Shown here: positions 1-64,000 of the stretch, piece after piece
Numbering within the stretch: the first letter of the stretch is position 1
How the letters are laid out: every line of letters starts with the position of its first letter
DNA from: Alicyclobacillus kakegawensis NBRC 103104
GTDB taxonomy: Bacteria; Bacillota; Bacilli; Alicyclobacillales; Alicyclobacillaceae
Reading direction: 5' to 3'
Length of the DNA stretch: 64,000 nt
Assembly (NCBI RefSeq): GCF_001552655.1
Contig: NZ_BCRP01000005.1
Span: forward strand, 62,001 to 126,000
Translations under genes and position numbers: made by a program
Notes under the pieces: generated by a model
What the model saw: the letters and a program-made list of their open reading frames with translations, nothing else
Told to the model about the DNA's origin: nothing
Databases searched by the model: none

Positions 1-1393
1 ATCCGTCCACCGCCAATTTGGGATAGACGTTCGGATCCTGATTCAATGCCTGTTGGAGTTGCATGACTGCAGGGAATGACGTCGCTGACGTTGTCTGTGA
101 CAACGTTCCGTACAAGAAATCGTCCTCGGCATCCGCGTTCAGGCTCGGAAAGACGGGCAGGGAGCTGTACGGCGATGTGGGGGCCACCTCTGCCATGGCA
201 TCTGTGCCGACTTTGTACACGGGCTCGGTGCTCGATAAAGGCGCCGGCGCCTTGTTGGAAGACTGATATTGTACATAATCACTCTTCGAACCGCCAGTTT
301 GAAACACATATTCGTTCATGATCTCCCCGATGCTAGTGGCCCATCCTGGATCCGAGGCGTAATTCGCCTTGCTCATTCCGGTTAATGTCGGAGAGCCGCC
401 GTAATGGGTAGCCCCAGGCGTTAAGTAATTTTGTCGGACCTCCCACGCTTCGAACATAATGGCATACTCGCTTGACGGAAATGTGCCGCCATAACCGTAG
501 GCGTCGTCGCCGTAAGCCCCGTAGCCAAACCAGTTGTTCTTCTTCAATGCCAGGTCACTGGTTCCCCATCCTGTCTCTAAAGCCGCATGAGCCAGCAAAT
601 ACGTGGCATTGGCTCCATACTGATTTTGGGCATTGACAAAGTATGCACCCAACCCTTCCATGTCTCCCTTATGGTTTGCGGCAATCCATCCGTCAATTTG
701 ACTGGCCGTGACCGAAGCCGGTGCCGGATACCGCAAATCCACATTGATAAAAAACGAATAAGTCACGTAGATACTCTGTTTCTTGGTCTGGAGGCCATTG
801 GTGGCGACAGCGGTGATGGTGTTCTTGCCATCGCGCAGTTTCAGGGAAAAGGCGAAACGACCGTTCTGCAACTTACTGCCGCTCTGCGGCTTACCGTTCA
901 GATACAGCTTGACGGACTTCTCATTGCTGTTCACGGTGACCTTTTGCGAGGCCAACGTGACCACTTGCCCATTACCCAGACCGCTGATGCTCACCGTCGG
1001 CGCCGCCGGCGCGGTCACCGTCACCTTATACCAGTGCGACAGGCCGTTCACCGTTACCTTCAACCAGGCGGACCCAGCCTTGTGGCCCGTGATGGTCACC
1101 TTGGCCTGACCACTCTTGTTGGTCACCACATGGCCCGCAGAGGCCGTGGCCACGCTCCTATCGTCGCTCTGGAAATACACCAGCGCCCCGCTGATGGCCT
1201 TGTTGTGCGCGTCCTTGATGGTAACCGTGAACGATTCCTTCTGGTTGACTACAAGGCTGTGAAGTTTGGTTACAGATTCGTGTGCGACTTTGGTCGTATT
1301 GTAGTGCGCTGATGCCGCCAGTGCCGACGCAGGTACGGTCATGGTTCCGACAACCGCAGACGCTGCCGCGATGCCCTTGAGCGTACGTTGCAA
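1..1393 (-). CDS. Secreted N-acetylglucosaminidase with Ig-like repeats (partial, 3' end outside window)
   Basis: Cell-wall hydrolase of the glucosaminidase (GH73) type, expected to cut glycan strands outside the cell. It reads leftward from a TTG at 1393 with a strong GGAGG site about 8 bases upstream. The first 27 residues form a signal peptide ending near ALAAS. Two Ig-like/bacterial adhesion-type stretches follow (roughly residues 30-220). The catalytic region contains AALETGWGTSDLALKKNNW, where the Glu in ALETGWG is the expected general acid, followed by a Tyr/Gly-rich YGAYGDDAYGYGG stretch typical of this fold. The frame is still open at base 1. The last visible residues (LQQALN... YPKLAVDG) look like the start of a PG_binding_1 domain. 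The gene has no same-strand partner nearby. The family call is solid; the number of repeats and the binding domain are inferred. Confidence 0.85.
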   Translation of the reverse strand, partial: MQRTLKGIAAASAVVGTMTVPASALAASAHYNTTKVAHESVTKLHSLVVNQKESFTVTIKDAHNKAISGALVYFQSDDRSVATASAGHVVTNKSGQAKVTITGHKAGSAWLKVTVNGLSHWYKVTVTAPAAPTVSISGLGNGQVVTLASQKVTVNSNEKSVKLYLNGKPQSGSKLQNGRFAFSLKLRDGKNTITAVATNGLQTKKQSIYVTYSFFINVDLRYPAPASVTASQIDGWIAANHKGDMEGLGAYFVNAQNQYGANATYLLAHAALETGWGTSDLALKKNNWFGYGAYGDDAYGYGGTFPSSEYAIMFEAWEVRQNYLTPGATHYGGSPTLTGMSKANYASDPGWATSIGEIMNEYVFQTGGSKSDYVQYQSSNKAPAPLSSTEPVYKVGTDAMAEVAPTSPYSSLPVFPSLNADAEDDFLYGTLSQTTSATSFPAVMQLQQALNQDPNVYPKLAVDG

Positions 1394-1583
1394 GAACGTC
1401 CCTCCTCTTCCTTTCTTACTTCAAGAGATGCAGATCTTTAACATTCATCGCGAGACGATGGTAAGCCACGTCAGAGTACCCGTTTCTCCCCTGTTGAAAT
1501 CTATCTTAGGCCTTCTTTAAACGATTTGCGAGTCACGCAATTTTTGTGCCAATGAAAAAATTGTATTCCGAACCAAATAACTA

Positions 1584-1605
1584 CGGGAGCCGATCACGGC
1601 TCCCG
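1584..1605 (-). terminator. Hairpin downstream of galE
   Basis: Inverted repeat CGGGAGCC-N6-GGCTCCCG about 35 bases after the galE stop. On the minus strand it is followed by TAGTTATTTGG, a weak T-rich tract. It probably ends the gal operon and separates it from the glucosaminidase gene. Confidence 0.5.
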
Positions 1606-1640
1606 CACCCTACACCCCTTTGCTGCAGAATGATGAGTTT

Positions 1641-2645
1641 TCACCGCTCATAGCCATGCGGATGGGAACGGTGCCAGCGCCACGCCGAATCCACAATCTC
1701 GCGCAGATCCGCCCGCTCGGGTCGCCATCCCAACACCTCGCGCGCTTTTTCAGAGGAAGCCACAAGGACGGCCGGATCGCCCTCGCGGCGCGGGCCGACC
1801 ACAGCCGGGATGATGCGCCCTGTCACCTCGCGGGCCACGTCAATCACCTGCTTGACGGAAAATCCCTCGCCGTTGCCCAGGTTGAACGCCTCCGCCACGG
1901 TGGTCCCTCCAGACTCATCCAACCGGCGCAGACGCTCCACGGCCAGACGATGGGCGGAGGCCAAGTCCATCACGTGGATGTAGTCGCGAACGCATGTGCC
2001 ATCCACCGTTGGGTAATCGTCCCCGAAGATGGACACCTCCGGCCGCTGACCGAGAGCCGCCTGCAAGATGATAGGAATCAGATGCGTTTCCGGATGGTGA
2101 TGCTCACCAATCGGCAGCGTCGGGTGAGCCCCGGCAGCATTGAAGTAGCGCAGGCTGATGGACGACAGCCCGTACGCCTGCCGGCACCAATGGAACATCC
2201 GCTCAATCGCCAGCTTCGTCTCCCCGTAGGGGTTGGTCGGTACGGTGGCGTCGTCTTCGCGGATGGGCGTTCGCTCGGGCTCCCCGTAGACCGCGGCGGT
2301 CGACGAGAACACGATGCGCTTGACGTTGGCCTCCAGCATGGCGCCCAACAGCCGAGCCGTCGCCGCCACGTTGTTCTCATAGTACTTGAGTGGATTTTTG
2401 ACGCTCTCGCCGACCAGCGAGTTGGCGGCGAAGTGGACCACCGTGTCGACCGCGTGCTCGCGCAGGATGTGGACGATCCGGTCGTGATTGCGAATATCGG
2501 CCTCATAGAAGGGCGCCTCCAGCACCGATGCCGCGTGGCCTGTGCCCAGGTTGTCCACGACCACGACCTCTTCCCCGTGCGCCAACAACTCGGCCACCGT
2601 ATGGCTTCCGATGTACCCGGCGCCCCCCGTTACCAAGATGGACAT
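1641..2645 (-). CDS. galE: UDP-glucose 4-epimerase GalE
   Basis: Cytosolic enzyme interconverting UDP-galactose and UDP-glucose, the last step of the Leloir pathway. The 334-residue product has the normal family length. It begins with the NAD-binding motif VTGGAGYIGSHT and carries the short-chain dehydrogenase pair S...YxxxK (SSTAAVYG followed by NPYGETKLAIE) and the RYFNAAGA motif. It is the last gene of a galT-galK-galE operon and its start overlaps the 3' end of galK by 16 bases, which suggests translational coupling. Gene order with galK and galT leaves little doubt about the function. Confidence 0.96.
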   Translation of the reverse strand: MSILVTGGAGYIGSHTVAELLAHGEEVVVVDNLGTGHAASVLEAPFYEADIRNHDRIVHILREHAVDTVVHFAANSLVGESVKNPLKYYENNVAATARLLGAMLEANVKRIVFSSTAAVYGEPERTPIREDDATVPTNPYGETKLAIERMFHWCRQAYGLSSISLRYFNAAGAHPTLPIGEHHHPETHLIPIILQAALGQRPEVSIFGDDYPTVDGTCVRDYIHVMDLASAHRLAVERLRRLDESGGTTVAEAFNLGNGEGFSVKQVIDVAREVTGRIIPAVVGPRREGDPAVLVASSEKAREVLGWRPERADLREIVDSAWRWHRSHPHGYER

Positions 2646-3850
2646 GCAGCTTCTACCTCCTCGGTGACCTCGCGGGCGCCGGGCCCGATGTCCGTCACGT
2701 AAAACGACGGGGTGAGCCCGGTCGCCTCTGTGTATCGCGCTCGCACGTGCGCCTGGAAGGCCTCGACCTGGTCGTCCGCGACCAAGCTGACCGTACAGCC
2801 GCCGAAGCCTGCCCCGGTCATCCGGGATCCCAGGCAGCCCGGGGCGGACCAGGCGGCTTCCGCCAGCGCGTCGAGCGCCTGACCGGTCACCTCGTAGTCA
2901 TCGCGCAAGGATTCGTGCGACGCGTTGAGCAGGCGGCCGAACTCGGTCAAGCGGCCGCCGCGCAGCGCCGCGATGGCCGCGCTCACGCGACCGTTCTCGG
3001 TCACCACGTGGCGCGCCCGGCGCAGTAGCGTGGCGTCCTGGATGAGCGGGGCGAACTCGTCCCAGTGGTCGGCCGGGATGTCGGCCAAGTGCCGGACCTC
3101 CGGACGCACCGCCCGCACCTGGGCCAGCGCCCGCTCGCACTCGGCACGGCGTTCGTTGTACTTGGAGTCGGCCAAACCGCGCCGCTGGTTGGTATTGGCG
3201 ATGACCAAGCGGCAACCCTCCATCCGCGCCGGGACCAACTCATAGTCGAGGGTGGCGCAGTTGAGCGCAATCGCGGTGTCCGCTTGGCCGGCCGCGACGG
3301 CAAACTGATCCATGATGCCGCAGTTGACGCCGACGAACTCGTTCTCCGCCCGCTGCGTGAGTTTTGCGATATCCGTGACCGAAAGCGGCGCCCGCAGCAG
3401 ACCGCACACGGCCACCGCCGTGGCCACCTCGACCGAGGCAGAGCTGGACAGCCCGGTCCCGTACGGCAGATTGCCGTGCAGGTAGAAGTCCCCTCCCGGC
3501 AGAGCGAGTCCCTGCTGAGCCATCACCCATAACACACCTTTGGGGTAGTTGGCGAAGTCGTCCTCTGGGCGGTACACCCAATCTTTCGCGCTGCCGCGGA
3601 GCTCCACGGTGGTCGGAAAGGAACTGGAGGCGAACCGGAACACCCCGTCGTCGCGCCGGCGCACAAACAGCCATGTGCCCATTGTAAGCGCCGCCGGAAA
3701 GACCCGGCCGCCGTTGTAGTCGATGTGCTCGCCGATGAGATTGACCCGGCCGGGCGCAAAGAAGACGCGCACATCCGCACCGGCGTGTGACCCCTTCAAT
3801 CCCGGAGAAAAGGCAAGAAACGCCCGATAGGCCTCGCGCAGATCCGTCAT
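2630..3850 (-). CDS. galK: Galactokinase GalK
   Basis: Phosphorylates alpha-D-galactose with ATP to galactose-1-phosphate in the cytosol. It is a GHMP-family kinase of 406 residues. Visible motifs are the galactokinase signature around RVNLIGEHIDYNGG, the GHMP ATP-binding stretch GTGLSSSASVEVA, and the C-terminal GHMP motif MTGAGFGGCTVSLV. Asp in GIMDQFAV is the expected catalytic base. The start overlaps the galT stop by 4 bases (ATGA-type coupling) and the 3' end overlaps galE. Nothing unusual is seen. Confidence 0.96.
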   Translation of the reverse strand: MTDLREAYRAFLAFSPGLKGSHAGADVRVFFAPGRVNLIGEHIDYNGGRVFPAALTMGTWLFVRRRDDGVFRFASSSFPTTVELRGSAKDWVYRPEDDFANYPKGVLWVMAQQGLALPGGDFYLHGNLPYGTGLSSSASVEVATAVAVCGLLRAPLSVTDIAKLTQRAENEFVGVNCGIMDQFAVAAGQADTAIALNCATLDYELVPARMEGCRLVIANTNQRRGLADSKYNERRAECERALAQVRAVRPEVRHLADIPADHWDEFAPLIQDATLLRRARHVVTENGRVSAAIAALRGGRLTEFGRLLNASHESLRDDYEVTGQALDALAEAAWSAPGCLGSRMTGAGFGGCTVSLVADDQVEAFQAHVRARYTEATGLTPSFYVTDIGPGAREVTEEVEAACPSW

Positions 3851-4824
3851 GCACGGCTCCCCCTTCGCGCCCGCTCGATGGCCGCCCGCAATCTGGGGGC
3901 CGTCTCTTCGACTGCGGTCGGGTTGCAGGGCGCCCAGGCGCCGGTCTCGGAGGACGCCAGATACTTGATTTTGTCGCGGTCCCTGAGCGGCGGGTAGAAC
4001 TCAATGTGGAAGTGGTAATATGCGGCCGCGGCCCGGTCATGGACCGGACGCTGGTGCATCACCATCATGTATGGAAATTCGCGGTCAAACAGCGCGTCCA
4101 TGCCGGCCGTCACCGATTTCAGGATAGCGGCCAAATCATCTCGCTCCGCGTCGTCCAAATCGGTGATGGCCGATTTGTGCGCGCGGCTGCTGATGAACAC
4201 CCCGTATGGATAATCAGTGAAAAATGGAATGAAGGCCACAAACGAATCGTTCTCCGCGACGACACGCTGCTCGAAGCGAAGCTCCTCCTGATTGATATCG
4301 CAGATCAAGCAGTGACCCGTGGCGGCGTGATGGTTGCGGCAGGACTCCAGTTCGACGCGCAGTTTCTGCGGCACGTAGGGATAGGCGTAGATCTGGCCGT
4401 GTGGGTGCGGCATCGTCACCCCCACCTCGGGGCCACGGTTCTCGAAGATGAGCACGTATTGGTGGCGCGGGTCTTCACCCAACACCGAGAAGCGGTCAAT
4501 CCACAAATCCACCAGTTTGCGGATGTGGGGGATGGACAACTGTGGCAGTGTGGTTGTGTGCTCTGGCGAATACAGCACCACCTCGCACTTGCCGTAGGCA
4601 TCGGCCACCTGGTACAGCGGCGTCGCCACGTCGTCGGGATGCGGAGGATTGGGCGACAGGGCGGGAAAATCGTTGTCGTAGACGAGCACCTCGTAGTGCT
4701 CGGGAACCTTGCCGGATCCAGGGCAAAAAGGGCAGTAGTCCTTCGGCATGTCGGGCCGCTTCTGGCGATTGGAAGCGACCATCGTCCAATCCCCGAGAAG
4801 CGGGTTATACCTCAATTCAGCCAA
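3847..4824 (-). CDS. galT: Galactose-1-phosphate uridylyltransferase GalT
   Basis: Transfers UMP between UDP-glucose and galactose-1-phosphate, the middle Leloir step. The catalytic HPHGQ motif (in TMPHPHGQIYAY) carries the His that becomes uridylylated. The Cys pair in YCPFCPG is the usual zinc site. A longer open frame runs upstream to 5052, but its first 76 residues look nothing like GalT. I place the start at the TTG at 4824, which has a GAGGTGA site 5 bases upstream and gives 325 residues beginning (M)AELRYNPLLGDW, the expected family N terminus. First gene of the gal operon. A minus-strand -10 (TATACT, 4963-4968) lies about 140 bases upstream with no convincing -35. Confidence 0.93.
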   Translation of the reverse strand: MAELRYNPLLGDWTMVASNRQKRPDMPKDYCPFCPGSGKVPEHYEVLVYDNDFPALSPNPPHPDDVATPLYQVADAYGKCEVVLYSPEHTTTLPQLSIPHIRKLVDLWIDRFSVLGEDPRHQYVLIFENRGPEVGVTMPHPHGQIYAYPYVPQKLRVELESCRNHHAATGHCLICDINQEELRFEQRVVAENDSFVAFIPFFTDYPYGVFISSRAHKSAITDLDDAERDDLAAILKSVTAGMDALFDREFPYMMVMHQRPVHDRAAAAYYHFHIEFYPPLRDRDKIKYLASSETGAWAPCNPTAVEETAPRLRAAIERARRGSRA

Positions 4825-5087
4825 CCGTCTCACCTCATTGCTGTCAGGATGCAATAAATTACTGATAATTCTGCCATGTGGTCTCGAGTCCCTATGCGGC
4901 CCACCAAACTCCTTTCCGCAATGGCCCTGCTGACATACCCCCGCACCTCGGGCCACGAGACCAGTATAACAAATCCACCACTCCAGCCATAAGGCGAGAC
5001 GGAAGACTTGCAAGACTAGTGGTGGGGAGGATGGCGCCATCCCGTGCGCCATCCCGGGAGTGGACAGGCGAAGCGGCGGCGAGTCGA

Positions 5088-5903
5088 TTAACCCGCCGCC
5101 TTGGCCAGTTTTTCGGCCGTCGCCGCGACGTGGGCAAACTCGGAGTTCAACTCTTCGATGGTGGCGCTGTGATCCTGGGTGGCTCCACTCATCGTGCGGA
5201 TGGCCTCCGTCATGCGGCTTACTGTCTCCACAACCGCCTCAAGCTGGTGCTGGATGTCCTGCACCGCCTGTTTGCTCTGTTCCGCCATCTTGCGGATCTC
5301 TCCGGCGACCACAGAAAACCCCCGCCCGGCTTCCCCTGCCCGTGCCGCCTCAATCGCGGCATTCAGTCCGAGCATGTGCGATTGCGTCGCCACGCCCTTG
5401 ACGAAGTCGAGCACCGAGTAGATTTTCTCGATGTTTTCCGAAACGGTGTCGGCATGGGCTGCCATGCCCTGAACAGACTCCGCCATCTGGGCCGAGGCTT
5501 GGGCAATTTCGTCGGCGTTGGCGGACATCTCTTGTACCAATGCCGAGAGCTCGCTGGCACCATCGCGAAGTGCGTCCAACCGCTCCTGGCTTACGATGGA
5601 GGTGACGCAGCCGACCACCTGACCGTCCTCAAGGATGGGCACGGCGGTGGCCACGTACGGATAACCGAAGACCGTGGCATCGCGCTCCTCACGCAGCGCC
5701 TGCCCCAGGCGCATCGCCTTCGCCGTCACCGTCTGCTCCATCTCCGTGATGGGAGTGCCGACCTCGTAAGCCGGCTTAATCCGTTCCCCAGGGATCTGCG
5801 TGACCACCTTTTCGGTGTCCAGCACAATGAGGCTGGCGTCCTCCGGGTACGTCTGCCGAATCACGTCCAGACACGCCACAATCGCGTCCAGTTTCGTTGA
5901 CAT
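5088..5903 (-). CDS. Soluble methyl-accepting chemotaxis-type signalling protein
   Basis: Cytosolic receptor of 271 residues with no membrane segment. The N-terminal ~120 residues form a small sensor domain (IVLDTEKVV ... GYPYVATAVPI ... VVGCVTSI) resembling a CACHE/PAS-like fold. After a short linker comes a compact MCP signalling helix pair whose hairpin tip is recognisable as LGLNAAIEAARAGEAGRGF, followed by VVAGEIRKMAEQSKQAV. The start is the ATG at 5903 (GGGAGG 8 bases upstream), not the more upstream in-frame codon. It has its own promoter and no chemotaxis genes nearby, so the ligand and partner are unknown. Confidence 0.85.
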   Translation of the reverse strand: MSTKLDAIVACLDVIRQTYPEDASLIVLDTEKVVTQIPGERIKPAYEVGTPITEMEQTVTAKAMRLGQALREERDATVFGYPYVATAVPILEDGQVVGCVTSIVSQERLDALRDGASELSALVQEMSANADEIAQASAQMAESVQGMAAHADTVSENIEKIYSVLDFVKGVATQSHMLGLNAAIEAARAGEAGRGFSVVAGEIRKMAEQSKQAVQDIQHQLEAVVETVSRMTEAIRTMSGATQDHSATIEELNSEFAHVAATAEKLAKAAG

Positions 5904-5943
5904 CCGTGTTCCTCCCGAACTCAAATGAGTAGAACTAGTATGT

Positions 5944-5972
5944 ATTCTAGCCTATGAGAGGAACAGTATCAA
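5944..5972 (-). promoter_or_regulatory. Sigma-A promoter of the chemoreceptor-like gene
   Basis: Minus-strand TTGATA, 17 bp, TAGAAT, about 40 bases upstream of the ATG at 5903. Confidence 0.65.
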
Positions 5973-6022
5973 TCACTTTCCATCCGTTTTAATCCATCGC
6001 GGAGCCCGGTTGCCAACCCCCA

Positions 6023-6496
6023 TCAACCACGCAGGGCGCGCGTCAGGTTGGCCATTTCTATGGCCGACACGGCCGCGTCCCAGCCTTTATTGCCGGCCTT
6101 GGTGCCGGCGCGCTCAACCGCCTGCTCAATCGTGTCGGTGGTGAGCACGCCGAAAATGACCGGGCACTCAGACTGCAAGGATACCTGCGCCACGCCTTTG
6201 GCCACCTCTCCCGCCACGTAGTCAAAGTGTGGCGTGGCCCCGCGGATAACCGCGCCCAGGGCGACAACCGCGTCGTAGCGCCCGGACTGGGCGAGCTGCT
6301 TGGCGATGAACGGGATCTCGAAGGCGCCCGGCACCCAGGCGACCTCCACGTCCTCCTCGCGCACACCGTGCCGCTTCCAGGCGTCGATGGCGCCGCCGAG
6401 CAGGCGCTGTGTGATAAACTCGTTGAAACGGCTGATGACAACGCCAAACTTCAGTCCTTCTCCAGTCAGGTGACCTTCGTACGTGCGGATGTTCAT
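6023..6496 (-). CDS. ribH: 6,7-dimethyl-8-ribityllumazine synthase
   Basis: Condenses 5-amino-6-ribitylaminouracil with dihydroxybutanone phosphate to lumazine, the penultimate riboflavin step. The 157-residue product shows [13 protein letters not shown] near the N terminus, the substrate-binding [15 protein letters not shown] and [16 protein letters not shown] with the catalytic His. The start is the ATG at 6496 (AGGAGG 7 bases upstream), which removes 24 upstream residues. Last gene of the rib operon; the ribBA stop lies just upstream. Confidence 0.95.
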
Positions 6497-6512
6497 GTTG
6501 GCTCCTCCTGTC

Positions 6513-7703
6513 TCACAGGTGCAACAGATGCCCCAGCTTTTCGCGTTTTGTCTGCAGATAGTGTTCATTGTACGGATTGCGGTCCACTTCCAGCGGAACC
6601 CGCTCTACCACCGTCAGGCCGTGGCCCTCAATGCCTCGGATCTTGCGCGGGTTGTTGGTCAAAAGCCGCATCTTGCGCACCCCAAGGTCATGCAGAATCT
6701 GCGCCCCGATGCCGTAGTCGCGCAAGTCGTCGGCGAAACCCAGGCGGTGGTTGGCCTCCACCGTATCCGCCCCCTCGTCCTGCAGTGCGTAGGCGCGGAT
6801 TTTGTTCAACAGGCCAATCCCTCGGCCTTCCTGGCGCAGGTACAACAAGACCCCTTTGCCCTCCGCCGCAATCTGCTGCATGGCCGCGTGCAGCTGCGGC
6901 CCGCAATCGCAGCGCAGCGAGGCAAAGGCGTCACCAGTCAGGCACTCCGAGTGCACGCGCACCAGCGTCGGCTCTCCGTCCATCTCGCCCATCACCAGGG
7001 CCACATGCTCCTTGTCGTCCAGCTGATTGGTGTAGACCACGGCCTGAAACTCGCCGTAAGCCGTCGGCAGTTTCGCACTGGCGCGGCGCTCGACGAGCTT
7101 TTCCGACCGCTTGCGGTAGGATATCAAATCGGCAATCGAAACGACCTTCAGACCGTGGCGGGCGGCCAGCTCCAACAGTTGCGGCAGGCGCGCCATCGTG
7201 CCGTCTTCGTTCAGGATCTCACAGATCACGCCCACCGGCTCCGCCCCGGCGAGGCGGGCGAGATCCACCGCGGCCTCGGTGTGCCCGGCGCGGCGCAGCA
7301 CGCCCCCTTCCTTGGCAATCAGCGGGAAGATGTGCCCCGGGCGGCGAAAATCCTGGGGCCGCGCATCCGCGCGCACCAGCGCCGCGATTGTCTGCGCCCG
7401 CTCGAAGGCGGAGATGCCCGTGTGTGTCCGCGCCTCGTCGACGGAGACGGTGAAGGCGGTGCCGTAGGTGTCGGTGTTCTGTTCCACCATCGCGCGAAAC
7501 CCCAGCCGCTGGGCCCGGTCCGAGGTTATCGGCACACACACAAGCCCGCGCCCGTGCGTGATCATGAAATTGATGACCTCGGGCGTCGCCTTCTCGCCGA
7601 GCGCCACAAAATCGCCCTCGTTCTCCCTGTCCTCGTCATCGACCACAATGACCACGCGGCCCGCACGCAGGTCCGCGACAGCTTCCTCAATCGAGTTCAA
7701 CAT
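6513..7703 (-). CDS. ribBA: Bifunctional 3,4-dihydroxy-2-butanone 4-phosphate synthase / GTP cyclohydrolase II
   Basis: Two-domain cytosolic enzyme supplying both precursors of riboflavin. Residues 1-200 are the RibB domain, with the acidic [11 protein letters not shown] loop. Residues 205-396 are GTP cyclohydrolase II, with the zinc cysteines in [17 protein letters not shown] and the [11 protein letters not shown] motif. At 396 residues it has the usual fused length. The ATG at 7703 is preceded by a GGAAGGA site. It lies between ribE and ribH in the operon controlled by the FMN riboswitch. Confidence 0.96.
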
Positions 7704-7741
7704 CGCGTTCGCCTTCCTTCCCTAGGTTCCGACCGACGCCT

Positions 7742-8425
7742 TCAGGCGTACCCGTGTTGACGCAGGAAGCCCAAATCCAAACCGGGGCCTCCCGCCAATC
7801 CGTCCTTCTCGGCGCCCACAGCCGGCGGGGTGTCCAAACGGGGGGCGGCCAGCTTTTCCAGGTACTTGGCCAGAACGTCCACCTCCAGATTGACCTCCTG
7901 GCCGACCTTGGCATCCAAGAGCGTCGTGTGGGCACCCGTATGCGGGATAATGGAAACGCGGAACCCCTTGTCGTCCACATCCATCACCGTCAGGCTGACG
8001 CCGTCCACGCAGATGGAACCTTTCTCCACGACATAACGCAGGACGGACGGCGGAGCGGAGATGGTGAGCACCGTCGCCACACCTTCCTGCGTGCGTGCGG
8101 CGAGGGTGCCAACCGCGTCGACATGGCCGGCGACAATGTGCCCGCCGAGGCGGTCCCCCACGCGCAGCGCCCGTTCCACGTTGACGCGGCTGCCCGGGCG
8201 CAGGCGGCCCAGGTTGGAGCGGCGCAGGGTCTCCTTGACCGCGTCCGCGGTGAATGTGCGCCCGTCAAACGCCACCACCGTCAGGCAGACGCCATTGACC
8301 GCGATGCTGTCACCCAGACGCACGTCCTCCAACACCCGTTCCGCCGCCATCCGGATACGCACACTCTGGGCCCGCGGCTCTATGTCCACCACGCGCGCCA
8401 CTTCTTCAACCAACCCGGTGAACAC
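7742..8425 (-). CDS. ribE: Riboflavin synthase alpha chain
   Basis: Dismutates two lumazine molecules into riboflavin. The sequence has the internal duplication of two lumazine-binding barrels: FTGLVEEVARV ... LGDSIAVNGVCLTV in the first half and GHIVAGHVDAVG ... KGSICVDGVSLTV in the second. I choose the GTG at 8425 (AGGAGGGG upstream), giving 227 residues starting (M)FTGLVEEV, which matches the family N terminus; the longer frame up to 8506 lies inside ribD. The start overlaps the ribD end by 20 bases. Confidence 0.95.
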   Translation of the reverse strand: MFTGLVEEVARVVDIEPRAQSVRIRMAAERVLEDVRLGDSIAVNGVCLTVVAFDGRTFTADAVKETLRRSNLGRLRPGSRVNVERALRVGDRLGGHIVAGHVDAVGTLAARTQEGVATVLTISAPPSVLRYVVEKGSICVDGVSLTVMDVDDKGFRVSIIPHTGAHTTLLDAKVGQEVNLEVDVLAKYLEKLAAPRLDTPPAVGAEKDGLAGGPGLDLGFLRQHGYA

Positions 8426-9581
8426 CGTGTTTCCCCTCCTCTTGCGCAGGATAAACGAGACGCCCGTCGACGCGGATGTCGCCGTCCACCACCTCGGTGC
8501 GGACATCAGCGAGCGTCACCGCTTCCTCCATCCGCACAGTCGCAAGGCCGTCGAGGGCCGGTATGCCCCCGCCCAAGAGCTTCGGCGCCAGGTAGTACAC
8601 CACCCGGTCTATCAGCCGCTCGCGCAGCAGCCCGCTCACCAGGGTGCGCCCTCCCTCGACGAGGACGCTGTTGCATCCGCGCCGGGCGAGATCAGCCAGG
8701 GCATCGGCCAGCGGAACCCGGCCGTCCGCCCCGGGCGGCAAACGGACGATGTCAATCCGCCCCTCGCCCGCCTCCGTCAGCCGCCGCTCCCGCTCATCGG
8801 GCGCCGCCTCCGTCGTGTAAATCAAGGTCCGGCCCGGCTCGCGCAGCAACCTGGCACACTGCGGCGTCCGCAGCGTCGAATCCAACACCACCCGCAGCGG
8901 CTGCCGGACCCCCGAGCGTGACCGGAAGCGCACGGTGAGCTGCGGATCGTCCGCCAGGATGGTCTGCACCCCGACCGCGATGGCCGGAATCCGCCAACGC
9001 AGCCACTGCACCTCCTGCCGCGCGGCCGCGCTGGTCACGTAGCGGCTGTGTCCGGAAGCCGTCGCGATGTAACCGTCCAGCGTGGCGGCTGCCTTCCACA
9101 CAACCAGCGGCCGGCCCGTCGCCATCACGTGAAAAAACGCCTCGTGCAGCCGCTTGGCGGCTTCCTCCTCGACGCCGACGACCACCTCGATGCCCGCCTC
9201 GCGCAGGCGCGCCAGACCTCGCCCCGCCACCTGCGGATTGGGGTCCGTACAGGCGACGACCACCCTGCGCACCCCGGCGGCAATCAATGCATCCGCGCAC
9301 GGAGGCGTGCGGCCGACGTGGCTGCACGGCTCAAGGGTGACGTAGGCGGTGGCGCCGCGGGCGGCTTCCCCCGCCATGCGCAGCGCGTGCACCTCCGCGT
9401 GCGGCCCCCCCGCCTTCAGGTGCGCTCCCTGGCCCACCACTTCGCCGTCGCGGACGATGATAGCGCCCACGGAAGGATTCGGGCTCGCCTGCGCCAACCC
9501 TAACTCCCCGAGCGAGATGGCCTGCCGCATGAAGTAAGCGTCCAGCTCAAGGTCCACTGCTTCAGCTTGTACGCCGGTCAT
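8406..9581 (-). CDS. ribD: Bifunctional riboflavin biosynthesis deaminase/reductase
   Basis: Performs the second and third steps from GTP: deamination of the pyrimidine and reduction of the ribosyl side chain. The N-terminal CMP/dCMP-deaminase domain (to about residue 150) shows HAEVHAL and the zinc cysteines in EPCSHVGRTPPCADAL. The C-terminal reductase domain has KAAATLDGYIAT and VEGGRTLVSGLL. The start is the ATG at 9581 with GGGAGGA 7 bases upstream, giving 391 residues. First gene of the operon, directly behind the riboswitch terminator. Confidence 0.95.
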   Translation of the reverse strand: MTGVQAEAVDLELDAYFMRQAISLGELGLAQASPNPSVGAIIVRDGEVVGQGAHLKAGGPHAEVHALRMAGEAARGATAYVTLEPCSHVGRTPPCADALIAAGVRRVVVACTDPNPQVAGRGLARLREAGIEVVVGVEEEAAKRLHEAFFHVMATGRPLVVWKAAATLDGYIATASGHSRYVTSAAARQEVQWLRWRIPAIAVGVQTILADDPQLTVRFRSRSGVRQPLRVVLDSTLRTPQCARLLREPGRTLIYTTEAAPDERERRLTEAGEGRIDIVRLPPGADGRVPLADALADLARRGCNSVLVEGGRTLVSGLLRERLIDRVVYYLAPKLLGGGIPALDGLATVRMEEAVTLADVRTEVVDGDIRVDGRLVYPAQEEGKHGVHRVG

Positions 9582-9633
9582 AGTCTGTCCTCCCTGCGAC
9601 CCCTGCCTTGCGGAGCATAGCGGACCACAAAGG

Positions 9634-9662
9634 AGGCCCCCTGGAATCCACCCAGGGGGCCT
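9634..9662 (-). terminator. Riboswitch-controlled terminator before ribD
   Basis: Stem AGGCCCCCTG/CAGGGGGCCT with a 9-base loop, followed on the minus strand by CCTTTGTGG. It lies between the FMN aptamer and ribD, where transcription attenuation is expected; the T tract is short. Confidence 0.6.
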
Positions 9663-9825
9663 GAACGATTGATGACCGATGGTTGACGTCCAAGAAGGCT
9701 GTGTCCACAATCTACAAACCTGTTTCTCCGCCTACCCCGGCGGGGCCTGCCTCCCCCGCCGGACGGGAGACCGAGACCAAGTCTGCTGGGACACAACAAT
9801 ACAAATAGACGTATGCCACCGGCAT

Positions 9826-10002
9826 CCTTCTTTCATCCGGACTATACCGTCGGTACTGGAATCTCACCAGTTCCTGCGCCCAAGAGCATGGCCACCGTCG
9901 CGGCCGGCCCGTGGGCGCTCGTGGACTTCACGCACCGCCGTGCGCTTCACCACCGATCGGGAATTGGCGCGGCCATCGGCCTTCGCCTCACCCTGCCCCG
10001 AA
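9826..10002 (-). ncRNA. FMN riboswitch (RFN element)
   Basis: Reading the minus strand, the conserved blocks occur in order: TTCGGGGCAGGGTGA at the 5' end, then AATTCCCGATCGGTGGT, AGTCCACGAGC, GGAACTGGTGAGATTCCAGT, ACCGACGGTATAGTC and GGATGAAAGAAGG at the 3' end. This is the RFN consensus, which binds FMN and represses riboflavin genes. It precedes a terminator hairpin and ribD, so FMN should promote termination. Confidence 0.95.
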
Positions 10003-10041
10003 GGATTGCCGTGTACTCGGTTTCCAGTTGTCGCATACTTA

Positions 10042-10070
10042 ATCATAGAACAAGCGGCCAAGAATCGCAA
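10042..10070 (-). promoter_or_regulatory. Sigma-A promoter of the rib operon
   Basis: Minus-strand TTGCGA, 17 bp, TATGAT. The predicted transcript starts about 30 bases before the FMN aptamer. The stretch 10003-10310 otherwise holds only this promoter and the untranslated leader of the divergent potassium transporter gene. Confidence 0.6.
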
Positions 10071-10310
10071 CATAGCCGCGATTTCACGCGCATTTTCACG
10101 ATTCCGTTCGCGCGTCCCCCTCCGCCTCGCGTAAGACCGCAAGGAAGGCGTATGAATTCGCTTTCATCGTCCGTTTTGCGGTTTGCGGACGCGCCATCGC
10201 ATCCTGTAGAGTCTTGGCGTCAAGCGACATCCGTGCGCGATCCGCACGCCTCCCCACGCACGCGCGTGTCGGCAAATCCTCAACAACGTTACGACTGGAG
10301 ACGTGACATT

Positions 10311-12191
10311 ATGGCAGCGAGTTTGAAACGCTTGGTTGTCGGCCGGCCACTCAAGACGAAGGAGAGCCAGCGTGTCCGCATAGGCGTCTTGCAGGGCATG
10401 GCGCTGCTCACCCCCGACGCTCTGTCGAGCGTCGCCTACGCGACCGACCAGATGGAATCGGTGTTGGCGGTCCTCATCACCGCCGGAGCCGCCCAAGCGA
10501 CCGTCTCCGATGTGCTCGGGTATTCCATGCTCGGCACCGGCCTCATCGTCATCCTGGCGTTTCTTTTATATTTAGCATATCGAAACATCATCCACCACTA
10601 CCCGCAGGGCGGTGGCGCCTACGCCATCGGCCTCAACGACCTGGGACGATACTGGGGCCTGTCGGCGGCCGCCACCTTGATCATCGGCTACACGCTGACT
10701 GTGGCCGTCTCCATCGCTGCCGGAGTGGACGCCATCGGCCCGGAGATACCGTGGGTGAACGACCACAAGCTGCTCTGCAATGTGCTCTTGACCCTGCTCA
10801 TCATGCTGCTCAACCTGCGCGGAATCGGCGAATCGGCGACCGTGCTGGTCCCCTTCACCTACCTGTTCATCGCCTGCATCGGCGCGGTTGGCGTCGCCGC
10901 CGTCGTCGGGGCCATCCGCCACCCAGCCGCCATCACCGCGCCGACACCTGCCGGCATGCACGCCCTCGGTGGCATGAGCCTGTTTCTGTTCCTCAAGATG
11001 TTTGCCAGCGGCTGCAGCGCCCTGACCGGGGTCGAGGCGGTCTCCAACTCCGTCCCGGTCTTCCGCGATCCGTCCGCCAAGCGCGCCGCCCGCACGCTGC
11101 TGTCGCTGATCATCACGCTGTCCATGCTGTTCCTCATCGTATCCGGTGTCGCCACGCTGCACGGGCTGCAGTACAACCCGAACGACCCGCTCATCAACCA
11201 GGAGGCGCACGTGGTGTTCGGTCCGTCCCTGGCCGGCCGCATCGCCGCCGTGATTGTCTCGCTGGCGACCATGTGCATCCTGGTCATCGCGGCCAACACC
11301 GCCTTTGCCGGCTGTCCGGCGCTGTGGTCGTCGATGGCCCGCGACGGGTTTATGCCCAGGTGGATGCAGCACAAGGGGGATCGATTGGTTTACAGCAACG
11401 GAATTGTGTTCCTGACCATCATCTCCCTCGCCCTGACGCTTGTCTTCGACGCCCGCGTGGAGCGATTGATTCCCCTCTACGCGGTGAGCGTGTTCTACAC
11501 GTTCTCCGTGTCGCAGCTGGGCATGCTGGTGCGGCAACTGCGTGAGCGTCAAAAGAACTGGCTATGGCCGACCATCGGAACCGGCTTTGGTTTCATCATG
11601 ACTGTCGCCGCCTGCCTGGTATTCGCCATCACGCGTTTTTTCGACGGAGCATGGCTGGTCCTGGTGTGCGTCCCGTTGTTGGTGGTGATGTTCTCCAAGA
11701 TCAAAGCGCATTACGAGCAGGTCAAGTGTGACCTGCGCTACGACTTCTCCCAGCCGTTCACGTCAAAGGGGGACAGCATCACCATCGTTCCGATTGCCTC
11801 CGTCAACAAGGCATCGGTACAGGCCCTGCGCTACGCAGTGGACAACTTCAAGCATGTGATTGCTGTGACGGTGATCGCCAACGAGTCGGAGGAAGAGATG
11901 CGCGAGGCCACCGAAAAGATCCAGCGCGACTGGGACCGCCTGCAAAGCGGGGTACCGCTGGTCGTCATCCACTCCCAGTACCGCAACGTCGCGAAGCGGC
12001 TGCAGCGGTTTGTCGAGTTTGAGCTGCACAAGTATAACCCCGACAACATCACCGTGGTGATCCCACAGTTCATCACCACCCGCTGGTGGCACAAGCTCCT
12101 GCACAACAAGACGGGTGGACTGCTGATGGCCTGGCTGTTGCTGGGCAAATCCGTAAAGGTGGTGTCGGTGCCCTACCGGTTGTCCCGCTGA
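10311..12191 (+). CDS. KimA-like potassium transporter (APC superfamily)
   Basis: Integral membrane protein of 626 residues, close to the length of Bacillus KimA (YdaO), a high-affinity K+/H+ symporter. The N terminus has the KimA-type stretch TPDALSSVAYATDQM, followed by about 12 hydrophobic segments to residue ~450 and a soluble C-terminal domain of ~150 residues (VTVIANESEEEM ... VVIHSQYRN). This C-terminal domain is where c-di-AMP acts in relatives. The frame is open upstream to 9813 but those residues overlap the rib leader; the ATG at 10311 has a TGGAG site. Unlike several relatives, no c-di-AMP riboswitch is visible upstream. A generic amino-acid permease is the alternative. Confidence 0.75.
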   Translation: MAASLKRLVVGRPLKTKESQRVRIGVLQGMALLTPDALSSVAYATDQMESVLAVLITAGAAQATVSDVLGYSMLGTGLIVILAFLLYLAYRNIIHHYPQGGGAYAIGLNDLGRYWGLSAAATLIIGYTLTVAVSIAAGVDAIGPEIPWVNDHKLLCNVLLTLLIMLLNLRGIGESATVLVPFTYLFIACIGAVGVAAVVGAIRHPAAITAPTPAGMHALGGMSLFLFLKMFASGCSALTGVEAVSNSVPVFRDPSAKRAARTLLSLIITLSMLFLIVSGVATLHGLQYNPNDPLINQEAHVVFGPSLAGRIAAVIVSLATMCILVIAANTAFAGCPALWSSMARDGFMPRWMQHKGDRLVYSNGIVFLTIISLALTLVFDARVERLIPLYAVSVFYTFSVSQLGMLVRQLRERQKNWLWPTIGTGFGFIMTVAACLVFAITRFFDGAWLVLVCVPLLVVMFSKIKAHYEQVKCDLRYDFSQPFTSKGDSITIVPIASVNKASVQALRYAVDNFKHVIAVTVIANESEEEMREATEKIQRDWDRLQSGVPLVVIHSQYRNVAKRLQRFVEFELHKYNPDNITVVIPQFITTRWWHKLLHNKTGGLLMAWLLLGKSVKVVSVPYRLSR

Positions 12192-12247
12192 TGAAGGATG
12201 CGGGCCCGGCCGCCTTCGTAAGTCCGCCTTCGTCAGTCACAGAAGAC

Positions 12248-12279
12248 AAAAAAAATCGGCGCATCCGAGCGGTTGCGCC
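12248..12279 (-). terminator. Rho-independent terminator of the beta-galactosidase gene
   Basis: Minus-strand stem GGCGCA/TGCGCC with an inner loop, followed by GATTTTTTTTG. It lies 170 bases after the GH42 stop. The intervening 12280-12447 shows nothing else recognisable. Confidence 0.85.
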
Positions 12280-12447
12280 TTCCTAGGGGAAAAGGGTTGT
12301 CTACAATATAACACTTGCCCTATGGACAATCCATCGGACTTTTGCCCGAATTGATATCGAACTTTTGTCCATGTAACCTGGTTGGAATGAACTATGCGGA
12401 TCTGACAAGTTCCCTCATCATCGGGACGCACAACCGCGCAAAGGCGG

Positions 12448-14553
12448 CTATAGTTTCAGCACCCGCACACCCCGCGCCTGCAGACGCAGGGCTTCCCCCA
12501 CCGCGTCCCCAGTCCACGCGTCCCTCAACGCGCCGGATATGCCCTCAAGCGCGATGGTCTGCTCCGCGTCTGTGTGGTTGAGTAGGAACAAAAAGCGCGA
12601 TCCGCCCGGCTGCTCCCGCCATACCGCCTCTACACCAGCGGGCGTTGCCAAGGCGGGCTCCACTCCGGCTGCAAAGGTCACGGAAACCAGCAACCGCCTG
12701 ATGGCGTCCACGTCCGGCCGCGTGCCTACATAAACAGCGACACCCTGCCCGAAATGGTGCGCCGTCACAGCCGCCCGGCCGGCGTAAAAATCGGCCCCAA
12801 ACTCGGCTAGCGGTTGCGCGCCCTCCAGCACAATGACATCCGCCCACAGGTCGCCGGAGAATGTCTCGGGCAGCGCGTCCCGTAGGCCCCCTGCGTCTAT
12901 GGCCCCGGATGTCTCTGCACCAAGCCCGCCGGTTCCGGGAACGGGCAAAGCTGTACCGGTGTACCGGCAGGGAACCTGTTGACGCGGGAGGAACGGATCG
13001 AACTCTTCGACGTACATGCCCAGCACCTTCCTGAGCGGCGCCGGGTATCCGCCCAGGTGCACACGCTCATTTTCGTCGACGATGCCTGAGAAAAACGTGG
13101 TCAAGAACACCCCGCCCCGGCGCACATAGTCGGCGATGCCGCTGGCCGCGCGCTCGGTCAGCAGGTACAGGTGCGGCGCCAACACCAGTTTGTATTTGGA
13201 CAGGTCCGCCTCCGGGGGGACAAAGTCGACGGCGACGTTCTGCTCGAATAAAGGCCGGTACCAGCGCAGCAGTTCATCCAGGTAGCGGATGTCCTGGCTC
13301 GGCTTTGAACCCAGCTCCAACGCCCACCAGTTGGCCCAGTCGAACAGGATGGCCACCTGCGCCCGGACGCGGCTGCCTACAACCCCGGCCAGCCCTCGCA
13401 GCTCCTGCCCCAGCTGTGCGACCTCGCGAAACACGCGGGTGTGGCTGCCGGCGTGCGGCAGCATGGCGCCGTGGAATTTTTCGGCTCCGGCGCGGGAGGC
13501 GCGCCACTGGAAGAACAGGATGCCATCCCCGCCCCGCGCTATCGTCTGGTAGCTCCACAGCCGCGTCACGCCCGGGCGCTTGAGGGGATTCTGCGGTCGC
13601 CAGTTGACCTGGCTGGCCGTCTGTTCCATCAAGAGGAACGGCTGCCCCTGCTTCAGGCTGCGCATCAGGTCGTGCGACATCGCGGCCAGCACAGGGATGC
13701 CGGCGGTCGGCTCGGGATAGCTGTCCCAGGTCACCAGGTCCATGTGCTGGGCCAACTTGAAGTAGTCAATCGGTTTGAAGAAGCCCATCAGGTTGGTCAT
13801 CACCGGGACGTGGGGCGTGACCTGCTTCAGAACGTCGCTCTCTGCCACGTACAACGCAATCAGGCTGTCCGACATGAAGCGGGCGTAATCCAGCTGCTGC
13901 GCCGGGTTGGCGTACGTCGGAGTCTTGCGCGGGAGCGGAATTTCACTCCAGTCATAATAGGTTTGACTCCAAAACGCGGTGCCCCAGCGGTCGTTCAGCT
14001 CCTCCAGGCTCCCGTAGCGCGCCTTCAACCAGCCGCGAAAGGCGGCCTCGCAGCGCGGACAAAAGCAGCGCGACACGTGGCAGCCGTACTCGTTGTTGAC
14101 GTGCCACATCGCCAGCGCGGGATGGTCTTTGTAGTGCTCTGCCAGCGCGCGCACCAACCGCCGACTGTACTCTTGGTATTCGAGGCTGTTGGGGCAATAG
14201 TGCTGACGCGATCCGTGCGAGTAGCGCACCCCGTTTTCATCCACCGGCAACACCTCGGGATGGCGCACCACCAGCCACGCCGGCGGCGACGCCGTGGCCG
14301 TCGCCAAATTGACCGCGATGCCGTTTTGCCACAGCAAGTTCACCACTTCGTCCAACCAGGAGAAATCGAACTGCCCAGGTGACGGTTCCAGCTTGGCCCA
14401 GCCAAAAACGGCCAGACTCACCATGTTGACACCCGCTTCGCGCATCAGCCTGACGTCTTCCTGCCACACCTCCTTCGGCCACTGCTCGGGATTGTAGTCG
14501 CCTCCGTAAAAGATGTGTTGGGGGCTTTGGGCAAATGGCAAAGTTCTCCGCAT
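12448..14553 (-). CDS. Beta-galactosidase, glycoside hydrolase family 42
   Basis: Cytosolic retaining beta-galactosidase of about 701 residues. The N terminus FYGGDYNPEQWP is typical of GH42. The acid/base Glu sits in WHVNNEYGCHV and the nucleophile Glu in LLMEQTASQVNWRPQN. Cysteines in CFCPRC match the family zinc site. No signal peptide. The ATG at 14553 is only adjacent to its GGAAGG, so a TTG at 14544 is an alternative start; the longer frame to 14652 runs through the promoter. The promoter and a LacI-type operator lie directly upstream and the LacI regulator is the next gene, so induction by the sugar substrate is likely. Its galactose product could feed galT/galK/galE. Confidence 0.93.
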   Translation of the reverse strand: MRRTLPFAQSPQHIFYGGDYNPEQWPKEVWQEDVRLMREAGVNMVSLAVFGWAKLEPSPGQFDFSWLDEVVNLLWQNGIAVNLATATASPPAWLVVRHPEVLPVDENGVRYSHGSRQHYCPNSLEYQEYSRRLVRALAEHYKDHPALAMWHVNNEYGCHVSRCFCPRCEAAFRGWLKARYGSLEELNDRWGTAFWSQTYYDWSEIPLPRKTPTYANPAQQLDYARFMSDSLIALYVAESDVLKQVTPHVPVMTNLMGFFKPIDYFKLAQHMDLVTWDSYPEPTAGIPVLAAMSHDLMRSLKQGQPFLLMEQTASQVNWRPQNPLKRPGVTRLWSYQTIARGGDGILFFQWRASRAGAEKFHGAMLPHAGSHTRVFREVAQLGQELRGLAGVVGSRVRAQVAILFDWANWWALELGSKPSQDIRYLDELLRWYRPLFEQNVAVDFVPPEADLSKYKLVLAPHLYLLTERAASGIADYVRRGGVFLTTFFSGIVDENERVHLGGYPAPLRKVLGMYVEEFDPFLPRQQVPCRYTGTALPVPGTGGLGAETSGAIDAGGLRDALPETFSGDLWADVIVLEGAQPLAEFGADFYAGRAAVTAHHFGQGVAVYVGTRPDVDAIRRLLVSVTFAAGVEPALATPAGVEAVWREQPGGSRFLFLLNHTDAEQTIALEGISGALRDAWTGDAVGEALRLQARGVRVLKL

Positions 14554-14597
14554 CCTTCCGCTTGTGGTTTCGTGACCACATTCGACCCAAGGCGCAC

Positions 14598-14609
14598 GAA
14601 AGCGGTTAC
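14598..14609 (-). promoter_or_regulatory. Putative LacI-family operator
   Basis: GAAAGCGGTTAC, a LacI-type pseudo-palindrome around a central CG, located about 14 bases downstream of the -10 box of the beta-galactosidase promoter. A related half-conserved copy, GAAACCGCT, lies at 14676-14684. The pair sits on both sides of the promoter. Confidence 0.45.
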
Positions 14610-14622
14610 CTAACATGGCCCC

Positions 14623-14652
14623 ATAGTAATTCGATTGCGATTCGCTTGTCAA
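14623..14652 (-). promoter_or_regulatory. Sigma-A promoter of the beta-galactosidase gene
   Basis: Minus-strand TTGACA, 18 bp, TACTAT, 70-100 bases upstream of the GH42 start. Confidence 0.7.
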
Positions 14653-14694
14653 TACCGAAATAGGCGAATACGGCCGAAACCGCTGGCAGCCGGC

Positions 14695-15711
14695 CTAGAG
14701 CTCAGAGGGCAGGCAGGATTTCACCGACTCGCGCAGCACCAGGGTGGTCGAAACCTCCACCGCGCGCGGCGCGGCGGCGTCTCCATGGATTTGCGCCAGC
14801 ATCTGCTCCATGAGGACGCTGCCAATCTGGCGCTTCGGGATGCGAATGGTGGAGAGGGTCGGTGTGACCAAACTGGCGATCTCCAAATCATCCACTCCGG
14901 TCAGGGACACGTCGTCAGGCACCCTCAGGCCATGCTCGACCAACGCACGCATGGCCCCTACCGCAATCAGGTCGTTGGTCGCGCAGATGGCGGTGAAAGA
15001 ACGCCCGCGGTCCAACAGGTCGCATACCGTCTGGTAACCGCAGGTGAGTGTGTCCTGATGGTCGGGAAAGAGGCGGGTCAGGGATTCGTCCAGCGGGATG
15101 CCGTTGGCCTCCAGCGCGTCTTGATACCCCAAATAGCGCGGGTTTTGAGCCGGACGCGAAAACTGGTAGCCCATAAACACAATGCGCCTGTGCCCGAGCG
15201 AGATCAGGTGCTCTGTGCACTCCCGCATGGCCCGCCGCAGGTCGACGTAGACGTGCGGCAAGTCGGGATGGCGCTCGCGGTCACAGTACAGACTGACCGG
15301 CAGCCGCCCAGCCAACTCGGATAACGGCACAATCTTCTCCATTTCATACGGGGCTAGCAAGATCATTCCATCGTAGAACCCGGACAGGACGACATCCAGG
15401 TACTCGCGCTTCTCGTACGTCAGGCTGTACAGAGAAAATGTGTAGTCGTGGGCCAGCGCCGTCTCCTCGATGCCAGCGACGATCTCCAGATAGAAGGAGT
15501 TGCTGATGGAGGGAGTGATGCAGGCCACCTGCCTGGACTGCTGCATCCGCAGACTGCGCGCCAGCCGATTGGGAACATAGTTCAATTCCTGAATGGCCTG
15601 ACGCACCCGCTTGCGCACGTCATCGGCCACATACCCGTTGTCGTTGAGGACCCGCGACACGGTGGACGGAGAGACCCCGGCGAGCCGGGCGACATCGCGA
15701 CGTGTGGCCAC
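14695..15711 (-). CDS. LacI-family transcriptional regulator
   Basis: DNA-binding repressor of 338 residues. The N-terminal helix-turn-helix and hinge are clear: RRDVARLAGVSPSTVSRVLN, then LNYVPNRLARSL. The remainder is a periplasmic-binding-protein fold for a sugar effector (ITPSISNSFYLEIVAGIE ... ICATNDLIAVGAMRAL ... TGVDDLEIA). It starts at a GTG with a GAGGGGG site and lies immediately upstream of the GH42 gene, in the same direction and separated by its promoter/operator. It is therefore the probable local regulator of beta-galactosidase; the effector is not visible. Confidence 0.92.
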   Translation of the reverse strand: MATRRDVARLAGVSPSTVSRVLNDNGYVADDVRKRVRQAIQELNYVPNRLARSLRMQQSRQVACITPSISNSFYLEIVAGIEETALAHDYTFSLYSLTYEKREYLDVVLSGFYDGMILLAPYEMEKIVPLSELAGRLPVSLYCDRERHPDLPHVYVDLRRAMRECTEHLISLGHRRIVFMGYQFSRPAQNPRYLGYQDALEANGIPLDESLTRLFPDHQDTLTCGYQTVCDLLDRGRSFTAICATNDLIAVGAMRALVEHGLRVPDDVSLTGVDDLEIASLVTPTLSTIRIPKRQIGSVLMEQMLAQIHGDAAAPRAVEVSTTLVLRESVKSCLPSEL

Positions 15712-15749
15712 GCCCTCACCCCCTCAAGGAAAAGTTGGCCGAAACGAGT

Positions 15750-16613
15750 TCAACCGCGGCGCAAACGCACCACAGTCTCGGCCTGATAGAAAACCTTGGA
15801 ATACGGCGGCACGCTCTCGGTCACCCAGGCATTGCTGCCGATAACCGAATGGTGCCCAATGACGGTATCCCCGCCGAGCACGGTGGCATTGGCGTACAAT
15901 ACGACGCCGTCCTCAATCGTCGGATGGCGCTTTGTCCGGCGCACCATCAGCCCCGCCTCGTCGCGCGGCAGGTGCAATGCGCCAATGGTGACCCCCTGAT
16001 AGATCTTGACGTGATCCCCGACCACCGCCGTCTCGCCCACGACAATCCCGGTGGCATGGTCAATCATGATGCCGCGGCCGATGGTGGCGCCTGGGTGGAT
16101 GTCCACTCCGGTCAAGCGGTGGGCGTATTCAGTCATCATGCGTGGCAGCAATGGCACATCCAGCCGGTACAGAGCGTTGGCGACACGATAGATGAGCAGC
16201 GCCTGCAAGCCTGGGTAAGTCAGGATGATCTCGTCATAGCCGGTTGCGGCCGGGTCATTGTTATAGGTCTCCAGTACATCGTCGTAAAGCATGGCCTGCA
16301 GGTCGGGCAGCCTGGCAATCAAGAGGTCCGCTTTTGCGTCGGCCTCCGCCCGCGATTCGGGTGTGAACTCCTTATCATAGCAACGCTGGAACAAGGCCCG
16401 ATGGATCTGCCCGGCAAGGGTCACGTGCAGGTCGTCGACGACATCGCCATGGCTGCGACCGGCTTCGGGAGGAAAATAGTTGCAGGCCATCAACTGCTTG
16501 ACGAGTTGGACAATCCGCCGAATCCCCTCCGGCTCGGGATGGCAAGCGCGACCTTCAAACCACTCGCAGCTTTGCCTTTTCATCTGTAGGGCGATGTCGT
16601 GTCGCGAACTCAC
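15750..16613 (-). CDS. cysE: Serine O-acetyltransferase (long form)
   Basis: Transfers acetyl from acetyl-CoA to serine, making O-acetylserine for cysteine synthesis. The 287-residue product has an alpha-helical N-terminal half and a C-terminal left-handed beta-helix of hexapeptide repeats (TGVDIHPGATIGRGIMIDH, GIVVGETAVVG, GVTIGALHL). The conserved DHATG and GETA motifs carry the catalytic residues. The GTG start has GAGGAGG 7 bases upstream. No cysteine synthase or T-box leader is nearby; the lacI gene starts 38 bases downstream, so they may share a transcript although functionally unrelated. Confidence 0.88.
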   Translation of the reverse strand: MSSRHDIALQMKRQSCEWFEGRACHPEPEGIRRIVQLVKQLMACNYFPPEAGRSHGDVVDDLHVTLAGQIHRALFQRCYDKEFTPESRAEADAKADLLIARLPDLQAMLYDDVLETYNNDPAATGYDEIILTYPGLQALLIYRVANALYRLDVPLLPRMMTEYAHRLTGVDIHPGATIGRGIMIDHATGIVVGETAVVGDHVKIYQGVTIGALHLPRDEAGLMVRRTKRHPTIEDGVVLYANATVLGGDTVIGHHSVIGSNAWVTESVPPYSKVFYQAETVVRLRRG

Positions 16614-16676
16614 CGCAAAACCTCCTCATAGCGCAAAATCAGGACCCGACCTGGAATCATGAAAGATAGACGCGGA

Positions 16677-16705
16677 TTGACAGATAGGCGCCCCCGCGTT
16701 ACATT
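16677..16705 (+). promoter_or_regulatory. Sigma-A promoter of the Fur-family gene
   Basis: TTGACA, 17 bp, TACATT on the plus strand. Just downstream, at 16703-16726, TTGCGTATGCAA and AAAACGATTTT form short dyads that could be an autoregulatory site. Confidence 0.65.
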
Positions 16706-16749
16706 GCGTATGCAAAACGATTTTCGATAGCCCGCGAGAGTGAGAGATT

Positions 16750-17190
16750 ATGGATAAAGAACGGTTGCGGCAACTCCTGCACGAACAAAATTTTCGCCTG
16801 ACGCGCGAACGGGAATCCCTGCTGGAACTGTTCGTGCAGTCCGGGCGCATGTTGACCCCGGCACAGCTGCACAAATGGGCGCAGGAACACGGCGCGCGCG
16901 TCGGATTAACCACAGTATACCGACTCCTTGAGGTCCTGACAAAGGTCGGCGCGGCAATGCCGTTTTTGGTGGAAGGCAACATCTACTACGCGTTTTGCAG
17001 CGATGGCCACCACCACCACTTCGTGTGCCTCTCCTGCCACCGTGTGCACGAGCTCCGCGAATGCCCGTCCTTCCTGCACGTGCCGAGGGAGTTTCAGGTC
17101 GAATCCCACCGGGCGGACCTGTTTGGCACGTGCCCCCATTGCCAGTCGGCCGCGCTCGGCGACGCGGCCGGAACCGGCCTGACGCCATAG
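16750..17190 (+). CDS. Fur-family metal-responsive repressor (Zur-like)
   Basis: Transcription factor of 146 residues with an N-terminal winged helix (RLTRERESLLELFVQSG ... GLTTVYRLLEVLTKVGA). The C-terminal metal-binding/dimer domain has HHHHFVCLSCHRVHEL, and a second Cys pair (CPHC) completes the structural zinc site. These features fit Zur or Fur; the neighbouring divergent NRAMP importer would also fit a manganese role, but MntR-type boxes there argue that another regulator controls it. No metal-efflux or ABC zinc importer genes are in the window, so the metal is unassigned. Confidence 0.85.
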   Translation: MDKERLRQLLHEQNFRLTRERESLLELFVQSGRMLTPAQLHKWAQEHGARVGLTTVYRLLEVLTKVGAAMPFLVEGNIYYAFCSDGHHHHFVCLSCHRVHELRECPSFLHVPREFQVESHRADLFGTCPHCQSAALGDAAGTGLTP

Positions 17191-17303
17191 CCCCCTGGCT
17201 CCACAGCATGTGTTCGCCAGGTTGTGGGTACGGCGCCTGGACGGTTTTGCAACTGTATCCTGGAGAGGGCTGGCGCAGGCCAGAACGGAGAACTCAGATT
17301 TCC

Positions 17304-18653
17304 TCAGTCGCCTGCGCCCGTACAGGTCAGGTAGAGGAGGATCAGGTTTAAGCCAATCACCACGGCGGCAATCGCCCCGGACAAGGCGGTCAACCAACGC
17401 GGATTGGTCAGCCGGCCCATGACATCCCGCCGCCTCGTGAAGCCAATCAAGGAGACGAGCGGCGCCGGAAGCGCAAAGCTGAGCACCACTTGACTGATGA
17501 CCAGCGCCTGCATTGGATTGGTACCCCACGCGATAATGGCCAGCGTCGGCAACATCGTGACCAACCGCCGCACCCAGACCGGGATGGTGAATCCGACAAA
17601 GCCTTGCATGATCACCTGCCCGGCCATCGTCCCGACGACGGAACTAGAGAGGCCGGAAGCGAGCAGCGAAGCCAGAAACACGCCGGCAGCGGCAGGTCCC
17701 AACAACGGGGTCAGGGTGTGGAACGCCTGGCTGATGTCCAGCGTTCCGCCCACACGGCCGTAAAACGCCCGGGCAGCGGTGTACATCATGGCCAAGTTGA
17801 CCAACCCGGCCAGCGACATAGCGAGGACCACGTCCATGCGCTCAAACCGCTGAATGCGCACCGCCTCGCTCGTGGTCCGCGGCACGATGCGGTTTTGGGT
17901 GAGCCCAGAGTGCAAGTACACGGCATGAGGCATCACCGTGGCGCCGATTATGCCAGCGGCCAGGAGCACGCTGTTGGAATTCCCGAGCCATGGCGTCACC
18001 GCGTGCCGTGCAATCTGCGTCCAGTCCGGCGCCGAGAACACGGTTTCCAGCACGTAGCACAGCGCGATGGCCCCGAGCAGCGCCCCCACAAACACCTCCA
18101 GCGGGCGAAAGCCAAACCGCTCCAGGGTCAGCACCGCGTAGGTGATGATGCCGGTCAACACCGCGGCGGCGAAAAGCGGCATGCCAAACAGCAGGTTGAG
18201 CGCCAGACTCGCCCCCAAAAATTCAGCCACGTCGGTCGCCATGGCCGCGATTTCCGCCACAATCCAGAGCGTCCACGTGAGCGGGCGCGGGTAGTAGTCC
18301 CGACACAACTCCGGCAGGCTGCGGCCGGTGGCGATGCCGAGCTTCGCAGAGAGCGTCTGAATCACCATCGCCATCAGGTTGGCCAGCACGACCACCCATA
18401 GCATCCGGTACCCGTACGCCGCCCCCGCCTGCAGGTTGGTCGCATAGTTGCCTGGGTCCACGTAGGCGACGGCCGCAATCAAGGCCGGGCCTAGAAACGG
18501 CAGCAGGCGCCGCATCCCATGCCCGCCGGCCAGGGCCCCGCGCGCCGAGCGCACCGTGCGTTCAGAGACCGAGCTAGGCCGATACGCGGCCCGACGGTCC
18601 TTGCGGGGCCTGGATGATCCCTGTGTATTTCTGGAAACCACATAGTCGCTCAC
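17304..18653 (-). CDS. mntH: NRAMP divalent metal (manganese) importer
   Basis: Proton-coupled Mn2+/Fe2+ importer of the cytoplasmic membrane, about 449 residues with 11 hydrophobic segments. Both NRAMP signatures are present: DPGNYATN in the first helix and VMPHAVYLHSGL (MPH) in the sixth. The GTG at 18653 has AAGGAG upstream and gives a short hydrophilic N-terminal tail of about 45 residues, longer than usual. Two MntR-type boxes and a strong promoter precede it. It converges with the Fur-family gene. Confidence 0.94.
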   Translation of the reverse strand: MSDYVVSRNTQGSSRPRKDRRAAYRPSSVSERTVRSARGALAGGHGMRRLLPFLGPALIAAVAYVDPGNYATNLQAGAAYGYRMLWVVVLANLMAMVIQTLSAKLGIATGRSLPELCRDYYPRPLTWTLWIVAEIAAMATDVAEFLGASLALNLLFGMPLFAAAVLTGIITYAVLTLERFGFRPLEVFVGALLGAIALCYVLETVFSAPDWTQIARHAVTPWLGNSNSVLLAAGIIGATVMPHAVYLHSGLTQNRIVPRTTSEAVRIQRFERMDVVLAMSLAGLVNLAMMYTAARAFYGRVGGTLDISQAFHTLTPLLGPAAAGVFLASLLASGLSSSVVGTMAGQVIMQGFVGFTIPVWVRRLVTMLPTLAIIAWGTNPMQALVISQVVLSFALPAPLVSLIGFTRRRDVMGRLTNPRWLTALSGAIAAVVIGLNLILLYLTCTGAGD

Positions 18654-18684
18654 GGTATCGGTCTCCTTTTTCGCTTCAAGACAC

Positions 18685-18725
18685 AAAGTTTCACCAAGGA
18701 CAATATTTTTCCCTAAGGAAACTTT
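18685..18725 (-). promoter_or_regulatory. Pair of inverted MntR-type boxes in front of mntH
   Basis: Two 19-bp elements face away from each other: TTTTCCCTAAGGAAACTTT at 18707-18725 (plus) and TTGTCCTTGGTGAAACTTT at 18685-18703 (minus), identical at 14 of 19 positions. The first closely resembles the Bacillus MntR operator. They occupy about +2 to +42 relative to the expected transcript start, a position where a repressor blocks transcription. Confidence 0.7.
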
Positions 18726-18733
18726 ATGAGGCC

Positions 18734-18762
18734 ATTATATGACGAATGCGGCAGGATGTGAA
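18734..18762 (-). promoter_or_regulatory. Sigma-A promoter of mntH
   Basis: Minus-strand TTCACA, 17 bp, perfect TATAAT, directly upstream of the MntR-type boxes. Confidence 0.75.
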
Positions 18763-18826
18763 CCCCCGCGCCGGTTGCGACATAGGCGCGGCCACCAGTC
18801 TTCGACGCAGGCTGACAAAAAATCGC

Positions 18827-18855
18827 TTGTCAGGCGCACCGGGCTGGCGTATCAT
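18827..18855 (+). promoter_or_regulatory. Sigma-A promoter of the PAP2 gene
   Basis: Plus-strand TTGTCA, 17 bp, TATCAT, about 55 bases before the ATG at 18911. Confidence 0.65.
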
Positions 18856-18910
18856 ACCGGACAGGCAGTCCATGCACGCCCTGGCACATTCGCAGGATAA
18901 GGAGAGCCAT

Positions 18911-19525
18911 ATGAATCCGTTTGACGACAAGGTCTTTCACGCGATCAACCAGTATGCCGGCCATACGCCCGGCCTCGACCAGTTTATGTATTTCATCGCC
19001 CAGTATTCGTTGGAACTGTACGCCCTCCTGTTCATCATCGCCTGGTTCGCCCTGCCGCGGCGCGAAGAAGCCAGGCGGCACGCTTTGGTCGTCTCCGTGG
19101 CCGGCGGCGTGATTGCGCTCATCATCAACCTGATCATCGGGACCATTTGGTACCGGCCCCGTCCATTCGTCGCCATGCCGCACCAGGTCAACCACATCGC
19201 GCCGCACCAGGACGACGCCTCGTTCCCCAGCGACCACGCCTCCGGCGCGTTCGGGTTCACGAGCGGATCGTTCGGCAAGGCGGCCCGTTGGGTGAGTTGG
19301 ACGTTTTTGATTCTGGCCATTCTGGTGATGATTGCCCGTGTGTACGTAGGCGACCACTGGCCGACCGACGTGCTGGCCAGCGTGGTTGTGGGTACGGTGT
19401 CCGGCCGCGTGGCCTGGTGGTTTGACCGGCCGCTGGCCGTGGTCAGCCGCCTGATTATGCGCATCTTCCGGCAGGGGCGCTTTTCTCGATCCGGCCGATC
19501 CCTGCACTACTCCCGCCGCTACTGA
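18911..19525 (+). CDS. PAP2-family membrane phosphatase (undecaprenyl-diphosphatase, BcrC-like)
   Basis: Integral membrane phosphatase of 204 residues, probably dephosphorylating undecaprenyl diphosphate at the outer face of the membrane and so recycling the cell-wall lipid carrier. The three PAP2 motifs are present in order: WYRPRPF, FPSDHASGAFGF (second motif with its His) and ARVYVGDHWPTDV with the catalytic His. About five hydrophobic segments are seen. The ATG has AAGGAG 8 bases upstream. Single-gene unit with its own promoter and terminator; other lipid phosphates remain possible substrates. Confidence 0.85.
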   Translation: MNPFDDKVFHAINQYAGHTPGLDQFMYFIAQYSLELYALLFIIAWFALPRREEARRHALVVSVAGGVIALIINLIIGTIWYRPRPFVAMPHQVNHIAPHQDDASFPSDHASGAFGFTSGSFGKAARWVSWTFLILAILVMIARVYVGDHWPTDVLASVVVGTVSGRVAWWFDRPLAVVSRLIMRIFRQGRFSRSGRSLHYSRRY

Positions 19526-19539
19526 TGCCAATCCGCGGA

Positions 19540-19568
19540 GCGCGCCCATAGGGCGCGCCTTTTGTTTT
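19540..19568 (+). terminator. Rho-independent terminator after the PAP2 gene
   Basis: GCGCGCCC-ATA-GGGCGCGC followed by CTTTTGTTTT. A TATAAT -10 for the next gene follows at 19604-19609, without a clear -35. Confidence 0.9.
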
Positions 19569-19642
19569 GCCCGGCGTTTGGTCAACCGCCCATGGCGCAA
19601 GGCTATAATGGTAGGGTGACTTGGAAAGGGGGCAATGGAGAC

Positions 19643-21025
19643 GTGAACCGCACATTCACTGCTTACCTGGCGTCTCACCGCGAACAGCACCTGGAAGAGT
19701 TGAAGCAGTTCCTGCGTTTTCCCAGCGTCAGCACGCAGCCGGAGCACGCCCAGGATGTCCGCGCCTGCGCCGAGTATCTGGCGCAGGCCATGCGCGAGGT
19801 CGGCCTCGACAGCGTCGCCGTGATGGACACTCCCGGCCACCCGGTGGTTTACGGAGAGCGCCTGGCGGCGCCCGGCAAGCCGACGGTCCTGATCTACGGG
19901 CACTACGACGTGCAGCCGGTCGATCCGCTCGAGCTCTGGCAGACGCCACCCTTTGAACCGACCCTGCGCGACGGGCGGCTGTATGCGCGCGGATCGAGCG
20001 ACGACAAAGGGCAGGTGTTCATGCACCTCAAGGCGCTTGAAGCGCTGCTGGCGACCGAGGGCGAGCTGCCGGTCAATGTCAAACTGCTGATAGAAGGCGA
20101 GGAGGAGATCGGCAGCCGGCACCTGGAAGGGTTTGTGGAGCGGCACCTGGACCTGCTGCAGGCGGATGTCATCGTCATCTCCGACACGACCATGCTGGCG
20201 CCGGACCAGCCTTCCGTCTGCTACGGGCTGCGCGGCCTGGCGGCGCTGCAGATTGATGTGCGCGGGGCCAAGGGCGACCTGCACTCCGGGCTGTATGGAG
20301 GGGCCGTGCAGAACCCAATTCAGGCGCTGGTGCACATCCTCGACTCGATGCACGACGATTCTGGCCGCATCACGGTGGACGGGTTTTACGACGGCGTGCA
20401 GCCCCTGACCGAGGAGGAACGACAGTCGATAGCGGCGCTGCCGTTTGACGACGCCCAATTGGCCGCCGAATTGGAAGTGCCAACCCTCCACGGCGAACCC
20501 GGATACACGACCCTGGAGCGGCTGTGGGTACGGCCGACGCTGGAGTTCAACGGCATCTACGGCGGGTATCAAGGGGCCGGCACCAAGACGGTCATCCCCA
20601 ACGAGGCGCACGCCAAGGTCACCTGCCGCCTGGTGCCCGACCAGGACCCGGAGCGGGTATTCGCGGCGATTGAAGCGCACGTGCGCCGCCACACACCGCC
20701 GGGGGTGACGGCCAGCGTGCAGCGCTTTGACGCCGGGCGCGCCTATGTGACCCCGTTTGACCATCCGGCGATCCAGCAGGCTGCACGCGCCTATGAGAAG
20801 GCCTACGGGAAGCCGGCCGCGTTCACGCGCATGGGCGGATCGATAGGCGTTGTGGACACGTTCGCGCGCCGCATCGGGGCCCCGATTGTCATGATGGGGT
20901 TTGCCTCCAGCGATGAAAACTTCCACGCGCCCAACGAGTTTTTCCGCCTGGAGAACCTGGAAAAAGGGTTGGAGACATTATGCTGGTATTGGCTGGGACT
21001 GGAGGACGCGCTGCGCGGAAAGTAG
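19643..21025 (+). CDS. M20-family metallodipeptidase
   Basis: Cytosolic zinc dipeptidase/aminoacylase of 460 residues related to the carnosinase-type M20 peptidases. Metal and catalytic residues sit in YGHYDVQPVDP (His ~87, Asp ~89), ARGSSDDKGQ, IEGEEEIGS (catalytic Glu and ligand), SDTTML and FHAPNEF (last His). A dimerisation (lid) domain is inserted between about residues 180 and 330. The GTG at 19643 was chosen over the longer frame, which would run through the promoter. It stands alone between two terminators and converges with codY. Confidence 0.88.
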   Translation: MNRTFTAYLASHREQHLEELKQFLRFPSVSTQPEHAQDVRACAEYLAQAMREVGLDSVAVMDTPGHPVVYGERLAAPGKPTVLIYGHYDVQPVDPLELWQTPPFEPTLRDGRLYARGSSDDKGQVFMHLKALEALLATEGELPVNVKLLIEGEEEIGSRHLEGFVERHLDLLQADVIVISDTTMLAPDQPSVCYGLRGLAALQIDVRGAKGDLHSGLYGGAVQNPIQALVHILDSMHDDSGRITVDGFYDGVQPLTEEERQSIAALPFDDAQLAAELEVPTLHGEPGYTTLERLWVRPTLEFNGIYGGYQGAGTKTVIPNEAHAKVTCRLVPDQDPERVFAAIEAHVRRHTPPGVTASVQRFDAGRAYVTPFDHPAIQQAARAYEKAYGKPAAFTRMGGSIGVVDTFARRIGAPIVMMGFASSDENFHAPNEFFRLENLEKGLETLCWYWLGLEDALRGK

Positions 21026-21083
21026 GCTCCAGCCAAATCGAGGATTTGTCGGTTTGCGCCAAAGGTGTGCAAAGGGTATGCGA

Positions 21084-21127
21084 AAGGGACCCTCTGGGGA
21101 GACGGCCCAGGGGGTCCCTTGGTTTTC
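21084..21127. terminator. Bidirectional terminator between the dipeptidase gene and codY
   Basis: Long stem AAGGGACCC...CTGGG / CCCAG...GGGTCCCTT between convergent genes. The plus-strand side is followed by GGTTTTC and the minus-strand side by TCGCATACCCTTTG, so it can serve both. Confidence 0.7.
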
Positions 21128-21158
21128 TGGCGGCCCGGTGCGGGCCTGTACACCTGCG

Positions 21159-21944
21159 TCAGCGGTCAAACTGGCGCGCGATTTCCTCTTCGACGTACGG
21201 GTTGAGAATCCGCAGGTGGGTGCCCTTCATGCCGAGGGACCGGCTTTCCAGTGTGCCGGCGCTCTCCAGCTTGCGGATGCTGTTGACGATGACGGAGCGG
21301 GTGACGCCATGCTCGTCGGCAATCTGGCTGCTGACCACGATGCCATCCGCCGACTCCTTGACCGCATCGATGAGGTATTTGGCAGCCTGCAGTTCCGAGA
21401 AGCTGAGGGAGTCCACCGCCAAACGCGCGAGCGAGCGCTGGCGACCCTCTTCTTCCTTGTGCTGCTGGCGGGAGTGCACAACCTCCAATGCCACAACCGT
21501 CGCGCTGTACTCAATGAGAATCATGTCGTCATCGTCGAACGGCCGCTCCGAACGGGCGAACACAAGAGTGCCCTGACGTTCCCGGGCCCCAATGACCGGC
21601 GCCACAGCGATGTGCTTCGACTGGAACGAGGCGTTCTCCTCCTCGGTCGAGAACACGTAAAACGGTTCTTTGTTCTGCAGATTGGGCGTGGCCGTTTCCA
21701 CACGCAACAGGTGCTTGTTGAACTCCTCCGGGAAGCGTCCGTCTTCGGTCATGATTTTCAGCCACTCTTCGGTGAGCGCCTCGTCAATCACGCCGTAGCC
21801 GAGAATCTTGCCCTTGCGGCCGACGATGTATACATTGCAGGACATCACACGGCTGAGAAATTCGGCGACGTCGCTGAAATTCACCTGGTCACTGGATGAC
21901 CGCAACAATTGGCCAAGTTCCTGAACCTTCTCCAACAGTTTCAA
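21159..21944 (-). CDS. codY: Global nutrient regulator CodY
   Basis: GTP- and branched-chain-amino-acid-sensing repressor, 261 residues. The N-terminal GAF domain (MKLLEKVQELGQLLRSSS ... YIVGRKGKILGYG) binds Ile/Leu/Val. The C-terminal winged helix is VVSSQIADEHGVTRSVIVNS followed by RKLESAGTLESRSLGMKGT, near-identical to the known CodY recognition helix. Length matches the family. Here it is a single gene, not in the usual codWX/hslUV operon. It converges with a dipeptidase gene and has unexplained dyad elements upstream. Confidence 0.97.
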   Translation of the reverse strand: MKLLEKVQELGQLLRSSSDQVNFSDVAEFLSRVMSCNVYIVGRKGKILGYGVIDEALTEEWLKIMTEDGRFPEEFNKHLLRVETATPNLQNKEPFYVFSTEEENASFQSKHIAVAPVIGARERQGTLVFARSERPFDDDDMILIEYSATVVALEVVHSRQQHKEEEGRQRSLARLAVDSLSFSELQAAKYLIDAVKESADGIVVSSQIADEHGVTRSVIVNSIRKLESAGTLESRSLGMKGTHLRILNPYVEEEIARQFDR

Positions 21945-22148
21945 CGCTCATTCTCCTAACAATCCGAAGTATTTGTCCCGCCGTCCGGACCGGCAGACCA
22001 TGCCGCCCGCCCTCACTGCCACAGCATGTCCAACTTTCGGTCCGGTAATGCTACCCGGGAGGCGGAACCAGCCCCGAACAGCACCATGCATTACTGTACC
22101 ACGTAACATTCAGATTTGTCCCGGGCCGCGGCACGATTTTCGCCCGGA

Positions 22149-22197
22149 TTCGACAAATGTTCACATTTCGTCTACATCCGTGTCATATTTTGTCGAA
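22149..22197. repeat. Nested inverted repeats upstream of codY
   Basis: Outer arms TTCGACAAA (22149-22157) and TTTGTCGAA (22189-22197) are perfect and 31 bases apart. Inside lies a second dyad, GAC-AAATGT-TC-ACATTT-C-GTC (22152-22172). They lie ~200 bases upstream of the codY start. The rest of 21945-22264 shows no gene; a weak minus-strand -10 (TACAGT) near 22100 may serve codY. Confidence 0.55.
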
Positions 22198-22264
22198 CAG
22201 GCATGGGGTTGTCCCCCCGCACATACACATCCAGTGTCAATCTGTGCGCCGGGAGGCGATGTGA

Positions 22265-22429
22265 CGTGACGGACACGCTCCGTTTTCCCGCCTGAGCCTG
22301 ATTATCGCAGCGGCCGAAATGGGAGTGAAACTGGGGCTTCTGCCTGAGGTCGTCGGACAATCGGTCATCCTCGTCGCGGTCATCACCTGTATCGTGTCGC
22401 CGGTGGTGTTTTTGAGCCTTCTCGGATAA
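22265..22429 (+). pseudogene. C-terminal remnant of a CPA2-type cation/proton antiporter
   Basis: An open stretch of 54 codons, ending in TAA at 22427-22429, reads like the last helix pair of KefB/NapA-type antiporters: RLSLIIAAAEMGVKLGLL followed by SVILVAVITCIVSPVVF. It begins directly after an in-frame TGA at 22262. A GGGAGG-GAT-GTG start context at 22254-22263 leads into ACG TGA and is out of frame. No N-terminal part is found upstream, so this is best read as the relic of a deleted antiporter gene. The similarity was judged by eye. Confidence 0.5.
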
Positions 22430-22461
22430 TTAGCGCCAGCGTTCCCGGGGTCGCTGCCGCG

Positions 22462-22761
22462 TCACCTGCCCGCTTCCTTGAGGCGCCCGAGCACCAGCGT
22501 ATATCCGTCCGATCCGTAGTTCAAACAGCGCTTCACGCGGCTGATGGTGGCCGTGCTGGCGCCCGTCTCCGTTTCGATCTGGTGGTACGTTTGACCGGCC
22601 TGGAGCATGCGCGCGACTTCCAGGCGCTGCGCCAACGACCTGATCTCGCCAATGGTGCACAGGTCGTCGAAAAACCGGTAACACTCCTCGACCGACTGCA
22701 GGGTCAGGACCGCTTCAAACAGACGGGTCACCATTGGATCGCGAATCCTATCGATGGGCAT
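22462..22761 (-). CDS. YerC/YecD-type TrpR-like DNA-binding protein
   Basis: Small protein of 99 residues with the TrpR/YerC helix-turn-helix: LAQRLEVARMLQAGQTYHQI, then ETGASTATISRVKRCLNYGS. Family members are conserved in Firmicutes, often uncharacterised. The ATG at 22761 has AAGGGTGA upstream and removes 18 residues of the longer frame. It lies 150 bases after the E2 gene in the same direction; a GC-rich dyad in the gap may partly separate transcription. Targets are unknown. Confidence 0.85.
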   Translation of the reverse strand: MPIDRIRDPMVTRLFEAVLTLQSVEECYRFFDDLCTIGEIRSLAQRLEVARMLQAGQTYHQIETETGASTATISRVKRCLNYGSDGYTLVLGRLKEAGR

Positions 22762-22908
22762 GCCGCTTTCACCCTTTACAGTGTTGAATCCATTTCCCCG
22801 TCTATGGTAGCACACGCGTCCGGCACCGCCCAGACCTCAGGGAAACGCCGCATCCCCCGCGCGCGCCGGCGGACCGCCCGGCGACCGGCGCGGCCCACCC
22901 GCACAGCT

Positions 22909-24513
22909 TTATCGCAGTTCGAGCATCAGTTCCTCCGGGTGCTCAATCAACCGCTTCAGGTGGTTCAGGAAACGCACCGACATGGCCCCGTCAATGACGC
23001 GGTGGTCAAAGGACAGGGTGACGGTCATCACCTGACGAATCTTGATCTCGTCCTCGATGACCACCGGCTTCTTCTGAATCTGGTGGACGCCGAGGATGCC
23101 CACCTCTGGGTAATTGAGAATCGGTGTCGCAAACAGGCCGCCAATCGGCCCCATGTTGGTGATGGTAAACGTGCTCCCGCGCAGGTCCTGCGGCGTCAAG
23201 GTCCGGTTTCTGGCCCCGCTGGAGAGACGGTAGATCTCTTCACCGATCTCGCGCAATGTCAGTTGGTCGGCGTCCCGGACCACCGGGACAAACAAACCGT
23301 CGGGTGTATCGACGGCGATGCCGATGTGGTACTCCGGCAGCAGCAGGATCTCCTCCGCCTCTTCGTCGAGCCTCGCGTTGAAGTACGGGAAGGCGCGCAG
23401 CGCCGACACCACCGCCTTGACGATGAACGGAAGGTAACTGATGCGCCGCCCCTCCGGCTCCAGACGCTCATTCCAACGCTGCCGCAGCGCCACCAGCGAA
23501 GTGGCGTCGCATTCGTCAAACGCCGTCACGTGCGGGGCCGTGAAGACAGAGCGCTTGACGTGTTCGGCGGTGGCCCGGCGAATGCCGCGGAACGGCACCC
23601 GCGTCGGCGTCGGCGGATCTCCGCCGGCAGCGCGCGAGGCCGCCCCGAGGGGCCGTCGCACGGTGTCCTCCCCCTGGGAAGGGGCCTCGCTGGCGGGCCG
23701 GGGTGGACTGTAAGGCCCGTCCTCCACGGCGAACCCTTGCCGCGCGGACCGGGGGACCGGCGTGGGATAGCCGCCCTGACGCAGGTCGCGCTCACCGCGG
23801 CTCGGCCGCTGCGCGAGCGACCAGAGCAGGGACGTCCCGTGTTCACTCATGCTCTTGGCCGGGCCAGAGACGGCCGGCGCCGTGCGCTCCTGTAGGTACC
23901 GTTGAACGTCCGACTTGAGGATGCGCCCGCCCGGGCCGGTGCCTTTGACGTCCCACAACGAAACCCCGTGCTGGCGCGCAAAGTGGCGAACACCCGGCGT
24001 CGCCTTGGGACGGGCCCCCGCGCCCAGGCCGCCCGCCGCGTCGGCGCGGCCTGGCACCCCAGGGTCCGGGTTGTCTACGGCAGCAGGGGCATGCCGCCGC
24101 TGCGACGGGGTGGACTCGGCCGCCCGCTCGCCGTCGTCGACCGCCCTGTCCTCATGCTGCCGGCCTTTGTCCCCGCGGTCCGCGTCGGCGGCCGCTGGGC
24201 CGGACCTGCCCCCTCGCGCCGCAGTCAACGGGGACGGATCTGGGGCGCGGATGACGACCGGATCGCCAATCACACTCTCCGGCTCTATCTCAACCAGCAC
24301 GTCGCCGACGTGGGCGATGCTGCCGGTGGGCGCATGGATGTGCGTAATAACCCCCGATGTGGGCGCCGGCAGCTCGACAATCGCCTTGTCCGTCTGCACC
24401 TCCACCACCGGGTCAAACTCCTCCACGCGGTCCCCCTCGTGCACCAGCCAGCGCACAATTTCCGCCTCGTGGAGGCCTTCCCCCACGTCTGGCAAGCGAA
24501 ACTCGACCGCCAT
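22909..24513 (-). CDS. Dihydrolipoamide acyltransferase (E2) of a 2-oxoacid dehydrogenase complex
   Basis: Core E2 subunit, 534 residues. The lipoyl domain covers residues 1-78 with the lipoylated Lys43 in QTDKAIVEL. The E1/E3-binding domain is at about 172-207 (RHFARQHGVSLWDVKGTGPG). The catalytic domain runs from ~305 to the end, with HRVIDGA holding His504 and Asp508. Normal Firmicutes E2 proteins have about 400-450 residues; the excess is in two Pro/Arg/Gly/Ala-rich linkers, the second about 95 residues long. Fourteen bases separate it from the E1-beta gene. No E3 gene is in the cluster, so a shared E3 from elsewhere must be used. Substrate (branched-chain 2-oxoacids or pyruvate) is not settled. 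Confidence 0.92.
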   Translation of the reverse strand: MAVEFRLPDVGEGLHEAEIVRWLVHEGDRVEEFDPVVEVQTDKAIVELPAPTSGVITHIHAPTGSIAHVGDVLVEIEPESVIGDPVVIRAPDPSPLTAARGGRSGPAAADADRGDKGRQHEDRAVDDGERAAESTPSQRRHAPAAVDNPDPGVPGRADAAGGLGAGARPKATPGVRHFARQHGVSLWDVKGTGPGGRILKSDVQRYLQERTAPAVSGPAKSMSEHGTSLLWSLAQRPSRGERDLRQGGYPTPVPRSARQGFAVEDGPYSPPRPASEAPSQGEDTVRRPLGAASRAAGGDPPTPTRVPFRGIRRATAEHVKRSVFTAPHVTAFDECDATSLVALRQRWNERLEPEGRRISYLPFIVKAVVSALRAFPYFNARLDEEAEEILLLPEYHIGIAVDTPDGLFVPVVRDADQLTLREIGEEIYRLSSGARNRTLTPQDLRGSTFTITNMGPIGGLFATPILNYPEVGILGVHQIQKKPVVIEDEIKIRQVMTVTLSFDHRVIDGAMSVRFLNHLKRLIEHPEELMLELR

Positions 24514-24527
24514 GCGGCAACCCCCTT

Positions 24528-25514
24528 TCAGAACGTCATCACCTTGCGAATCCCTTCGACAATCCGCCCCGCGTCCGGCGCGTACCAGTCTTCCAATTGG
24601 AACAGCGGGGCCGGCACGTCATAGCTGGCCACCCGCGCCACCGGCGCTTCCAGGTCGAGGATGCACTCCTCGCCGATGCGCGCCGCCAGCTCTGCCCCGA
24701 GCCCGAGGTGGCCGCACGCTTCGTGGGCGATGACCGCCCGGCCGGTGCGGATGACCGAGGAAAACACCGTCTCCTCGTCCCACGGCGAAAGGGTGCGCAG
24801 GTCAATGACTTCGACGCTCCATCCGTGCTCCTGCTCTGCCTGCTGTGCCGCTTTCAGGGCGTCGCGCAAGGCGCTTCCCCAGCTGATGAGCGTCACGTCG
24901 CGGCCCGCGCGGACGATCTCCGCCCGCCCCAGGGGAACGGTGTAATAGTCGTCCGGCACGTTCTCCCGGTAGGCGCGGTAGAGGCGCATCGGCTCAAGGA
25001 AGATGACCGGGTCCTCCGATTCGATGGCCGACAGCAGCAGCCCCTTGCCATCGTACGGCCGCGATGGGCTGACCACCACCAACCCGGGGGTGTGCGCGAA
25101 AAACGTTTCCGTGCTGTCCGAGTGCAGCTCCGGCGCCCGGTTGCGCCCGCCGTATGGCACGCGCACCACCAGCGGCGCGGTGTAGCGCCCGCGCGAACGC
25201 ATGCGGATGCGGGCGATGTGCGAGACCACCTGTTCAAATCCCGGGTAGATGAAGGCCATGAACTGAATCTCCGGCACCGGCCGCATGCCGTTGGCGGCCA
25301 GGCCCAGCGAGGTGCCCAAAATCCCCGCCTCGGCCAGCGGCGTGTCGACCACTCGGTCCTCGCCGAACTCCTCAAGGAGCCCCTCGGTAGCGCGAAAGAC
25401 TCCCCCGTTTTTGCCGATGTCCTCACCCAGCAGCATGACCCGCTCGTCGCGCCGCATGGCTTCGCGCAGGCCGGCGTTGATGGCCTGTATGAGAGTCAAT
25501 TCCCGGCCGCTCAT
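24528..25514 (-). CDS. 2-oxoacid dehydrogenase E1 component, beta subunit
   Basis: Pairs with E1-alpha to form the thiamine-diphosphate decarboxylase of the complex. The 328-residue product begins [15 protein letters not shown] and carries [19 protein letters not shown]-like [11 protein letters not shown] and the C-terminal [18 protein letters not shown], all typical of BCKDH/PDH E1-beta. It overlaps the E1-alpha stop by 4 bases (ATGA coupling), consistent with equimolar production. Confidence 0.95.
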
Positions 25515-26575
25515 CGATCCGCCCCCTCTCGCCGCGCCAGCCGCGCCCGCAATTCATCGCGCTGGCGGACCAGCTGCGGCGGCAGTTCAGCGTAGACGTG
25601 GTCAAACAGGTCGTCCGGGTTCGGAGGCGGCGCCGCCTCCATGGCCCGGATGGCCGCCGCGATACCCTGGTTCACCCGCCGCTCCAGCGCCTGCTGCCGC
25701 TCTTCGTCCCACAGGCCCCAGCCTTCCAGGCGGCGGCGGTGGCAGAGCAGCGGATCGCGCTCGCGCCAAGCCTCGGCTTCCTCTTTCGGGCGGTATTTGG
25801 ATGGATCATCCGAGGTCGTGTGCGGGCCATAGCGGTACGTCAGCGCCTCAATCAACGTCGCGCCGCCGCCCTCCCGGGCCTGCGCCAGCGCCTCCCGCAC
25901 CGCCTGGTAGACGGCAATGGCGTCGCTGCCATCCACCCGCTTGCCGACGAGGCCATACGCCTGGGCCTTTTGCGCAATCGTCTCACTCGCCGTCTGCCGG
26001 GCGTACGGCACGCTGATGGCATACTGGTTGTTTTCGCAGAAAAAGACGACCGGCAACCGAAACACCCCGGCGAAGTTGAGCGCCTCGTGGAAGTCGCCTT
26101 CCGAGCTGGCGCCGTCTCCGAAGAACGCCAGCACCACCTCATCCAAGCCGCGCAGGCGGGCCGCCCAGGCCACCCCCGCCGCATGCGGAAGCTGCGTGGC
26201 AATCGGTACGGCAATCGGGAACACTTTCACTCCCTCCGGGATATACAGGCCCTCGGCCCGGCCGTTCCAGTACAGGAGCAACCGCTCCATCGGCACCCCG
26301 TGTACGAGCATCGCCCCGGTGTCCCTGTAGGTGGGAAACACCCAGTCGTCCTGGCGCAGCGCCAAGGTGCTGGCCACCTGGCACGCCTCGTGGCCTTCCA
26401 CCGGCGGATAGGTGCCTATGCGCCCGCTGCGCTGGAGGGCCACCAGGCGGCGATCAAATTGACGTACCCACACCATTTGTTCGTACATGTGCACCAACAG
26501 GGCGTCGTCCATCCCGCTTGGCTTTGGCTCATCGGCCGCTGTGGCCGGATGAATCACGTACGACACATCCATCAT
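25511..26575 (-). CDS. 2-oxoacid dehydrogenase E1 component, alpha subunit
   Basis: Thiamine-diphosphate-binding subunit, about 354 residues. The cofactor motif is [20 protein letters not shown] ending near CENNQYAIS, and the phosphorylation-loop region [12 protein letters not shown] is present. The start is taken as the ATG at 26575 with GAGAAGGG just upstream; the next ATG or a GTG two to three codons later would have better spacing. The 300 bases upstream (26576-26877) contain no gene, only a GC-rich dyad (26592-26617) and weak promoter-like sequence near 26800. Confidence 0.94.
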
Positions 26576-26591
26576 CCCTTCTCGAGGTTGT

Positions 26592-26617
26592 CCGAGGCAG
26601 GGCGTCCCCGCCCTCGG
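26592..26617 (-). repeat. GC-rich dyad in the E1-alpha leader
   Basis: CCGAGG...CCTCGG with inner GC pairing, immediately before the ribosome site of the E1-alpha gene. It could be a processing or attenuation hairpin; no T tract follows. Confidence 0.3.
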
Positions 26618-26877
26618 GCAGTGCGTCGGCGTCCGGAGCAGATGGCCTTGGGGCTTTGGGCCTCGCCCAGCCCTGGGCCGCAAACGTGCAGCCGCTCAGT
26701 CCCGTGCTTCCTCACAATTCCACGCTGTGGCACGAATTCCCTGCATCACGCGAGCACTGTAGGCAGCGACGAACCGATGGCACATGTTGATATGATGTAC
26801 AAGCCGGCGCCAATTCGCAAGGTAACAAGCGGTCGCTCGCCGTCCTCCCGCCCGCCGCGCCGCGCGCCAGAGGGAAC

Positions 26878-28086
26878 TCACCGCGCCAGGTTCTCCCACA
26901 CCGTGGCCACGCCCTGGCCGACGCCGACACACAGCGTGGTCAAGCCAAAGCGGCCGCCGCTGCGCCCAAGCTGGTACATCAGCGTGGTCACCAGCCGCGC
27001 CCCGCTGGCTCCGAGCGGGTGGCCGAGGGCTATCGCGCCGCCGTTCGGGTTCACCTTCTCGTGGCTCAACCCGAGCAGCTGCATACAGGCCAGCGACTGG
27101 GCGGCGAACGCCTCGTTCAGCTCCACCACGTCCAGGTCGTCGAGGGAGATTCCCGCCCTGGCCAACGCCTTCTCTGTCGCCGGCACCGGGCCCAGGCCCA
27201 TGTAAGCCGGGTCCACCCCGGCCACTGCCGAGGTGACGTAGCGCAAGCGCGGCACCATCTGCAACTCGCGCGCCCTGTCGGCCGACATGATGAGTACAGC
27301 CGCCGCGCCGTCGTTGATCCCAGAGCTGTTGCCGGCCGTCACCGTCCCTCCCTCCCGGAAGGCCGGACGCAGGCGCGCCAGCTGCTCGAGCGCGCAATCG
27401 GGCCGTGGGTGTTCATCTTGTTCCACTCGCACCGTCTCTCCCCGGCGCCCGGTGGGCACCTCGACAGGCACAATCTCCTCCGCCAACCACCCGTTCTCCT
27501 GCGCCCGCTGTGCGCGCTGGTGGCTCGCCAGCGCAAACTCGTCCTGGACGGTGCGGGAAATGCCGTACCTCTCGGCCACATTCTCCGCCGTCTCGCCCAT
27601 GCTGTACGGGTGATGCATGGCGGCGAGTTTAGGATTGACCATGCGCCAGCCCAAGGTCGTGTCGTACAGCGTCCGGTCGCCCCGCGGATAGGCTTCCTCG
27701 GGTTTGGGCAGAACCAAAGGCGCCCGTGTCATGCTCTCCACGCCGCCGGCGATGAACACGTCGCCCTCCCCCAACAAGATGGCCCGCGCCGCCTGGTTGA
27801 TGGCCTCCAGCCCGGAAGCGCACAGGCGGTTGACCGTCACCCCGGCCACCCGCACCGGCAGCTCCGCCAACAGCGCGGCCATGCGGGCCACATTACGGTT
27901 GTCCTCGCCCGCCTGGTTGGCGCACCCCAGGTACACATCCTCAATCAGCGCGCCATCCAGCTGGTTGCGCTCGACCAGCGTCCGTATCACCAGCGCCGCC
28001 AAATCGTCGGGACGGACGGCGCTGAGCGCTCCCCGCTGCTTGCCGAACGGGGTGCGCAGCGCGTCCACAATCACGGCCTCTCGCAT
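26878..28086 (-). CDS. Acetyl-CoA C-acyltransferase (3-oxoadipyl/3-oxoacyl-CoA thiolase)
   Basis: Cleaves 3-oxoacyl-CoA with CoA; 402 residues. The acylated Cys lies in [15 protein letters not shown], the His in [12 protein letters not shown] and the second Cys in [26 protein letters not shown] at the N terminus is typical. The ATG at 28086 has GAGGAGG 8 bases upstream. Its neighbours (paaG- and paaK-like genes upstream, 2-oxoacid dehydrogenase downstream) fit the 3-oxoadipyl-CoA thiolase of phenylacetate breakdown, but a beta-oxidation thiolase cannot be excluded. A cre site overlaps the probable promoter. Confidence 0.9.
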
Positions 28087-28204
28087 CCGACACGCCTCCT
28101 CATCTCCTCCGATGATGCACCAGCCCTTCCACCCTGTCCATATGCCCGGGCGCCTCAAGGCCGGGCTGACGCGCGGGGGCGACGCCCGCCACCCGCCGGA
28201 TTAT

Positions 28205-28218
28205 TGCAAGCGCTTTCA
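28205..28218 (-). promoter_or_regulatory. Catabolite-responsive element (CcpA site)
   Basis: TGAAAGCGCTTGCA on the minus strand matches the cre consensus TGWAANCGNTNWCA at 13 of 14 positions. It lies about 120 bases upstream of the thiolase gene, between a candidate -35 (TTGCGC) and -10 (CAATAAT), so CcpA binding should repress. The rest of 28087-28496 holds no gene, only a GC-rich stem (28313-28338) after paaG. Confidence 0.65.
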
Positions 28219-28312
28219 AAACGCGCGCAAGACCTTCCCTGACTTGCCTTCCCAGAGCCAGACGCCCGGTCCCGCGCATCCACATCTATGGCCTAGTCAT
28301 GCAAGACCGACC

Positions 28313-28338
28313 GCGGGGCAGCCGGCAAGCCGCCCCGC
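28313..28338 (-). terminator. GC-rich hairpin after the paaG-like gene
   Basis: GCGGGGC...GCCCCGC with additional inner pairs, 160 bases after the paaG stop. No T tract follows, so termination would be weak. Confidence 0.35.
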
Positions 28339-28496
28339 CTGGTTCACATTGACCCCTTCCCCGGAACCGATCTCCGGTCCTCTCTCTTTCGGCCGCACAA
28401 CTGCCGATTCCGGGCGGATTTTGCGGCCCCGCCCGCAATACATTCGACAGCCCCGGCGCAAACTCCTCTCCGACCGCCCCCGCCCGCGGCTTCCGT

Positions 28497-29279
28497 CTAG
28501 CGGCCGCGGTACTGCGGCCGGCGCTTCTCCAGGAACGCGCTCACCCCTTCGCGGAAGTCCTCGCTGCGCCCCGCCGCGTCCTGCATCTGCGCCTCGACCT
28601 CCAGAGCATCCGCCAGGCTGGCAGTGGCGTTGGCGAACAGGGCCTGCTTGGTCAACCGGTACGCGAGCGTCGGCCCCTGCGCCAGTTGGCGGGCGAACGC
28701 CAGCGTTTCCTGCAGCAGTTGATCCGGTTCGTACACGTGATTGACAATCCCCAGCGCCCGCGCCGCCTCCGCGGACAATACGTCGCCGGTCCAGGCCAGC
28801 TCCAGCGCTTTGCCGACGCCGACCAGGCGCGGCAGGAAGTAGCTGGCGCCGGAATCGGGCACAAGGCCAATCTTGTTGAAGGCCAAGGTGAACCTGGCAT
28901 TGACCGCGGCGAAGCGCAGGTCGCAGGCGAGGGCCAAGGAAAACCCGGCGCCGGCCGCGGCCCCGCTGACGGCGGCCATGGTCGGCACCGACAGCCCGTG
29001 CAGGCGCCCAATCAGCAGGTTGTACCGCTCGCGCACGGTGTCCCCAAGCGACGCACCGGGTTTCACCGACTGCCCTTCCGACAGGTCCTGGCCACTGCAA
29101 AACCCGCGCCCCTCCCCGGTCAGGACCAGGGCGCGCACCGAGGCGTCGGCATCCACCCGTTTGAACGCGTCGTACAACTCTTCTCCCATCTGCTGATTGA
29201 TGGCGTTCATCACCTGCGGGCGGTTGAGGGTCACCAGGGCCACACCGTCCTCAACCTGGTAGCGGATCGTTTCGTACAC
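28497..29279 (-). CDS. paaG: Enoyl-CoA hydratase/isomerase, PaaG-like
   Basis: Crotonase-fold enzyme of 260 residues. GRGFCSGQDL is the PaaG-type version of the oxyanion motif; SGAAAGAGFSLALACD and KIGLVPDSGASYFLPR follow. PaaG isomerises the ring-epoxide of phenylacetyl-CoA to an oxepin. The GTG start follows the EthD stop directly, so the two genes are coupled. Because no ring-epoxidase genes are here, it may act on another acyl-CoA; the family call is firm, the substrate inferred. Confidence 0.82.
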   Translation of the reverse strand: MYETIRYQVEDGVALVTLNRPQVMNAINQQMGEELYDAFKRVDADASVRALVLTGEGRGFCSGQDLSEGQSVKPGASLGDTVRERYNLLIGRLHGLSVPTMAAVSGAAAGAGFSLALACDLRFAAVNARFTLAFNKIGLVPDSGASYFLPRLVGVGKALELAWTGDVLSAEAARALGIVNHVYEPDQLLQETLAFARQLAQGPTLAYRLTKQALFANATASLADALEVEAQMQDAAGRSEDFREGVSAFLEKRRPQYRGR

Positions 29280-29591
29280 TCACAGCACCTCGCCCTCCAC
29301 ATCGGCAAAATAAATCTGCACCAAATCGCCGGCAAACGCTCGCAAATCTTCCCCGCTTTTGCGCCCGGCTTCCGAGTCCATCGCGGCGAACAGACTCTCC
29401 CGGGTGTCAAAGTACATCTCCGTCAGCAAAAACGGATTGGCGCTGCCGCCTCGGGGATGAAACAGGCGGCTGACCTCCAGCCGGACGAGCCCGGGCATCT
29501 GCCGCACGAGCGGCAGGTGTACCTGCTCGTAGTGGGCCAGAAAGGCTTGCACATCCGCGGGACGGCGATACAGTGCGACCATCTTGACCAT
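29280..29591 (-). CDS. EthD-family protein
   Basis: Small protein of 103 residues with a ferredoxin-like EthD fold: MVALYRRPADVQAFLAHYEQ, HLPLVRQMPGLVRLEV, then a C-terminal EthD-type stretch. EthD proteins accompany many degradation clusters, including phenylacetate ones, as small accessory proteins or hydrolases; the precise reaction here is unknown. The ATG at 29591 with GGGAGGG upstream is preferred over the TTG two codons earlier. The stop abuts the paaG start. Confidence 0.75.
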   Translation of the reverse strand: MVKMVALYRRPADVQAFLAHYEQVHLPLVRQMPGLVRLEVSRLFHPRGGSANPFLLTEMYFDTRESLFAAMDSEAGRKSGEDLRAFAGDLVQIYFADVEGEVL

Positions 29592-29642
29592 CGTCAATCC
29601 CTCCCTGTGCCGCTGTGCGGGCGGCGCCCGTGCTGCAGGCCC

Positions 29643-30095
29643 TCACGCGCGCCGGTCCCCGGCCAGGCGCGCCAGCCTGCGCCCGTCCGCGCTCGGCTCC
29701 GCAGGCCAGCAGTCCGGGTACCGCTCGCACAGGAGCGCGCGTGGCACAATCCGCTGTTCCACCGTCCCATCGCCCAGGAGTGTCTCCCCGTGCCAAACCT
29801 GGACAGCGCACACCACCTTGCCGCCGGCCACCTCCGTGCACACCGCCTCCGCCCGGATGGCTGCGCCCACGGGAGCGGGGCGCAGATGACGCACCGAAAC
29901 GCCCGCGCCGATGCCCTCCTCGTCCTCTTCCAAGTACGGCAGGATGACCCGGCGGGCAGCCCATTCCATGTGATAGACCATGGCGGCGGTGCCGTACACG
30001 TTGTGAATCACGTGCGGGCCAAAGCGGGCGCGCATGTCGTCCGCGACCACGTCCTCCACCGCGGCCCGTACCCCTACGCTGAAACCTGGCTTCAC
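29643..30095 (-). CDS. Hotdog-fold acyl-CoA thioesterase (FlK-like)
   Basis: About 150 residues from the GTG at 30095 (GGGAGGAGA upstream). The sequence KPGFSVGVRAAVEDVV, GTAAMVYHMEWAARR and VRHLRPAPVGAAIRAEA is typical of FlK-like hotdog thioesterases. In a phenylacetate-type cluster such an enzyme may release CoA from dead-end thioesters, as proposed for PaaI. The C-terminal 25 residues are Arg/Ala-rich and poorly conserved in look. Substrate unknown. Confidence 0.72.
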   Translation of the reverse strand: MKPGFSVGVRAAVEDVVADDMRARFGPHVIHNVYGTAAMVYHMEWAARRVILPYLEEDEEGIGAGVSVRHLRPAPVGAAIRAEAVCTEVAGGKVVCAVQVWHGETLLGDGTVEQRIVPRALLCERYPDCWPAEPSADGRRLARLAGDRRA

Positions 30096-30155
30096 CGCTG
30101 ACTCTCCTCCCAACACAGCGTTGTCGGTTGCAAAGCCACAACCGCAGCCCAAAAG

Positions 30156-31469
30156 TCAGCCACGGAGCCGCCGCTCATCGATTACGCGTACCGCCTTGCC
30201 TTCGCTGCGCGGCAATTCCCCCGGCTGATGGATGGTGACCAGCGCTGTCAGCCCGGTCCGTTGGCGCAGCCGCCCGACAATCCGGCCGGCCAAGGCGGGC
30301 AGGCAATCGTCGCCGTCCGATATCACAGAGGCCGTCTGCGGCCGCAGTTCCACGTGCACCTCCATGACGTCGAGCGCTCCGTCCCGGCGCAGGACAATCT
30401 GGTAGTGCGGCGCCAGTTCCTCGACCTCCATCAGTTCCGCCTCCACCTCCTGCGGGAAGACGTTGACACCGCGAATGATGAGCATGTCGTCGACGCGGCC
30501 CTTGATGCGCGTCATGCGCCGGTGGGTGCGGCCGCAGCTGCAAGGTTCCGCGATGATGGACGCTAGGTCCCCGGTGCGGTAGCGGACAATAGGAAAAGCT
30601 TCCTTGCTGAGCGAGGTGAACGTCAGTTCGCCCAGCTCGCCGTCCGGCACCGGATTGTGCGTGACCGGGTGGAGCACCTCGACCAGGAAATGGTCCTCCC
30701 AGATGTGCAGACCGTTTTTCTCCTCGCGGCACTCCATCGCGACGCCCGGCCCCATCACCTCGCTCAGGCCGTAGATGTCCAGCGCGTCGATGCCCAGCGC
30801 CTCCTCGACCTGCCGGCGCATGCCTTCGCTCCACGGCTCAGCGCCAAAAATGCCGTAGCGCAGCGACAAGGCCGACTTGTCGATGCCTTTGCGCTGCATC
30901 ACCTCGGCCATGTGCAGGGCGTACGAGGGCGTGCAGCTGAGACCGTCGGCGGCAAAGTCAATCAGCAGCTCCACCTGCCGCTCGGTCAGGCCCCCGGACG
31001 CGGGGACCACCGTCACCCCCAGACGCTCGGCCCCACCGTGCAGACCGAGGCCGCCGGTGAACAGGCCGTAGCCGTACGCGTTGTGCAGGACATCGCCCGG
31101 CCGTCCGCCCGCACAGGCGATAGACCGGGCCACGATCTCGGCCCACACATCCAGGTCCCGCTTCGTGTAGCCGACCACCGTTGGCTTACCTTTGGTGCCC
31201 GACGACGCGTGCAGCCGCGCCACCTGCTCGCGCGGGACGGCAAACATGCCAAAGGGATACGTCTCCCGCAGGTCGCGCTTGTATGTAAATGGAAAACGGC
31301 TCAAATCGGACAACCGCCGCAGGTCCTCCGGCTTCACGCCCGCCTCGTCAAACCGCTCCCGGTACAAAGGCACACGCTCGTAGACCCGGTAGAGCGTGCG
31401 CTTCAACCGCTCCAGCTGAATCCGTTCCAATTCGGGCCGGGCTATCGTCTCCATAGCTTCGTTGAACAT
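30156..31469 (-). CDS. paaK: Phenylacetate-CoA ligase
   Basis: Activates phenylacetate with ATP and CoA, entering the phenylacetyl-CoA pathway. The 437-residue length from the ATG at 31469 equals the family norm. Motifs: the AMP-binding P-loop ARLHASSGTKGKPTVVGYT, YGLSEVMGPGVAMEC, and YRTGDLASI followed by RMTRIKGRVDDMLIIRGVNV, typical of the PaaK subfamily. First gene of the run paaK, thioesterase, EthD, paaG. A perfect 8-bp dyad sits 30 bases upstream. Confidence 0.93.
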   Translation of the reverse strand: MFNEAMETIARPELERIQLERLKRTLYRVYERVPLYRERFDEAGVKPEDLRRLSDLSRFPFTYKRDLRETYPFGMFAVPREQVARLHASSGTKGKPTVVGYTKRDLDVWAEIVARSIACAGGRPGDVLHNAYGYGLFTGGLGLHGGAERLGVTVVPASGGLTERQVELLIDFAADGLSCTPSYALHMAEVMQRKGIDKSALSLRYGIFGAEPWSEGMRRQVEEALGIDALDIYGLSEVMGPGVAMECREEKNGLHIWEDHFLVEVLHPVTHNPVPDGELGELTFTSLSKEAFPIVRYRTGDLASIIAEPCSCGRTHRRMTRIKGRVDDMLIIRGVNVFPQEVEAELMEVEELAPHYQIVLRRDGALDVMEVHVELRPQTASVISDGDDCLPALAGRIVGRLRQRTGLTALVTIHQPGELPRSEGKAVRVIDERRLRG

Positions 31470-31498
31470 CACGATTGCATCCTCTCCCCCGTGGACTG

Positions 31499-31518
31499 CG
31501 GACAGCAAGGGCTGTCCG
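31499..31518 (-). promoter_or_regulatory. Perfect dyad upstream of paaK
   Basis: CGGACAGC-AAGG-GCTGTCCG, 30 bases before the paaK ATG. No T tract follows, so it is more likely an operator or leader hairpin than a terminator. Confidence 0.45.
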
Positions 31519-31597
31519 ATGGCCGTTCTATGCTATCGTAAACTAGAGGCCACCGCACCCGCGCTCCCACCAGCGGTTGGCCGGCGGCCCGTCCTCG

Positions 31598-31783
31598 TCA
31601 GCGGTGCAGCGACTCGACGACCTGCAGCAGGTGCCGCACCTCAGCCAGGCGCGCCTTGAGTTCCGTGCGCCGCGCTTCGTCCGCCGCCTCCAATTCCTCG
31701 GTGATTGCCTTGTGACGGCGTTCCAGGCTTTTCTGCACCTGCCGCATGGCGTCCCTGTAGCCGATCTCTTCTTCCGTCGACAT
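31598..31783 (-). CDS. Small coiled-coil protein of unknown function
   Basis: Sixty-one residues from an ATG at 31783 with AAGGGGGGAG upstream. The sequence is charged and heptad-like (YRDAMRQVQKSLERRHKA, then ITEELEAADEARRTELKARL), predicted to be one long helix. It overlaps the 3' part of the XRE gene in another frame by 143 bases; the ribosome site and helical pattern favour this reading in the shared stretch. I do not recognise the family. Confidence 0.5.
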   Translation of the reverse strand: MSTEEEIGYRDAMRQVQKSLERRHKAITEELEAADEARRTELKARLAEVRHLLQVVESLHR

Positions 31784-32426
31784 CCCTGGCTCCCCCCTTG
31801 CGTTCCGCCTCCACATTTGTCGATCCGATTGTATCACAGCCGCTCGATCCCCGGTTGCGCGCTTGTGGCCGGCCCAGCCGCCGCGCTCGCGCGCGCATCT
31901 CCTGTTGCCACTCCAATGCCGCCGACAGACGGCCACAGGCGAGGGCCGCCAGGAAGTGGACCCGCGCTTCCACCGCCAGGACCCTATCGGCTCCCCGGCG
32001 GGTCAGCCCGGCCCCCTGAAGGCCTGCCTCCCAGGCCATCGTCAGCAAGTGTTCGGCCGCGACCGTCCGGCCGGCCAACGCCGCCGCCAACGCGGCGTAT
32101 ACTAGCCGCTCGAAGCGGCTGAGCCTGCCCCGGGCGAGTCCGGGATCCAACAGGTCGCCAGACCCCCGCGCCCGCATGGCCGCCTTGTACATCTCGTTGC
32201 GCAGTCCATCCAGTTGGCGCAGGGGCACATAGCCGCTCAGCACCTCGTCCGCGTCCGCGCCGTAGCGGGCGCACAGCGCGCAAATCGTGCGTCGACCAGG
32301 GAGGACACGGCCATTCTCAATCTGACTCAGCTCGCCCGGCGTGAGCAGCCCGGCGGCAGCCTGTTCCTGGGTCAGGCCGGCCCGCCTGCGCAGATGGCGC
32401 AACAGCGTCCACGGTTCCACGTTCAC
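31641..32426 (-). CDS. XRE-family regulator with atypical C terminus
   Basis: A helix-turn-helix at residues 5-60 (LRRRAGLTQEQAAAGLLTPG, then ELSQIENGRVLPGRRT) is followed by a helical region up to about residue 195. The last ~65 residues (from GSSGCDTIGS on) are low-complexity and overlap the coiled-coil ORF, which suggests a lost stop or a frameshift near 31840. The GTG start overlaps the stop of the upstream small XRE gene (GTGA), so the two regulators are translationally coupled. Function unknown. Confidence 0.6.
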   Translation of the reverse strand: MNVEPWTLLRHLRRRAGLTQEQAAAGLLTPGELSQIENGRVLPGRRTICALCARYGADADEVLSGYVPLRQLDGLRNEMYKAAMRARGSGDLLDPGLARGRLSRFERLVYAALAAALAGRTVAAEHLLTMAWEAGLQGAGLTRRGADRVLAVEARVHFLAALACGRLSAALEWQQEMRARARRLGRPQARNRGSSGCDTIGSTNVEAERKGGARDVDGRRDRLQGRHAAGAEKPGTPSQGNHRGIGGGGRSAAHGTQGAPG

Positions 32427-32635
32427 TCCCGTCCCTCATCCCACAGTGCGGTGAGGGACACGTCCAGGGCCTGGGCAATGCGCTCCAGCTTGCTCAGGTT
32501 GCTGCCCCGCTTGCCCGATTCCACCGCGTACACGTAGCTCACCGACACGCCCGCCCGCGCCGCCAGTTGGCGCACGGTCAGCTGCCGCTCGGTGCGCAGT
32601 TTCTTGACCCGAGTCCCGATATCCAACATGTCCAT
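32423..32635 (-). CDS. Small XRE-family regulator
   Basis: Seventy residues forming little more than a Cro/C1-type helix-turn-helix: VKKLRTERQLTVRQLAARAG, then VSVSYVYAVESGKRGSNLSK. The ATG at 32635 (or 32629) follows a GGGGGG stretch. A 17-bp element overlapping its leader recurs in front of the divergent acetyltransferase-like gene, so it may repress both. It is followed immediately by the second XRE gene. Confidence 0.82.
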   Translation of the reverse strand: MDMLDIGTRVKKLRTERQLTVRQLAARAGVSVSYVYAVESGKRGSNLSKLERIAQALDVSLTALWDEGRE

Positions 32636-32647
32636 CCCCCCACATAG

Positions 32648-32664
32648 TTTCTCTATTGTGGAAA
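32648..32664. promoter_or_regulatory. Operator-like element, copy 1
   Basis: TTTCTCTATTGTGGAAA, between the start of the small XRE gene and its minus-strand TATAAT at about 32664-32669. It shares 14 of 17 bases with copy 2 at 32766-32782. Confidence 0.5.
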
Positions 32665-32765
32665 TTATACCGGATTGGCTGCGGTTTGTGGGAAAGATTT
32701 GCACGATTGTAGAACGAACCTGTGGTCGGGTTGCGCTGCGTACGCCGCTTTCTTTCCCCAGGGAA

Positions 32766-32782
32766 TTTCGCTACTGTGGAGA
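32766..32782. promoter_or_regulatory. Operator-like element, copy 2
   Basis: TTTCGCTACTGTGGAGA, 42 bases upstream of the divergent gene at 32824; same orientation as copy 1, centres 118 bp apart. Confidence 0.5.
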
Positions 32783-32823
32783 CGACAACCCAAGCCGCGC
32801 ACGCGCCGACCGGGAGGGTGAAC

Positions 32824-33435
32824 ATGGAGACTGTCTTTCGACCGTTCGAGACCATGGATGCCAGACGTCTGTGGGAAGCGGCAAACGAAGACCCAGACTG
32901 GCCCGTCCGTCCCCGCACACGAAGCGCCTTTTTCCGCCTTGTCGAGGGGCTGCAATCTGCCTGCACCTTGGGAGAGGCCTGCCTGGAAGCGCTGGAAGTG
33001 GACGGCCGCCTGGCTGGTTTTTGTGTCCTGCAGCCCGTGCCGGCGCCCCACCTGGGGACCCTGGCGGAGGAAGGAACGGTGGTGGAGGGAGGAACCTACC
33101 TGGCAAGCTGGGCGCGTGGCCTCGGCTTGAACGCCCAGGTCAAGGGGCGCCTGCTGGCGGCCGCCTGGGAACAGTTTGCAGCCGCCTGGTGTGTATTTCT
33201 CGTCCCCTGCGACAACCGGCGGGCGCTCGCGGCTTTCGCCCGCCTGCCTTGGCCGCACCTAATGGAGACCGCGCCGGATAACGGCCGGTTTGCACCGCTT
33301 TTGCGCCGCCGCGAGTGGGAGGAAGGGCGCCCCCTTGCGGCCGTCGCCTTCTCCCGCGGCACCTTGCGGCAGACAGCCGAATACGCCCGCCTCAAACGAC
33401 CGTCGAGCCGCTCCAGTGGGCCAACCAAATGGTGA
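32824..33435 (+). CDS. GNAT-like acetyltransferase (tentative)
   Basis: A 203-residue soluble protein from the ATG at 32824 (GGGAGGGTGA upstream). The middle and C-terminal parts resemble a GNAT fold (LEVDGRLAGFCVLQPV, SWARGLGLNAQVKGRLLAAA, FLVPCDNRRALAAFARL with an Asn followed by a helix), but the pyrophosphate-binding Q/RxxGxG/A motif is poorly matched. Divergent from the XRE pair and carrying the same operator-like element. Its 3' end overlaps the ccdA 3' end by 44 bases in a tail-to-tail arrangement. Confidence 0.5.
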   Translation: METVFRPFETMDARRLWEAANEDPDWPVRPRTRSAFFRLVEGLQSACTLGEACLEALEVDGRLAGFCVLQPVPAPHLGTLAEEGTVVEGGTYLASWARGLGLNAQVKGRLLAAAWEQFAAAWCVFLVPCDNRRALAAFARLPWPHLMETAPDNGRFAPLLRRREWEEGRPLAAVAFSRGTLRQTAEYARLKRPSSRSSGPTKW

Positions 33436-34102
33436 TGCGGTGCAGCTGGTTGGTGGCCAACAGCAGCCCCATCGCCACCAGCACCCAACCGCCGACCTGC
33501 TGCAGCCGCTGTCCCACGCGGGCCATGCGAGCCACCGAATCCAACAGCAGGGCGCAGAGGATGAAAGGCACCGAAAAGCCGATGGCGTAGGCGCTCATCA
33601 GTATCCCGCCGCGGGTCGGGTGCGTGACCACCAGGGTCAGCACGGAGGCCAAGATGGGTCCTACGCACGGGGTCCACCCGCTGGCGAAGACCACGCCGAC
33701 CAGGGCGGAGGAGAGGTAGCCGTACGGCTTTTTGCCGGGCAGGGCCGGCCGCAGTTCGCGCATCAACCACGGGATGCGCAGGACGCCGGCCAGGAACAGT
33801 CCGAAGAGCACGATGACCCAGCCGCCGACGACGCGAATGGCCGCCTGGTATTGGATGAACAAGGAGCCGATGGCGCTCGCACCCCACCCTAACGCCACAA
33901 ACAGCGCCGACAGGCCGACGCAGAAACACACCGCGTGTCCCAGCATGCGCAGGCGCACCGGCGCGGGGGGATTCGTTGGCTGCCGCCCGCCCGCTGAAAC
34001 GCCACTGAGATAGCCCAGATAGGACGGCAGCAGCGGCAGAGTGCAGGGGGACAGAAACGACAGCACGCCAGCCGCAAACGCCGCCCAGAGTGGAATGCCC
34101 AT
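33392..34102 (-). CDS. ccdA: CcdA-type thiol/disulfide membrane transporter
   Basis: Cytoplasmic-membrane protein of 236 residues with six hydrophobic segments that passes reducing equivalents outward, for cytochrome c maturation or sporulation thioredoxins. The two conserved cysteines are in SFLSPCTLPLLPSYLGYL (first helix) and SGWTPCVGPILASVL (fourth helix). The start is the ATG at 34102, 7 bases from AGGAGG. No partner thioredoxin or cytochrome c gene is adjacent. Confidence 0.9.
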   Translation of the reverse strand: MGIPLWAAFAAGVLSFLSPCTLPLLPSYLGYLSGVSAGGRQPTNPPAPVRLRMLGHAVCFCVGLSALFVALGWGASAIGSLFIQYQAAIRVVGGWVIVLFGLFLAGVLRIPWLMRELRPALPGKKPYGYLSSALVGVVFASGWTPCVGPILASVLTLVVTHPTRGGILMSAYAIGFSVPFILCALLLDSVARMARVGQRLQQVGGWVLVAMGLLLATNQLHRITIWLAHWSGSTVV

Positions 34103-34126
34103 GGCCATGCCTCCTGCATTCTACAA

Positions 34127-34155
34127 TTGTGTACATCCGTGGATCTCGCTATAAT
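34127..34155 (+). promoter_or_regulatory. Sigma-A promoter of the XRE gene at 34193
   Basis: TTGTGT, 17 bp, perfect TATAAT. Confidence 0.75.
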
Positions 34156-34166
34156 TCAGAGCGAGA
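34144..34166 (+). promoter_or_regulatory. Inverted repeat over the -10 box
   Basis: TCTCGCT-N9-AGCGAGA encloses the TATAAT of the promoter at 34127-34155. Probably the autoregulatory operator of the XRE protein encoded just downstream. Confidence 0.6.
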
Positions 34167-34192
34167 AGAACGTTGTCCGAAGGGGGGCAGGG

Positions 34193-34714
34193 ATGGTGTC
34201 CATCGGCGACAAGGCACGCCAGTTGCGTCTTCGGCACGGCCTGACGCTGGAACAAGTGCACCAACGCACTGGCATCTCGGTCAGCCATCTGAGTGCGATA
34301 GAAAACGGCACACGCCCCAACCCTTCGTTTCGCAACGTGCTGAAACTAGCCCGCACCTACGACGTGCCCGTCTGCTATTTCAGCGACGAGGGCGCCTGCG
34401 CGTACCACGGCCACACCGGCCAGGGGGCGGCAACAGCTGACGGCCCGTCCTCGGCCGACAAGGGCGGACCCTCGCCGCGGGCTGCGGCCTACGACCCGCC
34501 GCATAGGGGTAACCTGGCCCTGGACGCGGACACCTGGGCCCTCATTACGTCAGATCACTCCCGGCCGTACCTGGCGCTGGCCCGCCGGCTGATGGACGCC
34601 GACGCGCTCACCGACCAGACCTCCCAGGTGCTGCAGGTCATCGCCGAGTTCATCCGCGAACAACGGGCCCCGCAGAGCCCGACACCGTCCACAGACGAGC
34701 CTTCACCTGAATGA
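34193..34714 (+). CDS. XRE-family transcriptional regulator
   Basis: A 173-residue protein with an N-terminal helix-turn-helix (ARQLRLRHGLTLEQVHQRTG, ISVSHLSAIENGTRPNPSFR). A disordered Gly/Ser/Pro linker and a C-terminal helical stretch (YLALARRLMDADALTDQTSQ) resemble SinR-like or sporulation-type regulators. The ATG at 34193 has AGGGGGGCAGGG upstream. It is divergent from ccdA; the 3' end meets the convergent YdjM-type gene. Confidence 0.82.
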   Translation: MVSIGDKARQLRLRHGLTLEQVHQRTGISVSHLSAIENGTRPNPSFRNVLKLARTYDVPVCYFSDEGACAYHGHTGQGAATADGPSSADKGGPSPRAAAYDPPHRGNLALDADTWALITSDHSRPYLALARRLMDADALTDQTSQVLQVIAEFIREQRAPQSPTPSTDEPSPE

Positions 34715-34739
34715 ACGGTGTCCGGTCAGGGGTATCCGG

Positions 34740-35789
34740 TCAGGGCTTGCGCAGCGTGGCCCGGTGCGAGGGCGGGCCGTCCTCGTCTCCACGGCGGCTG
34801 GCGTCCGCCAGTTGGCGCTGCAAGGCCCAGCGGTCCACCTCCTGCGGCCGCACCCGCTCGTCTACAACGCGCAGACCTTCCCCCTGCGCGCCAGGCTGCA
34901 CCTGAACGGAGGCGGTGAAGGGAAAAACCTGCCCGTAGCGATACGTGGCATCCGCCATCGTAAGCAAGGTTCCGGATTCGAGCTCGGTCTTCGTCCAAAT
35001 CAGGTGCCGGGCAAACCAGCGAAAGACCACGCCGACGCGGCTATGGGTGAACACGAACGCGGCCGTCTCGTCCCACGGCGCCTGCTTCCAGACCACCTCC
35101 GGCCGGGGCCGGCCCGTGTTGCCCAAGCTGCCCGCCTCGAGACCGCCCTCCGCCTCGACGACATAGCTCCACATCCACGGCATCGGTCCCGGCAGCACAC
35201 TCACCCGTCTCGCGCCTGGATGCAGGCGACGCAAGCGGTCGTATAAAAACCCGGCGTGCAAGCAGCGCCACGCGATATACAGGCATGACACGCCGCCAAA
35301 CAGCAATACCGCGTGCCCGACAGACCATCCGCGCAGCGTCAACGCAATGCCCGCGAACCCGCACAGGATGAGGACGATGTCCACGATGAACAGACAGTCC
35401 AAAGCCAGCCTGCGCGAAGAGAACGGCCATAATGCCTGGGTGCCGTAGGATGTCAGGACATCGAGGCCCACGTGCACCAACACACCGACGAAGGCGAGCA
35501 GGTAAAACCGTCCCAGGTGTCCCGGCCAGACAAGCGACAGGACGAGAGCGATGGGGAGCGGCCAAATCAGCCAGGCCGGGACGCTGTGCGACGCGGCGCG
35601 GTGCTGCCGGAGGTAATCCACCGGTCCGCGCAAGACGCGCACGGCGTAGTCGAAGTCGGGCGCCTCTGAGCCAATCACCGCGGCCAGGCACGCGCCCACC
35701 GCATCCCCGGTGAGGGCCGTGTGTCCGGTGGCCGCGGCCCACACCCCATAGATGCCCAGTCCATACAGGCCATGCGTGATGTTGTCCAA
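34740..35789 (-). CDS. YdjM-family membrane-bound metal-dependent hydrolase
   Basis: A 349-residue membrane protein starting at a TTG (GAGGGGG upstream) as (M)DNITHGLYGLG, the usual N terminus of this family. The N-terminal half has about six hydrophobic segments and the conserved residues of the proposed metal site: H in NITHG, SEAPDFD, RAASHS and HVGLDVLTSYGT. The C-terminal ~170 residues form a soluble domain. Biological role in this family is not established. Confidence 0.83.
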   Translation of the reverse strand: MDNITHGLYGLGIYGVWAAATGHTALTGDAVGACLAAVIGSEAPDFDYAVRVLRGPVDYLRQHRAASHSVPAWLIWPLPIALVLSLVWPGHLGRFYLLAFVGVLVHVGLDVLTSYGTQALWPFSSRRLALDCLFIVDIVLILCGFAGIALTLRGWSVGHAVLLFGGVSCLYIAWRCLHAGFLYDRLRRLHPGARRVSVLPGPMPWMWSYVVEAEGGLEAGSLGNTGRPRPEVVWKQAPWDETAAFVFTHSRVGVVFRWFARHLIWTKTELESGTLLTMADATYRYGQVFPFTASVQVQPGAQGEGLRVVDERVRPQEVDRWALQRQLADASRRGDEDGPPSHRATLRKP

Positions 35790-35909
35790 CCCATATCCCC
35801 CTCGCCAAGCTGTCTCCGGCAGCACCCGCAAACCCTTGCCAGTCGATTTCCATTATACTGAAAACCTCAGCAGGCTGCACACCGGATGGCGGCTGACGAG
35901 GGACACGGC

Positions 35910-37004
35910 TCACCGACCGCTCCGAATCCCCAACACGGCCAGGAGAACCGGCACCGCCACAATCGCCACCAAAAAAACCCACGCGCCCGGGCGCGCCATG
36001 TTAAGCGTCCAGCCCACACCAAACCGTTTGGGCACCAGCACGGCCGGATCGTCCCGGTTGAAGTAGATGACCCCGGCCAGCCAGAACCGGTCATCATCGC
36101 GCTCTGCCGCGGCGGAGGGAGCGGCGACAGACCGCGGACCGCGCGCCTTTCGCGCCGCGCGATAGGTGATGACAAGCAGCAGGACGACCGCCAAGGGTGG
36201 CAACAATTCGGCCGCCATGGCCGCCCCTTTCCCATGCCCGGGGCCGGTCGCCAATATGCACTCGACGCCCACAAAGACGGCGTTGACGCAAGCAGCGAGC
36301 AGCCACAGCCCGCGGACAATCGTGCGTGTGAACGCCCACTCGCGGCCGGCGGCCCGGCTATCGGAGCCAATCCGCAGCGGCGCCCGCTGCACCATGGCGG
36401 TGATAGCGCCCATCAGCAAGGTCAGCCCCAGCGCCACGAGGATGGGCGAGAAAACGCTGAAGAATGACTTGTGCGCCCAGCCGTTCGGGTGGCCTTGCAG
36501 ATCAAAATGGACGGGCAGGGGGTCGGGCAAGTGAGGGTAGGCGACTCCTGCCACCGCCGCCCCGGCGAGCAGAATGACCAGCGCTGGCAAGGCCCAGACC
36601 ATACCCACCTTGGGACGGCGGGAGGGCAGCCACTCGGTGTCCACCGTGACAATCTGGCGCTGTCCATCCAACCATTTCTCGCGCCGTTTGGCACGGCGGA
36701 CGAAGCCGCGGCAGACCAGGTACATCACCATCTGCCCGACCAAGGCCAGGGCCGGACCGCCGAGTCCCAGCCGTGCCCACCCGCCCCACAGCCGCACGGC
36801 TAGGCACCCCCAAGCGACGGCCAGAATCCCGACGAACGAAACGCCCAATCGGTATACGTGGCGCGCCCGTTGAATGGCTGGATGGTCGAGGTGCGTCTGC
36901 GGGACGCGCACGCCAAACGCCAGCGTGGGCACCGTCATGCCCGGCACCAGCCAACCCGCCAGCGAGATCACAAGGACCAGCAGGGCTTGGTATACATAAT
37001 CCAT
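35910..37004 (-). CDS. DUF1648/DUF5808-type membrane protein
   Basis: About seven hydrophobic segments in 364 residues. The middle contains the DUF1648 stretch LPDPLPVHFDLQGHPNGWAH, and the C-terminal part has the DUF5808 motif RDDPAVLVPKRFGVGWTLN. Relatives are often paired with a GntR (YtrA/YhcF) regulator, as here: its ATG overlaps the GntR stop by one base. SdpI immunity proteins share the DUF1648 portion, but a role in immunity is only a possibility. Confidence 0.8.
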   Translation of the reverse strand: MDYVYQALLVLVISLAGWLVPGMTVPTLAFGVRVPQTHLDHPAIQRARHVYRLGVSFVGILAVAWGCLAVRLWGGWARLGLGGPALALVGQMVMYLVCRGFVRRAKRREKWLDGQRQIVTVDTEWLPSRRPKVGMVWALPALVILLAGAAVAGVAYPHLPDPLPVHFDLQGHPNGWAHKSFFSVFSPILVALGLTLLMGAITAMVQRAPLRIGSDSRAAGREWAFTRTIVRGLWLLAACVNAVFVGVECILATGPGHGKGAAMAAELLPPLAVVLLLVITYRAARKARGPRSVAAPSAAAERDDDRFWLAGVIYFNRDDPAVLVPKRFGVGWTLNMARPGAWVFLVAIVAVPVLLAVLGIRSGR

Positions 37005-37411
37005 CAGGCATGCCTCCCCGATTGCGGCGGTGCGTCCTCGCTGCTCCGGTGCTCAAACTCTGCCAGCACCGCGCGGTACGCCGCATCCACCTGCGCCCGC
37101 GCGATGCCCTTGGCGACTGCTTCCGCCAGCACCAGGCGCAGCTTGTGCTGCCACGCCTCGGTGTCAGCCTCGCTGCGGCTCGTGTGCACGACAGCGCCAG
37201 ACTTGCGCGAGAGGCGGATGAACCCCTCTTGGCGGAGCAGGTCGTACGCTTTGTTCACGGTGTGGAAGTGAATCCCAAACTCGGCCGCCAATTCGCGAAT
37301 CGGAGGCAGGTTGTCGCCCTCGCGCAGGGTGCCCGCGGCGATGGCCAACACCACCTGATCCCGGATCTGCTGGTACAGCGGCTGCTCCCCGCCCAGGTCC
37401 AGCTCCATGCG
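37004..37411 (-). CDS. GntR-family regulator, YtrA/YhcF type
   Basis: A compact regulator of about 135 residues. The winged helix is PLYQQIRDQVVLAIAAGTLR, then LPPIRELAAEFGIHFHTVNK, with a short helical dimerisation tail as in the YtrA subfamily. The GTG at 37411 has GGAGG 8 bases upstream and is preferred to the ATG six codons earlier, which lacks a site. It is coupled to the DUF1648 gene and preceded by an AT-rich palindrome. Confidence 0.88.
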   Translation of the reverse strand, partial: RMELDLGGEQPLYQQIRDQVVLAIAAGTLREGDNLPPIRELAAEFGIHFHTVNKAYDLLRQEGFIRLSRKSGAVVHTSRSEADTEAWQHKLRLVLAEAVAKGIARAQVDAAYRAVLAEFEHRSSEDAPPQSGRHA

Positions 37412-37434
37412 CACGCCGCTCGCCTCCATTTGTT

Positions 37435-37458
37435 ATATATATGATGTATCAAATATAT
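37435..37458 (-). promoter_or_regulatory. AT-rich palindromic operator/promoter of the gntR gene
   Basis: A 24-bp pseudo-palindrome of the form ATATAT...TGATGTATCA...ATATAT in otherwise GC-rich DNA, immediately upstream of the gntR start. Likely the autoregulatory site, overlapping the -10 region. Confidence 0.6.
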
Positions 37459-37567
37459 CCTAGTCGCTTCCTGGCGTCCATTCGCCTGGTGCGGAACACG
37501 GGGAAGTCCTGGAGACGGGGACGAAGGCGAGCAGGCGGGCGACGCTTTGCGCCGCCCTTGCGAGCGT

Positions 37568-38650
37568 TTATCGAACCTGTGCGATGATGCCGTTGTGGGC
37601 CTTGATGACCCCGTGGCGGACGATGGACAGCCCGTTTTCGTACAGATACAGGCCCATCTGCTGTACGGTCATCAGCTCCCGGTAGGTGTAGTTCATGGCC
37701 TCAGCCATGACGTGGTAGAACATGCGCGTCTTCCAATGCCAGCGGGGCGTCGTCAGGATGGCGTAGCCGCCCGGCTTGAGAAACTGGCGGTGCCACTCAA
37801 TCGCCTCAGGCTTGTATTCGTCCGGAAAGTGTTCGATGAGGCCGACGCTGAGAACGATGTCGAACTCGCGCCCAAACGGGAGGTCGCGGATGTCGCTGAC
37901 CAAAAACGACAGGTTCATCTCCGGTCGGTACCATACGCCCGGACCGCCGGTGCTGGGATTGGTGCCGAGAAACGGATACGCCTCCGGGAACTGGCCGAAC
38001 CGGTCGCTGGCGCAGAACGGATCGTAATCGACAAGCACCGCCTCGCCGCCTGGGTACATGGCGTACAACTGCATCGCCTCGTACCCGTCCGCCGCCCCGA
38101 GAAACAGGATGCGCGGGCGGGTCAGACCCAGGCCGCGGAACAAGGCGCGCTTGCCGCGCGGATCCCAAATCGCGTCCTCCACCCGATGAGCCAGGTTCCA
38201 AATCGCCAACTGTTCCCACTCGCGCAGGGCCCGCGCCACACGGGGGGCGTCCAGGCGCCCAACCGCCCGCACCAGGTCCCGCGTCGTCCGCCTCCGCTCC
38301 TCCGGAACGTTCTTGACAAACCAGGAGTGGAACGACCGATTGAACATCTCCCAGGACAGCTGGACGGGCATCGTGTCGCCGTTTTGCTCTTGCCACAGGC
38401 GCCTGCCCTGCGCGTAGTTTTCGACCCGAAACGGGCGTCCGACATCCTGCCAGCGCAACTGCGACCAATCGCGCACCAGGTTGTCGTCGATAAAATCGTC
38501 CAGCTCCGCCACCCGCGGGTGGCGCAAATCGATCCGGTAGTTGGCCACCAGCTGGGTGGCCCCCAGCTCGTAGCGCGGCCGCTCCCAATCCCCATCCGTG
38601 TTCCGCTGGGGCAGCCCGCCCCGCGCCCCCGGTTCTGGCAGTCCCGCCAT
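37568..38650 (-). CDS. SAM-dependent methyltransferase-like protein
   Basis: A 360-residue cytosolic protein. The C-terminal ~210 residues are a class I methyltransferase fold: RILFLGAADGYEAMQL (motif I), EAVLVDYDPF, DIVLSVGLIEHFPDE and LKPGGYAILTTPRWHW. The N-terminal ~150 residues are a helical domain I do not recognise. The ATG at 38650 has GGAGG 9 bases upstream, lying in the loop of a dyad. The longer frame to 38953 overlaps the lipoprotein gene and is rejected. Substrate unknown. Confidence 0.8.
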   Translation of the reverse strand: MAGLPEPGARGGLPQRNTDGDWERPRYELGATQLVANYRIDLRHPRVAELDDFIDDNLVRDWSQLRWQDVGRPFRVENYAQGRRLWQEQNGDTMPVQLSWEMFNRSFHSWFVKNVPEERRRTTRDLVRAVGRLDAPRVARALREWEQLAIWNLAHRVEDAIWDPRGKRALFRGLGLTRPRILFLGAADGYEAMQLYAMYPGGEAVLVDYDPFCASDRFGQFPEAYPFLGTNPSTGGPGVWYRPEMNLSFLVSDIRDLPFGREFDIVLSVGLIEHFPDEYKPEAIEWHRQFLKPGGYAILTTPRWHWKTRMFYHVMAEAMNYTYRELMTVQQMGLYLYENGLSIVRHGVIKAHNGIIAQVR

Positions 38651-38651
38651 G

Positions 38652-38671
38652 TGTGAACACCTCCGTTCACA
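38652..38671 (-). promoter_or_regulatory. Dyad presenting the methyltransferase ribosome site in its loop
   Basis: TGTGAAC-GGAGGT-GTTCACA on the minus strand: the Shine-Dalgarno core is the hexanucleotide loop of a 7-bp perfect stem, ending 1 base before the ATG. A second short dyad, TCCGAA-AA-TTCGGA, is at 38725-38738. Confidence 0.6.
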
Positions 38672-38870
38672 GGCCTGCCGCCTGCTCACCTTGCCGACTC
38701 CCGCACACGAGCAGCGCCTGTCTATCCGAAAATTCGGAACCCATTTTTCGCACGGACGCTTCTCCCACATGCCAAGTCTTGTACCTTCAGTGTACGCGAC
38801 AACGCCCGGCTGTGCAATCGGAGGCCGGGCGCCTGCAGGCAGGCTGCCCTCCGGCCGTTTGCCGGCCGCC

Positions 38871-39881
38871 TCACGCCGGGTATGGCTTCGTGCCCGCCGC
38901 CATGCGCACGGCCGTCGTGATTGGCTGCTCGCAGAGAGCCGTCGTTTGGACATCGAACAGTTGATTCTGCTCCAACCAGGCCACCGTCACGTCCGTCGAG
39001 CTCCCGCGTTCATGCACCAGGATCTCCCCGGCATCGTGCGGCACCGGCAAAAAGTACCGGTTGAGCAGCTGGACCACCTGCTTGGCTGTATCGGTGGGAG
39101 GAGAGGTCGTGTCCTCGCGCGTCACCAAAATCTGCCACCGCCCCTCCGACCAACCCATGCGCCCGATGCGCCGGTCTGGGTCCACCGCCGCCCTGCCGGT
39201 CAGTCCACTGCCCAGGGATACCTGGCTGGCCTGCCCCGGCACCCGGCGGGCATCACCCTTGTCGTTCCACAGCCCCCGCTGCGCCTCTTCCGCGGAGTCG
39301 TAACGCACTCCGCCAAACACGGCTACGCGGCCGTGCGGGGTGGACAGCTGGACCTCGTAGGCGGTCATCAAGCCCGGCCGCCCGGAGACCGGTCCCTCTG
39401 TGACCACATCGTGATAATACAAAGTGGTCTCACCGCCGGCCCCCACCGGGAACACGGTCGGCGCCCAGGCGCCGTCCCTGGCGCCGGCAGGTAGGTGGTC
39501 CATGGCCATGCGAACGATTTCTGGAAACGCCCGGATGGCCAAATCATCGCCCGACCCGTTGTTCAATCCGGCCGCCTGCCCGGCGCTGGAGGCTGCGCTC
39601 GCGGTCTGGTTCCCGTCCGCAGCCTGGCTCCCGTTTGTGTTGGCGGCGCCCTCGTTGTCGCCGCCCACCGCGCCGGTGTGGGACGAGCCTGCACCGTCCG
39701 AGGATCGGGCGGATCCCTTGTCCTGGCCCTGGGCTTTCCGCCCGTCCCCGGCGGAGCCCCGGGAAGCGGCGTGGCTGCCCCCATCCCCGGTTCCGCCCCA
39801 CAACCCCGAGCACCCGGAGGCAGCCAAAACCACGCCTATCATCACCCCGCTGACGGAAAGCCAAGCGGATCTTCTGCTCAT
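38871..39881 (-). CDS. Lipoprotein of unknown function
   Basis: A 336-residue exported lipoprotein. The signal peptide ends in the lipobox LAASGC (Cys24). A disordered Gly/Ser/Ala/Asn-rich spacer follows to about residue 110, then a globular domain with FPEIVRMAMDHLPAGARDGAW, VAVFGGVRYDSAEEAQ and a GWSEGRWQILV stretch. I do not recognise the family; the fold could be a peptidase-inhibitor-like or binding domain anchored outside the membrane. Monocistronic by position. Confidence 0.75.
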   Translation of the reverse strand: MSRRSAWLSVSGVMIGVVLAASGCSGLWGGTGDGGSHAASRGSAGDGRKAQGQDKGSARSSDGAGSSHTGAVGGDNEGAANTNGSQAADGNQTASAASSAGQAAGLNNGSGDDLAIRAFPEIVRMAMDHLPAGARDGAWAPTVFPVGAGGETTLYYHDVVTEGPVSGRPGLMTAYEVQLSTPHGRVAVFGGVRYDSAEEAQRGLWNDKGDARRVPGQASQVSLGSGLTGRAAVDPDRRIGRMGWSEGRWQILVTREDTTSPPTDTAKQVVQLLNRYFLPVPHDAGEILVHERGSSTDVTVAWLEQNQLFDVQTTALCEQPITTAVRMAAGTKPYPA

Positions 39882-39989
39882 GCTCGCATCGCCTCGCCTT
39901 TGGACGGCCCATTGCGGAGCCGTGTTGGCCGCGCTGGCGCCGTTTATCCAGTGTGACGAAGCGACGCGCGCCGGTGTGGCAGGAAAAAC

Positions 39990-41417
39990 CTAGGCAATCA
40001 GCCGCTTGTGCTCTTTGCGGCGCCAAAACCAGCGATAGTACCCGTACAGGAGCAACAAGCTCACCACAAACGCCGCGCAGTAGCCGAGCCACACTCCGTC
40101 GATGCCCAGGCGGGCGGACAGCAAGTAGGCCACCGGGATTTCGACGCACCAAATCGAAATCACTGACAGCACCGTCGGCCAGACCACCGTGCCGCTGGCC
40201 CGCATGATGCCGGAGAACACCTGCGCATTGCCAAAGATGAGATAGCTCCACAGCGTGATCATCAGCAGCCGGAAGGCCATCCTCAGGGTGTGCTCATTCG
40301 TCAGGAACCAGCTCAGGATGCCGCGGGCAAACAGGTAGCAGAGTATCACCAGCACACCGCCGACCACGTAGTTCAGCAGCACCCCAGAACGGATGACCTG
40401 CCGCAGCTGTTCCGGCCTGCCGGCGCCAATCACCTGCGCCCCGAAGATGGAAACCGCGATGCCGATGCTCACGGCTGGCATCTGCACATAATTGGCGACT
40501 TGATAATAGGCGCCGTACGCCGCCGTCGCGTCCGATCCGTAGCGGTTCACCAGCGTCACAATCGCGATCTCGGACAGCGACACCATCACCATCTGCACCC
40601 CGGTTGGAAAGCCGATGCGCAGCAGCTGGCCGAGGATAGCGGCGTCAATCTTCAGTCCGGCCACAATTTCCCTGTCCAGCCGCAGCGGGTGCCGTCGCAC
40701 ATGCAGGTACACAAGCATGAGGACAAAGGTCGCGAGCGTCGCCACCACATTCGCCCAAGCCGCCCCGTACAGCCCGAGCCTGGGCAGCCCCACCCAGCCG
40801 AAGATGAACGTCGGTGTCAGCAGCAGGCTGAGCCCGGTGCTGACCACCAAAAAATAAAACGGGGTGCGGGAGTCGCCGGTTCCCCGCATAAAGGTCGTAT
40901 ACACCGCGTAGACAAACAGCATGGGCAGGGCGTAGAAGAAGATCCGCGCGTATCCGGTCGCGCTGGCCAGGATATTAGTCGGCGTTCCCATCCAGGTGAG
41001 GACCGTGTGCGTGCCAATTCCCCCCGCCACGGCGAGGACGACCCCGACCAAAAAGGTAAAGGTCAGCGACGTTCCGGCCACTGCCTTCACCCTGTCCATC
41101 CGCCCCGCCCCGTAGGCTTGGCCGATGAGCACGCTGCTGCCGCTGGCGATGCCAATCATGAACGAGATGAGGAAGAACACCACCGGAAACACGGCCGATC
41201 CGGCCGCCAACGCGTCCACGCCGATGAATTGGCCCAGCAGCACCGAACTGACGGCGCCGCCAATCGATTGCAGGGCGTTGCTCAGCATGAGCGGGATCAA
41301 GAAGACAAACAGCGTCTTCCACATCGGACCCTGACGCAGCGGTTGCGGCGCAGCGGTCTGCTTCCCGCGCTCAGCCGGGCTGCTGGCCTCCAGGGCGACA
41401 TCTTCGGACACATGCAT
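39990..41417 (-). CDS. MATE-family efflux transporter
   Basis: Twelve-helix multidrug/cation antiporter of about 475 residues. The internally repeated MATE pattern is clear: LIPLMLSNALQSIGGAVSSV in the first half and LRIGFPTGVQMVMVSLSEIA in the second, with RGTGDSRTPFYFL and MRASGTVVWPTVLSV. The ATG at 41417 (third residue of the longer frame) has the better spacing. Single gene with its own promoter; substrate unknown. Confidence 0.9.
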   Translation of the reverse strand: MHVSEDVALEASSPAERGKQTAAPQPLRQGPMWKTLFVFLIPLMLSNALQSIGGAVSSVLLGQFIGVDALAAGSAVFPVVFFLISFMIGIASGSSVLIGQAYGAGRMDRVKAVAGTSLTFTFLVGVVLAVAGGIGTHTVLTWMGTPTNILASATGYARIFFYALPMLFVYAVYTTFMRGTGDSRTPFYFLVVSTGLSLLLTPTFIFGWVGLPRLGLYGAAWANVVATLATFVLMLVYLHVRRHPLRLDREIVAGLKIDAAILGQLLRIGFPTGVQMVMVSLSEIAIVTLVNRYGSDATAAYGAYYQVANYVQMPAVSIGIAVSIFGAQVIGAGRPEQLRQVIRSGVLLNYVVGGVLVILCYLFARGILSWFLTNEHTLRMAFRLLMITLWSYLIFGNAQVFSGIMRASGTVVWPTVLSVISIWCVEIPVAYLLSARLGIDGVWLGYCAAFVVSLLLLYGYYRWFWRRKEHKRLIA

Positions 41418-41435
41418 CACCATCCTTGTAGAGAG

Positions 41436-41485
41436 CGCTTGTGCGCAAGCGTATCGATAGTACGGTATTTTCTGGTCTTTGGGAA
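41436..41485 (-). promoter_or_regulatory. Promoter and leader dyad of the MATE gene
   Basis: TTCCCA (41480-41485), 17 bp, TACTAT (41457-41462) on the minus strand. At the expected transcript start lies the perfect dyad CGCTTG-TGCG-CAAGCG (41436-41451), a possible operator. Confidence 0.55.
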
Positions 41486-41694
41486 GTCCCCAGTTCGGGA
41501 CGCCGGCGGACGCCTCCAGCGGCGATTCAGGGCTCCGATTTCACGGATGGAGTATTTTTGCCGCCTGCGCGTATGCTATGTGGGAACAACGGATCGACGC
41601 ATAGTGTATAATGGACAAGGTGCCCACTTGGGCGTTCGACCTATCTTTGCATAATCGTATTTAGTACGGAATCCAACATGAGGAGGAACCCGGT

Positions 41695-42123
41695 ATGACG
41701 CAAGCAACCCTGCCTGAAGCGGCGAACTCCCTGCAGTCGAAGGACGAGGTGTTCGACCTGCTGCTCAAGCCCGAGGTGCAGCAATCGCTGGCCACTCTGG
41801 TCGAGAACCTGCCGCGCATCGCGGGCATGGTGGCGGTCTTGAACAAGGTCTGCGACCTGGCCAAGGAAGTCCTCACCGACGCCGAGTTCATGGGCGCCGT
41901 CGATGAGATGATCCGCGAGAAGGCAAAGCCCATTCAAGCGAAGCTGGGCGATCTGCCGTCCGCCATTCAGGAAGCCCGGCAACGGGCCGAGGCGAGCAAC
42001 GCCCAGATTGGCCTGTTTGGCATCCTGCGCCTGCTCAAGGAGCCGGTCGTGCAGAAGAACCTGCGCTTTGTCGCCGCACTGTGCGAGGTTTTGGCGGAGC
42101 GCGACGCAGCCAAGAACCGCTGA
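41695..42123 (+). CDS. DUF1641-family protein
   Basis: A 142-residue helical protein with the DUF1641 look: LLLKPEVQQSLATLVENLPR, VLNKVCDLAKEVLTDAEFMG and GLFGILRLLKEPVVQKNLRF. Such proteins often sit near formate dehydrogenase or quinone oxidoreductase genes, but none is present here. The ATG has GAGGAGGAA upstream. A TTGGGC-16-CATAAT promoter (41629-41656) precedes it. Function unknown. Confidence 0.82.
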   Translation: MTQATLPEAANSLQSKDEVFDLLLKPEVQQSLATLVENLPRIAGMVAVLNKVCDLAKEVLTDAEFMGAVDEMIREKAKPIQAKLGDLPSAIQEARQRAEASNAQIGLFGILRLLKEPVVQKNLRFVAALCEVLAERDAAKNR

Positions 42124-42210
42124 GTCCACCTTAAGGACAGCGCCAACCGGATCGGGCCAGCCGTTTGGCTGCGGGAGGCGCTGCCCACGCCCCGCACCAT
42201 TCCTTCCGTC

Positions 42211-43572
42211 TCAGTCTGCCTGCTGCGGACGCCCCTTGGGCAGGCGCCAACTCATCCATATGACAGACGCCGCAAACACAGCCAAAATTCCCGCCAGGAT
42301 GCGCAACCGCCCGGTCGTCAAGGACGATCCGAAGACCATGCCGAGCAGGACGGACGAGATAATCGTTCCCATGTAGCGGGCTGTCATGAACAGGCCGGAG
42401 GCGGCCCCGATGATCTCCTTCGGCGCACTGGCGAACAAGGCGGCCTGCATGCCCACATTGTTCAATCCATTGCTGACGCCCAGCACGAGCAGGACGGCAA
42501 TCAGCAGCGCCAGCGGGCTGGCCTGATGAAACGTGGTCATGCCCAGCGCCCCTAGCGTCATCAACCCGCCGGACAGCAGCAGACCTGGCCGCGACCCCGA
42601 CCTGTCGACCCAAGCCCCGGTCAGAGGCGCCACCAACACGGAGACACCGGCTAGACACAGCATCAACAGGCCGGTCTGCTGTGCGTCAAAGCCACGCACC
42701 TCCTGCAGATATGTCGGCATGCCGAAGAAGAAAGAATAGAAAATCACATTGACGACAGCAAACTGGATGTGCACCCAGAGAAAGAGGTGGTTTCGGGCAA
42801 ACATGCGGATGCGGATGAAGGGGCTGTCCGCGTGCAGCTCACGCCAGACAAACCCGGCCAATGCCAGCACACCGACCACGCCCGCGTACACGTTCACTTC
42901 CTGCTCGAAGGACAGCAGGAACATCAGAATGCCAACGATGCTGAGCGCAAACAACAGGATGCCGGGAAAGTCGAGGGCAGTGAGAAGCGACCGCACGTCC
43001 GCCGCTTGGGACGGACGCCGCGGGTCTCTGGGCAGCGCCCACAGCGCCAGGCAGAAACCCGCGGCGATGATGGGCAGATTGATGATAAAAATCGCTGGCC
43101 AGTCAAAACTGTGCAGCAGCACCCCGCCGATGGTCGGCCCGAACGCGGCCGCACCGGAGGAGAACACGGCCAGGAAGGCGAGCGCCTTTGCCTGCCCGTC
43201 GCTGACCCGGTGGCGGACAATCGCCATCCCTGCCGGATACAGCACGCTGCTGCCCACGGCCTGTATAAGCCGGAAAACCACCAACCAGGCGAAGCTGGGG
43301 GAAAACGGGGCGATGACGGACGAGAGCGCCACCAATCCCAGGCCAATCAAAAACAGGCGCTTGTGCCCGAACAAATCGGCCACCTTGCCCATGACCGGCT
43401 GGGCTATCGCGCTGGCCAGATAGTAACTTGAGATCAGCCACGACACGGCCGCGAAGCTGAGCCCGAACACGTCTTGGAAACGCGCGATGGCGACCGAAAT
43501 CAGCGAAGAGTTGAGGGGGTTCAACAACACCCCGAGGGCAATCGCCAACAATAACCATACCGGCCGCTGCAT
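42211..43572 (-). CDS. MFS drug exporter (DHA2-like)
   Basis: A 453-residue transporter with 12-14 hydrophobic segments. Motifs: LNPLNSSLISVAIARFQDVF in the first helix, GKVADLFGHKRLFLIGL (motif A) and VFRLIQAVGSSVLYPAGMAI (motif B). The ATG at 43572 follows AGGAGG by 8 bases; the longer frame to 43728 has no ribosome site. No regulator adjacent; substrate unknown. Confidence 0.9.
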   Translation of the reverse strand: MQRPVWLLLAIALGVLLNPLNSSLISVAIARFQDVFGLSFAAVSWLISSYYLASAIAQPVMGKVADLFGHKRLFLIGLGLVALSSVIAPFSPSFAWLVVFRLIQAVGSSVLYPAGMAIVRHRVSDGQAKALAFLAVFSSGAAAFGPTIGGVLLHSFDWPAIFIINLPIIAAGFCLALWALPRDPRRPSQAADVRSLLTALDFPGILLFALSIVGILMFLLSFEQEVNVYAGVVGVLALAGFVWRELHADSPFIRIRMFARNHLFLWVHIQFAVVNVIFYSFFFGMPTYLQEVRGFDAQQTGLLMLCLAGVSVLVAPLTGAWVDRSGSRPGLLLSGGLMTLGALGMTTFHQASPLALLIAVLLVLGVSNGLNNVGMQAALFASAPKEIIGAASGLFMTARYMGTIISSVLLGMVFGSSLTTGRLRILAGILAVFAASVIWMSWRLPKGRPQQAD

Positions 43573-43758
43573 GGGCAACTCCTCCTGCGTTGATACTGAG
43601 ACTGCACCACCTTTCCATATCATACCGCAGGTGGAGGGCGCAACCGCAGCCAGCAGGCCGGGCCACGGCGATCCGCCTGGCTTCTGACACTCACCAAGAC
43701 CGCCGTGGCCGCGGGCACCCGGTCCCATGCTGTCACGCCCATCTCTGGACAGACCAGA

Positions 43759-45285
43759 TTAAACCGTGGCTCCCAGCCCCGTCTCATAGTCGCCGCGCGC
43801 CGTTTCGTCCTCCCCTTCTTTCGCCCCAAGGGCGCGAAACACCCAGGTGAACACCACCGCGACCAGCAGGTTGGCAGCCAAGGCCCACACCGCCGCGTAG
43901 ATGGAGACGGCGACACCGCCGATGTGCACGGTGTAAATGGAGCTGGCGAAATGGTTTGCAATCGCCATGCCGGTGCCCATCACCATGCCGACCGCCCACC
44001 CGAGCAACAGCGCCCAGCGGTGCAGCCAACGGGTATACAGTCCGAGGATGATGGCGGGAAGCGTCTGCAGAATCCAGACGCCACCGAGGAGCTGCAGGTT
44101 GATGGCAAACGCCTTGGGCATCGCGACAATAAACACGAGAGCACCCAGTTTGACGATGAGAGAGACGATTTTTGCTACCTTTGATTCTTCCTGGCCGCTG
44201 CAGCCAGGCCGGAAAAACTCCTTATAGATGTTGCGAGTGAACAGGTTGGCGGCGGCGATGGACATGATGGCCGCCGGCACCAGCGCGCCGATGGCGATGG
44301 CGGCAAACCCAAACCCGGCAAACCAGGAAGGAAACTCCTTAAGAAACAGAAGCGGCACCGCCGCCGACGTGTTGTCGGTCGTCTTCACGCCAGCCGCCCA
44401 GGCCATGTATCCGAACAACGTGATGAACGCGAGCACCAGCGAATACGCCGGGAGAAGCGCCGCATTGCGTTGAATCACGCGTCGGTTGCTAGAACTCAGG
44501 GTGCCGGTGATGGAGTGTGGGTACAAGAACAGCGCCAAGGCAGATCCGAGCGCCAGTGTCGAGTAGGCCAGGTAACCAGAGGGTGGGAGAATCACGGCCG
44601 AAGTAGAAAGCGCTTTCTCTGACGCATGGAAAATATCAGCGAAGCCGCCGAGCTTGAGCGGAATGACAATGACCGCGACGAGCACCGTGATGTAGATCAT
44701 CAGGTCCTTGACCACGGCAATTATCGCCGGTGCCCGCAAACCGCTGGTGTACGTGTACAGAGCCAGAATCAGGAAGGCGATGATGAGCGGCAAATCGCCG
44801 AGCAATCCAGAGCCGGTGATGCCCATAGCCGCAATCACCGCCTGCATGCCGACCAATTGCAAGGCGATGTACGGCATCGTGGCCAGGATGCCGGTCACCG
44901 CCACAGCCAGCGCCAGGGAACGGCTGCCATAGCGACCCTTGACGAAATCGGAGCCGGTGATGTACCCGTGCTTTTTGGCCACCGACCACAACCTCGGCAT
45001 CACGACAAACACAAACGGGTATACGATGATGGTGTACGGCACGGCGAAGAATCCGGTGGCACCCGCTCCGTAGAGCAGGGCGGGCACCGCGATGAAGGTG
45101 TAAGCGGTGTACAGGTCTCCGCCCAGAAGGAACCACGTGATAACCGTGCCAAACCGGCGCCCGCCCAGCCCCCACTCGTGCAGCTGGCTCAGGTCGCCGC
45201 GCCGCCAACGGGCCGCCACAAAGCCCAGGACGGTCACAAAGACAAAAAAGAGGATAAATATGACCAGCGCCGGCCTATTCACCAT
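43759..45285 (-). CDS. Sodium:solute symporter, monocarboxylate (MctP-like)
   Basis: A 508-residue SSS-family membrane protein with about 13 hydrophobic segments. The stretch WFLLGGDLYTAYTFIAVPAL and the sodium-site region GALVPAAIMSIAAANLFTRN are typical of the MctP/YidK-like branch, which imports lactate, pyruvate or similar acids. It is preceded by a DUF3311 gene (31 bases between stop and start), a pairing known for this branch. The C-terminal tail is acidic. Confidence 0.86.
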   Translation of the reverse strand: MVNRPALVIFILFFVFVTVLGFVAARWRRGDLSQLHEWGLGGRRFGTVITWFLLGGDLYTAYTFIAVPALLYGAGATGFFAVPYTIIVYPFVFVVMPRLWSVAKKHGYITGSDFVKGRYGSRSLALAVAVTGILATMPYIALQLVGMQAVIAAMGITGSGLLGDLPLIIAFLILALYTYTSGLRAPAIIAVVKDLMIYITVLVAVIVIPLKLGGFADIFHASEKALSTSAVILPPSGYLAYSTLALGSALALFLYPHSITGTLSSSNRRVIQRNAALLPAYSLVLAFITLFGYMAWAAGVKTTDNTSAAVPLLFLKEFPSWFAGFGFAAIAIGALVPAAIMSIAAANLFTRNIYKEFFRPGCSGQEESKVAKIVSLIVKLGALVFIVAMPKAFAINLQLLGGVWILQTLPAIILGLYTRWLHRWALLLGWAVGMVMGTGMAIANHFASSIYTVHIGGVAVSIYAAVWALAANLLVAVVFTWVFRALGAKEGEDETARGDYETGLGATV

Positions 45286-45316
45286 GATGGTTTCGATGCC
45301 CCCTCCGACGGTTTCC

Positions 45317-45523
45317 TCATTCCCGCTTACGCGTCATCCTGTAGACAAAGAACGTGATGAACGAGCTCAGGAAGACCCAGACAATCTGGTACCAATAGAA
45401 AAACGGGAATCCCCACAACTCCGGTCCATCGGACGCATACCAGGACGGGAACAGCGTGCCGATGAAGGGAAGCAGGAGTAACCAATACCACACTTGGCGA
45501 TGGCGGCCGGACGGTGCATTCAT
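45317..45523 (-). CDS. DUF3311 small membrane protein
   Basis: Sixty-eight residues with two hydrophobic segments (WYWLLLLPFIGTLFP and FFYWYQIVWVFLSSFITFFV). DUF3311 proteins are companion subunits of MctP-like symporters. The ATG at 45523 has AAGGGGG upstream. First gene of the two-gene unit. Confidence 0.85.
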   Translation of the reverse strand: MNAPSGRHRQVWYWLLLLPFIGTLFPSWYASDGPELWGFPFFYWYQIVWVFLSSFITFFVYRMTRKRE

Positions 45524-45597
45524 GCCTGACACCCCCTTCCACGGACAACTGACACCACCGGACTCTGAACGACAGTACGCCCACCCCAACCGGTACA

Positions 45598-45627
45598 ATT
45601 ATCTGACTAGATGAATCAATTTGTCAA
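45598..45627 (-). promoter_or_regulatory. Sigma-A promoter of the DUF3311-symporter operon
   Basis: Minus-strand TTGACA, 18 bp, GATAAT. Confidence 0.65.
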
Positions 45628-45714
45628 ATCGGATTGAAGGGAAGAGCGGGCTGGCGTCGCGCCGCTCCGGCGCGACACGCACGCAGGCGCACCTGAGGCG
45701 GTGCAGGAGATGCG

Positions 45715-46938
45715 TCAAAGGCCGCGCCGGAGTTCCGCCAGAGGGTACAAAGTGCCTCGCCACAAGAGGCCGCCGCGGCGCAGCGCCTGCCAGGCGGATC
45801 GGACAAACGTGTACATGAACAGGCACAGCGTGACCGGCAACACGAGGAACTGATGCAGCGGGAAACGCAAAAACCGGTTGAGCATGAAGTATAAGAGAAA
45901 CATGATGACGAGCGCCCCCGCCCCGACGAGGCGCCACCAACCAGGCGCCAGCAGCGCGCACGCAAAGGGGCCGTCGTACAGCAGCAGGAGCGGGATCAGA
46001 CTGGCCACCAGCTTACCCACCGAGTAATGGAAAGCTGCCAACGGACTCTTCTCCAGGCCCTTGACCATTTCCCTAAGACTCGGATACCACTCAATCTGCA
46101 TGAACTGGTCAGCGAGCGCAAACTGCTGGCGGCCGTTCGCCCGCTTGACCATGCGCCCAAGCTGGATATCGTCATCGGGTCTGAGCGCGAGCGCCCGGTG
46201 GCCGCCCATGCGCTGATAGACCGATTTGCGCACCAGGTTGAACGCCCCGATGCCGGCGTAGGCCCGCGACCTGGGGCGGTAGGCCATGTGCGGACGCTTG
46301 AACAGGACCAGATTGTAGGCGAACAGCGCGGTCAGCGCGCGCAACCAGTAACCGCGGGCGACAACGCGCGGGGCCACGGTCAGGTGGTCGAGCGCTTGAC
46401 GGCCGACGTATTCCATCGTCCGCGCCAGGGCGTCCGGCGCGAAGCACACGTCCGCGTCCGCAAACAGCAACCATGGCCCGACCGCTGCCTCGGCTCCCTT
46501 TTGCAGGGCGTAATTCTTGCCCAGCCAGCCATCCGGCAGGTGCGAGATGTGCAGCACACGAAAGCGCGGGTGGGATTGCGCGAACGTGTCCGCGAGGGCC
46601 CCCGTGGCGTCCTCCGAACGGTCGTCCACCACAATCACCTCGAATTCCGAATACGTCTGCTCCGCCCAGGCCGCAAGCGTCATCGGCAGGCGTTCCTGCT
46701 CGTTGCGCGCCGGGATGATGACACTCACCTGAACCCGCTCGCTTGCACCCGCGCCGAGCGGTGGGCGCGCTCCCGCCGGGTCCGGTGGGAACGCTTCGTC
46801 CGCCGCGCCTGCGGCTGCCCGCCCTGTCCCCGCCTTCGGCAGCCACGGCACGTGCAGCAAGTCGAACACGTTGAACAGGGCGATGCCTACCCACGCTGCA
46901 CAGACAACAAGCGACAGCCCAGGCCACCACCAATTCAC
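45715..46938 (-). CDS. Membrane-associated family 2 glycosyltransferase
   Basis: A 407-residue protein with an N-terminal anchor (LSLVVCAAWVGIALFNVFDL), a GT-A domain (VSVIIPARNEQERLP, VVDDRSEDATG, LLFADADVCF as the DXD motif, LRPDDDIQLGRMVKR) and three to four C-terminal hydrophobic segments. This layout resembles the CrtQ/hopanoid-associated glycosyltransferases that act on lipid acceptors. The GTG at 46938 has GGAGGGG upstream. The acceptor is unknown. Confidence 0.85.
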   Translation of the reverse strand: MNWWWPGLSLVVCAAWVGIALFNVFDLLHVPWLPKAGTGRAAAGAADEAFPPDPAGARPPLGAGASERVQVSVIIPARNEQERLPMTLAAWAEQTYSEFEVIVVDDRSEDATGALADTFAQSHPRFRVLHISHLPDGWLGKNYALQKGAEAAVGPWLLFADADVCFAPDALARTMEYVGRQALDHLTVAPRVVARGYWLRALTALFAYNLVLFKRPHMAYRPRSRAYAGIGAFNLVRKSVYQRMGGHRALALRPDDDIQLGRMVKRANGRQQFALADQFMQIEWYPSLREMVKGLEKSPLAAFHYSVGKLVASLIPLLLLYDGPFACALLAPGWWRLVGAGALVIMFLLYFMLNRFLRFPLHQFLVLPVTLCLFMYTFVRSAWQALRRGGLLWRGTLYPLAELRRGL

Positions 46939-46986
46939 GCGATTCCCCTCCGCCGTCTCCAAAGTTGCTGTTTCAAAGTCTCTGTT

Positions 46987-47967
46987 TCATTGAAAGCCGA
47001 GCACCGGGTGCGGCACATAAGGTTCCTCGAGGCGGGCGATTTCCTCCTCGGTCAGGTGCAGGTCCAGCGCTGCCACCGCGTCCTCCAGGTGGTGCATCTT
47101 GGTGGCCCCGACAATCGGCGCGGTCACCTGCTTCTTCTGCAACACCCAGGCCAACGCCACCTGCGCCCGCGACACGCCGCGCGCCTCGGCCACCTCCTTG
47201 ACCCGGGCGACAATCCGCTTATCCACCTCCTCCATGGCCGTATACAAAGTCTGCCCAAACCGATCCGTCTCCGAGCGGCGCGTGGTCTCCTCCCAGTCCC
47301 GCGTCAGCCGCCCGCGAGCCAAGGGGCTCCAGGGAATGACCGCGATGCCTTCCGCCTCGCACAACGGCAGCATCTCGCGCTCTTCTTCGCGATAGAGCAG
47401 GTTGAGGTAGTTCTGCATCGAGACGAAGCGCGTCCAGCCGTGCTGGTCGGCGACCGCAAGAGCTTTCATGAACTGCCACGCGTACATGGAAGAGGCGCCG
47501 ATGTAACGGGCCTTGCCCGCCTTGACCACGTCGTGCAGGGCCTCCATCGTTTCCTCAATGGGAGTGGTGTAGTCCCAACGGTGGATCTGATACAAGTCCA
47601 CATAATCGGTGCCGAGCCGACGCAGGCTGTTGTCAATCTCCGCCATGATGGCCTTGCGTGACAACCCGGCGCCATTGGGGCCCTTGTGCATCCGCCCGTG
47701 CACTTTCGTCGCCAGCACCACTTCGTCGCGCCGGGCGAAGTCCTTCAGGGCGCGGCCGACAATCTCCTCGCTGGTGCCGTCCGAATACACGTTGGCCGTG
47801 TCGAAAAAGTTGATGCCCAACTCCAGCGCCCGCTTAATAAACGGGCGCGCCTCCTGCTCGTCAAGCACCCAGGGGTGATTGCCCCGCTCGGGGACTCCGT
47901 AGCTCATGCAGCCGAGGCAGATCCGTGACACCTCGAGGCCAGTGCGGCCAAGCTTCACATATTCCAT
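46987..47967 (-). CDS. Aldo/keto reductase
   Basis: NADPH-dependent oxidoreductase of 326 residues, TIM barrel. The catalytic tetrad is visible: Asp and Tyr in FFDTANVYSDG, Lys in VVLATKVHG and His in DLYQIHRWD. The C-terminal cofactor loop AIVGATKMHHLEDAV is present. Member of the AKR11/12-like group by look (MEYVKLGRTGLEVSRICLGC). The ATG at 47967 has AGAGGG upstream. Physiological substrate unknown. Confidence 0.92.
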   Translation of the reverse strand: MEYVKLGRTGLEVSRICLGCMSYGVPERGNHPWVLDEQEARPFIKRALELGINFFDTANVYSDGTSEEIVGRALKDFARRDEVVLATKVHGRMHKGPNGAGLSRKAIMAEIDNSLRRLGTDYVDLYQIHRWDYTTPIEETMEALHDVVKAGKARYIGASSMYAWQFMKALAVADQHGWTRFVSMQNYLNLLYREEEREMLPLCEAEGIAVIPWSPLARGRLTRDWEETTRRSETDRFGQTLYTAMEEVDKRIVARVKEVAEARGVSRAQVALAWVLQKKQVTAPIVGATKMHHLEDAVAALDLHLTEEEIARLEEPYVPHPVLGFQ

Positions 47968-48036
47968 GTGCACACCCTCTTTCGTTCAGGATATCTTAAA
48001 TGGTAGCACAAATGATGGTACAACCACCCACGGCCT

Positions 48037-48052
48037 TGGACAGTTCTGTCCA
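48037..48052. promoter_or_regulatory. Palindrome between divergent genes
   Basis: TGGACAG-TT-CTGTCCA, perfect 7-bp arms, between the aldo/keto reductase and the divergent gene at 48117. Likely a repressor site; no cognate regulator adjacent. Confidence 0.45.
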
Positions 48053-48116
48053 CCCTGCAATTTGCAATTGTGGTACGCTTAACGCAGAATCGTCGGCAGA
48101 GGTGTTGCAGTTGCAG

Positions 48117-48575
48117 ATGGAGTTGACCCCGGAGCAGTACCGTCAGTTGGTCACACTGATGTTTCTTGGTGAATGGATGGTCAATGGCCTGCCGCCCGAG
48201 CGGCGTCCCGAGGGTCTGCAGGAGACGGCGGACCACGTGTACGCCCTTGCGGAGCAGTTTGGCTGCAGCGACTGGATAGAGTATTGCGAGGATTGCGGCG
48301 CCTATCACGCCAATCAGGCGATGGAAGACGCCTTGCTGCCCATCATTGACGAATACGACGAAGAGACGTTTTGGGATGTGCTCGCCCATCACTTGGCGTA
48401 CCGCGACGTGATGCTGGGCGCGGACGCGGACGCGGAGCTCACGCCGGCCTTGGAGATGCGCTTGTGGCGGCGCAAGGAGCAGTACCAGCAGGAGTTTGAC
48501 AAGCACGGACTGGACCACGTGCGAATGGTCTTTCCCGGCGGCAAAAACGGCCGACAAGGAAAAAACGGCAAGTGA
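48117..48575 (+). CDS. Hypothetical protein with a CxxC-like motif
   Basis: A soluble acidic protein of about 152 residues, largely helical (MELTPEQYRQLVTLMFLGEW, ADHVYALAEQFGCSDWIEYC). The stretch YCEDCGAYHAN offers two Cys and one His that could bind zinc. The C terminus is basic (GGKNGRQGKNGK). The ATG at 48117 is 12 bases from AGAGGTG; a TTG two codons earlier would have better spacing. I do not recognise the family. Confidence 0.65.
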   Translation: MELTPEQYRQLVTLMFLGEWMVNGLPPERRPEGLQETADHVYALAEQFGCSDWIEYCEDCGAYHANQAMEDALLPIIDEYDEETFWDVLAHHLAYRDVMLGADADAELTPALEMRLWRRKEQYQQEFDKHGLDHVRMVFPGGKNGRQGKNGK

Positions 48576-48658
48576 AGTGAAAACTGTGCGCCCAAGACCC
48601 GCGGCCTCGCGCAGGCGGCGCCATCCGCGCGGCCGCGACAGACCTGCATGGAAGGCAA

Positions 48659-48687
48659 TTGACATCCGGGGCGTCTCGGTATATTGT
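48659..48687 (+). promoter_or_regulatory. Sigma-A promoter of the molybdate/tungstate-type operon
   Basis: TTGACA, 17 bp, TATTGT. Confidence 0.7.
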
Positions 48688-48695
48688 GATTGGAA

Positions 48696-48718
48696 AATAT
48701 ACTTTCTGAATGTATATT
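48696..48718 (+). promoter_or_regulatory. Operator-like inverted repeat of the binding-protein operon
   Basis: AATATAC-N9-GTATATT immediately downstream of the promoter at 48659-48687 and 34 bases upstream of the regulator start. An AT-rich dyad in GC-rich DNA; probably bound by the XRE-PBP regulator. Confidence 0.6.
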
Positions 48719-48751
48719 ATTTTTTCTATCTCGCTGAGGGAGGCTGCCCGT

Positions 48752-49909
48752 GTGAAGTTTCCCAATCGTGTCCGTGAGGTCCGGCTGCAACGCGGCCTGT
48801 CCCGCGAACACCTGGCCCAGGCGGCCGGCATCACGCGCCAGAGTGTCGGCTTGATTGAGGCCGGGAAGGTCAGCCCGAACACAGTCACCGCTCTGCGCTT
48901 GGCGAGCGCGCTGGGCGAGACAGTCGAGACCTTGTTCGCAGATCCGGAGACGTCCGTCAGCGCCTACTGGCCTTCCGCCGCCTCGCCTGCCCCAGGGACG
49001 ACGGCGCCACAGCGAGCCTACCTGGCCGCTATCGACGGGCGCTGGGTGGCCCGGCCGGCCATGGCCGACGCGGCCCCACCCGCCGCCCCGGTGCACGCGG
49101 TGGCCCAGACGATTGACGCTCGGCAGCACCAGGCGCGCCTCACGCTGCTGGCGCCCTTGGCTGAAGCGCGAAAGACCGTCTTCATCTCCGGGTGCGACCC
49201 GGCCCTCGGACTGCTCAGCGAATACACGCGTGTCGTCGCCAGGGGGCACCGCGGGGTCTGGTTCAACGCCAGCAACCGCCAGGCGGTGGCGGAACTGGCA
49301 GCCGGCTCGACGCACGTAGCCGCCGTACACGTTCCGGACGAACAAGCCCTCTGGCAGAGCGTTCGAGATGTACTGCCCACATCCCCCGTCACCGGGCAGC
49401 CGGCGGAGTGGGTGTTGGAGCTTAAGCCGATTCGCCTGGCAAGGGCAGAGTTGGGTTGGGTGATGCGGCCGGATATCCGCTCGGAATTTGCGGGTCCGGA
49501 AAGCCTCACGCAGCAGCGGTGGCGCCTCGTCAACCGCGCGACCGGATCTGGAGCGCGGGCAGTCTTGGACGCAGAGTTGGCCAGGGCCAAGGTGGCGCCG
49601 CAACAGGTGAATGGATACCAGACGACGGTGCACAGCCACCTGTCGGTGGCAGCGACGGTCAAAGACAATCTGGCCGATGTGGGCGTGGCGCACGCGGCTG
49701 CCGCCCGCTTGTTCGGCCTCGCCTTCGTGCCGATTCAGGAAGATGTGTGCTTTTTGCTCATCCATCCTCGGCACATCCAGACGGACGCGGTCCAGGCGCT
49801 GCTGGAGGCGCTGCAGTCGGACAAGTTTCGCAACGAGCTTTCCGCCTTTGGCCCGTACGATGTCACGGGGCTGGGCACAGGTCTCACGACGGAGGAGGAG
49901 AAAAGATGA
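48752..49909 (+). CDS. XRE regulator fused to a periplasmic-binding-protein-like domain
   Basis: A 385-residue one-component regulator. Residues 1-60 form a helix-turn-helix (VRLQRGLSREHLAQAAGITR, QSVGLIEAGKVSPNTVT). A linker to ~110 is followed by a PBP-like ligand domain (LTLLAPLAEARKTVFISGCD, QQRWRLVNRATGSGARAVLD, HSHLSVAATVKDNLADVGVA). This architecture is found beside molybdate/tungstate transport and molybdopterin genes, where the domain binds the oxyanion or cofactor. The GTG start has GAGGGAGG upstream. The stop overlaps the binding-protein start (ATGA), so regulator and transporter are coupled. Confidence 0.85.
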   Translation: MKFPNRVREVRLQRGLSREHLAQAAGITRQSVGLIEAGKVSPNTVTALRLASALGETVETLFADPETSVSAYWPSAASPAPGTTAPQRAYLAAIDGRWVARPAMADAAPPAAPVHAVAQTIDARQHQARLTLLAPLAEARKTVFISGCDPALGLLSEYTRVVARGHRGVWFNASNRQAVAELAAGSTHVAAVHVPDEQALWQSVRDVLPTSPVTGQPAEWVLELKPIRLARAELGWVMRPDIRSEFAGPESLTQQRWRLVNRATGSGARAVLDAELARAKVAPQQVNGYQTTVHSHLSVAATVKDNLADVGVAHAAAARLFGLAFVPIQEDVCFLLIHPRHIQTDAVQALLEALQSDKFRNELSAFGPYDVTGLGTGLTTEEEKR

Positions 49910-50976
49910 AGCCGATTCGCTTGTGGAGCGCCGGCGTCGGCCTGGCGCTCGCGCTGAGCCTCGCCGGGTGCGGCACAACCAGCTCGAACAACTCGAACGG
50001 ATCTACAGGCACACAATCCGGTGCTAAAGCGTCAGGAAATCAAACCGCCACCCACACAGCCACCGAGGCCAATCAGAAGCTGTCCGTGTTGTATGCCGGA
50101 TCGATGACCGACCTGATGGAACACACCATCGGACCGGACGTCAAGAACCGGCTGCATCTGGACCTGCAGGGTGAAGGCAAGGGCTCCGCGGCCTTGGCGC
50201 AGATGATAAAGTCCGGCATCTCCACTCCGGACGTGTTCATCAGCGCCTCTCCATCGGTCAACGACAGCCTGCTCATGGGCAGCAAGAACCACAACCTGGT
50301 TCGGTGGTACCTGGAGTTTGCGCGCGACCAACTGGTCATCGCGTACTCGCCAAAAAGCCGCTTCGCGGACCAACTGAAGCAGGCGGCGGCCGGCAAGACC
50401 CCATGGTGGAAGGTGCTTGAGGAACCCGGGTTCCGCTTCGGCCGGACAGATCCAAAGCTGGACCCGAAGGGGGTCTACACGCTGATGCTGTTCCAGTTGG
50501 CCGGCCGCTACTACCATCAGCCGGATTTGTTCAAGAAGGTCCTGGGCGGGGACGAGAACCCCAAGCAAGTGTTTCCCGAGGAGTCACTCCTGGCTCAGTT
50601 GACCAGCGGCCAGATTGACGCTATCGTCGCCTACCGGCACGAGGCGGTTGAATGGAAGGTTCCCTACATCTCCCTCCCGGACGCCATCAACCTGGGCGAT
50701 CCGGCCGAGGCGAAGACCTACGCTAAGGCGGTGTACAAGCCCTCTGGAGGCCCAGCGCAGCACGGCAGCCCGATTGTGTTCACCGCCGCCATTCCGTCGG
50801 TCGCCAAAAACCCCGACGCGGGGGCTAAGTTTATCCGCTACCTGACCGCCGGCCACGGGAAGACACTGCTCCAGAAAGACGGGTTTGTGGTGATGCAGCC
50901 CAAGCTTGTCGGCAGCCGCCAGGCCGTGCCTGCGGCCCTGCAAGGAATCGCGGGAGGGGCGCAGCACGGCGGATGA
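49906..50976 (+). CDS. Oxyanion-binding lipoprotein (WtpA/ModA-like)
   Basis: Exported solute-binding protein of 356 residues. The signal peptide ends in the lipobox SLAGC and is followed by an Asn/Ser/Thr spacer. The mature part has WtpA-type motifs: LSVLYAGSMTDLM, LQGEGKGSAALAQMI, FGRTDPKLDPKGVYTLMLFQ and a YRHEAVEWKVPYISLPDAIN stretch. Expected ligand: tungstate or molybdate, held outside the membrane. It lies between its regulator and the permease gene, overlapping both by 4 bases. Confidence 0.86.
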   Translation: MKPIRLWSAGVGLALALSLAGCGTTSSNNSNGSTGTQSGAKASGNQTATHTATEANQKLSVLYAGSMTDLMEHTIGPDVKNRLHLDLQGEGKGSAALAQMIKSGISTPDVFISASPSVNDSLLMGSKNHNLVRWYLEFARDQLVIAYSPKSRFADQLKQAAAGKTPWWKVLEEPGFRFGRTDPKLDPKGVYTLMLFQLAGRYYHQPDLFKKVLGGDENPKQVFPEESLLAQLTSGQIDAIVAYRHEAVEWKVPYISLPDAINLGDPAEAKTYAKAVYKPSGGPAQHGSPIVFTAAIPSVAKNPDAGAKFIRYLTAGHGKTLLQKDGFVVMQPKLVGSRQAVPAALQGIAGGAQHGG

Positions 50977-51746
50977 GATCTGGACGTCTGCTCCCCAGCC
51001 TCCTGACGGCGGCCGCGCTGTTGCCGTTCCTCTATATCGTGGCTCCGCTGGTACATATGTTCAGCACACTCTCACCGCGCGCAGCCGTGGCGCAGCTGGC
51101 CAGCCCGGAGCTGGGCAGCGCCGCGGCCGCTTCGGCGGCGGGCGCCCTGATGACGACCGCGGCCGCGGTTGTGTTCGGCCTGCCGGCGGCATACCTGTTG
51201 TCGCTGCGGCCGTTCTTCGGCCGGCGCCTGCTCGAGGCCCTGCTCCTCCTGCCGCTGCTCCTGCCGCCAGTGGTCGGCGGCATCGGGCAGCTTTTCCTGT
51301 ATGGTCCGATGACGCCGATTGGCGCCTGGTTTGGTGCGCACCACATGCCACTCACCAACTCCATTCTTGGGGTCTTCTTGGCCCAGTCGTACATTACCAG
51401 CCCGTATCTGGTACTGACCGCCAAGGCCGGGTTCGAAGACGTCCCTCGGGAACTGGCCGAAGTCACCCGAACCCTGGGCGGCAACCTGTGGAGCGTGTTT
51501 TGGCACATCAGCCTTCCACTGGCGCGCCCGGCCATCCTATCCGGGATGCTGCTGACGTTCGCGCGTTCCATCGGCGAATTTGGCGCGACCATGATTGTGG
51601 CCTACCACCCGTACACCCTGCCGGTCGAGGTATGGGTGCAGTTTACCGCGGGCGGCGTGGCGGCTGTGGTGCCCATAGCGGAGCTGGTGACCGCGTTCGC
51701 GCTGGTGGTGGGGCTTTTGGTTTCGGCCTGGCGCGGGCGCCTTTGA
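50973..51746 (+). CDS. ABC transporter permease for molybdate/tungstate (ModB/WtpB-like)
   Basis: A 257-residue inner-membrane protein with six hydrophobic segments. The EAA loop is ELAEVTRTLGGNLWSVFWHI, typical of ModB/CysT permeases, and LLPLLLPPVVGGIGQLF is the usual third helix. No ATP-binding gene follows: the next genes are convergent oxidases. The ATPase must come from elsewhere in the genome or has been lost. Confidence 0.9.
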   Translation: MRSGRLLPSLLTAAALLPFLYIVAPLVHMFSTLSPRAAVAQLASPELGSAAAASAAGALMTTAAAVVFGLPAAYLLSLRPFFGRRLLEALLLLPLLLPPVVGGIGQLFLYGPMTPIGAWFGAHHMPLTNSILGVFLAQSYITSPYLVLTAKAGFEDVPRELAEVTRTLGGNLWSVFWHISLPLARPAILSGMLLTFARSIGEFGATMIVAYHPYTLPVEVWVQFTAGGVAAVVPIAELVTAFALVVGLLVSAWRGRL

Positions 51747-51774
51747 TCCGCCCGCCGACGATGTCAATCTAGCC

Positions 51775-52908
51775 TCAATGGAGCACGCGCACAAAGGTGG
51801 TCAGGCCTCCCATGTCGCCCACCGCATCGTCCGGATTCATCATGTGATCAAGAATGTGGCAATGCAGCATCCAGGTCCCCGGATGATTGGCGACGAACTC
51901 GATGTCGGCCGTCTCCTCCGGTGCCAGGTTGACCACGTTCATCGGCCTCGGTTTGGGCAGCGGGCGCCCGTCCTCGGCCACCAGCCAGAACGTGTACCCG
52001 TGTAGGTGCATCGCGTGGTAGCAATCCGGACTGTTGTTGACAAACCGCAGCCGCACCCGCTCGCCGCGGCGCACGGTGAGCTCCGGCGCCAGCGGGTACG
52101 GTTTGCCATCAAGCAGGAAGACGTTGTCCATCGTCGCCTGGTCGACCGTGAACGAGCCAATCTCAAACAGGGCATCCACCCTGTCCTGTGGCTGCCCGCC
52201 CGCCTGATCCACCTGCAGCACCCCATGCAGACCGCGGTCAATCTGCGTCTCCATGTCGGTGCCGCTGCAGTACAGGTGCGTCCCGACCATGTCTTTCGTC
52301 ACCGTGAACTGGTATGTGAAGGACGATCCCGGTGTCACAGCCCACTGGCTGGTCCCACCCATGCGCTCCACACCGGCGGGCACGGACAGCCCGGGGAAAC
52401 GCAGCGTGGTCGGCACCGGCAGGTGGTTACGCAGCACAATCTTCACCTTCTCGCCTACCTGGACCCGTATCAAGGGACCGGGCACCTGTCCGTTGTACCC
52501 CCAAGCCTTCACGTTCTTCTTGAGGTACAGGTGCCAGGTGACCGGCTCTGCCGTCAGCGTGAAACGCACGGCCCCGTCCGCCAGCCGCTGTCCGCGCATG
52601 GGACGCTCTTCCATCAGGTCGCGGGCAACCGCCTGCTGCTTGCGAATGGCCGCCTGCGACAAGGCGTCTTGTCCCGCGTCCGCTACACCGGGCAGGGTAA
52701 ATTCAGGCTGGCCCTGCCCGCCTGGGGATGCCGCGGCCTGAGTTGCCCCAGCAGCTGGCTGGCTCGCGGCGGCAGGCGTGGACGCTGTGCCGCCGGAGGC
52801 AAACGGGTTGGGTGCACACCCCATCACCCCCACCGTCAGGGCCGCGGCCACACCCCACATGGCCGCCGCCGAGCGGACGGTTCTGACCCACGCCTGAATT
52901 GTCCTCAT
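51775..52908 (-). CDS. Multicopper oxidase paralogue B: C-terminal copper motifs only (lipoprotein)
   Basis: A 377-residue two-cupredoxin protein with a lipoprotein signal (VGVMGC, Cys31) and an Ala/Gly-rich spacer. The C-terminal copper motifs are intact: YHAMHLHGYTF (His298, 301, 303) and WMLHCHILDHMMNP (His349, Cys350, His351, His355), which supply the type 1 copper and half of the trinuclear site. The N-terminal motifs are destroyed: where HxHG is expected there is Arg170-Phe-Pro-Gly, and where WYHSH is expected there is LYCSG (Cys214, Gly216). By itself it could hold a type 1 copper but not a trinuclear cluster. It is translationally coupled to paralogue A (4-base overlap). Family clear; activity inferred. 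Confidence 0.88.
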   Translation of the reverse strand: MRTIQAWVRTVRSAAAMWGVAAALTVGVMGCAPNPFASGGTASTPAAASQPAAGATQAAASPGGQGQPEFTLPGVADAGQDALSQAAIRKQQAVARDLMEERPMRGQRLADGAVRFTLTAEPVTWHLYLKKNVKAWGYNGQVPGPLIRVQVGEKVKIVLRNHLPVPTTLRFPGLSVPAGVERMGGTSQWAVTPGSSFTYQFTVTKDMVGTHLYCSGTDMETQIDRGLHGVLQVDQAGGQPQDRVDALFEIGSFTVDQATMDNVFLLDGKPYPLAPELTVRRGERVRLRFVNNSPDCYHAMHLHGYTFWLVAEDGRPLPKPRPMNVVNLAPEETADIEFVANHPGTWMLHCHILDHMMNPDDAVGDMGGLTTFVRVLH

Positions 52909-54056
52909 TCCACGCGCACCTTCATCTCCGCCCCGCCCAACCCCTGGGCATCGGGGTTCTCCAGGTTGGCCGCCAGGGTGTCGCGCAGCAGCCAGGTGCC
53001 TTGGCGGTTCGCCGTGAACTCCACATCCGCGGTCTCGCTGGGGGCGAGCGAGACCACGGCCATCGACTGCGGATCTGGCTGAGGTTGCCCGTCCTCGGAA
53101 ACCAGCGTCAAGTCGTAGCCGTCCAGGGTGATGGCGTGGTACGATTCGGCGCTGGCGTTGACCAGCCGCAGGCGCACCCGCTGCCCCTTGCGCAGGTGGA
53201 GCGTGGGCGCCAGCGGATACGCCTGGCCGTTGACCGTGAACAGGTTTTCGTCATCCATGCCGTCCACCTTGAACGCACCAAACATCACCAGCGCGTCCAC
53301 GTCGGCTTTCGGTTGGGTGTCGGCCGCGCCGCGGCCGTCCACCACTATCGGCCCGTACATGCCCATGTCCACCTGCAAGTCGTCATCGACGTGGCTGTGA
53401 TACCAGTGCGTGCCCACCATCTGCGACGTGATGGTGAACGTGTACGTGAAGGACGCGCCTGGCCGAATCGCCGGCGTCGGCATCCCCGGGACGCCATCCA
53501 TGGCGTTCGGTACAGCCATGCCGTGCCAGTGCAGCGTGGTGTCCTCGGGCAGGTGGTTCCGCACCACAATCTGCACCCGGTCGCCCACCTGGACGCGGAT
53601 GAGCGGCCCCGGCACCTGGCCGTTCAACGCCCAAGCCTGCACCGTCCGGCCGGGCGTGGCAGGCCACCGCACGGGCGCTGCGGTGAGGACAAAGCGCTTC
53701 GTGCCGTCCGGCAGGACCTGGGGCTTGAGCGCCTGTTCGTGCAGGGTCCCATCCGCCAGGGCACCCGCCTGTCCCTGCCCGACCGCCGGTGCCCCGTCCG
53801 GCGTGGCGTCGGCCGCCACGTCTGTGGCAGCGTCCGTCGGCTTGGCCGCAGGCCACGCCGCGGTCGTGGCTGGTGTCTGCGTGGCAGCATGCGCCGGCAA
53901 CAACCACCCCCCCAGCACGGTGGCGGCCGCACCTACGGCCGCCGCCGCGAGCCCGAGCCGCCACCCTGACCAAAAGCGCTGGGGCGGTTGCTCATCCCCC
54001 CGCATGACAAGCGGTGTGTCCGAGGCGCCGCGTGTTTTCAGCCTCTTGCCGTTCAT
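52905..54056 (-). CDS. Multicopper oxidase paralogue A: N-terminal copper motifs only (exported)
   Basis: A 383-residue two-cupredoxin protein with an N-terminal signal segment (hydrophobic core ~33-53, likely cleavage after PAHA57). The N-terminal copper motifs are intact: TTLHWHGMAVP (His176, His178) and GTHWYHSHVDD (His220, His222). The C-terminal ones are lost: YHAITLDGYDL keeps His307 but has Thr310 and Asp312 in place of the HxH pair, and WLLRDTLAANL has Arg358-Asp-Thr in place of HCH and Asn364 in place of the last His. It therefore lacks type 1 copper and half of the trinuclear ligands, exactly those present in paralogue B. Second gene of an operon with the phosphoesterase gene (23 bases upstream). 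Confidence 0.88.
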   Translation of the reverse strand: MNGKRLKTRGASDTPLVMRGDEQPPQRFWSGWRLGLAAAAVGAAATVLGGWLLPAHAATQTPATTAAWPAAKPTDAATDVAADATPDGAPAVGQGQAGALADGTLHEQALKPQVLPDGTKRFVLTAAPVRWPATPGRTVQAWALNGQVPGPLIRVQVGDRVQIVVRNHLPEDTTLHWHGMAVPNAMDGVPGMPTPAIRPGASFTYTFTITSQMVGTHWYHSHVDDDLQVDMGMYGPIVVDGRGAADTQPKADVDALVMFGAFKVDGMDDENLFTVNGQAYPLAPTLHLRKGQRVRLRLVNASAESYHAITLDGYDLTLVSEDGQPQPDPQSMAVVSLAPSETADVEFTANRQGTWLLRDTLAANLENPDAQGLGGAEMKVRVE

Positions 54057-54079
54057 TGGTCAACCCCCCGGCGCGGGCT

Positions 54080-55762
54080 TCAGCGCGTGCCGCCCGACGT
54101 GGCGGACGCAGCGTTGGAGAACGGACCGGCCGGCTGCCGGACCCCCGCATCGTGGTAGAGTGACTTGAGATAGGCCGCAATCTGCTTCCTTGCCTCTCCC
54201 GCGCTCTCCGGCTCGCCGGTGGCTGGGTTGAGGTACAGCGGTTTGGCCTGCGGTTTCTGGAAGTTGAACATGTTGTCAATGGACCCCGCCAGCGCGTCCA
54301 TCGACTGGTCGCCGATGCGGCCCAAGCGCCAGTTGTCCTCGATGAAGCGAAGAACGGACGCCTGGTCGGTGACGCTGTGGTCGACAAAGTTCACCTTGGC
54401 GTAGGGCGAGATGACCAGAAGCGGCAGACGCGGGCCGTAACCCGCCCGGTCCAGGTAGGCGCTGGGCTTTGGGGTGCCCGCCTTGCCCGGACCGTCGAGA
54501 GCATCGGCGTCCGGATCGTCAGAAGGATTGACCAGCGGACCCATCACATGGTCATACCAGCCGTCCGAGTCGTCGTAACTGATGATGATGGCCGTATCCT
54601 TCCAGGTTGGTAGCTGCTCCAGGTGGTTGATGATGTTGGCAAGGAAGGTTTGTTCGTCCAACGGATCGGAATAGCCGGCGTGGCCGTCCTGATACGCCGG
54701 CGCCTTGAGAAAACTGACGGCCGGCAGGTGGCCGCTGTCCGCCGCAGACCAAAAATCGGTCAGGTCGTACTGGTGATTAGCTTGGTCGGTGTAGCCAATC
54801 TTGGCGATGGACGAAGGCGGCAGGTGGTTGGGATTGGCAGTGGACTTGTAGTACTGGAACGGCTCGTGGTGCGGGATGTAGTCGGTTGACGCGCTGCCCG
54901 CCACGTTGTCGTGCTGCTCCTTGCTGTTGCGGAAGCCGCCCTCAAACCAGCCCCAGGTAATGTGCTTCTCGTTCAGCAGATCGCCGATGTTCTTGCCGCT
55001 CATGGCCACCGTCTGCCCGCTCGAGGTCTTGTCGTAATACGGATCGATATCGCTGTAGAGAGTGCCGTTGTTCAGCTTGCCGGCCACCACGTTGCCCGGA
55101 ACCGGCTTGCCGCCGCTGCTGACACTGGCGGTATACGCGGTGGCTCCGTGTGTCTGTCCGGAGACGAGGTTGAGCGCCCCCGGGGTGGACGGGCCGAAGG
55201 TGGTCCCGAAGGAATTGTCGCTCATCGCGTAATGCTGCGCCAGGTTCCACAGGGCGGTGACGGTGTTGCCGTCGTAGTAGTCCATGACGATGTCGTTGCC
55301 GTGTCCCGTGCCTTGCACGAAGTTGTCCATGAGGCCACCGTCGAACGCCTTTTGCTCGCTGGTGTAACCGTGGTCCATGTCGGCGGTGACAGCCTGCGAG
55401 CGGTCGAGCCGCTGGGGGTTGACGCCATTGGGATTGTGGGTCAAAAGCGGCGTGTTCAGCCCGTTGACGCTGGACGTGTCCTTGGCCGGCGTGAACTTGG
55501 GCTCGCCGGGCGGGTTCTTCGCGTTGGGATAGGTGCCGAAGTAGTGATCGAACGACACGTTCTCCTGAAAGATCACCACGACGTGCTTGATTGGCGTCGT
55601 CGTAGCAGGGGCCGCTGAGTGACCGTGCACCGCCTTGCCAGATCCGCCTGTCCCAGGCATGACGACCTGAGCGTACGCCCAGCCACCGGCGCCCAGTGCC
55701 CCACCAAGGGCCGCGAGACCGGCCAGTACCGCCCACGGCCGCTGCAAGCGTGGCTGCATCAT
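54080..55762 (-). CDS. Secreted phosphoesterase (phospholipase C / acid phosphatase family)
   Basis: Exported enzyme of 560 residues in the alkaline-phosphatase superfamily branch that includes bacterial phospholipase C and AcpA. The signal peptide (WAVLAGLAALGGALGAGGWA) is followed by KHVVVIFQENVSFDHYFGTY, the family's N-terminal metal/nucleophile region, then SDNSFGTTFGPSTPGALNLV, IISYDDSDGWYDHV and LPLLVISPYAKVNFVDHSV. The ATG at 55762 has GGAGG 6 bases upstream; a longer frame to 55921 runs through the promoter region. First gene of the operon with the two oxidases. Substrate unknown. Confidence 0.88.
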   Translation of the reverse strand: MMQPRLQRPWAVLAGLAALGGALGAGGWAYAQVVMPGTGGSGKAVHGHSAAPATTTPIKHVVVIFQENVSFDHYFGTYPNAKNPPGEPKFTPAKDTSSVNGLNTPLLTHNPNGVNPQRLDRSQAVTADMDHGYTSEQKAFDGGLMDNFVQGTGHGNDIVMDYYDGNTVTALWNLAQHYAMSDNSFGTTFGPSTPGALNLVSGQTHGATAYTASVSSGGKPVPGNVVAGKLNNGTLYSDIDPYYDKTSSGQTVAMSGKNIGDLLNEKHITWGWFEGGFRNSKEQHDNVAGSASTDYIPHHEPFQYYKSTANPNHLPPSSIAKIGYTDQANHQYDLTDFWSAADSGHLPAVSFLKAPAYQDGHAGYSDPLDEQTFLANIINHLEQLPTWKDTAIIISYDDSDGWYDHVMGPLVNPSDDPDADALDGPGKAGTPKPSAYLDRAGYGPRLPLLVISPYAKVNFVDHSVTDQASVLRFIEDNWRLGRIGDQSMDALAGSIDNMFNFQKPQAKPLYLNPATGEPESAGEARKQIAAYLKSLYHDAGVRQPAGPFSNAASATSGGTR

Positions 55763-55903
55763 GCATCGCCTCCATCGGATTCTCCCAGGTATCGCTTTTG
55801 TGCAATTCGCAGTGTACCGGTGGAATGTTGGTGGTTTATGAACGCTGTTTGAAGATGCCGTAAATGCGGACGAGGCGCCCGTTCTCCCGCTGCCTGTCCC
55901 ATA

Positions 55904-55922
55904 TTTGAACGATCGTTCCAAA
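55904..55922 (+). promoter_or_regulatory. TetR-type operator palindrome
   Basis: TTTGAACGATCGTTCCAAA with a perfect 12-bp core, GAACGATCGTTC. It lies 42 bases upstream of the broken MFS gene and on the other side of the phosphoesterase promoter region. No TetR gene is adjacent. Confidence 0.55.
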
Positions 55923-55963
55923 ATTCACGGCGCCGGCAAACGGTCGCCCAGGAGCTGTTGACG

Positions 55964-56859
55964 ATGCAGAGAATGCTAGCCGTCCTGTTGTCGATGTGAT
56001 TGGCGCGACCTTCGTGTCGCCTTTGTTTCCGCTGTACGAGGAGCGTTATGGACTGAACGGCCTTGGGGTGACGGCGTTGTTCGTCGTCTACGCTGTGTTT
56101 TTACTGCCAACGCTGATGATTGTGGGAAGCAAAGGCAGCGCCTGGGGGTTAAAGCGGGTGCTAAGAGTTAGCGTCGGCCTTTCGCTGCCGTCCACGCTTT
56201 TGTTTTTGTTCAGCAGCGAGGCATGGATGCTGTATTCCGCTAGTGACATCAGGGCCCCGTTCCTCTCGTTTGTCGCGCTGTCGGCGTTCGCCAACTTTAC
56301 GCTGAACGGGATCGTCTTGTCCCTGGTCCCCTCCTATGTGAAGAATGTCATCCATACCTCCAACCTGTCGATTTCCGGCTTGCTAATCTTGCTGCTGCTC
56401 GGCGGTGCGGCCTTCGTACAGCTGATTCCCCGCCCGGCCCATCCTGTGGCGAAACTTTGCACCGGGGTCAGTCTGCTGTCGGTGGGGGCGTGGACAACGG
56501 TGACATCCGGCGAGGTGTCGAATATGGGGTTGCTCTGGATGGGGATGTTGTTCCAAACCTTCGGAAGCAGGCGGACGTTCCAGGCAGGCCTGCAGTTGGC
56601 GGGTGGGCTGGCCGGACCGCGGGAGCGCCCCCGAGTCATCTCCATGTTTTACTTCGCGGCTTACGCGGGGTTTGTTGTGCCGAGCGTGTGTGTCGGCATT
56701 CTTACCACCTTTTTGAGTCTGAACGCCTCACTCATGATCCTGAACGCGGCGGTTACCCTGCTGGTGCTGTACATCGTCGGGTACGCCCCCCGGTTCTGTT
56801 GCTTCTATGCACGGCAGCAGGTGGCGCGGACGGCGCGCGCCAGTCTCCGTCCCGAATGA
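55964..56859 (+). pseudogene. Broken MFS transporter gene
   Basis: The original start appears to be the ATG at 55964 (AGGAG upstream), encoding MQRMLAVLLSM, after which TGA interrupts. The reading resumes with an offset as IGATFVSPLFPLYEERYGLN, as if two bases (TG) had been duplicated in ATG-TG-ATT near 55995. The continuing frame of 287 codons (open from 55996) also lacks about 100-150 residues: after WMLYSA it jumps to a later helix region. The remaining eight or so hydrophobic segments are MFS-like. A GTG at 55996 could in principle restart translation, but a functional transporter is unlikely. Confidence 0.65.
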
Positions 56860-56932
56860 GAAGGACGCATGAGCCGTTGCCGCTCCCAGCGGATGCGCCG
56901 GGAGCGCGCATCCGCTCAAGGGGACACATCCT

Positions 56933-57751
56933 TCACCCGGCCAACCGACGCGGAAACAAAATAGAGGCGAGCGTGAGCATCAGCGCCCCCGCACCGACGA
57001 GCACGGCCCAGTCCAACCACAGGTGGAAGCTGGTGCCGAGCAGCAGCCCGCGCAGGCCGTCGACCAGGTAGCTCATCGGATTGATGGTGGCCACCACCCG
57101 CAGCCAAGCCGGCATGATGTGAATCGGGTAGAGGGCGTTCGAGGAAAAGAACAACGGCATCGTGATGACCTGGCCGATGCCCATCATCCGCTCGCGCGTG
57201 CGCAGCAGCGCCGCCAACACCATCGACATCCCGGCAAAAAAGGCGGATCCCAAAACGAGTGTGACGAGCACACCGATGAGGTCCCAGCCCATGCGCAGGT
57301 GCACACCGACGATGAGCGCCAACAGCACGACAATGACACCCTGCCCGACCGCGCGCACGGAAGCGCCCAGCATCTTGCCGAGAACAAGGGCGGACCGGCG
57401 CATCGGCGACGAGAGAAACTTCTGCAGGAGCCCCATGTCCCGCTCCCAGATGATGGCGATCCCATAAAAGATGGAGATGAACGTGATGGACTGCGACAGA
57501 ATGCCCGGGGTCAGAAACGCCATATAGCTGACGCCCCCCGTCGGTATCGCGCGCAGGCGCCCGAAGGCCTGGCCAAAGACGAGCAGCCATAGGGCCGGCT
57601 GCACCGCCCGCATCAACAGCTCGGACGGATCCTGGCGGAGTTTGCGCACCTCCAGCTCCACCACGGTCATCGCGTGCACAACGTACAGCCAAACCGCGCG
57701 CAGGCCCGAATCAGCCCAGCCGGCGCGCGGTGCGACGGCTTCTTGAGACAT
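56933..57751 (-). CDS. ABC-2 type permease
   Basis: A 272-residue membrane component with six hydrophobic segments and the ABC-2 C-terminal pattern ITMPLFFSSNALYPIHIMP followed by VATINPMSYLVDGLR, characteristic of DrrB/NodJ-like exporters. The ATG at 57751 has GGGAGGAGG upstream and lies within the end of the ATPase gene (41-base overlap). Third gene of a marR-ATPase-permease operon; the exported compound is unknown. Confidence 0.9.
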   Translation of the reverse strand: MSQEAVAPRAGWADSGLRAVWLYVVHAMTVVELEVRKLRQDPSELLMRAVQPALWLLVFGQAFGRLRAIPTGGVSYMAFLTPGILSQSITFISIFYGIAIIWERDMGLLQKFLSSPMRRSALVLGKMLGASVRAVGQGVIVVLLALIVGVHLRMGWDLIGVLVTLVLGSAFFAGMSMVLAALLRTRERMMGIGQVITMPLFFSSNALYPIHIMPAWLRVVATINPMSYLVDGLRGLLLGTSFHLWLDWAVLVGAGALMLTLASILFPRRLAG

Positions 57752-58523
57752 CGCGCATGCCTCCTCCCTGGGGCTCAAACGCACCCGCGAAGTGGACAAA
57801 GATATCATCCAAGGTGGCATCCGGCTGGCCCATCTGGGCGCGCAGTTCCGCCACGGACCCCAGAGCGGCCACCTGGCCGCGGCTCATGATGGCAATACGC
57901 CCGCACAGTTGCTCCGCTTCCTCCATGTAGTGCGTGGTGAGGAGGATGGTCATGCCGTGCTCCCGGCGCAGTTGCTCAATGTGGTCCCAGACGCCCTTGC
58001 GTGCCACCGGATCGAGCCCGACCGTGGGCTCATCGAGGAACAGGACACGCGGACGGTGGAGAATGGCCTGCCCGATTTCCAGCCTGCGAATCATGCCGCC
58101 CGAGTACGTGCGCACGCGCCGCTGGGCCGCGTCCTCAAGGCCAAGCATGGCCAAGGTCTGTGGGATGCGCTGACGCCGTTCCCGGCGTGTCAAGCCGAAC
58201 AGTTTGGAGAAAATGAGCAGGTTTTCGTAGCCGGTGAGCGATCCATCGACCGACAACGCCTGCGGCACATACCCGATGGAAGCGCGCACCCGCGTCGGCT
58301 CCGTGGCCAGGTCCCAGCCGGCGATCCGCACGCGACCGGCGTCCGGCTTGAGCAGCGTGGTCAACATTTTAATGGTGGTGGATTTCCCCGCGCCGTTGGG
58401 GCCCAGCAGGCCAAAGCACTCCCCCGCGGCGACGGAGAAGCTGACATCGTTCACAGCCCGCACCTCGCCGAACCGCTTGCACAGGTGCTCCACTTCAATC
58501 GCCAGACCTGCGGTCTGCGTCAT
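57711..58523 (-). CDS. ABC transporter ATP-binding protein (DrrA-like)
   Basis: ATPase of 270 residues. Walker A GPNGAGKSTT, signature TYSGGMIRRLEIGQAI, Walker B VLFLDEPTVGLDP and the H-loop LTTHYMEEAEQ are complete. The C-terminal extension (QMGQPDATLDDIFVHFAG) is the DrrA-type tail. The ATG at 58523 has GGGAGGGG upstream and overlaps the marR gene end by 29 bases. Confidence 0.95.
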   Translation of the reverse strand: MTQTAGLAIEVEHLCKRFGEVRAVNDVSFSVAAGECFGLLGPNGAGKSTTIKMLTTLLKPDAGRVRIAGWDLATEPTRVRASIGYVPQALSVDGSLTGYENLLIFSKLFGLTRRERRQRIPQTLAMLGLEDAAQRRVRTYSGGMIRRLEIGQAILHRPRVLFLDEPTVGLDPVARKGVWDHIEQLRREHGMTILLTTHYMEEAEQLCGRIAIMSRGQVAALGSVAELRAQMGQPDATLDDIFVHFAGAFEPQGGGMRDVSRSRRTARRLG

Positions 58524-59025
58524 CCGGTATCCCCTCCCTTGCCTTTCGATTGTCTCCTGATGGCTCCCCCCGCATCTGCCCAAGCGCTCCAGCATCTCGG
58601 ACCGACTGGGCCAACCTCTCCATCAGCTCGACCAACTGCGCCTGTTCGGCGGCTGTCAGGTCGGCGAACGGCTGGGAAAGGCGGGTGAGCCATATCGATT
58701 CGACCTCGCGGATAACCTGCTGACCCAACTCCGTCAGGTGAACCCGTTTCACCCGCGAATCCTCGGGCGCAGCCTCCCGCTGCAGATAGCCCACCTTTCC
58801 GAGCCGGTCCAGCATCTGCGACATGGTGCTGGGACGCACGTCCAGCCGCTCCGCCAATTCGCCCACCGTGCACCCTGGATGCCGATGCGCGTGCCGCAGA
58901 ATCATCCACTGGACGCGGGTGATGTTGAACCCGCCCTGGGCGAGCGAGCCTTTGCGCAACGCGCGGTTGACGACCTGAAACGCTTCAAACAGCCGCTCCA
59001 AACGCGCACCGTCCGGTGTTCCCAT
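58495..59025 (-). CDS. MarR-family regulator
   Basis: A 176-residue winged-helix repressor: ILRHAHRHPGCTVGELAERL, DVRPSTMSQMLDRLGKVGYL, then the wing REAAPEDSRVKRVHLTELG. The last ~25 residues are hydrophilic and overlap the ATPase gene. It heads the exporter operon, so it is its likely regulator. AT-rich promoter sequence (TATATAATATAATA on the minus strand) lies at about 59085-59105. Confidence 0.92.
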   Translation of the reverse strand: MGTPDGARLERLFEAFQVVNRALRKGSLAQGGFNITRVQWMILRHAHRHPGCTVGELAERLDVRPSTMSQMLDRLGKVGYLQREAAPEDSRVKRVHLTELGQQVIREVESIWLTRLSQPFADLTAAEQAQLVELMERLAQSVRDAGALGQMRGEPSGDNRKAREGIPDDADRRSGD

Positions 59026-59144
59026 GGAGCGCCTCCTTTCCCGTACGGGAGCTGTGTCCCGCAGGCGGTTTCATCCTCTGCTCTTATTATATTATATAGC
59101 GACACTAAATAAATGGGACACTGCCTTCTTCTGAGTCGATTCCC

Positions 59145-59753
59145 TCACTCCGATGGAATAAAAGTCAAACACAGCTGCTCCAGGATCTGCTCGGGGGAGA
59201 GGCCGCGCACCTCTCTTTGAAACAGGTAAGAATCACTGGTCAAAGCCGTCATCAACATGTCAGCTCGGAAGGCGCTGTCGGCCGGCGTCTGATCGGCGGC
59301 GCTCATCTCTTCGAACAGACCGACGAGGATAGGATGCAAATCGTTATAAAAGGCGCTCCGCGCTCGGTTCCTGGGCCGGTGGCTTGACCCGGGGTCCTCG
59401 ACCCCTTTCAACAACTGTGCTTTTGTCTCGCGGAAACGGATGAACAAGTTGAGAATCCCCTTCAAGCGTTGGCCGGGCGGATCAGCCCCGTGCTCATTCA
59501 AGAAGGCCTCGATGTCCTCGAACAGCAGAAAAATGTTGTCCTTAATGAGGTCCAGGCACAATTCGCTCTTGTTTCGATAGCGGCGGTAAAGCGTCCCGGG
59601 ACCAATCTGGGCCTCTGTAGCAATTTGATTCATGCTGACTTGTTCCACCCCGTATCGCTCAAACAGCCGGAGCGCCGCGTTCAATATGCGCTGGCGGTTC
59701 TCGGCCGCATCGCGACGTTCAGAACGGGTGCGGGTTGTCTCCGCCTCATGCAC
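59145..59753 (-). CDS. TetR-family regulator
   Basis: About 202 residues if translation starts at the GTG at 59753; the frame is open to 59840 but that part would cover the divergent promoter. The helix-turn-helix is RQRILNAALRLFERYGVEQV, SMNQIATEAQIGPGTLYRRY, KSELCLDLIKDN. The C-terminal helical domain binds an unknown ligand. Two palindromes in the intergenic region overlap the promoter of the divergent isochorismatase/MFS genes, its probable targets. Confidence 0.88.
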   Translation of the reverse strand: MHEAETTRTRSERRDAAENRQRILNAALRLFERYGVEQVSMNQIATEAQIGPGTLYRRYRNKSELCLDLIKDNIFLLFEDIEAFLNEHGADPPGQRLKGILNLFIRFRETKAQLLKGVEDPGSSHRPRNRARSAFYNDLHPILVGLFEEMSAADQTPADSAFRADMLMTALTSDSYLFQREVRGLSPEQILEQLCLTFIPSE

Positions 59754-59791
59754 CGCATCATCACTTCCCGAAATCCGATTGCCAACCGTCC

Positions 59792-59838
59792 TTGACAAGC
59801 GGAGAAGTCTCCGGTTAATATCAAGAGGAGAATTCTCC
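59792..59838 (+). promoter_or_regulatory. Promoter with two TetR-type operators
   Basis: TTGACA (59792-59797), 17 bp, TTAATA (59815-59820). The spacer contains CGGAGAAGTCTCCG (59800-59813) and the expected start site is covered by GGAGAATTCTCC (59827-59838). The palindromes are 26 bp centre to centre and share GGAGAA-TCTCC. Confidence 0.75.
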
Positions 59839-59874
59839 ACTTAATGGTAACACAGAAACGAGGAGTGTGCCAAT

Positions 59875-60441
59875 ATGATGCCGAATCGCAACGCTGCCCT
59901 GCTGGTCATGGATGTGCAAAACGGAATTGTATCGCGTTTTGCCGAGAACAAAGAAGTCCTGCTGCCGTTTCAACGAGCCGTGGAAGCCGCGCGGCGACAC
60001 GACATTCCGGTAATCTTTGTGCGCGTCGCGTTTCGCAAGGGCTATCCCGAGGTCAGCCCCCGCAACAAGTCGTTCTCCGCAATTTCCGGGCGCCCGGGAA
60101 TGACTCACTCAGACGCGGCGACCCAAATTCACGAATCTGTACAACCGCGGCCGGACGAACCGGTGGTGACGAAGATTCGGGTCAGCGCGTTCGCTGGCAG
60201 CGACCTTGAAGTCTTGCTCCGGTCCCGCCAGATCGACACATTGATTCTCAGCGGTATCGCCACCAGCGGCGTCGTCCTGTCGACCTTGCGAGAGGCGGCG
60301 GACAAAGACTTCGCGCTCACGGTGCTGGCGGACGCTTGTCTGGACGCCGATCCAGAAGTGCACCGCGTTCTCATGGAAAAGGTGTTCCCCCGGCAAGCGG
60401 ATGTGCTGACCGTGGATGACTGGATCAAAACATTGGATTGA
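59875..60441 (+). CDS. Isochorismatase-family hydrolase lacking the nucleophilic Cys
   Basis: A 188-residue alpha/beta hydrolase of the isochorismatase/nicotinamidase superfamily. Asp13 (LLVMDVQNG) and Lys100 (VTKIRVSAF) of the triad are present. The third position is Val133 in GIATSGVVLST instead of Cys, as in the branch that includes true isochorismatases. The cis-peptide region GIATSG is normal. The reaction is therefore not a Cys-based amidase. First gene after the TetR-type operators, probably cotranscribed with the MFS gene. Confidence 0.85.
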   Translation: MMPNRNAALLVMDVQNGIVSRFAENKEVLLPFQRAVEAARRHDIPVIFVRVAFRKGYPEVSPRNKSFSAISGRPGMTHSDAATQIHESVQPRPDEPVVTKIRVSAFAGSDLEVLLRSRQIDTLILSGIATSGVVLSTLREAADKDFALTVLADACLDADPEVHRVLMEKVFPRQADVLTVDDWIKTLD

Positions 60442-60474
60442 ATATCGAGCCCTTTCAACCGGCGCGGCGACAAC

Positions 60475-60502
60475 GACGGACCATCAACCAGCGTGGTCCG
60501 TC
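60475..60502 (+). terminator. Hairpin between the isochorismatase-like and MFS genes
   Basis: GACGGACCA-N10-TGGTCCGTC, perfect 9-bp stem, followed after 11 bases by GTTTTA. Possible partial terminator or mRNA-processing site, 49 bases before the MFS start. Confidence 0.5.
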
Positions 60503-60550
60503 AGGCTGTCGTTTTACCCAACCCTGTAAGCAGAAGGCAGGTCTTCATCC

Positions 60551-61759
60551 ATGCCGATTTGGAAAAGGAATCTATTCGTCTGCTGGTTCGGGATGTTCGT
60601 CACGAGTATTGGGATGAGCCAGATTGCCCCAGTGCTGCCACTGTACATAAGGCACCTGGGGGTTCACAATACGGCTCTCATCGACCAATTTTCGGGGATT
60701 GCCTTCGGCATCACTTACATCGTTTCAGCTGTGTTCTCACCAATCTGGGGCAAGGCCGCCGATAAATATGGGCGAAAACCGATGCTGCTGCGGGCCAGCC
60801 TGGGTATGGCCGTTGTCATCTTCAGCATGGGTTTTGCCCAGAATGTCTATGAACTCATAGGGCTTCGATTGCTGCAGGGAGTCATCACCGGCTACGGCAC
60901 AGCCTGCACCACGTTGATTGCGACTCAAACAGACAATGAACACGCCGGATGGGCCCTCGGCACGCTTTCCACAGCCAATATCGCCGGGTCTCTGCTTGGG
61001 CCCACAATCGGCGGCTTCATTGAAGACAATCTCGGCATACCGGACGTGTTTTTCATAACCGGCGCACTGCTCTTGATTGCGTTTATCACGACCGTCTTGT
61101 TCGTCAAGGAGTCGTTTACCCGTCCAGGCAAAAAGACGCTCAGCACCAAGGAGATATGGGGCATTCTCCCGGAAAAAAGCCTGACACTGATCATGCTGGC
61201 GACCTTTTTTGTGATCAACCTGTCGTTATATTCGGTTCAGCCCATCATCACCGTTTATGTCGGCGAGTTGTCCCACAATGCCAGTCATGTGGCGCTGTTG
61301 GCCGGGATCACATTCTCCGTGACGGGACTGGCCAATATCATCGCCGCTCCCATATTGGGAAAAATCTCTGACCGATTGGGAGCCCAAAGAGTCATATGGG
61401 TGGCGCTGGCCGTGGCCGGGATCGTGTTTATTCCGCACGCCTTCGTGCAAGACACCTGGCAGTTAATGGTTCTTCGCTTTGTGTTTGGATTGGCAGCGGC
61501 AGGGCTGAGTCCCTCCGTCAACACCCTCCTGAAGAAAATCACACCGGGATCGGTCACAGGCAGGGTGTTTGGCTTCAGCATGTCGGCCGGGTACTTGGGC
61601 GTATTCGGAGGCTCCGTCCTGGGCGGGCAAATCGCAGCCTATATGGGGATCCCGTACGTGTTTCTCATCACAAGCGCACTGCTGCTGATGGATGCGGTCT
61701 GGGTCTATTTCCAGGTGTACAAAAAGATGGCCGTCTCTTCTGTGCAACCCACGGTTTAG
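60551..61759 (+). CDS. MFS transporter (multidrug-type)
   Basis: A 402-residue, 12-helix transporter. Motif A is GKAADKYGRKPMLLRASLGM; the fourth helix has GLRLLQGVITGYGTACTTLI and the fifth GSLLGPTIGGFIEDNLG, typical of drug:proton antiporters. Symmetric motif GKISDRLGAQR appears in the second half. AAGG lies 14 bases upstream of the ATG, a weak site. Second gene behind the TetR-regulated promoter, so an efflux role for the TetR ligand or the isochorismatase substrate is likely. Confidence 0.9.
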   Translation: MPIWKRNLFVCWFGMFVTSIGMSQIAPVLPLYIRHLGVHNTALIDQFSGIAFGITYIVSAVFSPIWGKAADKYGRKPMLLRASLGMAVVIFSMGFAQNVYELIGLRLLQGVITGYGTACTTLIATQTDNEHAGWALGTLSTANIAGSLLGPTIGGFIEDNLGIPDVFFITGALLLIAFITTVLFVKESFTRPGKKTLSTKEIWGILPEKSLTLIMLATFFVINLSLYSVQPIITVYVGELSHNASHVALLAGITFSVTGLANIIAAPILGKISDRLGAQRVIWVALAVAGIVFIPHAFVQDTWQLMVLRFVFGLAAAGLSPSVNTLLKKITPGSVTGRVFGFSMSAGYLGVFGGSVLGGQIAAYMGIPYVFLITSALLLMDAVWVYFQVYKKMAVSSVQPTV

Positions 61760-61861
61760 AGGCGGCTGACATCAGGTGTCGAATCCATTTGGAAACCCAT
61801 CCCTGGACTGGACGGGAATCAAGTGTCGTAGTAGGCTTATGCCAAACCACGGTGCGAAGGG

Positions 61862-62278
61862 GTGAGCGAGTTGGACACGTCGGTATTCTCGTTGCTCCCG
61901 CTGCTGCCGATTCTCGTGGGACTGGCGAGCCTGTTGTGGAGCTGCGGCCGCTCGCCCGCCCCGCGGATGGCGTATTCCCGACCGGTCTGGGTGGTGCCCG
62001 CCGCCCTTCCTGACAAAAGGACGGAAGTGTCGCCCATCCTTCGCATCCTGCGCACGATTCGCCGGAAATTGGCAGGCCCTGGTGACGACGAAGAGGGGCC
62101 CCTCCATGCATGCGCCGTCAGCGCGTCACAAAAAACGCATACCTGGACACGGACCTGTTCACGCATGCATGGAGGAGGCCACAAGAAATGTATGGATCGA
62201 TTGAATCGTTTTTGCATGATTTGCTGCTCAACATGGCGATGTACACGCACGATTGGGGCCTGGCCATCATCCTGCTGA
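61862..62278 (+). CDS. Putative regulatory leader peptide upstream of yidC (MifM-like)
   Basis: An ORF opening at a GTG (61862) or, with better spacing to AAGGGGTGAG, a TTG at 61871. The N terminus has one membrane segment (FSLLPLLPILVGLASLLW, residues ~9-26). A basic stretch (RILRTIRRKL, 61-70) and AGPGDDEEGP (71-80) follow. The codons of DDEEG (62084-62098) end right before the 5' arm of a hairpin that covers the yidC ribosome site. B. subtilis MifM has the same plan: one anchor, then an acidic arrest stretch just before a hairpin over yidC2. The frame continues past 62100 into low-quality sequence and ends inside yidC, so the functional part is probably the first ~80 residues. Coding status and arrest are inferred. 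Confidence 0.5.
   Translation: MSELDTSVFSLLPLLPILVGLASLLWSCGRSPAPRMAYSRPVWVVPAALPDKRTEVSPILRILRTIRRKLAGPGDDEEGPLHACAVSASQKTHTWTRTCSRMHGGGHKKCMDRLNRFCMICCSTWRCTRTIGAWPSSC
62101..62175 (+). promoter_or_regulatory. yidC: Hairpin sequestering the yidC ribosome-binding site
   Basis: Perfect 14-bp arms CCTCCATGCATGCG (62101-62114) and CGCATGCATGGAGG (62162-62175), 47 bases apart. The 3' arm ends in the first GGAGG of the GGAGGAGG Shine-Dalgarno sequence (62171-62178), paired with CCTCC of the 5' arm. A ribosome paused on the leader codons 62084-62101 would cover the 5' arm and free the site. Confidence 0.75.
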
Positions 62279-62817
62279 CGGTGGCCGTCCGGCTGCTGCT
62301 GATGCCGCTGTCAATGCGGATGCTGAGGGACATGGACAAACAGATGGCAGTGGCCCCGCGTCTGCGGGAACTAGCCGCCAGATGGAACGGATCGAAGGAA
62401 GGACTGTTGGCCGCGCAACAGGATTTGCTCAAGCGGCATGGGGTGCGGCGCAGTTCGTCCGTGCTGTTGCCGCTGCTGCAGGCGCCGGTGCTGTACATGG
62501 TTTACCAGCTGTTTCGCACCTTGAACCACCCGGTGACGAGCATCCTGGTGCCCTGGGTGCCGTTGACCGCCGTAGATCCGTGGCATGTTGCCCCCCTCGT
62601 CGCGGCGGCGCTGCTGTTCCTCGCCGGCTTGGTCAGCCACCGCCCGGCCCGCTTGGGCGCCAAGGTCCCAGGCGCCATCATCAGCGGTCTGCTGAGCCTT
62701 GTGATCTTATGGCATGCGCCCGTGGCGGCGGCTCTCTACTACGCCATCTCCGGGTTGTGGGGAGCCGGTGAGCGATGGACGTATGGCCGCCTGGTGCCGA
62801 AGGCAGCAGCGGCGTGA
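62188..62817 (+). CDS. yidC: Membrane protein insertase YidC/Oxa1 (second-copy type)
   Basis: Inserts proteins into the cytoplasmic membrane; 209 residues with five hydrophobic segments. The conserved Arg of the hydrophilic groove is in LTVAVRLLLMPLSMRML, followed by the cytosolic hairpin (APRLRELAARWNGSKEGLLA, QQDLLKRHGV) and LLPLLQAPVLYMVYQLF. There is no lipoprotein signal, unlike many YidC1/SpoIIIJ proteins, and no rnpA/rpmH nearby, so this is likely the accessory YidC2. The ATG at 62188 is 9 bases from GGAGG; the upstream in-frame ATG at 62110 has no site. Translation is probably controlled by the hairpin and leader. Confidence 0.92.
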   Translation: MYGSIESFLHDLLLNMAMYTHDWGLAIILLTVAVRLLLMPLSMRMLRDMDKQMAVAPRLRELAARWNGSKEGLLAAQQDLLKRHGVRRSSSVLLPLLQAPVLYMVYQLFRTLNHPVTSILVPWVPLTAVDPWHVAPLVAAALLFLAGLVSHRPARLGAKVPGAIISGLLSLVILWHAPVAAALYYAISGLWGAGERWTYGRLVPKAAAA

Positions 62818-62874
62818 CGAGGATGACTCGATAAGCGGCGCGTAGTTGACGCCGGCTCCGGGGGATGAAAGCCT

Positions 62875-63867
62875 GTGGGAGGGACGGGAAGAAGGCTGGT
62901 GCCAAGCGGCGATTGGGAGCCCGATTGGTTGGATGTGATAAGCCCGCTGTCGATTGAGGTGCAGCGGGTGCAGCCCATAGCGCGCACAGCCCAGGCGATG
63001 GTGGTCCGCCTGCTGCCGAGGGACGGACTGCCGCTCATCGTGAAAGCGTCGCACAACCATCCGGCGATTCGCCGCGAAGCCGCGCTGTACGAGACGTACG
63101 TCCGTCACCTGCCTGTGTGCGCACCGCAGGTTGCCGGGAGCGGCCAAAGCCGTCAGTGGGCGTGGATTGCCTACCGGGACGACCAACTGGTGCCCATCAC
63201 CACGCGCCGCCACGGGATCCTCATGGCGGTGGCGGCGGCGGCCCGGCTGCATCAAGCGGACCCTCCGGCGGGCGGAGCCGTCCGGGTGCCCCTGAGCACG
63301 CACACTCCTGATTTGGCCGAGGTGCTGCGCCAAACCCTCGTGGTCGATCCGTCCGTGTTCGCCACCGCCATGGGTGCATGCGGTTGGCCGGCGGCGGCAC
63401 GGCGGCAGGTGTCCCAGCTCTACCGCCGGATAGAGTCCTGGGGACAGGCACTGATGCGCAGGCCGCGGGTGCTCTGCCATGGCGACCTGCACCTGGGCAA
63501 CCTGATGTGGTCGCGGGCGCATCGGCAACCGGCCGTGATCGACTGGGAATACTTACACCCGGACTACGACTACTTCGACCTCTTTCAGCTCCTGGACGCC
63601 ACCAGTCCGACGACCCCGTTGTGGCGTCCTCTCGGCCGCAGGCGGGTGCTGCTGGCGTATGCGCGAGCGCGCTCTGACCTGCGGGAACGAACGGCGGCTT
63701 GGCTCCGCGGATATCTCCAGTTTGCGGCCATCCACCTGCTGTGGATTGCTACGCGCATCCAGGCGGACCGAGAGGCCGGCCGCCACCCCGGGGGCGAACT
63801 GAACAGGCAGGAGAGGGAGACTTACGCGGGTCTGCTCTCCATCGCACGCGAATTGCGACGCCTGTAG
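62875..63867 (+). CDS. Aminoglycoside-phosphotransferase-like kinase
   Basis: A 330-residue soluble protein of the APH/choline-kinase fold. The catalytic loop LCHGDLHLGNLMW (Brenner motif, Asp and Asn) and the metal-binding VIDWEYLHPDYDYFDLFQLL are clear; Lys in LIVKASHN is the expected ATP-binding lysine. These enzymes phosphorylate small molecules such as sugars, choline or antibiotics; a resistance function should not be assumed. The GTG at 62875 has GGGGG 10 bases upstream; a later GTG is possible. The gene is 57 bases after yidC and ends at a terminator. Confidence 0.82.
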   Translation: MGGTGRRLVPSGDWEPDWLDVISPLSIEVQRVQPIARTAQAMVVRLLPRDGLPLIVKASHNHPAIRREAALYETYVRHLPVCAPQVAGSGQSRQWAWIAYRDDQLVPITTRRHGILMAVAAAARLHQADPPAGGAVRVPLSTHTPDLAEVLRQTLVVDPSVFATAMGACGWPAAARRQVSQLYRRIESWGQALMRRPRVLCHGDLHLGNLMWSRAHRQPAVIDWEYLHPDYDYFDLFQLLDATSPTTPLWRPLGRRRVLLAYARARSDLRERTAAWLRGYLQFAAIHLLWIATRIQADREAGRHPGGELNRQERETYAGLLSIARELRRL

Positions 63868-63871
63868 AAAA

Positions 63872-63908
63872 ACAGCCATCGACAAAGCCTGTCGGTGGCT
63901 GTCTTGTT
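63872..63908 (+). terminator. Rho-independent terminator after the kinase gene
   Basis: ACAGCCATCGACA-N5-TGTCGGTGGCTGT followed by CTTGTTG. Bases 63909-64000 show no gene. Confidence 0.8.
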
Positions 63909-64000
63909 GCCCAGGCGTTGTCCAGACGCGAGGCAAGGGGCGTGCCTGCCTGCGCCCGGGGACTGGATGGGTATCCGTCTTCAGCGAAACACCTTGACCC

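Follow-up and report, generated by a model that had tools for sequence, protein, structure and literature searches.

MifM of Bacillus subtilis, the leader in front of the second yidC of that organism (mifM-yqjG/yidC2), is the closest described counterpart of the locus analyzed here, and its established behavior is set out in PMC4423224, PMC6037786 and PMC10987492. It combines an N-terminal transmembrane (TM) segment with a basic [IV]R[RK] stretch and then an acidic run (DEED, residues 86–89); its residues R69, I70, W73, I74, M80 and N81 are critical in the ribosomal tunnel, its stall covers four codons, and a stem that sequesters the downstream Shine-Dalgarno (SD) sequence has its 5' arm encoded just after the acidic codons. 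PMC10987492 gives a median TM-to-arrest distance of 54 residues and counts 572 Firmicutes upstream open reading frames (uORFs) classed as MifM by clustering and charge; some of the leaders described below may already be among these 572, and the string 'alicyclo' is absent from the main text of that paper. Among the matches listed in our literature searches, no paper ties MifM or arrest peptides to Alicyclobacillus. As stated in PMC13183943, MifM had until then been the only arrest peptide shown by experiment to monitor YidC; CliM of Clostridia (uC_KYxIW) is added there, again a YidC-monitoring leader with a TM segment and an SD-masking stem before a secondary yidC, and is contrasted with the acidic residues needed by MifM. 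The RAPP/RAGP arrest peptides (SecM, ApcA, ApdA/ApdP and the RQH family) are likewise regulatory arrest leaders of sec and yidC genes (PMC10987492).

We analyzed a stretch of 64,000 nucleotides (the window) from a 3.42-Mb genome, coded G000, that is close to Alicyclobacillus shizuokensis NBRC 103103. Two YidC genes are found in this genome, one elsewhere on contig C1 and the other, the second insertase gene yidC2, in the window (62188–62817, plus strand; 209 aa; PF02096 E 2.4e-24); a scan of genome contigs led only to A. shizuokensis NBRC 103103, whose YidC2 has 89% identity to that of the window. A short uORF lies immediately 5' of this second yidC. A sequence-only reading of the window had proposed a MifM-type layout here, and its parts (uORF, TM segment, acidic run and SD-sequestering stem) are all present. 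Our verdict, reached by comparing genomes, is that the leader would be a divergent variant of the known MifM-like, YidC-monitoring kind.

The leader peptide and its conservation

The leader ORF (61871–62278, plus strand) probably starts at TTG 61871. The frame is open from GTG 61862, which the sequence-only reading had taken as the start, to a stop at 62276–62278, and a ribosome-binding site is present as claimed (AAGGGGTG, 61857–61864, plus strand; read directly, and the same in G022). We prefer the TTG because this site lies 6 nt before it and because the leader of G021 begins at the same residue (MDTSVFSLL / MDASWLSLL); GTG 61862 was rejected, since the SD abuts that codon. The predicted product has a single hydrophobic segment (SVFSLLPLLPILVGLASLL, 61880–61936, plus strand), assigned as TM by hydropathy only, with the best 19-residue value (2.2) at residues 4–22 counted from the TTG. 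From there, 53 residues lead to the last acidic residue of DDEE. The putative arrest region (LRILRTIRRKLAGPGDDEEGP, 62039–62101, plus strand) ends with these acidic codons (62084–62095, plus strand), which sequence reading and alignment mark as the predicted stall region, followed by Gly and by Pro at 62099–62101; the single membrane segment and the acidic DDEEGP patch are as first described. NCBIfam and Pfam searches with the leader returned nothing informative, a solved-structure search returned coincidental matches only, and a sigma-70 promoter scan found no promoter.

The peptide had been read as not recognisably MifM, but it does not stand alone: related leaders occur in several families of Bacilli. 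A search with the G007 leader matched 11 of the 59 genomes of the order, the window at E 7e-10. YidC2 is patchily distributed in the window's own family, occurring in 11 of 41 genomes (E 6e-37 or better; next best 8e-17), and all 11 have the leader by direct reading or search. The leader of G024 was missed by search and is visible on direct reading, that of G029 has its N-terminus replaced by unrelated sequence, and in G001 the leader and yidC2 lie at the ends of two contigs. A twelfth family genome, G021, keeps the leader before an internally deleted yidC2.

Substitution patterns point to a translated peptide. Between the window and G022, leader dN/dS is 0.387 overall, with values of 0.23 in the first 30 codons and 0.255 in the last 25 against 0.61 in the spacer; it is 0.131 between G007 and G020 (0.065 in the last 25 codons), and 0.13–0.20 among G007, G001 and G020. 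In the alignment of 12 family leaders (A1), R64 and D76 are invariant, L60, R67, R68, K69 and P80 are nearly invariant, and the acidic run is present in 12/12. With G029 set aside, all 23 remaining leaders keep the leader frame open, and each of the other five frames is open in 0–4 of them; in the window the leader region, being GC-rich, is open in all three minus-strand frames too. These data indicate that the leader is a gene, and that purifying selection acts on its membrane segment and its arrest region, with a loose spacer between them. The cross-genome comparison proposed in the sequence-only reading, which looked to a TM-basic-acidic peptide conserved with synonymous bias, comes out in its favor. 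Its likening of LAGPG to RAPP/RAGP motifs does not: LAGPG is not R-A-x-P, of the 12 family leaders just two, those of the window and G022, contain it, and G021 has LTGSG in its place, so we rejected this reading of an unconserved motif.

The stem over the yidC2 ribosome site

Between the acidic codons and yidC2 lies a perfect 14-bp inverted repeat with a 47-nt loop (62101–62114 / 62162–62175). Its 5' arm, the anti-SD strand (62101–62114, plus strand; found by repeat search and folding, and extendable to 62096–62114), begins in the Pro codon 62099–62101 that closes the acidic patch. The 3' arm (62162–62175, plus strand; extendable to 62180) includes GGAGG 62171–62175, part of the yidC2 SD region (GGAGGAGG, 62171–62178, plus strand), which lies inside the stem. 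Both features had been read correctly from the window, and the 64 kb contain no other perfect repeat that is 14 nt or longer and has a 3–100-nt loop, as compared to a mean of 0.03 such repeats in 30 dinucleotide shuffles. Both 14-nt arms are unchanged in G022; the loop varies.

Folding predicts this stem with high probability: whichever of four unstalled contexts is used, and whether at 37 or at 50 °C, the 14-bp helix has a mean pairing probability of 0.99, and the hairpin stability is −44.7 kcal/mol at 37 °C. Weighing the other way, the fold of the whole leader is no better than that of shuffles (z −0.87). A second, overlapping GGAGG (62174–62178), better spaced, lies under the bulged extension of the stem with an unpaired probability of 0.20–0.28; modeling a stalled ribosome with its P site at E77 to P80 raises this to 0.40–0.82, and when the P site is placed at E77, what is left of the helix persists (0.89).

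The yidC frame is itself open 5' of its start (62085–62187) in the window and G022, with ATG 62110 inside the 5' arm, a feature that is not general among relatives. We rejected an N-terminally extended YidC from this ATG: on the way from the acidic codons to yidC, that frame is interrupted by a stop in 16 of 24 loci, 9 of which come on top of the 7 in-frame leaders.

Leaders across Bacilli and their relation to MifM

In a tree of 50 YidC sequences, the YidC2 subfamily is set apart from YidC1 and Bacillus YqjG with 100/100 support, with long branches on both sides of this split; the window YidC2 lies in the other clade from YqjG, and its gene was accordingly not found to be orthologous to yqjG. 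Of 200 genomes of the class searched with a family YidC2 profile, 14 more have the subfamily (E values between 5e-48 and 6e-39, with the next match only at 2e-25), and it is present in 7 of 39 genomes of family f23 and 2 of 11 of f12. A leader of the same plan precedes the gene in 8 of these 14 genomes, and in 5/5 new YidC2-subfamily genomes of f23 and f12. The other six of the 14, all of family f37 (L078, L081, L082, L084, L085, L086), show no MifM-like leader in the 420 nt read upstream, where other reading frames lie. The leader profile itself matched 13 of 398 genomes of the class: eight are real family leaders, four (E 0.006–0.0099) were all listed with in-frame stops, and the match in G038 was rejected as a chance match inside another gene.

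The same basic/acidic leader ending was also found before the lipoprotein, YqjG-type YidC, in 6 of 14 stretches opened (G158, G252, G191, G161, G127, G168; L108–L112, L117); these stretches were chosen from the matches listed in a PF02096 search of 220 genomes. The six leaders come from other genera than the one that yielded the Bacillus MifM, and are possible links between MifM and the window leader.

We tabulated 35 leaders: 13 come from the family, 8 and 5 from other families whose YidC2 is of the same type, 6 stand before YqjG-type YidC, and 3 are Bacillus MifM, of which 5 had been found. In the local fold of the segment from the acidic motif to the yidC start, SD pairing is seen in 35/35 (in G168, only 2 of 5 SD bases). 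The arms vary in sequence by lineage (CCTTCCTTTGTGT, TCCTCCTTTTGG, CTTCCTTGTA, TTTCCTGAA, CCTCCATGCATGCG), the 3' arm follows and pairing holds, so that the stem is kept through sequence change, in line with the support that the sequence-only reading had looked for in the stem. The pairing partners of the SD begin 3–18 nt after the first base of the last codon of the acidic motif (a motif that, as defined, ends one residue past the last acidic residue in G040 and G350) and end by +17 in 27/35, reaching beyond in G180, G190, G135, G350, G158, G191, G161 and G127. The downstream edge of a stalled ribosome lies at about +15 from the P site, and a ribosome stalled at the acidic codons would largely reach the pairing partners. 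This narrow spacing between the acidic codons and the anti-SD strand offers a simple signature for finding more such leaders.

Measured in a fixed 65-nt stretch, the median unpaired probability of the SD is 0.011 for the 35 leader loci, 31 of which lie below 0.35, as compared to 0.48 for 24 yidC1 controls, 5 of which do; 33 controls were tried, 9 were dropped without a clear start or SD, and leaders and controls are related sequences. The stretch excludes the 5' arm in the window, G022 and G021, and their values (0.80, 0.82 and 0.45) therefore represent the open and not the closed state. Four of six YidC2 loci without a leader were measurable, giving 0.25, 0.35, 0.49 and 0.83. A shuffle test on the segment from the acidic codons to the SD was passed (at most 5/100) by 17 of 24 loci and exceeded by the window (16/100), G040 (11), G006 (46), G120 (80), G206 (26), G135 (11) and G355 (41). 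Masking the mRNA under a stalled ribosome raised SD exposure in 24/24 loci; the masked SD was still under 0.35 unpaired in five, namely the window (0.245 to 0.333 under these settings), G135 (0.333), G001b (0.252), G190 (0.052) and G180 (0.008).

That the leader frame continues into yidC, as noted from the window, is confirmed (its stop lies 88 nt inside the gene), but this is no peculiarity of the locus: 14 of the 35 leaders have no stop before yidC, and both out-of-frame relations are represented. Running in is seen in 0 of 10 leaders in frame with yidC versus 14 of 25 out of frame (Fisher p 0.002, related loci counted separately); grouping the loci by lineage by eye weakens the contrast, to p 0.08 for the first 24 loci and about 0.013 by hand for all 35 (0/7 versus 11/20). 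We read this as a weakly constrained leader end, in which the region before the arrest would matter and only fusion to YidC would be avoided, and it suggests that little depends on the leader stop codon so long as no fusion with yidC would result. A leader-yidC fusion or a programmed frameshift was rejected, as the overlaps occur in two relative frames and never in frame.

How close is this leader to MifM? Both precede a second yidC and carry an N-terminal TM segment; the TM-to-arrest spacing agrees (about 54 residues in PMC10987492, 53 to the last acidic residue in the window); a basic [IV]R[RK] stretch is followed by an acidic run, DDEE in the window; and the 5' arm of an SD-sequestering stem, predicted from sequence in the window, is encoded just after the acidic codons. 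Among the critical MifM residues, however, only R-I and I74 are matched in the window stretch RILRTIRRK, and W73, M80 and N81 have no equivalents. The window leader also differs in the Gly-Pro after its acidic run, in a frame that enters yidC, in a longer (47-nt) loop, and in the clade of the YidC behind it. The K-Y-x-I-W motif of CliM is absent from the window leader and from alignments A1 and A4.

We compared profiles under a column-shuffle control, building them from 9 of the 12 family leaders, 10 other Bacilli leaders and 4 MifM of Bacillus; G180 and near-duplicates were excluded. Family leaders and other Bacilli leaders scored 36.0 over 83 columns, reached by 0/200 block shuffles; other Bacilli leaders and MifM scored 17.5, reached by 1/200; family leaders and MifM compared directly scored 13.0, reached by 19/200. 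Plain hhalign gave E 0.0087 for A1 against MifM, 0.0034 for A4 against MifM and 5.4e-6 for A1 against A4, the last over 17 N-terminal columns only. Together, the profile comparisons and the shared leader ending before YqjG-type YidC indicate a single leader family that extends across Bacilli and goes with two YidC types. This suggests that a sensor can outlive or switch its target gene, and a divergent family with the same plan and two YidC types would provide natural variants for testing which nascent-chain features are needed to stall.

Homology of the window leader to B. subtilis MifM itself is only suggestive. We do not file the leader as MifM in the strict sense because W73, M80 and N81 are missing and the downstream genes are not orthologous. 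An independently evolved arrest peptide, using the MifM mechanism with no shared ancestry, is a serious though less favored alternative, and one compatible with our best explanation of how the leader works. It would account for the non-significant direct profile score, for the different clade of the downstream YidC, for the lack of W73, M80 and N81, and for the failure of MifM searches to find the family leaders: a B. subtilis MifM query matched 6 of 398 genomes (five of genus g38, one at chance level) and a MifM profile 6 of 249 (all of genus g38). The C-terminal S-F/L-L likeness to MifM is no evidence of ancestry either, since it may come from codons that pair with AAAGGAGG. Against independent origin stand the intermediate leaders, which match MifM at 1/200 shuffles and some of which precede the lipoprotein, YqjG-type YidC, and the WIRRK of G190, which bridges the WIRK of MifM and the VRRK/IRRK of the family leaders.

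A fuller proposal, which we put forward tentatively and with somewhat less confidence than we give to independent origin, is that the leader belongs to a broad Bacilli family of YidC-monitoring arrest peptides, separate from or anciently related to MifM. Its members would share RRK, 4–10 residues and an acidic run usually followed by Pro or His, and would stall at the one codon before that residue; the family would have been kept while the gene behind it switched between two non-orthologous YidC types. The open end, often overlapping yidC out of frame, would let un-stalled ribosomes cross the yidC start as a second layer of repression.

Proposed mechanism and alternatives

We consider it very likely that the window leader works like MifM, as a divergent, YidC-monitoring variant acting by translational arrest. 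Homologous leaders, coding constraint, the stem, its geometry and the co-occurrence with yidC2 lend it support, and the constraint, the retained stem and the narrow distances between acidic codons and stem favor the MifM-type mechanism that had been proposed for the locus. Weighing against it are the 7 of 24 loci, the window included, that exceed the shuffle limit, the five whose masked SD stays under 0.35, the eight whose pairing partners extend past +17, the missing W73, M80 and N81, MifM searches that apart from one chance-level match reached genus g38 only, and a yidC2 that is patchy and in places decayed. The steps that we infer (stalling, the stall codon, release by YidC-dependent insertion and yidC2 induction) would run as follows. 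Translation would begin at TTG 61871 and yield a peptide that crosses the membrane once. Prompt insertion of its N-terminus by the resident YidC would exert a pull that keeps translation moving past the acidic codons; the stem 62101–62114 / 62162–62175 would re-form behind the passing ribosome, and the yidC2 ribosome site would stay closed. When insertion capacity is short, the nascent IRRK...DDEEGP would arrest translation while the acidic codons occupy the peptidyl-transferase center, with Pro80 (62099–62101) probably at the A site or close to it. By covering the anti-SD strand, the arrested ribosome would open the stem and allow yidC2 to be translated. The Pro conserved after the acidic run (His in some other lineages) suggests a single stall with Pro in the A site, in contrast to the four codons of the MifM stall.

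Plain translational coupling, in which passing ribosomes open the stem whatever the peptide, with no specific arrest or sensing, is improbable. It draws on the position of the stem, which in the window lies inside an open frame running into yidC, on the many other leaders that run in, and on a low leader-frame dN/dS (0.296, G000/G022) also in the stretch 3' of the acidic codons, a value from only 8 changes in a stretch that also holds the stem. But coupling would leave unexplained why conservation of the peptide falls on the parts that a sensor requires (the TM segment and the last 25 codons) and is loose in the spacer, and why R64 and D76 are invariant in 12 leaders; moreover, the distance from the acidic codons to the stem is held even though the position of the stop codon ranges from 101 nt upstream to 158 nt downstream of the yidC start.

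Less probable still is a small membrane protein that has its own role (e.g., as a YidC2 partner) and is made in an operon with yidC2, the stem being only a brake. A TM protein under purifying selection that adjoins yidC2 in the family would fit this, but the drifting spacer, a variable C-terminal end, open in some leaders and closed by a stop in others, and the concentration of constraint in an arrest-like segment encoded right next to the stem all count against it. RNA-only control by a thermosensor or riboswitch-like stem, with the ORF there by chance, is hardly credible despite the very stable hairpin, given the coding constraint and frame statistics, a helix probability unchanged at 50 °C, and an Rfam search that gave no family and one sub-threshold match, inside yidC.

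The yidC2 gene is visibly decayed at several loci: G018, G021, G029 and the second copy of G001. In G021, of the same genus (L034:784-1334, contig C4), the leader and stem are kept and the middle of yidC2 is deleted in frame, fusing its first 30-odd residues to the C-terminus. G001 has a second, degenerate leader-yidC2 pair (L035, contig C108); in G029 (L036, contig C140), yidC2 has an internal TAA behind the leader with the swapped N-terminus; and in G018 (L012, contig C1) the C-terminus of yidC2 is disrupted. When the window is compared with G022, dN/dS is 0.88 over the opening 30 codons of yidC2, the part that overlaps the leader frame (62188–62277), as compared to 0.18 for the rest of the gene; the changes there are few (2.5 synonymous, 6.5 other), and the overlap is possibly the cause.
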